Of a stretch of 36,440 nucleotides of DNA, positions 1 through 36,440 are shown one piece after another. The stretch is from positions 1 to 36,440 of the forward strand of contig CAJWQR010000011.1 in assembly GCA_913045195.1 (NCBI GenBank), in the 5' to 3' direction. Source of the stretch: an uncultured Legionellales bacterium. GTDB lineage: Bacteria > Pseudomonadota > Gammaproteobacteria > Eutrophobiales > Eutrophobiaceae. Numbering within the stretch: position 1 is the stretch's first letter; each line of letters starts with the position of its first letter. The notes beneath the pieces are model-generated. The model did not search any database and had not been told where the DNA came from. It saw only the letters and a program-made list of their open reading frames with translations. Both the position numbers and the translations under genes were made by a program.

Positions 1-1525
1 CATCACCAATTGGTGTTTCCATCGAGATAGGCTCTTTTGCAATTTTTAATACTTTTCGAACTTTATCTTCCGGTAATTCCATTCGTTCCGATAATTCTTC
101 AGGCGTAGGTTCTCTACCCATTTCTTGAAGAATTTGTCTAGAAATACGATTTAATTTGTTTATCGTTTCAATCATGTGCACAGGTATACGTATGGTACGC
201 GCTTGGTCAGCAATTGAACGAGTAATTGCTTGACGTATCCACCAAGTAGCATACGTTGAAAATTTATACCCACGGCGGTATTCAAACTTATCAACTGCTT
301 TCATTAGCCCGATATTTCCTTCTTGAATTAGGTCAAGAAAAAGTAATCCTCGATTCGTATATTTTTTAGCTATTGATATTACAAGTCTTAGGTTAGCTTC
401 AACCATTTCTTTTTTAGCGCGTCTTGCTTTAGCTTCTCCAATAGAAACCCTACGATTAATTTCTTTCATTTCAGCAATCTCAAGTAAAGAATCATTAAAT
501 ATAATTGCTAATTTTTTTTGACAATCGATTATTATTTGTTCGTTCTTCTTAAGATTTTCCACATATGTGGATTGATTTTTTAAGACAGTTTTTATCCACT
601 TTAGATTAGTTTCGTTCCCTGAAAAACTTGCAATAAAATCCTTTCTAGGCATTTTTGATTCCTTGACACAAATCTTCATAATATATCTTTCGGTATAACG
701 GATATGTTCAATCAAATCGCTTAAATTCTCTACAAGGACATCAATAAATTTTGGTGCTAGCCGAAGCTCAAGGAATAATTGCGCTAGATTTTCTTGAGCT
801 ATTTGAGTCTTGTTATGGCTCTTCCCGTTACGCTTAATAGATTTTGTATATGTGGCATGAAGTTTCTTAAGGTTTACAATATGTTCTTTAAAATCTTCCG
901 GAGTAAGAAGCACCTCTTCTTCTTCTTCTTCATCCTTATCTGATTCATTTATTTCAGTTGGGTTACGAACCACAATTCCTTCGTCAGGGTATTCTTCAGT
1001 ATCATTAAATCCAACGACTACATCAGTTAATTTTATTTCTTCTTTTAAAATAAGTTCATATGCTTCAAGTAATGTCAGTATGGTCCCAGGGTAGCTAGAC
1101 AATGAAGCAAGAACTTGATGAATACCGTCTTCAATACGTTTTGCAATTTTAATTTCGCCTTTTCGTGTTAATAAGTCTACTGTCCCCATTTCTCGCATAT
1201 ACATTCTAACGGGGTCGGTAGTCCGGCCAAATTCATTTTCCATGCTTGCAAGGGCCGCCGCCGCCTCTGCAGCAGCATCTTCATCAAGAACATTCGCGGC
1301 TTCGGTTATTTGATTGTCAGTACTAGGAGGGGACTCATAAACAGTGATACCCATATCATTGATCATATTGACTATATCTTCAATTTGTTCTGGTTCAATT
1401 ATCTCATTTGGTAGGTGGTCATTAACTTCCGCATAAGTAAGAAATCCTTGTTCTTTCCCTTTCGCAATGAGCGTTTTAAGTTGTGATTTTTCGCCGTTCT
1501 TTATATTTTTTTCTGGCTCGTTCAT
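1..1525 (-). CDS. rpoD: RNA polymerase primary sigma factor RpoD (sigma-70), 3' end outside window
   Basis: Housekeeping sigma factor that directs RNA polymerase to most promoters. About 508 residues are visible, starting at the ATG complementary to 1523-1525. The N-terminus carries region 1.1 ([17 protein letters not shown]), followed by region 1.2 ([17 protein letters not shown]). Next comes the non-conserved region with an acidic run ([10 protein letters not shown]), then regions 2.1-2.4 ([36 protein letters not shown]) and region 3 ([12 protein letters not shown]). The reading frame is open to base 1 at METPIGDD. By comparison with E. coli RpoD (613 aa) about 100 residues are missing, namely the -35-binding region 4. 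It is the last gene visible in the rpsU-yqeY-dnaG-rpoD operon, 145 bp after dnaG, and that gap may hold its own promoter. Identification is secure; only completeness is unknown. Confidence 0.97.
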
Positions 1526-1670
1526 AGGTGTGTTGGCTCAAGATTCGCTTACGATTATTAAATGATTATTCGATTATAACTGGTTGATAGATAACAGATA
1601 TTATATTCAGACTCAACGGTCAATCCTAGCATATAGAATTAATTTTCGCTAGATGGTATTTGACGGTATA
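1526..1670 (-). other. dnaG-rpoD intergenic region, possible rpoD promoter
   Basis: This 145-bp AT-rich gap lies between the dnaG stop and the rpoD start. Read on the minus strand it contains a TATAAT hexamer and an upstream TTGACC, but not at a canonical 16-18 bp spacing, so I do not call a specific promoter. Enterobacterial rpoD has internal promoters ahead of it, so one here is plausible. I saw no GC-rich hairpin with a T-run that would separate dnaG from rpoD. Confidence 0.3.
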
Positions 1671-3419
1671 TTAGGAATCTTGTGGAGATTTTTGCATTTT
1701 ACGATATTTTAGTTTTTCTTCATCGGTAAGTTCAAGCGGGCTATTCTTTGTCTTAAATATCTCAAATTCTTTTTGATGTGCCTCAATTAAACTATCGATA
1801 GCATCTATAAAAACTTCACTCGTAACGCCAATTTCGTTAAATCCATCTTCGTCTGATGCAAGTTCACATAGGCGTTTTTCAAATTTTGTATCGCGCCAGT
1901 TTTCAAGAATTCCAGCTAAGGTAATATTTGGATTTTTCTTTATTAATGTTATTAATTTACATAGAAAGTTAATTCCAGAAGCTTGCAAAGCTGATAATGA
2001 TTCGGTTGATTTGATATCAAGAGCGAGGCTTGGTTGGTGTAATAAGCAACGAATTAGCCAGCGTATTTTTTCAATACCTTTGTTTTGAGTATTATTTTCT
2101 TTTATTTCTTTTGAATTAGTTTTATTACTGATAGACAATTGATTGTGTATGTCTTCAATTTCATATCTGGTGATTTTACTTAATTCTTTTATCACAATGT
2201 CTTTATATGGGTCAGGGGGCAATTTAGCTAAAAAAGGTAATGCCTTATTAATCATTTCTGATCTTCCTTCAAGGATCTCAAGATTAATTTTGTTGCCAAT
2301 TGAGTTAAATAAGAATTCTGATAACGGCGTAAGTATCCCAGGATTAAGAAAAGCATCTTTTCCATTTTTACGAACAAAAGTATCCGGATCTTCATTATCT
2401 GGCAGAAAAATAAAATATACCTGCCTACCATTTTTTAATAGAGGTAGCGAGTTTTCAAGTGCTCGCCAAGCTGCTTTCCCCCCTGCAATATCACCATCAA
2501 AGCAAAATATAATTTTATTTGTAATACGAAATATTTTTTCCATATGTTCAACTGTTGCGGCTGTTCCTAAACTAGCAGCCACATTTTTAATGCCAAATTG
2601 CGCTAAAGCAATAACATCCATATAACCTTCTACTATGTATAATTCATGCAAATCCTTTAGTGCTTTTCTGGCTTGGAATAATCCATACAACTCTCTACCT
2701 TTCTGAAAGATTATTGTTTCAGGTGAATTAAGATACTTTGGTTTTTCATCGCTAAGCACTCTGCCACCAAAACCAATAACTCGGCCACGTTGATCACGAA
2801 TTGGAAATATCAAACGATCTCTAAAGCGGTCGTAATATCCGCCACGATCATTTTGAATAATAACTCCAATATCAAACAATTCTTTGATTGATTGATTAGA
2901 TTTTCCTAAAACAGAAACTAAATTGTCCCAACCTGGCGGCGCAAAGCCTAATTCATATTCAACAACAATTTCTCTATTAATATTTCGTTCTTTCAAATAA
3001 TTAATAACATTAGTTTTGTTTTTATTATTTTTTAGTTGTTCTAAATAGAATTTAGTAACTGATTCCGTTAGGGCATATAATTTATTTGATTGATTAGTTG
3101 TATTTGCACCAGTGTTCGTATCACATGGTATTTCCATGCCACCACGAGACGCAAGATCTTCGATTGCTTCTACGAAACCCATATGCAGGTGTTCCATCAA
3201 GAAGGTAATTGCTGTTCCACTTGCGGTACAACCAAAACAATAATAAAACTGCTTATCTTGATTTACGTTAAATGATGGTGTTTTTTCGTCATGAAAAGGA
3301 CAGCATGCTTTGTGGTTTTTACCGGCTTTTTTTAGAGGCACATAAGCATCAATCACTTCGACGATATCAATGCGAGTAAGTAGCTCATTAATGAAATCTT
3401 GTGGAATTTTTCCAGCCAT
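1671..3419 (-). CDS. dnaG: DNA primase DnaG
   Basis: Synthesises the RNA primers for the replication fork and works with DnaB helicase. It is 582 aa, close to E. coli DnaG (581). The N-terminal CHC2 zinc finger is intact, with ligands C40, H43, C61 and C64 (CCPFHDEKTPSF ... YYCFGC). The RNA-polymerase domain has the YDRFRDRLIFPIRDQRGR motif near residue 200. The TOPRIM fold follows, with its glutamate in LYIVEGYMDVIAL and acidic pair in IFCFDGDIAGGKAA. The C-terminal helicase-binding part is poorly conserved, as is normal for the family. The start MAGKIPQDFINELL matches the family N-terminus. It lies 71 bp downstream of yqeY and upstream of rpoD in the macromolecular-synthesis operon. Confidence 0.98.
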   Translation of the reverse strand: MAGKIPQDFINELLTRIDIVEVIDAYVPLKKAGKNHKACCPFHDEKTPSFNVNQDKQFYYCFGCTASGTAITFLMEHLHMGFVEAIEDLASRGGMEIPCDTNTGANTTNQSNKLYALTESVTKFYLEQLKNNKNKTNVINYLKERNINREIVVEYELGFAPPGWDNLVSVLGKSNQSIKELFDIGVIIQNDRGGYYDRFRDRLIFPIRDQRGRVIGFGGRVLSDEKPKYLNSPETIIFQKGRELYGLFQARKALKDLHELYIVEGYMDVIALAQFGIKNVAASLGTAATVEHMEKIFRITNKIIFCFDGDIAGGKAAWRALENSLPLLKNGRQVYFIFLPDNEDPDTFVRKNGKDAFLNPGILTPLSEFLFNSIGNKINLEILEGRSEMINKALPFLAKLPPDPYKDIVIKELSKITRYEIEDIHNQLSISNKTNSKEIKENNTQNKGIEKIRWLIRCLLHQPSLALDIKSTESLSALQASGINFLCKLITLIKKNPNITLAGILENWRDTKFEKRLCELASDEDGFNEIGVTSEVFIDAIDSLIEAHQKEFEIFKTKNSPLELTDEEKLKYRKMQKSPQDS

Positions 3420-3490
3420 AATTTAAAACAGTATAAACAGCACTCGACAAATCTGCGACTGCAAAAGAAAAAATTGAATATCTTTATATT

Positions 3491-3940
3491 TTAACTGCTT
3501 AGTTTAGCCTTGATTAGTCTACTTACTTCTCCCATATCAGCGCGGCCTAGAAGTTCGCCTTTTAATAGGGCCATGACTTTTCCCATATCTTTCAGTGAAT
3601 TGGCGCCTGTTTCGGAGATTTTATTTTCAATTAGTAAGTTTATATCTTCAGTAGATAATTTTGTAGGTAGATAAGATTCAATAATGTCTAATTCTTGCTG
3701 TTCTTTTTTAATTAAATCGTCTCGATTTGCTTGACCAAATTGCTCTATAGAGTCACGGTGTTGTTTAGCCATTTTATCAAGTATGGCAATACTTTGTTCA
3801 TTGTTTAATTCAATGCGCTCATCAACTTCTTTTTGTTTAAATGCGGCTAGTATCAATCTTAAAGCAGCCAGCCGTTCTTTATCCCTGCTGCGCATGGCCA
3901 CTTTTACATCGTCACTTATTTGAGTTTTAATGTCAGCCAC
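3491..3940 (-). CDS. yqeY: GatB/YqeY domain protein
   Basis: Small (149 aa) YqeY-family protein, related to the tail domain of the amidotransferase subunit GatB that contacts tRNA. Typical family stretches are visible: an N-terminal MADIKTQISDDVKVAMRSRD, LRLILAAFKQKEVDER near residue 30, and a C-terminal GKVMALLKGELLGRADMGEVS. No catalytic residues are known for stand-alone YqeY and its exact role is unresolved; a tRNA-related function is usually assumed. It sits between rpsU (29 bp upstream) and dnaG (71 bp downstream), an arrangement common in gammaproteobacteria outside the Enterobacterales, so it is probably co-transcribed with both. Confidence 0.93.
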   Translation of the reverse strand: MADIKTQISDDVKVAMRSRDKERLAALRLILAAFKQKEVDERIELNNEQSIAILDKMAKQHRDSIEQFGQANRDDLIKKEQQELDIIESYLPTKLSTEDINLLIENKISETGANSLKDMGKVMALLKGELLGRADMGEVSRLIKAKLSS

Positions 3941-3969
3941 TGCCGAATGATTGGTATTTTAATATTTGG

Positions 3970-4185
3970 TTAATATGGGCGGATACGGTGAAGAATATTT
4001 CTTGAGGCTTGTTTTTGAGAGCGTTTTACAGCTGCTGCAGCTTTACGTTTTCTTACTTGTGTGGGTTTCTCGTAAAATTCACGTCGATGAACATCAGCGA
4101 GAGTCCCTGCTTTTTCGCAAGCGCGCTTAAATCGACGCATTGCGATATCAAATGGTTCGTTGTCTCTTACCTTAACTGAAGGCAT
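3970..4185 (-). CDS. rpsU: 30S ribosomal protein bS21
   Basis: A 71-aa basic protein of the small ribosomal subunit that in E. coli is important for translation initiation. The sequence starts [27 protein letters not shown] and ends in the lysine/arginine-rich tail [19 protein letters not shown], matching bS21 over its full length. A TAGGAAA ribosome-binding site precedes the start. It is the first gene of the operon with yqeY, dnaG and rpoD, and is divergent from tsaD across 107 bp. Confidence 0.98.
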
Positions 4186-4226
4186 AGTATTTATTTTCCT
4201 ATTTTACTTTATGAGAAAAGGCGGAC

Positions 4227-4254
4227 ATTTTAGTGAGAATATGTGAAATTGCAA
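4227..4254 (-). promoter_or_regulatory. Candidate sigma-70 promoter for rpsU operon
   Basis: On the minus strand a TTGCAA (-35) at 4254-4249 is followed after 16 bp by TAAAAT (-10) at 4232-4227, about 42 bp upstream of the rpsU start. The match is fair, but the region is AT-rich and a second pair (TTGAAA, 17 bp, TGCAAT) overlaps it, so the exact promoter is uncertain. Confidence 0.4.
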
Positions 4255-4292
4255 TCCAAAAATTACTATTTTTCAAGGAAATAGGCATATAA

Positions 4293-5297
4293 ATGCAAGT
4301 ATTAGGAATAGAAACCTCATGCGATGAAACTGCTATAGCTGTTTATGACTCTGAAGTCGGAATATTGAGTCACTGCCTATATAGCCAGATTGATTTACAT
4401 AATAAATATGGCGGTGTCGTGCCAGAATTAGCTTCACGCGAACATGTTTTAAAGGTTTTGCCTCTGATAAAAAAAACACTTATTGAGGGAAAAACAGAGT
4501 TTAATCTGTTAAATGCGGTTGCGTACACTATGGGACCAGGCCTTGTTGGCTCATTATTGGTAGGTTGTACGGTCGGAAGAAGTTTAGCTTATGCTTTATC
4601 TCTACCATCTATCGGAATACATCATATGGAGGCACATTTGTTGGCGTCTATGCTCGAAAAAAATACTCCAGTATACCCATTTCTTGCATTATTAGTTTCA
4701 GGCGGCCATACACAAATTGTTAATGTGAAAGCTAGTGGTATTTTTAAAATTTTAGGCGAATCTGTTGATGATGCCGCAGGAGAGGCCTTTGATAAAACTG
4801 CAAAAGTATTAGGGTTGCCATATCCTGGCGGTCCGGCACTTTCAGCGTTAGCCGAAAAAGGAGCTGGCGATCGATTTCAGTTTCCTAGGCCAATGGCGAA
4901 CCAGCCAAACCTTGATTTTAGTTTTAGTGGGCTAAAGACTTTTGCTCTAAATACAATAAAATCAGAATATATTGATGAGCAAACAAGGGCAGATGTAGCA
5001 CGTGCATTTGTTGACGCAATTGTCGATACCTTTATTATAAAATGCCGACGTGCGATTAAAGAGACTGGTATTCGACAATTAGTCGTAGCTGGCGGTGTTA
5101 GCGCTAATAAGCAGTTACAGTATGGTTTGATTACTATGTTGAAGGAAGAGGGCTGTGAGGTTTTTTTTCCACGAGATGAATATTGTACTGATAATGGCGC
5201 GATGATCGCTTATGCCGGGTATCTAAGAATCAAAAAAGGCCAATATGAACCACTAGGTTTTCAAGCAAAGCCGAGATGGCCAATAGATAATATTTGA
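4293..5297 (+). CDS. tsaD: tRNA N6-adenosine threonylcarbamoyltransferase TsaD
   Basis: Transfers the threonylcarbamoyl group from TC-AMP to A37 of ANN-decoding tRNAs, working with TsaB and TsaE. It is 334 aa, the usual length (E. coli 337). The ASKHA-fold N-terminus [17 protein letters not shown] is present. The metal-binding histidines are H111 and H115 in HHMEAH, and a GGHTQ motif and the C-terminal [13 protein letters not shown] aspartate motif are also visible. An AAGGAAA ribosome-binding site lies upstream of the chosen ATG. It is divergent from rpsU, the classic tsaD/rpsU neighbourhood of gammaproteobacteria, and convergent with plsY 20 bp downstream. Confidence 0.98.
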
Positions 5298-5317
5298 TTT
5301 AGTAGCGTTGCCCACAT

Positions 5318-5902
5318 TTACCAGATTTTATCTTCTTTGCCGTTAAGTAGATTATATATATTAGGCTTATGCCTCCAAAAAAGAATAATCGCAATAACAG
5401 CAAAACCAATAGTGTATTGATTATTGTGTTCAATAAAATAGGAATAAATAGGTATTGGCAACGCAGCAATTAATGCTGCTAAAGAAGAATAACGAAATAT
5501 TAATGCGCTTAAAATCCAAGTGATTATATAAGACACACCAAGTAACCAGTGCGTCGCAAAAAGGATACCAATTAATGTCGCAACCCCTTTTCCGCCTTCA
5601 AACTTAAAATAGATCGGGAAAATATGCCCTAAGAATGCGGCTAAACCGCATATGACAATAATAAATTCAGAGTCCACAATGACTTTGGCGAGTAATACAG
5701 GGATAATCCCCTTAAATATATCACCAACTAAAGTTAGGAATGCTGCTTTTTTCCCATACAGACGCATTACATTGGTTGTTCCTGGATTACCAGAACCTCC
5801 AGTACGAGGATCAGGCAAACCAAGTATTTTGCAAACTATAATAGCAGTTGAAACAGACCCTAGAAGGTATGCTGAAAAAATTAATAAAATATTAATTAAC
5901 AT
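5318..5902 (-). CDS. plsY: Acyl-phosphate:glycerol-3-phosphate acyltransferase PlsY
   Basis: Integral inner-membrane enzyme that makes lysophosphatidic acid from acyl-phosphate and glycerol-3-phosphate, the first acylation step of phospholipid synthesis. It is 194 aa, of usual length, with several hydrophobic helices. The PlsY signatures are visible: GGSGNPGTTNVMR after the first helix (residues about 35-47) and the phosphate-loop-like FEGGKGVAT near residue 102. The next step, PlsC, is encoded at 32782-33489. It is convergent with tsaD and divergent from folB across 74 bp of very AT-rich sequence. Confidence 0.97.
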   Translation of the reverse strand: MLINILLIFSAYLLGSVSTAIIVCKILGLPDPRTGGSGNPGTTNVMRLYGKKAAFLTLVGDIFKGIIPVLLAKVIVDSEFIIVICGLAAFLGHIFPIYFKFEGGKGVATLIGILFATHWLLGVSYIITWILSALIFRYSSLAALIAALPIPIYSYFIEHNNQYTIGFAVIAIILFWRHKPNIYNLLNGKEDKIW

Positions 5903-5976
5903 TGATATATTGAAATCTTTATCAAGCTTAAGATCAACTAATCATTTAAATATATATATAAATAACACTTTTATCT

Positions 5977-6333
5977 ATGGATATTATTTTTCTTAGAGAC
6001 CTGAAAATAGAAACAGTTGTTGGTATATATGATTGGGAGCGACAAATTAAGCAAACTGTTATTCTCGATCTGGAAATGGCAACTAATGTTTCGAAAGCAG
6101 CAGCTAGCGATAAAATAGAAGATGCTTTGAATTATAAAGCAGTTGCGAAACGTTTGATTAGTTTTGTTGGGGGTAGTGAATTTGAGTTAATTGAAACACT
6201 AGCCGAACACATAGCAAACATAATCTTAGTAGAATTTAATGTGACGTGGTTACGACTATCGTTAAATAAAATAGGGGCTGTGCGTTACGCAAGAGATGTG
6301 GGAGTAATTATAGAACGCGGTAACAAAAAATGA
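5977..6333 (+). CDS. folB: Dihydroneopterin aldolase FolB
   Basis: Cleaves 7,8-dihydroneopterin to 6-hydroxymethyl-7,8-dihydropterin and glycolaldehyde in folate synthesis. It is 118 aa, normal for the family. The N-terminus MDIIFLRDLKIETVVGIYDWERQ carries the conserved catalytic-site glutamate E21. The C-terminal block LSLNKIGAVRYARDVGV carries the conserved lysine. The stop overlaps the start of folK by 4 bp, so the two consecutive pathway enzymes are translationally coupled. Confidence 0.96.
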   Translation: MDIIFLRDLKIETVVGIYDWERQIKQTVILDLEMATNVSKAAASDKIEDALNYKAVAKRLISFVGGSEFELIETLAEHIANIILVEFNVTWLRLSLNKIGAVRYARDVGVIIERGNKK

Positions 6334-6830
6334 GGATGACGCAAGTCTATATTGGTATAGGCAGTAATATTGATAAAGCAAAAAACATAAATGGCTCTTT
6401 AAGCAGCCTTAGAAACTATTTCGGCAAAATTAATGTTTCACCAATATACCAGAGTAAAGCTGTTGGTATGGATGGCGATGATTTTTATAATCTAGTTGTT
6501 CAATTTGAAACGAATATGGATATTGAAATTCTGGAATCAAGACTACGTGAAATTGAATATCAATTTGGGCGAAAAAGAAATCAGGCGCCACATACCTCAC
6601 GAACTCTCGACATCGATTTATTATTATTTGGTAATCTTGTTAGTGAGAAACATAATATTCCAAGAGATGATATAACTAATTATAGTTTTGTATTAAAACC
6701 GCTTTGTGATGTTGAGCCAGATCTAATCCATCCTATAATGTGCGAAACAATGAGAGTTTTATGGGGTAAATTTGACTCATCAAAACAGCCAATAATACCT
6801 TTAGAAAATAGTATTCTAGAGAATGTATAG
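6330..6830 (+). CDS. folK: 6-hydroxymethyl-dihydropterin pyrophosphokinase FolK
   Basis: HPPK transfers pyrophosphate from ATP to the product of FolB, the next folate step. It is 166 aa from the first ATG. Diagnostic motifs are YIGIGSNID at the N-terminus and RTLDIDLLLFG, which holds the two Mg-binding aspartates of DIDLL. The start is ambiguous: the ATG at 6330 overlaps the folB stop (ATGA), while a second in-frame ATG at 6336 would begin MTQVYIGIGSN, nearer the usual family N-terminus. Neither has a clear ribosome-binding site, which fits coupling to folB. Confidence 0.96.
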   Translation: MRMTQVYIGIGSNIDKAKNINGSLSSLRNYFGKINVSPIYQSKAVGMDGDDFYNLVVQFETNMDIEILESRLREIEYQFGRKRNQAPHTSRTLDIDLLLFGNLVSEKHNIPRDDITNYSFVLKPLCDVEPDLIHPIMCETMRVLWGKFDSSKQPIIPLENSILENV

Positions 6831-6866
6831 ATTTTTTTCATAAAAGAGATAAGAGGAATATGTAGT

Positions 6867-7277
6867 ATGAAAAATTTGGGTTTTTTTTTAATATCATTTT
6901 TATTAATGATATTACTTGCTTCATGTAATAGTTTTAAAGTTCGTGAACAGATGTCTTCTCTTGAGGATTCAATAACCCACTATAATGTCGCCTTAAGATG
7001 GGCAATGTATAAAGAGGCGTATAGTTATCATTATTCGCCTGATGGCAAGCAACCACCGGCGAAACTAGATAATTTAGAACAAATTAGTGTAACTGGAATA
7101 GAAGTAACAGAGAAAAAAATTAATACAGAACATAATGAGGCAAACGTAGAAACCGTCGTAACTTATTTTTTTCAGACAGAAGGAAGCATTAAGAAAATAA
7201 AGCTAAACCAAAGGTGGTGGTTTAATGAGAAATTTAAACAATGGTTTATTGATAATTCCTTTCCTGAATTTAATTGA
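6867..7277 (+). CDS. Uncharacterised small lipoprotein
   Basis: A 136-aa protein with a lipoprotein signal peptide: MKNLGFFLISFLLMILLASC, with lipobox LASC and lipidated Cys20. The mature part starts NSFKVREQMSSLEDSITHYNVALRWAMY and continues as a compact domain rich in charged residues and aromatic positions (YSYHYSPDG, KLNQRWWFNEKFKQWFIDNSFP). The repeated aromatic/polar pattern resembles small NTF2-like folds, but I cannot assign a family. A purine-rich AGAGATAAGAGGAA precedes the start. It follows folK by 36 bp and could be co-transcribed with folBK; it is convergent with the pteridine-reductase-like gene with only 2 bp between stops. Function unknown. Confidence 0.85.
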   Translation: MKNLGFFLISFLLMILLASCNSFKVREQMSSLEDSITHYNVALRWAMYKEAYSYHYSPDGKQPPAKLDNLEQISVTGIEVTEKKINTEHNEANVETVVTYFFQTEGSIKKIKLNQRWWFNEKFKQWFIDNSFPEFN

Positions 7278-7279
7278 TT

Positions 7280-8011
7280 TTATGTTAATAGTGTTTTACC
7301 TCCGTCAACATTTAATATTTGCCCAGTTATATAATCGGCATCGTTAATAAGAAAAACTATAGTTTTAGCAATATCTCCAGCATTTCCCTTTTTTTTAAGA
7401 ATAGTCTGATTTATTATATTTTCTTTTGTCTTATTATCCATGTTATTAGGCCAGGTGATTGCGCCTGGCGAAATCCCATTAACACGAATGTTTGGTGCTA
7501 ATTCTTTGGCTAGTGATTTAGTTAGCGCTACAAGCCCCGCTTTTGAAATACAGTAAATAGTATGGTCTTTAAGAGGGTTGGATGCATGAATATCAGTGAT
7601 ATTGATAATACATCCTTTGCTCTCCCCCAATGATTTTGCAGCAAGTTGTGAAATAAATAGCGGTGCTTTTAGATTAATATTGATTAACTCATTCCATTGT
7701 TCGATATTTAAATTATTTAGTGAGGTTTGATAGAATGCAGAAGCATTATTGATTAAAACATCAATATGCCCTTTAAAATTAAGCGCTGTGTTAACTAAAT
7801 GAATATAGTGATCCTCTTTTTCAAGATCAGCTTTTATGCTTATAGCGGAATCATGACGGTTAGCATTTAATTTTTTTACAAGCTCACACGCCCCTTCTTT
7901 AGAATTATTATAATGGACAATAACATTCATGCCGCAGCTATGGAGTTCTTCTGCTATTGCAGCACCAATATTTCTAGCCGCACCCGTTATTAGTACGGTT
8001 TTATTTTTCAT
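7280..8011 (-). CDS. Short-chain dehydrogenase, pteridine-reductase-like (FolM type)
   Basis: A 243-aa classical SDR. The Rossmann motif is TGAARNIG (residues 9-16), followed by NNAS, the catalytic serine region (INITDIHAS), YCISK with the catalytic Tyr and Lys, and the C-terminal TGQILNVDGGKT that resembles pteridine reductases. Pteridine reductases (PTR1, bacterial FolM) use NADPH to reduce dihydropterin or dihydrofolate. Their signature is TGX3RXG; here the position of that Arg is Asn14 while Arg sits one residue earlier. Proximity to folB-folK and the C-terminus support a pteridine or folate role. A generic SDR of other specificity is the alternative, so I leave the symbol empty. Confidence 0.85.
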   Translation of the reverse strand: MKNKTVLITGAARNIGAAIAEELHSCGMNVIVHYNNSKEGACELVKKLNANRHDSAISIKADLEKEDHYIHLVNTALNFKGHIDVLINNASAFYQTSLNNLNIEQWNELININLKAPLFISQLAAKSLGESKGCIINITDIHASNPLKDHTIYCISKAGLVALTKSLAKELAPNIRVNGISPGAITWPNNMDNKTKENIINQTILKKKGNAGDIAKTIVFLINDADYITGQILNVDGGKTLLT

Positions 8012-8110
8012 TTTAGTGCGGAACCTTTAATGTAATTGTGATGTTGATATTTCATTTACTGTGAAAAGTACCTTTGAATGATTTCCTAAACAGAATAACA
8101 TGGAATAAGT

Positions 8111-9310
8111 ATGAGACAATCGAAACGAGTAGATATCAATTCATCATTACCTATTCCAGACCCTAACGCACGGTCTCATAGCGAAAAGTTAACCACATAT
8201 ATCAAAAATTTGATTGACGAACAGGCAGGGACTATAGGTTTTGATGAGTACATGAATACAGTGTTGTATCAACCAGGTTTAGGTTATTACAGTGCAGGAT
8301 GCCAAAAATTTGGTTCCGATGGAGATTTTGTAACAGCTCCTGAAGTTTCAAAACTTTTTTCTAAATGTTTGGCCTCTCAATGTTCGCAGATACTAGATGA
8401 TTTTGAAGAAAGCGCTATTTTGGAAATAGGCGCAGGTACAGGCGTTATGGCAAGGGATCTATTATTAGATCTGGATCAATGTAATTCACTTCCAGATAAA
8501 TATTATATATTTGAAATAAGTGCCGACCTTAAACAGAAACAACAAAGATTATTGAAACAATCAATTCCCAAATATATAGATAATATTATTTGGCTAGATA
8601 CATTACCTGAAGCAAAAATTAAGGGTTTAATAATCGCAAATGAAGTATTAGATGCATTACCCGTCAAGCGTTTTAAAAAAGAATCTAATTTATTTAAAGA
8701 AGTAAAAGTTACTTTTTCCAATAATGAATTTTGTTGGATTAATACTACTGCCGAACCAGAGTTATTAGATAGTTTAATGAAACTCGAAAAGCAATTACCC
8801 ACATCTTTTCCTAATAATTATTACTCAGAGAAAAATATTAATCTTAAAATATGGCTAGATTCAGTACAGTCAGTTATAGAAGAAGGCGTAATTTTATTTA
8901 TTGATTATGGGTATGCAGCATCAGATTATTATCATCCCAATAAACCTGATGGCAATTTATTATGCCACTATCGACATAATGCTCATAATAATCCATTTTT
9001 CTATCCAGGATTACAGGATATAACGAGTTCAGTTGATTTTACAGCAGTTGCTCAATACGCAGAAGAACTTGGATTGCATGTCAAAGGCTATAACAATCAA
9101 ACATATTTTCTTTTTGGATGTGGTCTTGAAGATTTAATTCCTGATATGAATTCTTTGGACATAAAATCACAAACAATGATTGCTCAACAATTACGAACGT
9201 TAACAATGCCTGATGAGATGGGAGAGCGTTTCAAAGTTATAGCACTGGCAAAAAAATATAATAAGAAATTATTAGGATTCTCAATAATGAATCAAAGAAA
9301 TCAACTTTAA
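8111..9310 (+). CDS. SAM-dependent methyltransferase, MidA/NDUFAF7 family
   Basis: A 399-aa protein of the MidA/NDUFAF7 family (formerly DUF185). The family N-terminal signature is present: GFDEYMNTVLYQPGLGYYS, then FGSDGDFVTAPEVSKLF. The SAM-binding motif I is LEIGAGTG at residues 104-111, with the acidic motif IIANEVLDALPVKRF further on. Eukaryotic NDUFAF7 methylates an arginine of complex I subunit NDUFS2 during assembly; the bacterial substrate is not established. A GGAATAAG precedes the ATG. It is the first of three same-strand genes with an unknown lipoprotein (6 bp downstream) and uppP. Confidence 0.93.
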   Translation: MRQSKRVDINSSLPIPDPNARSHSEKLTTYIKNLIDEQAGTIGFDEYMNTVLYQPGLGYYSAGCQKFGSDGDFVTAPEVSKLFSKCLASQCSQILDDFEESAILEIGAGTGVMARDLLLDLDQCNSLPDKYYIFEISADLKQKQQRLLKQSIPKYIDNIIWLDTLPEAKIKGLIIANEVLDALPVKRFKKESNLFKEVKVTFSNNEFCWINTTAEPELLDSLMKLEKQLPTSFPNNYYSEKNINLKIWLDSVQSVIEEGVILFIDYGYAASDYYHPNKPDGNLLCHYRHNAHNNPFFYPGLQDITSSVDFTAVAQYAEELGLHVKGYNNQTYFLFGCGLEDLIPDMNSLDIKSQTMIAQQLRTLTMPDEMGERFKVIALAKKYNKKLLGFSIMNQRNQL

Positions 9311-9316
9311 TTTAAT

Positions 9317-10030
9317 ATGCCCTTAATGAAATATATAACTTTATTTTTGTTTCTCGCTATAATTTTTGGTTGTAATAAAGAAATTGTTAGAGAGAATAAA
9401 CCAATTCAGAAAGAAATAGGTATTTCTCAGATAGTAAAGTCAGATATTGATAATGTATTAGATGTTCACATAGATGAATCGCGTAGATTATTAAAGGAGT
9501 TAATGTCAAAATTATACAAACGTAATCCTCGCGAATTAAAAAAATCCTCTTATAAAATGGTTGAAGAAAATATCGTTAGATTATTTGATTTAACACATAC
9601 ATGGGATTTCCCCGAACTTGGAGGAACACATGATATAGAATCGATACGATTAGTTTTTAACGAAGAGTATCAAGGGGATCGAGTTTTTGCTTTTGTCTCT
9701 GGATTAATGTCGATGATTATGAAATCTTATAATTATAAATCCAAATTTCATATGATTGATTCAGTTGATCCTCAGAAACTATATAATTGTGCGAGAAATT
9801 TAGAGATTGCTGCCTGGAAACTTAATAATGATCATGATCTACAAGGAAATTTATTTTTAATGAGTAATTCATTACCTAATGAAGAAATAAGAAATTTAAG
9901 TTATGAAAGAATCTTTGGTAAGTTGATAGCGACACAAGATAATATCGCTATAATAATAGCTGGGAAAAAGAACAGAGCAATCAAAACGGTTATACAGAAA
10001 ATGGCCACGGCAATTTTTTTACCTATCTAA
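9317..10030 (+). CDS. Uncharacterised lipoprotein between MidA-like gene and uppP
   Basis: A 237-aa predicted lipoprotein: a short basic start, hydrophobic TLFLFLAII and a lipobox FGC before NKE. The first ATG (9317) gives MPLMKYIT; the in-frame ATG at 9326 (MKYITLFLFLAIIFGC) gives a more ordinary signal peptide and may be the true start. The mature region has a helical, charged segment (HIDESRRLLKELMSKLYKRNPRELKK) and then conserved-looking blocks such as ESIRLVFNEEYQGDRVFAFVSGL and DPQKLYNCARNLEIAAWKLN. I recognise it only as a lipoprotein seen in gamma- and betaproteobacteria and know no function. The tight 6-bp spacing to the methyltransferase gene suggests co-transcription. Confidence 0.85.
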   Translation: MPLMKYITLFLFLAIIFGCNKEIVRENKPIQKEIGISQIVKSDIDNVLDVHIDESRRLLKELMSKLYKRNPRELKKSSYKMVEENIVRLFDLTHTWDFPELGGTHDIESIRLVFNEEYQGDRVFAFVSGLMSMIMKSYNYKSKFHMIDSVDPQKLYNCARNLEIAAWKLNNDHDLQGNLFLMSNSLPNEEIRNLSYERIFGKLIATQDNIAIIIAGKKNRAIKTVIQKMATAIFLPI

Positions 10031-10052
10031 TTTACCTTCATTGGGTCTAATT

Positions 10053-10853
10053 ATGGATTTAATACAGCTTATTATTATTTCAGTAGTCCAGGGCGTTACA
10101 GAATTTTTACCTATTTCAAGCTCCGCCCATTTAATACTTTTACCCCAATTAATGGATTGGGAAGACCAGGGATTAGCAATTGATGTAGCTGCTCATCTTG
10201 GTAGTTTATTTGCCGTGATATTTTACTTCAGGAAAGATTTTAGAAATATTTTAATTAATGGGTTAAAAACTACCTTTAAATTAAATTATGCAGAGATAGA
10301 TAATAAATTATTATGGTTTATTATTCTTGCCAGCATCCCAGCACTTGTTATTGGGTTTGTATTTCGTGAAATTATTTCAGATTACATGCGTGATCCCTTG
10401 ATTATCTCATTTACTACAATCTTATTTGGATTATTGTTATGGTTGTCAGACATTTTTGGGAGAAGATATCGAGAGATAAGTTCTATGAATACAAAAGATG
10501 CATTGATTATTGGGTTTTCACAAATATTAGCATTTATCCCCGGTACATCACGTTCCGGCATAACGATGACCACAGGTCTTTTATTAGGGTTTGATCGCGA
10601 AACTGCTGTTAAATTTTCATTTTTTATGTCAGTACCCATAATTATAGCGGCAGCATCATATGAAGCGATAAATTTGGTTCAACTTGGTAACAACATAGAC
10701 TTGTTTAATTTTATCGTTACTATTTTTTTATCAGCAGTAAGTTCTTTCTTTACGATCCATCTTTTTCTGAAATTTTTAGATAGAATCGGAATGTTGCCAT
10801 TTATCATATATCGATTGATACTAGGTACGATATTACTATTTATATTTGTTTAA
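10053..10853 (+). CDS. uppP: Undecaprenyl-diphosphatase UppP (BacA)
   Basis: Integral membrane enzyme that dephosphorylates undecaprenyl pyrophosphate, recycling the lipid carrier for peptidoglycan and other glycans. The frame is also open from a TTG at 10041, but I choose the ATG at 10053 (MDLIQLIIISVVQGVTEF) because it matches the family start; this gives 266 aa. Both BacA signatures are visible: QGVTEFLPISSSAH (E17, S22, H26) and PGTSRSG at 163-169 with the conserved Arg167. The first glutamate of the E-x4-E motif is Gln13, the common QG variant. Many hydrophobic helices fill the rest. It lies 22 bp after the lipoprotein gene. Confidence 0.96.
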   Translation: MDLIQLIIISVVQGVTEFLPISSSAHLILLPQLMDWEDQGLAIDVAAHLGSLFAVIFYFRKDFRNILINGLKTTFKLNYAEIDNKLLWFIILASIPALVIGFVFREIISDYMRDPLIISFTTILFGLLLWLSDIFGRRYREISSMNTKDALIIGFSQILAFIPGTSRSGITMTTGLLLGFDRETAVKFSFFMSVPIIIAAASYEAINLVQLGNNIDLFNFIVTIFLSAVSSFFTIHLFLKFLDRIGMLPFIIYRLILGTILLFIFV

Positions 10854-10854
10854 T

Positions 10855-10875
10855 AACTAAATATAGATTTTAGTT
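10855..10875. terminator. Weak AT-rich hairpin between uppP and cca
   Basis: A 7-bp inverted repeat AACTAAA / TTTAGTT with a 7-base loop spans the 16-bp gap between two converging genes and runs into the cca stop. It contains almost no G or C, so it may not terminate efficiently and could be chance in AT-rich sequence. Confidence 0.25.
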
Positions 10876-12084
10876 TGATAGTAATTTTTCCTTTAGATCC
10901 TTAATGCGTTCTTTTTTTAATGCATCACCAAGTTTTTTCCCATCAAGCCCTTTATTTTTTAATAAATCTAGATCAATATTTTTTGAGATTTCTAAAGCAT
11001 CTAAAAAATATTTAGCTTGAGGAAATTCTTTATCTTCATGACCGGCACGACCCCTTGAATCAGATTCACATGCAATCAAAAATTGTTTAAATCTTTCTGT
11101 TCTTCTGAATGCATCAAGTTTTTCTAGCTTTTCTAAAACCTCTTCCGCCCCCATTTCTTGTATTCGATGGCAGTCTAGATGAAACTCCGATACACACACT
11201 GCAAGATCATGATACTTATTTGGAACTTTATGTCGTTCACAAAACGAATTTATTATGCTGACTCCACGTTCCTCATGTCCATCATGATTTGGTAATTGTT
11301 CTTTTGGTGTGGTTGCTTTTCCAAGATCATGCACAAGTACAGCAAAACGTATTAGAGGGTCTGGCGATAATCTTACTGACTGATTTAGAGACATCAATGT
11401 ATGTCTTCCCACATCAATCTCAGGATGATATTTTTTATCTTGGGGAACACCAAATAAGGACTCTATTTCAGGAAAAAGTTCTTCTAAAGCATGACATGAA
11501 CGTAGCGCCAGAATAAAACGTGATGGATATTTTCCAGTTAATGCTTTTTTCATTTCTGTCCAAACACGTTCCGGTATTAACTCATTTAATTCACCAGATT
11601 TTGAGATTATATTTAGTAGCTCCATTGTTTCGTCAGCAATTTTAAAACCAAAACAAGCAGCAAAACGAGCAACACGTAATACACGGAGAGGGTCTTCTAC
11701 AAAGGCAGAGGAAACATGGCGTAAAACACCATTTTTTAAATCAGTTTTACCATCGTATGGATCTATTAAATTTCCATTTTCATCTTCAGCAATTGCGTTT
11801 ATGGTTATGTCTCTACGCTTTAAGTCGTCTTCGAGCGTAATTTTAGGAGAGGAGTAAAATGTAAAACCTTTATAGCCCTTTCCAGACTTACGTTCTGTAC
11901 GGGCAAGTGCATATTCTTCTTTAGTTTTTGGGTGTAAAAATACTGGAAAATTTTCGCCAACAGCTTTAAAACCTTCATTGATCATTTCTTCTGGTGTCGC
12001 GCCTGTGACTACCCAGTCTCGATCCTTAACAGGGATACCCAGTAATTTGTCACGAACTGCACCACCAACCAAATATGTTTTCAT
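10870..12084 (-). CDS. cca: CCA-adding tRNA nucleotidyltransferase, HD-domain type
   Basis: Adds or repairs the 3'-terminal CCA of tRNAs. It is 404 aa, close to E. coli Cca (412). The nucleotidyltransferase head is YLVGGAVRDKLLG, with the metal-binding pair D21 and D23 in KDRDWVV. RRDITINAIA, DPLRVLRVARFA and the ERVWTEMKKAL block of the class II neck and body follow. The C-terminal HD phosphohydrolase domain (LVHDLGKATTP) is present, as in E. coli, where it gives phosphatase and 2',3'-cyclic phosphodiesterase activities. It is the last of three minus-strand genes (slt, NDUFA9-like SDR, cca) and converges on uppP. Confidence 0.97.
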   Translation of the reverse strand: MKTYLVGGAVRDKLLGIPVKDRDWVVTGATPEEMINEGFKAVGENFPVFLHPKTKEEYALARTERKSGKGYKGFTFYSSPKITLEDDLKRRDITINAIAEDENGNLIDPYDGKTDLKNGVLRHVSSAFVEDPLRVLRVARFAACFGFKIADETMELLNIISKSGELNELIPERVWTEMKKALTGKYPSRFILALRSCHALEELFPEIESLFGVPQDKKYHPEIDVGRHTLMSLNQSVRLSPDPLIRFAVLVHDLGKATTPKEQLPNHDGHEERGVSIINSFCERHKVPNKYHDLAVCVSEFHLDCHRIQEMGAEEVLEKLEKLDAFRRTERFKQFLIACESDSRGRAGHEDKEFPQAKYFLDALEISKNIDLDLLKNKGLDGKKLGDALKKERIKDLKEKLLSN

Positions 12085-12111
12085 AAATTTTTAATCAAAA
12101 TCTATTAATTT

Positions 12112-13068
12112 TTATGAGTCGTTGCGAAACTTAGAATAAAATGAACTATATTCATAGTCTGACAGATAATGGGGTACAATATCTTCAATTGCAGTTGGTT
12201 TAATATTGTATCGAAATAAGTCATTACACTCACAAATACTATTTGTTTGTGCCGACAGATAATTGTCTGTTGAGAATGGTTTGCCTGGTATAAAATCAAA
12301 TATTCTAGCTTGAATACGCGAAACAATATTGTTTAGTGGAATTATGGTGCATTTTAAACCTAGAGCATCTGATGTGTATCTGACTAAATCTTTTAATGAA
12401 TAAGTTTTTGCCCCACATAATTGAAACTTTTTATCATAACTATCCGGATCATTGACTGCCCTAGCTATCATTTCTACCACATCAAGCACATACACTGGAG
12501 CAAACTTTGTTTGATGGCATGCAAGCGGAAAGAATAAAGGGCTTACTTTTAATAAGCTTGCAAATCGATTAAAAAAACTATCTTTCTTACCAAAAATAAC
12601 AGATGGTTTGAATATGGTAGGCCTTATTCCGACTGAATTTGAAAATAATAGTTCTTCAGCTTTCCCTTTCGTTTTTAGATAAAAACTTTTTCCATTTTTT
12701 GCATCTGCATTTAGCGCACTCATTTGCATGATCCTACGTATTCCGTTAATTTCACATGCAGAAATTAGATTTTCAATCAATTTGACATGCACTTTTTTAA
12801 AACCTTTCCCATTATTTCCTTTTTCATTAAGTATTCCAACTAAGTTAATTACCGCATCACAATCAACGAGTAGTTTTTTTAGATTTTCAGAATTATGAAT
12901 ATCTGTTTCTACTAGCTCCAAGTTTGGCAAAAGAATTAAGTTCCCCCGGCTATATTCTCGGTTTCGAGTAGGCACTTTCAACTTATAACCGTCTTCTGAT
13001 AGACGATTGCAGAGAGATTGGCCTACAAAACCTGTTCCCCCAAGTATTGCTATTTTTTTAATTAACAT
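12112..13068 (-). CDS. NAD(P)-binding SDR, complex I NDUFA9-like
   Basis: A 318-aa atypical (extended) SDR. The N-terminal dinucleotide-binding motif is ILGGTGFVGQSL, with further motifs DAVINLVGILNE and MQMSALNADAKNGKSFYLKTKGKAEELL; the latter supplies a YLKTK-type Tyr-x3-Lys. The pattern matches bacterial proteins annotated as complex I NDUFA9 subunit family. In mitochondria NDUFA9 is a supernumerary subunit; the bacterial role is unproven and may be a quinone- or lipid-related reductase. The start codon overlaps the end of slt by 11 bp, so the two are coupled. cca follows 27 bp downstream. Confidence 0.9.
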   Translation of the reverse strand: MLIKKIAILGGTGFVGQSLCNRLSEDGYKLKVPTRNREYSRGNLILLPNLELVETDIHNSENLKKLLVDCDAVINLVGILNEKGNNGKGFKKVHVKLIENLISACEINGIRRIMQMSALNADAKNGKSFYLKTKGKAEELLFSNSVGIRPTIFKPSVIFGKKDSFFNRFASLLKVSPLFFPLACHQTKFAPVYVLDVVEMIARAVNDPDSYDKKFQLCGAKTYSLKDLVRYTSDALGLKCTIIPLNNIVSRIQARIFDFIPGKPFSTDNYLSAQTNSICECNDLFRYNIKPTAIEDIVPHYLSDYEYSSFYSKFRNDS

Positions 13069-15295
13069 TTTTTTCTGTATTAATCTTTAATATTTGACCT
13101 GGTTGTAGAGGCCTGTTTCTTTTTAAATTATTCCATTTAAGAAGATCAGTAACCCAGATATCAAATTTTCTTGCTATTAACCATAATGAATCACCTTTTT
13201 TTACCGTATATTCAGTTGTTGTTTCATTATGAATTGCTGTTTTTACAATCTTCTCCTCTTCAACATTTTTTTTATCTAATAGTTCAATAGGGTTACATGA
13301 TAGTTTAGTTATCAATTTTTTACTTTTTGGTGTTATTAAAGGCATACGATCTTTCATCGGTTTTATTGTCATTTTGAAACGCCAGTCATAGACAATAGAA
13401 AAATATAACACACGACGTACATATTTTCGGGTTTCATTAAAAGGGATCAATTCTACCCAAATATCAGGGTTTTCAGCACACACTTTTTTTGGCAGCCATT
13501 TTAAAACACGATGCGGACCAGCATTATACGCGGCAGTAGCTAAGATAATATTGCCATCAAATTTATCTAACATCATTTTCATGTAGGCGCTACCAATCGG
13601 GACATTTGTTTCAGCTTCTCTCAATTTACTTTTTTTGAAATTTTTTATGCCTATATGTTTTGCAACACTCCTACCAGTTCTAGGCATAACTTGCATCAAA
13701 CCCAATGCGCCAACTGGCGAGCTTATATCCTCAATAAATGCACTTTCTGCTCTAACCACTCCAAAAACCCAGCTACGATCAATATTATTTTTCTTTGCGT
13801 GTTTTGTTAATAAAGCCTCAAATAATATTGGAAAACGTAGAACTAAATTATCGAGTGCTTTAGCCCTACTCATTGTTATTATAGCTCTGTTATGCCACCC
13901 CCATTTTACTGCAAGTGCTGCAGCCATTTGCATTTGATAGGTAGTCATTTTATTTAGAGCATGATGCCATTCCCGTCTTGCATTAGTGTTCATGTCAAGT
14001 TGATAAAATTCATATGCACGCTTCATTGCAGGTAATGAAGATATACGTTTTAACTCTTCTTTATCATCTGTTACGGGGTAGTGATTCATACTATAGGGCT
14101 TATTAATTTTGTCAGCTGCAAGGAATCCGTAATAGTCGCGTTCTTTTGCTAATTTTGTATAGATCTGTTTTGCTTTTTCAATTTCTCCTGTTTCTTCTAG
14201 AGCACGCGCATGCCAGTAGGTCCAGCGTAAATCAATCGCTGAAATAGGAGCTTTCCCCATTGTCCATTTTTTTAATAGCTTCCAATCTTTTTTTAATAAT
14301 GCGGTACGTAGGCGGTAATGAAACACCTCATCATCAACATGGTAATTATCAATTTGATCAAGTAATACTGATGCTATTTTACTTTTCTTTTTTGCAGCAT
14401 TGATGGCAAGTATTCGTTCAATTTCTGCGATTTCGCCAGGAGTGAATGAGTATTTTATTTTTAGAGCTTCAAGTCTTTTAAAAGCCTTTTCAGGATTACG
14501 TTTTGCTAGTCGTAAGATGCCATGAGCAATAATTTCTCTTGTAGTTTCATTATCTATAAGATTAGGTTTTCTTGTATTTTTATATGGTTTTTTATGTATT
14601 TGTAGCCATTTTCTTGCAAGGACTTTATATTCGGGATTAAGTCGTCGAGATAAATATGTAGCGAGACCAACTTCGTTGTTTTGCATTGATAAGCGAAAAC
14701 GCTTCCAGACTAGTTCGTTCGTTACTAAATTACTTTTATATAAAAGTTCAAATGGTTGATCACACTGAGAGGGTAACGATTTTCCAGTCAACCAGACTGA
14801 ACGAATATCTTCCAATAAAAATTCTTTTTTATCTAATTTCATTCTTGCGTATAACTGGTAGCACTGCATAACAGGATTTGAGTGTTTAATATAATTGTCG
14901 AGAAATGTTTGCCAATGTTTCCTTCTGATTAATACTTTTAACCATGAATTCCTGAGCCTATTTGTAACTGGTAAATCTCTATAGCGGTTTAGAAAATAAA
15001 TTATATCCGAGTTTTTTTCCTTCCAAATACGCTTTTTTAGATAATTGTAACGTAGATAGGGGTATAGCGGATAATCCTTAAGGGTGTTAGCAATCCTTCC
15101 GAATGTTTTATATTTTTTGGATTCAAATGCTTTTTTAGCGGCAAGATAATCTTTACGTTGTAATTCGAGTGTATTTGCATGGGTTGGGATTGTTGTGAAA
15201 ATAAAAAGAAATAACAATGGTATTGATAGCCACCATTGCTTTTTTACTGCAAGGTAATATTTGTGTGTTTTTTGAGAAGGGGGTGCTGATTTCAT
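13058..15295 (-). CDS. slt: Soluble lytic murein transglycosylase with C-terminal LysM
   Basis: Periplasmic enzyme that cleaves the MurNAc-GlcNAc bond of peptidoglycan to leave 1,6-anhydroMurNAc ends. It is 745 aa. A signal peptide lies at about 20-40 (hydrophobic WLSIPLLFLFIFTTIPTHA) after an unusually long polar N-terminal extension. A long helical superhelix typical of Slt70 follows. The catalytic SLT domain has GVVRAESAF with catalytic Glu517, then GALGLMQVMPRTG and ATAAYNAGPHRVLKW. Unlike E. coli Slt70 (645 aa), it ends in a LysM peptidoglycan-binding domain at about 696-738 (YTVKKGDSLWLIARKF ... LQPGQILKI). It precedes the NDUFA9-like gene, overlapping it by 11 bp. Confidence 0.95.
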   Translation of the reverse strand: MKSAPPSQKTHKYYLAVKKQWWLSIPLLFLFIFTTIPTHANTLELQRKDYLAAKKAFESKKYKTFGRIANTLKDYPLYPYLRYNYLKKRIWKEKNSDIIYFLNRYRDLPVTNRLRNSWLKVLIRRKHWQTFLDNYIKHSNPVMQCYQLYARMKLDKKEFLLEDIRSVWLTGKSLPSQCDQPFELLYKSNLVTNELVWKRFRLSMQNNEVGLATYLSRRLNPEYKVLARKWLQIHKKPYKNTRKPNLIDNETTREIIAHGILRLAKRNPEKAFKRLEALKIKYSFTPGEIAEIERILAINAAKKKSKIASVLLDQIDNYHVDDEVFHYRLRTALLKKDWKLLKKWTMGKAPISAIDLRWTYWHARALEETGEIEKAKQIYTKLAKERDYYGFLAADKINKPYSMNHYPVTDDKEELKRISSLPAMKRAYEFYQLDMNTNARREWHHALNKMTTYQMQMAAALAVKWGWHNRAIITMSRAKALDNLVLRFPILFEALLTKHAKKNNIDRSWVFGVVRAESAFIEDISSPVGALGLMQVMPRTGRSVAKHIGIKNFKKSKLREAETNVPIGSAYMKMMLDKFDGNIILATAAYNAGPHRVLKWLPKKVCAENPDIWVELIPFNETRKYVRRVLYFSIVYDWRFKMTIKPMKDRMPLITPKSKKLITKLSCNPIELLDKKNVEEEKIVKTAIHNETTTEYTVKKGDSLWLIARKFDIWVTDLLKWNNLKRNRPLQPGQILKINTEKNVN

Positions 15296-15417
15296 TTAAA
15301 ATGCCATTTTCAAAAAAATTCTGGGGATTGTCCTTATTTAGCTTTGAATTAGCAACATTTTTTCGCTTTTCACTGGTAACATAGCCCGTTTATTCAAAAA
15401 CAGAAGATCATCTGATA

Positions 15418-16221
15418 ATGCTTATAGAAATAACCATACAAACTATAGCTATTTACGCACTAACAGGTATTTTTGCTGGCCTAATAGGCGGGATGTTAGG
15501 TTTAGGTGGCGGTATTATTATCGTGCCAGTTTTACATTATATTTTTACTCAGCAAGGATTTGCTTCGTCAGTAGTAATGCATCAAGCAGTTACTACCTCA
15601 CTAGCAACCATAATAATTACTTCGCTCTTTGCTACTTATACACATCACCAAAAAAAAGCAGTATCTTGGTCTATAGTAAATCGTATTGCCCCCGGCGTTT
15701 TACTAGGAGCATGCCTTGGTGCTTTAGTGGCAGATTCGCTATCAAGTAATATATTACGAATTTTTTTTGGTTTATTTGAGGTATTGGTTGCGATTCAAAT
15801 CTGGTTTGAAATTAGACCAACGTCTAATATTTCTTTACCGGGCACCAGCAGATTTGTCATCTCTGGGCTTGGTATTGGCTTATTTTCGACTTTATTAGGT
15901 ATTGGTGGTGGGACATTAACAGTTCCGTTTTTATTGTGGTGTAATTTAAATATACGAAATGCTGTTGCAATATCTTCAGCATGTAGTTTCCCGATTGCGG
16001 TCGCGGGTACTACCGCATTTATTATTGCAGGCTGGGATAGTTTGAATATTTTTACACACTCGATAGGGTATCTATATTGGCCTGCCGCACTTATTATAGT
16101 GACGATGACAATCTTTTTTGCCCCAATTGGCGCACGTCTAGCGCATTATTTGCCAATTGAAATTTTGAAACGAAGTTTCGCTATATTACTTATGATTGTC
16201 GGGATAAAAATGCTTATCTAG
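15418..16221 (+). CDS. TauE/SafE (TSUP) family membrane permease
   Basis: A 267-aa polytopic protein with about eight hydrophobic helices. It shows the internal duplication typical of TSUP transporters: GIFAGLIGGMLGLGGGIIIVP near residue 20 and the related GLFSTLLGIGGGTLTVPF near residue 160. Characterised members move sulfite, sulfonates, sulfoacetate or other organic anions, but substrate cannot be read from sequence. Its position one gene away from sat makes a sulfur anion a reasonable guess, nothing more. It is divergent from slt across 122 bp, and its stop overlaps the hemH stop by 4 bp. Confidence 0.9.
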   Translation: MLIEITIQTIAIYALTGIFAGLIGGMLGLGGGIIIVPVLHYIFTQQGFASSVVMHQAVTTSLATIIITSLFATYTHHQKKAVSWSIVNRIAPGVLLGACLGALVADSLSSNILRIFFGLFEVLVAIQIWFEIRPTSNISLPGTSRFVISGLGIGLFSTLLGIGGGTLTVPFLLWCNLNIRNAVAISSACSFPIAVAGTTAFIIAGWDSLNIFTHSIGYLYWPAALIIVTMTIFFAPIGARLAHYLPIEILKRSFAILLMIVGIKMLI

Positions 16222-17330
16222 TTTTTGTTATGTACAGATTTTTCTGCGAGTTCTTTGCTCTTGTATAAATCTTGTTTTATTTTTTCATTGTTCCATGTTG
16301 ATGAGAATTCTGGCCAACCAATTGCATGTTGAAGAATAATATTACAAAGTAATTCAAGATGATCAGGGTGTTCGTTTAAGGCAGGAATATAATCAAATGA
16401 TTCACCTCCAGCATCAATAAAAAAATCACGATTTTGGATATTGATTTCTTCTAATGTTTCTAAGCAATCAGCGGAAAAACCGGGACAGATAATATTGACA
16501 CTTTTTATGCCACTATTTGCAAGCGATATTAATGTTGTATCAGTATAAGGCTGTAACCATTCCTTTGGACCAAAACGTGATTGGAATGTAACTGACCATT
16601 CTTCTTCATTTAATTTTAATTTTTCAGCAACCAAACGTGCTGTTTTATGACATTCACAGTGATATGGATCACCAGCAAGAAAATAATGTTTAGGTAAGCC
16701 ATGAAAAGAAAATAATAACTTTTGTGGTTTTTTATTGTCTGTCCAGTAGCTCATAATGCTATTTGCTAGAGTATCGATATAACCTGGATGATCATGGTAG
16801 TGGTTGACCATTCTTATTTCAGGCAACCAACGCCATTTTTTAAGTTCATCTACTACTGCGTCAAATGTTGAACCTGTTGTTGCAGATGAATATTGCGGAT
16901 ACAAGGGTAATACAAGAATTCTTTTCGAATTGGCCACTTGTAATTTCTTAAGGCCTGATTTAATTGATGGGTTCCCATAACGCATCGCCAATTCAATTCT
17001 AATCGGTCCTTGAATTTTTTTAGCTAGAATCTTTTTCAATCCTTCAACTTGCATGCTCGAAATTGATAGTAATGGCGATCCATTTTCTGTCCATATTTTT
17101 TTGTATGCCTTGGCCGATTGAGATGGACGAATTCGTAAAATTATTCCATGAAGAATGAACCACCATAAAAACTTAGGTAGTTCAATTACACGAGAATCAG
17201 AGAGGAACTCAGCCAAATATTTTCTAACTGCGCTAGCAGTAGGGTTATCTGGCGTACCTAAATTTGTAATAAGGATTCCGGTGCAGCAAGGAGTATCATG
17301 CTCATATTTGGGATTACCTTTATAATTCAT
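16218..17330 (-). CDS. hemH: Ferrochelatase HemH
   Basis: Inserts Fe2+ into protoporphyrin IX, the last step of protohaem synthesis. It is 370 aa, typical of proteobacteria. Family motifs in order are ILITNLGTPDNPTASAVRKYL, LAMRYGNPSI, LPLYPQYSSATTGST, FSFHGLPKHYF with the conserved metal-site histidine, TFQSRFGPKEWLQPYT, and CPGFSADCLETLEEI with the conserved acidic residue. The pathway's second step, hemB, lies elsewhere in the window (31768-32781). It is convergent with the TSUP gene (4-bp overlap) and divergent from sat across 108 bp. Confidence 0.97.
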   Translation of the reverse strand: MNYKGNPKYEHDTPCCTGILITNLGTPDNPTASAVRKYLAEFLSDSRVIELPKFLWWFILHGIILRIRPSQSAKAYKKIWTENGSPLLSISSMQVEGLKKILAKKIQGPIRIELAMRYGNPSIKSGLKKLQVANSKRILVLPLYPQYSSATTGSTFDAVVDELKKWRWLPEIRMVNHYHDHPGYIDTLANSIMSYWTDNKKPQKLLFSFHGLPKHYFLAGDPYHCECHKTARLVAEKLKLNEEEWSVTFQSRFGPKEWLQPYTDTTLISLANSGIKSVNIICPGFSADCLETLEEINIQNRDFFIDAGGESFDYIPALNEHPDHLELLCNIILQHAIGWPEFSSTWNNEKIKQDLYKSKELAEKSVHNKN

Positions 17331-17438
17331 AATTAGTATTTATATAGGAGCAGCGCTTGTTTGTAAAAAATATTAATATAGCACCTCATTTTGTTATACC
17401 AAATATCACTAGATGCAATTAATTAAGAGGAGCAAAGT

Positions 17439-18632
17439 ATGATTAAGCCACATGGGGCGGATATATTAAAGCCATTATTTATAGAAAATTCTGTGGAGCG
17501 TAATGCATTATTAGAGGAGGCTGCATCATTACCAGCTTTGATTCTTAATTCTGCTTCAGCGGCTAATGCGGTCATGCTAGGCGCTGGCTATTTTACCCCT
17601 CTGGAGGGCTATATGAATGTAGCGGATACACTTTCAGTGGCTGAAAAAATGCAAACTGAAAACGGATTATTTTGGCCAGTGCCATGCATTAATTGCACCG
17701 ATGATATTACAGCTATTGAGGGGTCATCAACGATCGCATTACTTGATCCTAATATTGAAGGTAATCCTGTTTTAGCAATACAAAATGTAGAAGCGATAGA
17801 AAGCTTAAGTGAAGCACAAATTAATCTGGTCACCAAACAAATTTTTGGAACTCTGGATACAGGACATCCAGGAGTAAAAACATTTAAAGGTCTTGGTAAA
17901 TATCTGATATCAGGCCCTATTAAAGTTTTGAATTACAGTTATTTTGAAACTGATTTTGCAAGTACATTTCGTACAGCGTTACAAATTCGAAATCAGATAG
18001 AGCAAAATAATTGGGAAACTGTTGTGGCTTTTCAAACAAGGAATCCAATGCATAGAGCGCATGAAGAATTATGTAAGATTGCACAAGAATCAATAAATGC
18101 TGATGGAATTTTGATTCATATGTTATTAGGGAGATTAAAGCCGGGCGATATTCCAGCTGATATTCGTGATGCTGCGATCAGGAAAATGGTTGAGCTTTAT
18201 TTTCCAAAAAATACCGTGATGGTCACCGGTTACGGTTTCGACATGCTATATGCTGGACCAAGAGAAGCAGTACTTCATGCTGTATTTCGTCAGAATGCAG
18301 GTTGTACACATTTAATTGTCGGGCGCGACCATGCAGGCGTTGGGGATTTTTATGGTCCTTTTGATGCACAAACAATCTTTGATAATAATACTATTATAGA
18401 TGCTTTAGATATTGAAATTTTTAAAGCTGACCATACGGCTTACTCAAAAAAACTAAACAAAGTTGTAATGTTGCGTGACGCTACAGACCATACTAAAGAG
18501 GACTTTGTGATGTTATCGGGTACTCGGGTCCGTGATATGTTAGCGGCTGGCGAAGACTTACCTCCCGAGTTCGCGCGCCCCGAAGTCGCTGAAATATTGA
18601 TGTCTTATTATCAGCAAGAAGAAAATTTGTAA
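17439..18632 (+). CDS. sat: Sulfate adenylyltransferase (ATP sulfurylase) Sat
   Basis: Interconverts sulfate + ATP and APS + PPi. It is 397 aa, the homo-oligomeric Sat type, without an APS-kinase domain and unrelated to CysD/CysN. Active-site motifs are QTRNPMHRAHEEL (the QxRNPxHxxH loop), GRLKPGDIPADIR, VGRDHAGVGDFYGP and the C-terminal SGTRVRDML. An AAGAGGAG ribosome-binding site lies at good spacing before the ATG. In sulfur-oxidising proteobacteria this enzyme commonly runs toward ATP and sulfate with AprAB supplying APS; in others it serves assimilation. No apr, dsr or cys genes are in the window, so direction is undecided. The gene seems monocistronic, between hemH and the groESL promoter. 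Confidence 0.96.
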   Translation: MIKPHGADILKPLFIENSVERNALLEEAASLPALILNSASAANAVMLGAGYFTPLEGYMNVADTLSVAEKMQTENGLFWPVPCINCTDDITAIEGSSTIALLDPNIEGNPVLAIQNVEAIESLSEAQINLVTKQIFGTLDTGHPGVKTFKGLGKYLISGPIKVLNYSYFETDFASTFRTALQIRNQIEQNNWETVVAFQTRNPMHRAHEELCKIAQESINADGILIHMLLGRLKPGDIPADIRDAAIRKMVELYFPKNTVMVTGYGFDMLYAGPREAVLHAVFRQNAGCTHLIVGRDHAGVGDFYGPFDAQTIFDNNTIIDALDIEIFKADHTAYSKKLNKVVMLRDATDHTKEDFVMLSGTRVRDMLAAGEDLPPEFARPEVAEILMSYYQQEENL

Positions 18633-18688
18633 TCTAGCATCCCCATTAAATACTTCTCTTTACACTGTATATTTTTTGCGCATAAGTA

Positions 18689-18716
18689 TTGACAAGAATA
18701 TTATTTCGATTATATT
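18689..18716 (+). promoter_or_regulatory. Sigma-70 promoter of groESL
   Basis: A perfect -35 TTGACA at 18689-18694 is followed after 16 bp by TATATT at 18711-18716. The -10 runs directly into the CIRCE inverted repeat, so repressor bound there would block polymerase. The distance to groES (start 18800) leaves a leader of about 75 nt. Confidence 0.75.
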
Positions 18717-18742
18717 TAGCACTCTCTAATAAAGAGTGCTAA
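18716..18742. promoter_or_regulatory. CIRCE element (HrcA operator)
   Basis: TTAGCACTC at 18716-18724, a 9-base spacer and GAGTGCTAA at 18734-18742 form the full consensus CIRCE inverted repeat with no mismatch. CIRCE is bound by the heat-shock repressor HrcA. Its position at the -10 and start of transcription predicts repression of groES-groEL that is relieved by heat. hrcA is not in the window. Confidence 0.95.
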
Positions 18743-18799
18743 CAATTTTTGTTAGTTCATTATAAATCAATAGGTTAGGAATTAAGGAGGTCTACTTTA

Positions 18800-19087
18800 A
18801 TGAATATCCGGCCATTACACGATCGTGTGATTGTGAAACGCGTGGAAGAAGAAAAAACTTCTCCAGGTGGAATTGTTATCCCTGATTCAGCTACAGAAAA
18901 GCCCATCCAGGGCGAAGTTATTGCCGTAGGCAAAGGTAAATTACTGGATAGTGGCGAGCTTAGTAAGCTTGATCTTAAAAAAGGTGACAGAGTGTTGTTT
19001 GGCAAGTACTCAGGTACCGAGGTTAAAGTTGGTGGTGACGAATATCTCGTAATGCGCGAAGACGACATCATGGGTGTCATCGAATAA
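18800..19087 (+). CDS. groES: Co-chaperonin GroES
   Basis: The 10-kDa lid of the GroEL folding chamber. It is 95 aa, full length. [18 protein letters not shown] at the N-terminus, the mobile loop with [15 protein letters not shown] (about 21-35), GEVIAVGKG and the C-terminal [14 protein letters not shown] are all typical. A near-perfect AAGGAGGT ribosome-binding site lies at 18784-18791. It is the first gene of the groESL operon under the CIRCE-bearing promoter, 54 bp ahead of groEL. Confidence 0.99.
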
Positions 19088-19129
19088 CATAATTTTAATT
19101 CATAACATAAATAGTCAGATCCCTTTTAG

Positions 19130-20785
<1,656 letters not shown>

Positions 20786-20805
20786 TTTTTGTAATGTAAC
20801 CTTCC

Positions 20806-20836
20806 AAAAAAAACCCGTCTTATGACGGGTTTTTTT
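20806..20836. terminator. Bidirectional intrinsic terminator between groEL and rho
   Basis: The stem CCCGTC (20814-20819) / GACGGG (20824-20829) with a TTAT loop is flanked by eight A on the left and seven T on the right. It therefore works as an intrinsic terminator on both strands, ending groESL on plus and rho on minus. Confidence 0.95.
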
Positions 20837-20846
20837 GATTAAAAAA

Positions 20847-22103
20847 TTACCTTTTCATTGCGTCGAAGAATTCAGCATTATTCTTAGTTGCCTTTAAGCG
20901 CTCAAGCAAAAATTCCATTGCAGCTAGTTCTTCCATTGGGTGAAGCAATTTACGCAATATCCATATTTTTTGTAATTCTTGTTCAGCTGTTAATTTTTCT
21001 TCACGACGTGTTCCAGAGCGATTGATATTTATTGCGGGATAGATTCGTTTTTCTGCAATAGTTCTATCTAAGTGTAATTCCATATTACCTGTTCCTTTAA
21101 ATTCCTCGTATATAACATCATCCATTCTTGATCCTGTATCAACTAAAGCGGTAGCAATGATCGTTAGACTACCACCTTCTTCAATATTACGAGCTGCGCC
21201 AAAGAAACGTTTCGGTCTTTGTAATGCGTTTGCGTCGACCCCACCAGTTAAGACCTTTCCTGAAGCAGGAATAACGGTATTATAAGCACGAGCTAAACGT
21301 GTAATCGAATCGAGCAGAATAACAACATCTTTTTTATGTTCGGTTAGACGTTTAGCACGCTCAATAACCATTTCTGCAACTTGAACATGTCGACTTGCCG
21401 GTTCATCAAAGGTACTAGATATTACTTCGCCACCGACCGATCTTTCCATTTCTGTAACTTCTTCAGGACGTTCATCAATTAGTAAAACAATTAAATGTAC
21501 TTCAGGATGATTATGCGTAATTGATTGAGCGATACTTTGTAAAATCATCGTCTTACCCGCTTTTGGCGGTGAAACAATCAAACCACGTTGCCCTTTTCCT
21601 ATTGGCGAAGCAAGGTCGATAATGCGCGGAGTTAAATCTTCTGTACTTCCATTCCCCTGTTCTAGAGTTAATCGTTCTTCTGCAAAAAGAGGGGTTAGGT
21701 TTTCGAATAAAATTTTTCCTTTTGCCTTATCAGGCGTCTCAAAATTAATTTCATTAATCTTGAGTAATGCAAAATAACGCTCTCCATCTTTAGGGGGTCT
21801 GATTTTCCCAGAAATATTATCACCTGTTCTAAGATTAAAGCGTCTAATTTGGCTGGGTGAAACATAAATATCATCAGGTCCTGCAAGATATGAACTTCCC
21901 GCTGAGCGTAAAAATCCAAATCCATCTTGGAGAATTTCTAATACACCATCTCCATGTATATCTTCACCTTTTTTAGCATGAGCTTTTAGTATTTCAAAGA
22001 TAACATCTTGTTTACGGGAGCGAGCTAGATTATCAAGGCCAAGGTCTGAAGAAAGTGAAACGAGTTCTGAGGCTGGTTTTTGCTTTAGTTCTGTTAGATT
22101 CAT
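20847..22103 (-). CDS. rho: Transcription termination factor Rho
   Basis: Hexameric RNA-dependent ATPase that pulls RNA out of stalled elongation complexes. It is 418 aa (E. coli 419). It has the N-terminal helical domain ([22 protein letters not shown]), the RNA-binding cold-shock-like fold ([23 protein letters not shown]), Walker [16 protein letters not shown], Walker [17 protein letters not shown], the Q-loop [20 protein letters not shown] and the R-loop region. It follows trxA on the same strand after 186 bp, the E. coli order. Its leader contains an operator-like palindrome (22142-22156). Confidence 0.98.
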
Positions 22104-22141
22104 AGGTGTTAAAATTTCATAATATAGATTTAAATGTGTTT

Positions 22142-22166
22142 ACAAACTTAGTTTGTTTTAATTATA
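22142..22166 (-). promoter_or_regulatory. TATAAT -10-like hexamer and adjacent palindrome in rho leader
   Basis: On the minus strand a perfect TATAAT lies at 22166-22161, and a perfect 15-bp palindrome ACAAACTTAGTTTGT lies immediately downstream at 22142-22156, where transcription would start. No good -35 is seen at 17 bp. The arrangement resembles a promoter with an operator over the start site, about 50 bp ahead of the rho ATG. The rest of the 22104-22289 gap has no other structure I can name. Confidence 0.4.
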
Positions 22167-22289
22167 AAACGAGCTTCTTTTACTTATTTTTTATGCGGGA
22201 TTTGGTTTAGTTTGAAAAGTTTTTACGGAACTGACAGTCAAGTTAACATGCGTTTTGCTATTCGTCCAGTTAAATCTTTTAAAAAATGA

Positions 22290-22616
22290 TTAAATATTGG
22301 CATCGAAAAAGGCCTCTAATTGCGATTTTGTCGCTTGCCCAAAATTTGTAGCAATGACTTCCCCCCCTTTGAAGAAAATAAGGGTTGGTATTCCTTTGAC
22401 TCCATAGGTTGCTGGTGTCTTTTGATTTTCATCAATATTAATTTTTGCGATGATTAATTTATTTTTATATTCACTAGCTAATTCATCAAGTATAGGCGCA
22501 ATGTTTTTACAGGGGCCGCACCATTCTGCCCAGAAATCTAGAACTACGGGTTGTTCTGATTTTAAAACTTCATCTTCAAAGTTTGAGTCTGTAACATTTA
22601 ATATATTATTGCTCAT
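22290..22616 (-). CDS. trxA: Thioredoxin TrxA
   Basis: Cytosolic disulfide reductase. It is 108 aa, like E. coli Trx1 (109). The active site is WCGPC with C33 and C36 in FWAEWCGPCKNIAP, and the cis-proline is in KGIPTLIFFKGGE. It is divergent from rhlB and upstream of rho on the minus strand, the same trxA-rho / rhlB layout as in E. coli. Confidence 0.98.
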   Translation of the reverse strand: MSNNILNVTDSNFEDEVLKSEQPVVLDFWAEWCGPCKNIAPILDELASEYKNKLIIAKINIDENQKTPATYGVKGIPTLIFFKGGEVIATNFGQATKSQLEAFFDANI

Positions 22617-22686
22617 TTTATTTTTGAGTTCCTTTCTAACATGTGTGAGGATGTAATTTGAACCAAATTAAAGATTAATTGCAAGC

Positions 22687-22715
22687 TTGATATTTGTATA
22701 TTTAGTAAATATCAA
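22687..22715. promoter_or_regulatory. Symmetric inverted repeat with back-to-back promoter elements (trxA/rhlB)
   Basis: TTGATATTT (22687-22695) and AAATATCAA (22707-22715) form a perfect 9-bp inverted repeat with an 11-bp spacer. Each strand therefore reads TTGATA, 16 bp, TATCAA, a plausible -35/-10 pair in both directions, for rhlB (+, start 22735) and trxA (-, start 22616). It may be a bidirectional promoter, an operator, or both. Confidence 0.45.
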
Positions 22716-22734
22716 TACATTTAAAAAATGACAT

Positions 22735-23976
22735 ATGAAAACTATTGAATTCCGACAATTGAAACTTGATGAGTCTTTACTCCGTATTTTAGATGAAATT
22801 GGGTTTAAAGAATGCACGCCAGTTCAAGCCGAGTCTTTACCATTAATATTAGAAGGACATGATATCGCGGGTCAGGCACAGACAGGCACTGGGAAAACAG
22901 CAGCATTTTTATTATCAACATTTCACTTTTTAATCTCAAGCAAGCTTCAAGAAAACACAAATCTACGCGCAATAATTATTGCTCCAACACGCGAACTTGC
23001 AATACAGATACATAAAGATGCTGAAATATTCAATCGCTATTCTGATCTTAAATTGGGCCTAGTTTATGGTGGCGTTGATTATGAGAAACAGCGTGTAGCA
23101 TTGATGAAAGGAGTAGATATATTAATTGGCACACCAGGTCGCTTGATTGATTATTTAAAACAGGGCGTATTTAATTTTAAGCATATTGAGGTAGTTGTTC
23201 TAGATGAAGCTGATCGTATGTTTGATCTTGGTTTTATTAGCGATATTCGTTATCTTCTTAGACGAATGCCAAAGCCTGAAAAGCGTTTAAATATGCTATT
23301 TTCAGCTACATTATCGTATCGTGTTATGGAATTAGCATATGAACATATGAATAATCCGACACTAATAAAAATAAATCCAGAAAAAGTTACCGCAGACAGA
23401 ATAACCCAAATTCTTTATCACGTTGCAAATGATGAGAAGATATCTTTACTAATTGGTTTATTAAAATGTACAAATACAACAAGAACAATCGTTTTTGTTA
23501 ATACTAAACGAGTCGCGGAAAAAGTATGGTCATATCTTGAAGGAAATCAAATACACGCTGCTGTGTTGTCAGGGGATGTCCCACAAAAAAAGCGACAGCG
23601 ATTATTTAATGAATTTTCAACAGGAGACCTGAAAGTATTGGTTGCCACTGACCTTGCTGCCCGTGGTTTACATATTCCTGATGTTAGTCATGTTTTTAAT
23701 TACGATTTACCACAGAATGCTGAGGATTATGTTCATCGGATTGGCAGGACAGCTCGAGCAGGTGCAAGTGGTGATGCTGTAAGTTTTGCTTGCGAAGACT
23801 ATGTATATTCACTAGTGGACATAGAATCATACATTGGCTATCAGATTCCGACAGTTACTATTACTGAAGCGATGTTAAAAAAAATATCACCACCGATAAA
23901 AAGAAAGCACCACGAAAAATCCACTCACTTTTCAAGAAACAAAAAAAAATTTATAAAGAGAAATAATACCCCATAA
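22735..23976 (+). CDS. rhlB: DEAD-box RNA helicase RhlB
   Basis: ATP-dependent RNA helicase that in E. coli works in the RNase E degradosome. It is 413 aa (E. coli 421). Motifs in order are the Q motif region FKECTPVQAESLPLILEG, motif I AQTGTGKT, Ia APTRELA, TPGRL, motif II DEAD in VVVLDEADRMFDLGF, motif III SAT, and motif VI HRIGRTARAG. The tail is basic (KRKHHEKSTHFSRNKKKFIKR). RhlB is preferred over RhlE because of RRMPKPEKRLNMLFSATLSYRVMELA and HVFNYDLPQNAEDYVHRIGRT, and because it faces trxA-rho exactly as in E. coli. Confidence 0.95.
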   Translation: MKTIEFRQLKLDESLLRILDEIGFKECTPVQAESLPLILEGHDIAGQAQTGTGKTAAFLLSTFHFLISSKLQENTNLRAIIIAPTRELAIQIHKDAEIFNRYSDLKLGLVYGGVDYEKQRVALMKGVDILIGTPGRLIDYLKQGVFNFKHIEVVVLDEADRMFDLGFISDIRYLLRRMPKPEKRLNMLFSATLSYRVMELAYEHMNNPTLIKINPEKVTADRITQILYHVANDEKISLLIGLLKCTNTTRTIVFVNTKRVAEKVWSYLEGNQIHAAVLSGDVPQKKRQRLFNEFSTGDLKVLVATDLAARGLHIPDVSHVFNYDLPQNAEDYVHRIGRTARAGASGDAVSFACEDYVYSLVDIESYIGYQIPTVTITEAMLKKISPPIKRKHHEKSTHFSRNKKKFIKRNNTP

Positions 23977-23982
23977 AATTAT

Positions 23983-24651
23983 TTATAATAATCGCTTCAT
24001 AATCCAACCACCAATCGCAGAGATTTCTTCAGAACAGATTGTGTGTTGCATCGGATATTCATTCCACTCGACTGTATAGCCATGCTTAATCAAAGTTTGC
24101 GATGATGAACGACCTTGTTCAATTGGGATGACATTATCATCTGAACCGTGCATCATCATTATAGGCATTTCTTTATGGTCTGAAGTCTCTTTTTTAAGAT
24201 TTTTTGGTATGGGTAGATATGTTGAGAGTGCAAGTAATCCAGCTAGTTCTGACGGGTATCTTAAACCAGCATGCAGAGCGATAGCTCCGCCCTGTGAAAA
24301 TCCAGCGAGAATGATTTTATTTGAACTAATGCCTTTTTTGATTTCAGTATCGATATAATTATGAATTAAATCTGAAGATTCAATGATTGAATTAATATCT
24401 TCCATTTCACGAAGATTTGAAGATTTAATATCGTACCATCCACGCATCTCCGTTTTACCGTTAATTGTTATTGGGCGAATAGGCGCATTTGGGAAAATAA
24501 AACGAATGCCTAACATGGTCGATAAATATAGCTCAGGAACAATAGATTCGAAATCATGCCCATCAGCACCTAGTCCGTGCAGCCAAATTATGCTTGCTTT
24601 ATGCGTACCCTGAGGTTCGATTATTACCGCATCATCTTGTTCAAATAACAT
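23983..24651 (-). CDS. Carboxylesterase/phospholipase, alpha/beta hydrolase
   Basis: A 222-aa serine hydrolase of the carboxylesterase/phospholipase (LYPLA-like, abhydrolase_2) family. The oxyanion-region motif is IIWLHGLGADGHDFESIVPEL. The nucleophile elbow is LAGFSQGGA, the acid is the Asp in MHGSDDNVIP, and the histidine is in PMQHTICSEE. The frame extends upstream to an ATG at 24690, but I choose 24651 (MLFEQDDAVII), preceded by CGAGAA, because family members start there. Substrate unknown; small aliphatic or acyl esters are typical. It is convergent with rhlB (6 bp between stops). Confidence 0.9.
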   Translation of the reverse strand: MLFEQDDAVIIEPQGTHKASIIWLHGLGADGHDFESIVPELYLSTMLGIRFIFPNAPIRPITINGKTEMRGWYDIKSSNLREMEDINSIIESSDLIHNYIDTEIKKGISSNKIILAGFSQGGAIALHAGLRYPSELAGLLALSTYLPIPKNLKKETSDHKEMPIMMMHGSDDNVIPIEQGRSSSQTLIKHGYTVEWNEYPMQHTICSEEISAIGGWIMKRLL

Positions 24652-24731
24652 AAATAAATTCTCGTAATGAAATAAACTATCATTAAGCACTATTAATTTA
24701 TCAAATGAAATGAACCCAAGTCATTTTTTAC

Positions 24732-24748
24732 TAACAAATAATTTGTTA
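24732..24748. promoter_or_regulatory. 17-bp perfect palindrome upstream of lptM-lysA
   Basis: TAACAAAT, A, ATTTGTTA forms a perfect 17-bp palindrome. It overlaps a TATGCT hexamer with an upstream TG (extended -10 type) at 24747-24752, about 40 bp before the small lipoprotein start. It could be an operator for the lptM-like/lysA transcript or the divergent esterase gene. Confidence 0.35.
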
Positions 24749-24790
24749 TGCTGAACACTCAAGCGGTAGGGTTATCTAGAGGATATCAAG

Positions 24791-24937
24791 ATGGATAGAG
24801 TTAATAGGATTGATTTTTTAAAGATTGGGGTGATATTTATCATATTATCCTGCACCTCGAGCTGCGGGCAAAAAGGCCCCCTTTATTACCCAGATAAAGA
24901 CAAAGCATCTTCATTAGATTCTCAAAATATCACTTAA
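24791..24937 (+). CDS. lptM: Small LptM (YifL)-like lipoprotein upstream of lysA
   Basis: A 48-aa ORF with a good AGAGGA ribosome-binding site eight bases upstream. A short hydrophobic signal (FLKIGVIFIILS) leads to CTSSCGQKGPLYYP. The CGQKGPLYxP segment is the hallmark of the YifL/LptM family, whose E. coli member helps LptD mature in the outer membrane. Such a gene directly before lysA is common in gammaproteobacteria. The lipidated residue should be Cys25, although another cysteine (Cys21) also follows a lipobox-like ILSC. The stop is 6 bp before the lysA ATG, so the two are co-transcribed. Confidence 0.88.
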   Translation: MDRVNRIDFLKIGVIFIILSCTSSCGQKGPLYYPDKDKASSLDSQNIT

Positions 24938-24943
24938 AAATAT

Positions 24944-26188
24944 ATGTCTGACTTTATTTATAAAGACGGCCAATTGTTTGCCGAAGATGTCTCTTTATTG
25001 GAAATCGCTGAGCAATATAATACGCCTTGTTATGTTTATTCAAATAATACGATTCAGTCTAGATATTTAGAATTTGATTCAGCTTTTGCTTCGAGGCAGC
25101 ATTTGCTTTGTTATGCCGTTAAGGCCAATTCAAACATTTCCATTCTTAATACTTTAGCAAGGTTAGGCTCAGGTTTCGATATCGTTTCAATAGGAGAGTT
25201 ATTACGTGTTCTTGAAGCCGGCGGCGATCCAATGAAAGTCGTTTTTTCTGGTGTAGGCAAACGTGAGGATGAGATGAAGTTTGCCTTAGAGCAAAATATT
25301 AAATGCTTTAATGTAGAGTCAGAGAGTGAGCTATTAAAATTAAATAGGGTTGCTGAAAATATGGGAATGGCTGCCCCAGTGTCACTACGTGTAAATCCCG
25401 ATGTAGATGCCAAGACTCATCCTTATATTGCAACTGGTTTAAAAGAAAATAAATTTGGTATTGCTTTTGAATCGGCAAAAGTTATTTATGAACAAGCTGC
25501 AAACATGAGCAACATCAGTTTGACAGGAATTGGTTGTCACATTGGGTCACAAATCTCGAGCTTGACACCTTTTCAGGATGCATTGCATAGATTACTAGAC
25601 TTAATTGATGAACTTAAACAATTAGGAATTGAGTTTCAGCATGTTGATATTGGCGGAGGGCTAGGCATTACCTATCAAAACGAAATACCACCAACACCAA
25701 CCGAATATGTTAATGCTGTAACAAGTATAATCCAGAAACGCGATCTTGAAGTAATTATTGAGCCAGGCAGATCCATTGTAGGTAATGCGGGTATTTTACT
25801 TACAAAAGTTGAATACCTAAATATAACTCCTTTTCGTAATTTTGCAGTTATTGATGCAGCAATGAACGATTTGATAAGGCCATCTCTTTATAATAGTTGG
25901 CATGAAATTAAATGTGTTAAGCAAAACTCAAATATAAAAGAGAGTATTTATGATGTTGTTGGCCCTATTTGCGAAACTGGTGATTTCATTGGCAAGAATC
26001 GCTCATTGTCTTTAAGCGAAGGGGATTTACTTGCTATTTTTTCTGCAGGTGCATATGGCTTTAGTATGTCATCAAACTATAATTCAAGACCACGAGCCGC
26101 AGAAATATTAGTTGATGGAGTGAAGGTTCATGAGGCTCGAAAAAGGGAAAAGCTAGAAGATTTATTTGGTGGCGAATTATTACCTTAA
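24944..26188 (+). CDS. lysA: Diaminopimelate decarboxylase LysA
   Basis: PLP enzyme that decarboxylates meso-diaminopimelate to L-lysine, the last step of lysine synthesis. It is 414 aa, normal for the Pseudomonas-type enzyme. PLP-binding Lys60 is in CYAVKANSN, and HIGSQI, DIGGGLGITY, EPGRSIVGNAG, GPICETGDF (the conserved Cys-Glu pair) and GAYGFSMSSNYNSRPRAAE follow. It comes 6 bp after the LptM-like gene. In many relatives dapF follows lysA; here a methyltransferase gene takes that place. Confidence 0.97.
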   Translation: MSDFIYKDGQLFAEDVSLLEIAEQYNTPCYVYSNNTIQSRYLEFDSAFASRQHLLCYAVKANSNISILNTLARLGSGFDIVSIGELLRVLEAGGDPMKVVFSGVGKREDEMKFALEQNIKCFNVESESELLKLNRVAENMGMAAPVSLRVNPDVDAKTHPYIATGLKENKFGIAFESAKVIYEQAANMSNISLTGIGCHIGSQISSLTPFQDALHRLLDLIDELKQLGIEFQHVDIGGGLGITYQNEIPPTPTEYVNAVTSIIQKRDLEVIIEPGRSIVGNAGILLTKVEYLNITPFRNFAVIDAAMNDLIRPSLYNSWHEIKCVKQNSNIKESIYDVVGPICETGDFIGKNRSLSLSEGDLLAIFSAGAYGFSMSSNYNSRPRAAEILVDGVKVHEARKREKLEDLFGGELLP

Positions 26189-26215
26189 ACTCATTGCAAC
26201 AAGTACTTCTGATTT

Positions 26216-26872
26216 ATGCAGCGTATTATTGAGCCTGAATTGATGTGCGATAAGCAACAAGCAACCGCTTATGCAAATGCTAATTTTGAAGAACCCCATA
26301 ATCATTTTGTAGAATTATTGAGTCTCTCAATGGGGGAAAACTTTCCAGAATTTGGTAATGCAATTGATCTCGGGACAGGGGCAGCAGATATTGCGATAAG
26401 ATTTGCATCAAATTATCCATGTTTCGAAATTGATGCAATAGATGGCTCATGCGCAATGATTGCAGAAGGCAAAAAAGCCATCGATAAAGTTAGATTGAAT
26501 GATCGAATTAATCTTATACATAGTTCAATACAAGACATAACCTTAGCAGAAAAAGAATATGCAATTGTGTTTAGCAATAGTTTGTTACATCACTTGCACG
26601 ATCCAATGGCGTTGTGGAAACTAATCAAACATGCAAAAGGGAATCCTTTAGTTTTTATTATGGACTTAATGCGGCCCAAAAATATTCAAAAGATTGATGA
26701 ATTAGTGCATGAATACGCAGGGAATGAGCCTGAAATATTACAAAAAGATTTCAAAAATTCGTTAAAAGCCGCTTTCACTCCAGAAGAAGTCGTATTACAG
26801 TTGCAAGATATTGGGCTTAATGGACTGAAAGTAACAGTCGTGTCTGATCGACACATAGTGGTTAATAATTAA
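26216..26872 (+). CDS. Class I SAM-dependent methyltransferase
   Basis: A 218-aa protein with a Rossmann-type SAM-binding motif AIDLGTGAADIAIRFA (about residues 45-60), the acidic loop IDAIDGSCAMI and the post-motif region VFSNSLLHHLHDPMALWKLI. No further domain is seen. The pattern is that of small-molecule or ubiquinone/malonyl-type methyltransferases, but the substrate cannot be inferred. It is 27 bp after lysA on the same strand, so it may be in that operon, and its stop lies 8 bp before the first NtrC site of the glnA control region. Confidence 0.85.
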   Translation: MQRIIEPELMCDKQQATAYANANFEEPHNHFVELLSLSMGENFPEFGNAIDLGTGAADIAIRFASNYPCFEIDAIDGSCAMIAEGKKAIDKVRLNDRINLIHSSIQDITLAEKEYAIVFSNSLLHHLHDPMALWKLIKHAKGNPLVFIMDLMRPKNIQKIDELVHEYAGNEPEILQKDFKNSLKAAFTPEEVVLQLQDIGLNGLKVTVVSDRHIVVNN

Positions 26873-26880
26873 TGCTTTAT

Positions 26881-26897
26881 TGCACTATAATGGCGTG
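26881..26897. promoter_or_regulatory. NtrC-binding site 1 upstream of glnA
   Basis: TGCACTATAATGGCGTG closely resembles the NtrC consensus (TGCACnnnnnGGTGCA type). Its centre lies about 128 bp upstream of the predicted glnA start of transcription, in the normal enhancer position. Confidence 0.75.
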
Positions 26898-26910
26898 TTA
26901 ATACTAAATA

Positions 26911-26927
26911 TGCACAATAATAGTGCG
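26911..26927. promoter_or_regulatory. NtrC-binding site 2 upstream of glnA
   Basis: TGCACAATAATAGTGCG has TGCAC and GTGCG half-sites spaced 7 bp apart. It lies exactly 30 bp from site 1, so both sites face the same side of the helix, as in the two-site glnA enhancer of E. coli. Confidence 0.8.
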
Positions 26928-26989
26928 AATTTTTTTTAATTTTAGACTGCAACTTATTGATTATTTTACGTATAGCAAACATTATGTAG

Positions 26990-27005
26990 TGGCATATTAG
27001 TTGCA
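26990..27005 (+). promoter_or_regulatory. Sigma-54 promoter of glnA
   Basis: TGGCATATTAGTTGCA matches the -24/-12 consensus TGGCACG-N4-TTGCW, with the invariant GG and GC 12 bp apart. Transcription would start about 12 bases downstream of the GC, near 27016, leaving a leader of about 58 nt and a GAGGAGA ribosome-binding site before glnA. Confidence 0.85.
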
Positions 27006-27073
27006 TCCATTATGAGATATAAAATAAGAAATTAACGGAAATTTATAAAAAAATAGACTGAGGAGAGTTAAAG

Positions 27074-28483
27074 ATGTCATCGGATAACGTATTCAAACTA
27101 ATTAAGGACCACGATGTTAAATTCGTCGACCTTCGTTTCTGTGATACCGCTGGTAAAGAGCAGCACGTAACAGTCCCCGCTAGTGTAGTTGATCAAGAAA
27201 TGCTTAAAGAAGGAAAAATGTTTGATGGTTCGTCCATCGCAGCTTGGAAAGGCATTAATGAGTCAGACATGATTTTGATGCCCGAGAGCGAAACTGCCGT
27301 TATCGATCCTTTTTTCGATGACGCAACATTAAATATTCGCTGTGATGTAATTGAGCCATTAACTATGAAGGGTTATGAACGTGACCCACGCTCAATTTCA
27401 AAACGAGCTGAAGATTATTTAAAATCTACAGGTATTGCAGATAACGCATATTTTGGCCCTGAACCCGAATTTTTTATCTTTGATGAAGTGCGTTGGGGAG
27501 ATGAGTTACATTCAGGGTTTTATGAAGTTGATTCAGAAGAAGGTTGTTGGAATAGCGATCGAATTGATGAGGACAAAAATATTGGTCATCGACCAGGCGT
27601 AAAAGGTGGCTACTTCCCAGTACCACCAGTTGATTCAGGACAAAATATCCGTTCGGCAATGTGTACGGTTCTTGAAGAAATGGGCCTTACAGTAGAAGTT
27701 CATCATCATGAAGTTGCAACAGCTGGCCAAGCGGAAATTGGAACGTCTTGCAAAACTCTAACAAGAAAAGCCGATGAACTATTAATTCTAAAGTATGTTG
27801 TTCACAATGTTGCGCATAGTTACGGGAAGACGGCAACATTTATGCCTAAGCCATTGGTTGGTGATAATGGTAATGGAATGCATGTACACATGTCGCTAGT
27901 TAAAGATGATAAAAATCTTTTTGCAGGGAATAAATACGGCAATCTTTCTGATACAGCATTACATTACATTGCCGGAGTTTTTAAGCATGCTCGTGCTGTT
28001 AATGCGTTCACAAACGCAAGCACAAACAGTTATAAACGTTTAGTGCCAGGCTTTGAAGCACCCACTTTATTGGCATACTCAGCAAGAAATCGTTCCGCAT
28101 CTTGCCGTATACCATGGGTTTCAAATGATAAAGCTAGGCGTATTGAAGTCCGTTTTCCTGATTCTTGTGGCAATCCATACTTTACTTTTGCTGCGCTAAT
28201 GATGGCAGGTCTTGATGGAATACAAAATAAGCTTGACCCAGGCGAACCTATGGAAAAGGATTTGTATGACATTAGCTCAGAGGAAGAAAACAAGATAGCG
28301 ACAGTTTCTTCATCATTAGATATGTCTCTCGAAGCACTCGATAAAGATCGCAGTTTTCTTACTGCAGGCGGTGTTTTTACCGATGACATGATTGATGGTT
28401 ATATTGCATTGAAGATGGAAGAAGTTAATCGTTTTCGCATGACCACTCATCCTGTTGAGTTTGATATGTATTACAGTTTATAG
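27074..28483 (+). CDS. glnA: Glutamine synthetase, type I
   Basis: Makes glutamine from glutamate, ammonia and ATP. It is 469 aa, the length of GSI-beta enzymes. Landmarks include [17 protein letters not shown], the metal/substrate block [38 protein letters not shown] and [13 protein letters not shown]. The adenylylation tyrosine Y398 (Tyr397 in E. coli numbering without Met) is in EKDLYDIS, so regulation by GlnE is expected. The upstream control region carries a sigma-54 promoter and two NtrC sites, and a strong terminator follows. ntrB-ntrC lie just downstream beyond a DUF4124 gene. Confidence 0.99.
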
Positions 28484-28503
28484 CTTGCGACATTAATTTT
28501 CTG

Positions 28504-28531
28504 AAACCCCTTCCAATGAGGGGTTTTTTTT
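28504..28531 (+). terminator. Intrinsic terminator after glnA
   Basis: ACCCCT (28506-28511) pairs with AGGGGT (28519-28524) around a 7-base loop, extended by flanking A/T pairs, and is followed by eight T (28524-28531). It should end most glnA transcripts, separating glnA from the DUF4124 gene. Confidence 0.92.
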
Positions 28532-28588
28532 GAACTACATTCGATAGTGGCAATCTATAAAGGGTAATAATTATTTATAATTAATTAA

Positions 28589-29092
28589 ATGAAACTAATA
28601 TTTTTACTACCATTGTTTTTTTATATCCCTATTCTTTATGGTGAGGTTTATAAGACTGTAGATGAGGATGGCAATATTATATTTACGGATAGGCCATCTT
28701 CAAATTCCGAGGAAATCAAACTTCAGGAGTTAAAGACAACGGAAACTATCAAGCCATCCACCTCCTCCCCAAGCAGAAAAAGTCGGGGCGAGACTGATGA
28801 GAGCCTTTCTTATAAGAAGCTGTTTGTATCAAATCCAGTAGACGGTTCATCCATAAGGAGTAATAGTGGGAATGTCAGTATATCAATAGTTCTTAAGCCT
28901 TCTCTTCGCTCCGGACATAGAATTTTAATCACAATGGACGGAAAGGAGCTGTCAAAGGGTTCCGGAATGAGCGCTTCTGTCACAAATATTGATAGAGGCA
29001 CACACACCGTAGGAGCGAGTGTTATCGATAGTTCTTCAAATGCAATCATTTCGGCATCAAGTACGTTTTCAATTCTTCGTTCAACACAATAA
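28589..29092 (+). CDS. DUF4124 domain-containing exported protein
   Basis: A 167-aa protein with a signal peptide (MKLIFLLPLFFYIPILYGE), so likely periplasmic. The N-terminal DUF4124 motif is EVYKTVDEDGNIIFTDRPSS. A low-complexity Ser/Thr linker follows, and then a beta-rich C-terminal part (LFVSNPVDGSSIRSNSGNVSISIVLKP ... TNIDRGTHTVGASVID) that resembles an Ig-like fold. The function of DUF4124 is unknown. Its position between glnA and ntrB is conserved in several gammaproteobacteria, which suggests stable linkage but not a proven nitrogen role. It lies after the glnA terminator. Confidence 0.9.
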   Translation: MKLIFLLPLFFYIPILYGEVYKTVDEDGNIIFTDRPSSNSEEIKLQELKTTETIKPSTSSPSRKSRGETDESLSYKKLFVSNPVDGSSIRSNSGNVSISIVLKPSLRSGHRILITMDGKELSKGSGMSASVTNIDRGTHTVGASVIDSSSNAIISASSTFSILRSTQ

Positions 29093-29147
29093 CCTCTTAA
29101 ATTAAAAAATCATGTTTTAGAGGCGTTTTGCCCATTTTTAAGGTGAA

Positions 29148-29163
29148 TGGCCTGTTTCTTGCA
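29148..29163 (+). promoter_or_regulatory. Candidate sigma-54 promoter upstream of ntrBC
   Basis: TGGCCTGTTTCTTGCA keeps TGGC and TTGCA with GG and GC 12 bp apart, the same spacing as in the glnA promoter. Transcription would start near 29174, about 127 bp before ntrB. The two bases after TGGC differ from consensus, and no NtrC site is seen upstream of it within the gap. Confidence 0.55.
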
Positions 29164-29268
29164 CTGATTAACAAGAATAAATAAAATTTTTTATAAAATT
29201 ATAACTTATTGTAATTATTGATAAAAATATAAAATAATAAATAATAGTGAGAATTAATACGTGATAAA

Positions 29269-29285
29269 TGCACTAATACAGTGCA
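29269..29285. promoter_or_regulatory. NtrC-binding palindrome just before ntrB
   Basis: TGCACTAATACAGTGCA is a perfect palindrome of the NtrC half-sites TGCAC / GTGCA with a 7-bp spacer. It ends 15 bp before the ntrB ATG, in a position suited to autorepression of ntrBC, as NtrC does at the E. coli glnL promoter. Confidence 0.8.
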
Positions 29286-29300
29286 ATATTAAATACACTT

Positions 29301-30371
29301 ATGAATCATACCGAAGAAAGAGCTGCGCAAACTATTGACCATCTAGCAACGTCAGTACTGTTGTTTGATGAGAACCTACATTTGGTATCAATAAATAGCG
29401 CTGGAGAAAGCCTGTTATCGATGAGTAGCAAACGGATTTTAGGGCTGCCCCCCGAAAAAATTTGGCCAAATACTATGTTTTTTTCAGACATGATTAGAAA
29501 GTCTTTTCAATTTGTCAGAACACGCATAGAGCGAGGCGTTGAAATGGGACTTATTAATCGAGACTCAGTTAAGGTGGATTGTATATTTACTCCGATTGTT
29601 ATCAATGATGAAACAAAAGAAATTATTGTTGAACTAGTTGGTGTTGATGCATTTGTTCGCGAGATGCAAGAATTTAATCATCAAACTGTACAGAAGGTAG
29701 CCAATGAGTCAGTACAAGGCATGGCCCATGAAATTAAAAACCCTTTAGGCGGAATACGCGGCGCGGCACAATTAATGGAAAAAGAATTAGATGATGAAAG
29801 TTTACTCGAATATACGAAAATTATTATTAATGAATCAGATCGCTTAAGAAATTTTTTAGATCGTATGATGGCCGCTAATACGCATCCTGTAAGATCTGAT
29901 ACAAATATTCATGAAATTATTGAATATGTTATTTCAATTATTCGTGTTGAAAGTTCTCGAAACATAAATATTGAGAAAGATTATGATCCAAGTATCCCAA
30001 CTATTAATGCTGACCGAGAGCAACTTATTCAGGCAGTATTAAATTTATTACGAAACGCAGTTCAGGCAACTACAGACGATGAAAGAATTCTATTAAAAAC
30101 GAGGATTCAACGACAGATAACCATTCAAAATAAACTCAATAAATTAGCAATTCAGCTCGATGTTATTGATAACGGACCTGGCATACCAGCTGAGATTGAA
30201 TCGGGAGCGTTTTACCCAATGGTCACAGGCCATGCAGAAGGTACAGGGCTTGGGCTATCAATTGCGCAACAATTAATTCAGTCGCATGGCGGGGCAATTA
30301 ATTACGAAAGGAAAGAAAACAATACCTACTTCTCAATATTATTCCCTATCGATCGTAACAATGCAGAGTAA
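29301..30371 (+). CDS. ntrB: Nitrogen regulation sensor kinase/phosphatase NtrB
   Basis: Cytosolic histidine kinase that phosphorylates NtrC when nitrogen is scarce and dephosphorylates it when PII is unmodified. It is 356 aa (E. coli 349). It has an N-terminal PAS-like domain (DHLATSVLLFDENLHLVSIN), an H box MAHEIKNPLGGIRGAAQL with phospho-acceptor His143, an N box LNLLRNAVQAT, and a G box DNGPGIP ... GTGLGLSIAQQLI. No membrane segment is present, as expected. The 3' end overlaps ntrC by 11 bp. Confidence 0.98.
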   Translation: MNHTEERAAQTIDHLATSVLLFDENLHLVSINSAGESLLSMSSKRILGLPPEKIWPNTMFFSDMIRKSFQFVRTRIERGVEMGLINRDSVKVDCIFTPIVINDETKEIIVELVGVDAFVREMQEFNHQTVQKVANESVQGMAHEIKNPLGGIRGAAQLMEKELDDESLLEYTKIIINESDRLRNFLDRMMAANTHPVRSDTNIHEIIEYVISIIRVESSRNINIEKDYDPSIPTINADREQLIQAVLNLLRNAVQATTDDERILLKTRIQRQITIQNKLNKLAIQLDVIDNGPGIPAEIESGAFYPMVTGHAEGTGLGLSIAQQLIQSHGGAINYERKENNTYFSILFPIDRNNAE

Positions 30372-31764
30372 TAAAAAAGTATGGATTGTAGATGATGATA
30401 AGTCCATTCGTTGGGTTTTAGAGAAGGCTTTAAAATCGGCAGATGTTGATATAACAAGTTTTTCGCACCCTGATGATGTTTTAGAAAGGATAAATAAGGA
30501 AGAGCCAGATGTAATTATTACTGATATTCGTATGCCAGGTATGGACGGGATTTCATTATTAGATCGTATTAAACAGCATTCTCCAAGTATTCCAGTAATT
30601 ATAATGACCGCATACTCTGATCTTGATAGAGCTGTATCGGCATTTCAGGGGGGAGCATATGAATATCTTTCTAAACCTTTTGATGTTGATGAAGTTATTA
30701 GTTTAGTTAGGCGTGCCATAGTAGATAGACAAACTGATAATGTATTACCTCTCTCCGAACCTGAAACTGAAGGCAATCCAATTATTGGTTCTGCTCCTGC
30801 AATGCAGGAGATATTTAAAGCGATCGGTCGACTGTCAAATTCGAATTTTACTGTTTTAATTACTGGCGAATCTGGTACAGGCAAGGAATTGGTGGCAGCT
30901 GCATTACATGGTAATAGCCCTAGATCGAAGAATCGATTTATTGCGATAAATACTGCTGCTATTCCTAGAGATTTACTCGAATCAGAATTATTTGGACATG
31001 AAAAAGGTGCTTTTACCGGAGCAACCACACAACGACAGGGTCGTTTCGAACAAGCTAATGGAGGTACACTTTTCCTCGATGAAATCGGCGATATGCCCGC
31101 AGACTTACAAACACGACTACTTCGAATACTCGCGGAAGGAGAGTTTTACCGAGTTGGCGGACATGTGCCGATCAAAGTAGATGTGCGTGTTATTGCCGCT
31201 ACACATCAGAATTTAGAAGAACTGGTAAAGGCAGGTAGGTTTCGTGAAGACCTATTACACAGACTGAATGTTATAGGGGTTCATGTTCCATCATTAAGAG
31301 ATAGAAAAATAGATATTACTGAGCTTTCAAAACATTTTCTTAATTCAGCAGCAAAAGAATTAGGAGAAGAGAAGAAACAATTGCTACCAGAGACAGAAAA
31401 TTACCTAACAACTTTACCGTGGCCTGGCAATGTTAGACAGCTTGAGAATTTTTGTCGTTGGGTAACCGTGATGGCTTCTGGTGTAGAAATTCATATTGAT
31501 GACCTCCCTCCTGAATTAAAAAAAGATATTATTGTAAATGACGAAAGTGATTCATGGGAGAGTACTTTTAGAAAATGGGTAAAATCCAGTTTATCAAATA
31601 GTGATATTGAATTATTAAAAAAAGCGGTTCCATTATTTGAAACTATTCTAATTGAGGAGGCACTAAAAAAGACAAATGGTCGTCGACAGGATGCTGCAAA
31701 GTTGCTTGGTTGGGGAAGGAATACTCTGACAAGAAAAATAAAGGAGTTAAATATTAATTTGTAA
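30361..31764 (+). CDS. ntrC: Nitrogen regulation response regulator NtrC
   Basis: Sigma-54-dependent activator of nitrogen genes. I choose the ATG at 30361 (MQSNKKVWIVDDDKSIRW), not an upstream in-frame one at 30286, because it gives 467 aa and the E. coli NtrC N-terminus (469 aa). The receiver domain has phospho-acceptor Asp55 in IITDIRMPGMDG. The AAA+ domain has Walker A GESGTGKEL, the sigma-54-contacting GAFTGA loop in ELFGHEKGAFTGA and Walker B GGTLFLDEIGD. The C-terminal Fis-type helix-turn-helix is GRRQDAAKLLGWGRNTLTRKIKEL. It overlaps ntrB and converges on hemB 3 bp away. Confidence 0.98.
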   Translation: MQSNKKVWIVDDDKSIRWVLEKALKSADVDITSFSHPDDVLERINKEEPDVIITDIRMPGMDGISLLDRIKQHSPSIPVIIMTAYSDLDRAVSAFQGGAYEYLSKPFDVDEVISLVRRAIVDRQTDNVLPLSEPETEGNPIIGSAPAMQEIFKAIGRLSNSNFTVLITGESGTGKELVAAALHGNSPRSKNRFIAINTAAIPRDLLESELFGHEKGAFTGATTQRQGRFEQANGGTLFLDEIGDMPADLQTRLLRILAEGEFYRVGGHVPIKVDVRVIAATHQNLEELVKAGRFREDLLHRLNVIGVHVPSLRDRKIDITELSKHFLNSAAKELGEEKKQLLPETENYLTTLPWPGNVRQLENFCRWVTVMASGVEIHIDDLPPELKKDIIVNDESDSWESTFRKWVKSSLSNSDIELLKKAVPLFETILIEEALKKTNGRRQDAAKLLGWGRNTLTRKIKELNINL

Positions 31765-31767
31765 TTT

Positions 31768-32781
<1,014 letters not shown>

Positions 32782-33489
32782 TTAATCAGGCAGCTCTCCG
32801 ATTTCTTTTTCGATCCAGTTTTCCACTTCATCAGTTATCTCTTTAGCGCATTTATTTTCAGATTCTATTGCTGGGCCGATCTTTATTGTAATTAATCCAG
32901 GTTTTTTAATCATGCTATTTCGTGGCCACAAACGCCCAGCATTATGAGCAACCGGAACAACTTGAGCACCTGATTTTTCCGCAAGCATTCCCCCGCCTGG
33001 CAGGTATTTTTTCTTTTTATTTGGAGCAACACGAGTGCCTTCTGGGAAAATAATTACCCAGTATCCCTTTTTTAAACGCTCACAGCCTTGGTCAGCAATT
33101 TGTCTAAATGATTTAATCGCCGAGTCTCGATTTATAGCAATGGGTCGCATGGAAGCAAGACCCCAACCATAAATTGGAATTTGTAATAACTCTTTTTTTA
33201 GTATCCAGACCTGAGGAATAAATATTTGTTGTAAAGCTAAAGTCTCAAATGCAGATTGATGTTTAGACATAACAATACAGGGTTTCCCAGGGATATTATC
33301 TTTACCTTTGATTTCATATGTAACATTACAACAAATTTTAAGCCACCAGAGATTAAAAACTGCCCAGCGTGTTATGAGGTAATAGCGCTTTTTGAAATCT
33401 AAAGGAAAAGCAATTACACCAATTGGAGCAATTAATATTGTGCTGATGATTTGACCTATATAAAAGAGCAGAGATCTTAAAATTAGCAT
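32782..33489 (-). CDS. plsC: 1-acyl-sn-glycerol-3-phosphate acyltransferase PlsC
   Basis: Acylates lysophosphatidic acid to phosphatidic acid at the inner membrane, the step after PlsY. It is 235 aa with an N-terminal hydrophobic segment (ILRSLLFYIGQIISTILIAP). The acyltransferase motif I is SKHQSAFETLALQ, an H-x4-E form, followed by MRPIAINRD and the substrate-binding FPEGTRV. It overlaps gmhB by 1 bp and abuts hemB, consistent with one operon; glyQS-gmhB-plsC order is also found in Pseudomonas. Confidence 0.94.
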   Translation of the reverse strand: MLILRSLLFYIGQIISTILIAPIGVIAFPLDFKKRYYLITRWAVFNLWWLKICCNVTYEIKGKDNIPGKPCIVMSKHQSAFETLALQQIFIPQVWILKKELLQIPIYGWGLASMRPIAINRDSAIKSFRQIADQGCERLKKGYWVIIFPEGTRVAPNKKKKYLPGGGMLAEKSGAQVVPVAHNAGRLWPRNSMIKKPGLITIKIGPAIESENKCAKEITDEVENWIEKEIGELPD

Positions 33490-34031
33490 TATTTTTTTTC
33501 AGCGATTATCTCGTTTACAAAAGATACGAGATCATCATAAATTGGAATATGTTTTGGAATAATCCCTTGATCAATTTCATCTTTCCCTTTTCCGGTCCGA
33601 ACAAGTATGGGCTTACCCCCCGCATTTTCTGCTGCTTGCACATCAGTAATTTTGTCACCTACACAAAAAACATTTTCCAGTTTTATTTGAAATCTTTCTG
33701 ATACATCATTGTACAATCCTGGTTTTGGTTTTCTGCAATTACAATTTTCTTCAGGTTTGCATGGACAAAAGAAAATCCCATCAATAACACCGCCGTATTG
33801 CGCAAGATGCATGTTCATTTTTTTATGGATTGCATGGAGCATTTCAATAGAAAAAAGCTTTCTACCAATCCCAGATTGGTTTGTGATAATAATTACTTGA
33901 TAATTATTTTGAGAAAGCTTTCCAATTGATTCTAAACTTCCAGGGATTGGAATCCATTCATCAGGGGACTTTATGTAATCATCAGAATCTTCATTGATGA
34001 CACCATCTCGATCTAAAATAATAAGTTTCAT
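33489..34031 (-). CDS. gmhB: D-glycero-beta-D-manno-heptose-1,7-bisphosphate 7-phosphatase GmhB
   Basis: HAD-superfamily phosphatase in the ADP-heptose pathway for the lipopolysaccharide inner core. It is 180 aa. The nucleophile and general acid are D7 and D9 in ILDRDGVIN, the HAD motif II is IITNQSGIGR, and KIT/DVQAAENAG completes the fold. The zinc-binding loop is C89-P-C91 ... C97-N-C99 (CPCKPEENCNCRKP); in E. coli GmhB the second ligand is a histidine. It is 3 bp after glyS. A histidinol-phosphatase role is a known alternative for this family but is less likely here. Confidence 0.95.
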   Translation of the reverse strand: MKLIILDRDGVINEDSDDYIKSPDEWIPIPGSLESIGKLSQNNYQVIIITNQSGIGRKLFSIEMLHAIHKKMNMHLAQYGGVIDGIFFCPCKPEENCNCRKPKPGLYNDVSERFQIKLENVFCVGDKITDVQAAENAGGKPILVRTGKGKDEIDQGIIPKHIPIYDDLVSFVNEIIAEKK

Positions 34032-34034
34032 TTA

Positions 34035-36110
34035 CTAATCCTGTAGCTTAGAGATATCTGCGGTTTCCAAGAATAATGAATTTAGATTACTCAACAGTGC
34101 AAGTCTATTTTTTTTAAGATCAGGTTCGTCACACATAACCATTACGTTGTCGAAAAAATTGTCGATGACCTTCTTTAATCCAGAAAGTTCTGTAAGTGCA
34201 GATTTATAATTATGATTATCAATCATTGGGGCAATTATTTTTTTATAATTCTCAAGTTTTCTTGCTAATTTTATTTCTGATTTTTCTACCAAAAGATCAT
34301 CTTTTATTTTAATGGAATTAATTTCCTCTGACTTTTTTAATAGATTGCTAATTCGCTTATTCGCTGCTGCCAAGCTTTTGGCTTCACTGAGTTTTCTAAA
34401 TTCTGCAACCGCAACCAAACGATGGTGAAAATCAAGAGGCCTGGAGATATTAATAGCAAAAACAGATTCAAATACATCCGCACTAAACCCTTCATCACGG
34501 TAATAATTACGTAATCGTTCCATTAGAAACGCGTATACATCATTAATACAATTTAACGACTGACTTTTATTAGAAAAAGAAGACGCTGCTGTTGAAAGCA
34601 AATCTTTTAAATCAATATCGATTTCGCATTCAATAATAATACGCAAAAGCCCTATTGCTGAACGCCGTAACGCAAAAGGGTCTTTATCTCCAGTGGGAGC
34701 CTTTCCAATTGAAAATATACCAATCAAGCTATCAATCTTTTCACTTATTGCTAAACATTGGCCAGACAAAGTTTTTGGTAGTTTGTCTCCAGCAAAACGA
34801 GGCTGATAAAGTTCTTCTAATGCGATTGCTATATCATTATTTTCACCTTCTGCTTTTGCATAATAGCGACCCATTGTTCCTTGTAGTTTAGGAAATTCAG
34901 AAACCATTTTTGTAAGTAGATCACAGAGACAGAGTGCAGCTGCGGTTTTAGCCGAGTCAATATCTAAATTCATTTTCTCTCCTATTAATGAGAGAGTTTT
35001 AACTAGGCGTTCAGATTTATCATAGAGTGTCCCCAAGTCTTTTTGATAGACCACCTCTTTTAGTGATTGGCGATGACTTTTTAAGCCATATTTTAAATCC
35101 CATTCCCAGAAAAAAACCGCATCACTTAGTCTTGGGTGTATCACTCTTTCATTACCCTTTTTAATCAATTCAAGATTATTACTTTCAATATTTGACACGC
35201 AAATAAATAAAGGCATCAATTCTTTTTTATCATTAATAACTGGAAAGTATTTTTGATTATCTTGCATCGTCGCAATGAGTACTTCTTTTGGTAATTTAAG
35301 AAATTCTGGATCAAAGTTTCCAATAAAACTGATGGGCCATTCGACTAAGGATGCAACTTCATCAAGTAATCCAGGATCAATAATAGCATTTCCTTTGTTA
35401 TTTTTTGCTACCGAGAAAATTTGCGATTGAATTAATGAAAGGCGTTCATTGTAATCAACAATAACATGTCCTTCCTTTCTTAATATATTGCTATACTCAC
35501 TTGGCGATTTTATTTCTAAAGCATCTGGGTGGTGATAACGGTGCCCAAAACTAGTAGCTACAGATTTTATTCCAAGAATTTCACAATTAAGCGCCTTATT
35601 GCCAAATAAAATAAGCATCCATTTTATAGGTCTAACAAACTCAATATTATAATTTCCCCAACGCATGCGCTTTGCAATTGGCAGACGTTTTAAACTCTTT
35701 TCAACTAGGTCAGGAATAATTTCATTAGTTTTTTTACCTTTTAAGATAGTATTAAATACTAACCAAGCTCCTTTTCCAGATTCTAGTTTTTCTAATTCTT
35801 TGACCTCAACACCACAGGATTTAGCAAATCCTACTGTCGCTTGTGTTGGGTTTTCATTATTATCGAATGCTACAGATAAAGATGGACCTCGACGTTGATG
35901 CTCTTTATCTTTTTGAGTTATATCTAGATCGGTAATTAATAATGATAGTCTTCGAGGAGTTGCATACCAATTGATGTCGTTAAAACCCAATTCTACTTCA
36001 TTTAAAGCCAGACACATTTGCTCACTGAAAGCAGTTGCAAGACTTTTTAGTGATTTTGGCGGTAATTCTTCTGTACCAATTTCAATCAATAAATCTCGTG
36101 TTTTAAGCAT
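34035..36110 (-). CDS. glyS: Glycyl-tRNA synthetase beta subunit GlyS
   Basis: Beta subunit of the bacterial alpha2beta2 glycyl-tRNA synthetase, needed for tRNA recognition. It is 691 aa (E. coli 689). Recognisable blocks are DLLIEIGTEELPPKSLKSL at the N-terminus, WYATPRRLSLLI, MRWGNYNIEFVRPIKWM, VEWPISFIGNFDPEFL, the HD-like region around LQGTMGRYYAKAEGE, and GDKDPFALRRSAIGLLRI. The C-terminal part is variable, as in the family. The start is 11 bp after the glyQ stop and gmhB begins 3 bp downstream. Confidence 0.98.
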   Translation of the reverse strand: MLKTRDLLIEIGTEELPPKSLKSLATAFSEQMCLALNEVELGFNDINWYATPRRLSLLITDLDITQKDKEHQRRGPSLSVAFDNNENPTQATVGFAKSCGVEVKELEKLESGKGAWLVFNTILKGKKTNEIIPDLVEKSLKRLPIAKRMRWGNYNIEFVRPIKWMLILFGNKALNCEILGIKSVATSFGHRYHHPDALEIKSPSEYSNILRKEGHVIVDYNERLSLIQSQIFSVAKNNKGNAIIDPGLLDEVASLVEWPISFIGNFDPEFLKLPKEVLIATMQDNQKYFPVINDKKELMPLFICVSNIESNNLELIKKGNERVIHPRLSDAVFFWEWDLKYGLKSHRQSLKEVVYQKDLGTLYDKSERLVKTLSLIGEKMNLDIDSAKTAAALCLCDLLTKMVSEFPKLQGTMGRYYAKAEGENNDIAIALEELYQPRFAGDKLPKTLSGQCLAISEKIDSLIGIFSIGKAPTGDKDPFALRRSAIGLLRIIIECEIDIDLKDLLSTAASSFSNKSQSLNCINDVYAFLMERLRNYYRDEGFSADVFESVFAINISRPLDFHHRLVAVAEFRKLSEAKSLAAANKRISNLLKKSEEINSIKIKDDLLVEKSEIKLARKLENYKKIIAPMIDNHNYKSALTELSGLKKVIDNFFDNVMVMCDEPDLKKNRLALLSNLNSLFLETADISKLQD

Positions 36111-36121
36111 TTCTATATTAT

Positions 36122-36440
36122 TTAATTTTTTACTAATGGAAAGCCTAGTTTTTCACGACTTTCAAAATAGGACTGAGCAACTTCGCGCGAAAGCGATCTA
36201 ATGCGTAGAATATAACGTTGACGTTCTGTTACTGAAATAGCGCCACGTGCGTCAAGTAAATTAAATGAATGTGACGCTTTCATCGTCATTTCGTAAGCGG
36301 GTATTGATAACCCTTCTTCGATTAATTTTTGTGATTCTTTTTCACATGCATCAAACCAATTAAATAGTACATCTGTGTTTGCTAAATCGAAATTATAGCG
36401 AGACATTTCAACTTCATTTTGATGGTAGATATCGCCATAA
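36122..36440 (-). CDS. glyQ: Glycyl-tRNA synthetase alpha subunit GlyQ, C-terminal part
   Basis: Only the last 105 residues lie in the window, beginning [17 protein letters not shown] and open to base 36440. The segments [40 protein letters not shown] and [12 protein letters not shown] match the C-terminus of E. coli GlyQ. An internal ATG at 36406 is not the start. The alpha subunit holds the catalytic class II core, which is outside the window. Confidence 0.96.

Follow-up and report, generated by a model that had tools for sequence, protein, structure and literature searches.

The window analysed here, a stretch of 36,440 nucleotides, comes from a gammaproteobacterial genome of 1.39 Mb that is assembled in 86 contigs and 91% complete. 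On the forward strand of the window, glnA is followed by a terminator-like hairpin, a DUF4124 gene, ntrB and ntrC (Table 1). The identities of NtrB and NtrC are both supported by scores above the curated NCBIfam cut-offs. Textbooks present NtrC at glnA as the model bacterial enhancer and place it upstream of its promoter. The glnA control region of the window has this classic order, with two NtrC sites, an IHF site and then a sigma54 element, which is the reverse of what is found 2 kb downstream before ntrB.

Table 1. Genes and control elements of the glnA-ntrBC locus (window positions)
Feature	Position	Strand	Remarks
NtrC sites, glnA control region	26881-26897 and 26911-26927	+	
IHF site, glnA control region	26950-26962	+	perfect
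sigma54 element, glnA control region	26990-27005	+	
glnA	27074-28483	+	
Intrinsic-terminator-like hairpin	28508-28531	+	directly after glnA stop; 1 found vs 0.8 expected by chance
DUF4124 gene	28589-29092	+	Pfam PF13511; between glnA and ntrB
sigma54 -24/-12 element TGGCCTGTTTCTTGCA	29148-29163	+	exact match; predicted start near 29174
IHF-like site TAACTTATTGTAA	29202-29214	+	exactly 67 bp before palindrome; degenerate, 7/9 consensus positions
NtrC palindrome TGCACTAATACAGTGCA	29269-29285		putative operator and putative downstream enhancer; from sequence, conserved in relatives
Extended -10 TGCAATATT (TGC-AATATT)	29282-29290	+	putative near-leaderless sigma70 promoter of ntrB; from sequence and conservation
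ntrB (NRII sensor kinase)	29301-30371	+	NCBIfam NF008293, above cut-off
ntrC (NRI)	30364-31764	+	TIGR01818, above cut-off; GAFTGA intact

The -24/-12 element before ntrB retains GG-N10-GC and is near consensus. A gap of 105 bp separates it from the NtrC palindrome, which in turn ends 15 bp before the ATG of ntrB. A preliminary description of this DNA had located both elements and the two gaps; the coordinates proved exact, and both distances were confirmed. Counted from the predicted +1 at 29174, the palindrome covers positions +96 to +112, and our recalculation agrees with the earlier placement within the predicted sigma54 transcript. The palindrome is perfectly symmetrical, with 2 mismatches to the consensus TGCACCNNNNNGGTGCA, and the pattern TGCAC-N7-GTGCA is rare, occurring at 2 places in the 1.39 Mb genome. 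The other copy (L034 1501-1517; G000:C9:24036-24052) lies between a divergent rne-like/rluC-like gene pair and is possibly there by chance. Exact TGGC-N7-TTGCA, on the other hand, has 21 matches genome-wide, 3 of them in the window, while the pattern read backwards has 4. Because of these 21 matches, the -24/-12 match taken alone is weak evidence.

The evidence that we take to be decisive is comparative, and lies in the conserved pairing, order and spacing of the two elements together with backwards controls of zero. We collected ntrB and its upstream region from relatives of the source genome, including the window's own family. Outside genus g16, the sigma54 element lies 5' of the NtrC palindrome in 39 of the 39 family genomes that yielded ntrB, which represent 15 genera, and in all 39 the palindrome ends shortly before ntrB. 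Measured from start to start, the distance between the elements is 114–135 bp, mostly 121–128 bp, with clusters near 115, 121–128 and 134–135 bp. The preliminary description had proposed to look for conservation of both elements at a fixed spacing, and the family displays it, the spacing being near-fixed. Pairwise identity averages 83% within the sigma54 element and 80% within the palindrome (conserved as YGCACYA-N4-RGTGCR), compared with 28–34% for flanks and spacers. A relaxed pattern for the pair matches 34/53 genomes of the family and 6/369 of the class; the same pattern read backwards matches none of the 53 and 369. In Methylohalomonas lacus, a relative available in culture, the layout is the same and the spacing is 125.

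Two genera depart from the general picture. In g18, the core of the sigma54 element differs (CGGCACGTTAATTGCT, GGGCACATAAATTGCT), yet GG-N10-GC and a spacing of 126 bp are unchanged, which points to recognition by sigma54 as the conserved property. In g16 (loci L028, L030 and L156–L160), the sigma54 element is absent from 7/7 genomes and the palindrome from 6/7; genome G020 has the palindrome without a sigma54 element. Genomes G020 and G031, the two from this genus that were read as sequence, have glnA directly before ntrB, with no DUF4124 gene between them.

Upstream of the sigma54 element, no NtrC-like palindrome (at least 11 of 13 consensus positions) was found within 260 bp at 39 loci, and the best scores there were about those of shuffled sequence. 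The downstream palindrome is the only good NtrC site nearby. Nor are NtrC sites concealed within the upstream DUF4124 gene, where a look-alike at locus L079 encodes a conserved RGTHTV motif. In genus g11, loci L022 and L032 have a further NtrC-like palindrome (TGCACCTATATGGTGTA, TGCACTTATATGGTGAG), about 172–176 bp before ntrB, that extends over the -12 portion of the sigma54 element and might limit the sigma54 promoter at high NtrC.

A putative sigma70 promoter overlaps the palindrome itself. At 20/51 loci, a hexamer that matches TATAAT at 5/6 positions or better starts on the palindrome's last base and is preceded by the palindrome's own TG (extended -10, TGC-AATAAT). The same match is found at 0/51 loci when sought at six offsets before and four after this position. 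The putative sigma70 transcript would be nearly leaderless, since the median distance from hexamer to start codon is 9 nt. The window's own hexamer, AATATT, matches at 4/6 positions, with a predicted start near 29297 and the ATG at 29301. The window's putative promoter has no recognisable -35, and the -10 is not recognisable at every locus. NtrC bound to the palindrome should block this promoter. The preliminary description had considered that NtrC might repress a separate sigma70 promoter located in the AT-rich DNA between the two elements. The comparative data favour such an operator role, but the promoter most likely lies directly under the palindrome and not in the AT-rich spacer, where consensus matches are no more frequent than in shuffles.

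Between the two elements we found a further feature, which adds to the preliminary description. In relatives, an IHF-like site (YAANNNNTTGATW) begins 66–68 bp before the palindrome. Among 43 less redundant loci, 20 have such a site, matching at least 8/9 positions, within one 3-bp window, compared with at most 4 in 300 shuffles. This site between promoter and putative enhancer is strong across relatives and weak in the window itself. The source genome encodes an IHF-beta-like protein beside rpsA and an HU-like protein beside lon; ihfA was not found in this 91% complete assembly. As IHF-alpha scores above cut-off in 2/5 relatives from the genus, including one that is 98% complete, its absence may be an assembly gap. 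Loop lengths of Vibrio qrr sigma54 enhancers cluster in steps of about 11 bp (PMC4740811). Over all our loci, helical phasing gives an R of about 0.48 at 10.5 bp and an equal value at 12.5–13 bp. It is only suggestive, because a narrow main cluster dominates and other families lie at 137–155 and 189 bp.

The source genome contains rpoN and, as far as found, three enhancer-binding proteins. GAFTGA is intact only in NtrC, and since this is the only GAFTGA protein found, NtrC is the likely activator of sigma54 promoters in the source cell, of whose genome about 9% may be missing. The second enhancer-binding protein (G000:C23:6825-7310) carries GAFTNA. The third (G000:C1:38432-38914) is NtrX-like and lacks the GAFTGA loop; in the relative L265 it is found in an ntrY-ntrX-trkA-like setting.

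Outside the family, we compared 104 ntrB upstream regions. The opposite order, with the palindrome preceding the sigma54 element, occurs in 60 genomes of 53 families and is the usual one for ntrB across the class. By the same rule, the window's order occurs in 10 genomes of 7 families. Spacings in other families (137–155 and 189 bp) are looser than in the window's family. In the mirror order, 33–108 bp separate the sigma54 element from ntrB, and some loci have an IHF-like site between this element and the palindrome. The sigma54 elements of both groups resemble one another (TGGTYTGNTTCTTGCT). In an unrooted maximum-likelihood tree of 42 NtrB proteins, the window order falls on one side of a branch with 97/90 support, and the mirror order together with E. 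coli falls on the other. Genus g16 nests inside the window-order side, as a loss. In mirror-order families, the palindrome encloses a TATAAT-like hexamer (GCAC-TATAAT-GGTGC) in 22/62 ntrB upstream regions; an NtrC-blocked sigma70 promoter may also exist at these loci.

The best explanation of these observations, and one that we consider fairly probable, is a two-promoter switch, in which a single NtrC site represses a housekeeping promoter and acts as a 3' enhancer for a sigma54 promoter. Under nitrogen excess, the sigma70 promoter with the extended -10 would supply basal NtrB and NtrC from a nearly leaderless mRNA. Under nitrogen limitation, NtrC-P would occupy the palindrome, which corresponds to about -28 to -12 of the sigma70 promoter, and would switch that promoter off. 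The same NtrC-P, located about 100 bp 3' of the sigma54 start, would loop back to the sigma54 promoter with the assistance of IHF-bent DNA between the elements. Activation of this promoter would then increase NtrB and NtrC. In this scheme the elements, their conservation, order and spacing, the lack of an upstream NtrC site and the tree pattern are observed, whereas we infer that NtrC binds, loops and represses, and in which direction regulation runs.

We favour this switch because a conserved pair at near-fixed spacing (39/39 genomes) is set among unconserved spacers, with backwards controls at zero, because g18 keeps GG-N10-GC and 126 bp, and because 39 loci have no NtrC site within 260 bp upstream. 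Further reasons are the fixed place of the IHF-like site, the extended -10 under the palindrome, the mirror order in 53 families with its supported NtrB split, and the presence of rpoN together with NtrC as sole GAFTGA protein. The comparative data thereby appear to favour two alternatives raised in the preliminary description, an NtrC enhancer acting from downstream and a mixed positive/negative loop. Counting against the switch are the single palindrome, where the usual NtrC enhancer has two sites, the poor IHF site of the window, the missing ihfA, the -10 that is not seen everywhere and the looser spacing in other families.

Alternatively, the two elements could serve separate functions. 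The palindrome would then only repress the sigma70 promoter, and the sigma54 promoter would respond to NtrC-P that is either free in solution or bound far away, for example at the glnA sites about 2.2 kb upstream. E. coli lacks the sigma54 element but has a palindrome in the corresponding position, as does G020, and in vivo data suggest negative control of the E. coli promoter, glnLp, by NtrC (PMC3870243). However, the near-fixed spacing, the IHF-like site in between and the stable mirror order elsewhere suggest a link between the elements, and we regard separate functions as rather unlikely. The palindrome also lies inside the predicted sigma54 transcript, so that NtrC at +96 to +112 might act as a road-block, halting elongation of a transcript activated by other means and thus providing negative feedback. 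Elongating polymerase, however, generally gets past lone bound proteins. Moreover, the 260 bp upstream contained no other activating site at the 39 loci, and a road-block would leave the IHF-like site and the conserved spacing unexplained. This alternative, already raised in the preliminary description, gained in its pure form no specific support and seems to us highly improbable.

The untranslated stretch of about 100 nt after the sigma54 promoter could suggest that this promoter drives a small RNA or a structured leader and not ntrB. A fold z-score of 0.35, the lack of any Rfam family near threshold for this stretch, the lack of a terminator between the sigma54 promoter and ntrB and the unconserved spacer rule against such an RNA, to which we give very little credence. 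Isolated -24/-12 matches are frequent, with 21 exact ones genome-wide, but a chance element, with an NtrC-repressed sigma70 promoter as the only real one, is strongly contradicted by zero backwards controls and by a spacing that stays near-fixed in 39/39 genomes from 15 genera, and we can scarcely credit it.

Returning to the two-promoter switch, we see an even chance for a broader proposal. One palindrome would serve a near-leaderless sigma70 promoter as its operator and a sigma54 promoter as a natural 3' enhancer; the order of enhancer and promoter would have been swapped once between two clades, with both kinds of element kept and the mirror layouts stable since. Our search of the openly accessible literature turned up no natural case of an NtrC enhancer lying downstream at ntrBC. 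If true, a conserved downstream NtrC enhancer on the regulator's own operon, mirrored in sister clades, would amount to a natural experiment both on the position of an enhancer and on the way in which one site can hand a gene between sigma factors. The layout is testable because the cultured M. lacus shares it.

The proposed architecture is reminiscent of the sigma54 flagellar promoters of Caulobacter, which, judging from titles cited in PMC3096577, have a 3' enhancer with IHF and FlbD/ftr sites (Gober and Shapiro 1992, Mullin and Newton 1993, Benson 1994). As far as these titles tell, both have a sigma54 element followed by an IHF site, which in the window is a weak IHF-like one, and then by activator sites downstream, which in the window are represented by the putative enhancer. 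Whereas the Caulobacter system comprises FlbD and flagellar genes in Alphaproteobacteria, the window has NtrC on its own operon, over a putative sigma70 promoter. For Pseudomonas aeruginosa, the title of Jyot 2002, as cited in PMC5026340, places FleQ sites 'atypically downstream' relative to the RpoN site, and this wording likewise suggests an NtrC-family activator acting downstream of a sigma54 promoter. The activator is a different one, and the genes are flagellar. We know of no sigma70 promoter switch at FleQ promoters.

Closer to the locus itself, E. coli glnLp is a sigma70 promoter with an NtrC palindrome (TGCACTAAAATGGTGCA) that lies, as in the window with its putative sigma70 promoter, a short way before ntrB, but it has no sigma54 element in front. 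There, a TATAAT -10 precedes the palindrome and a ribosome-binding site follows it, whereas in the window the putative extended -10 emerges from the right half of the palindrome. NtrC autoactivation has been stated for pseudomonads (PMC8871633). Other gammaproteobacterial ntrBC promoters resemble the window in having one NtrC palindrome, a similar sigma54 element (TGGTTTGGTTCTTGCT) and sometimes an IHF-like site. They differ in that the palindrome lies upstream and the sigma54 element is the one near ntrB.
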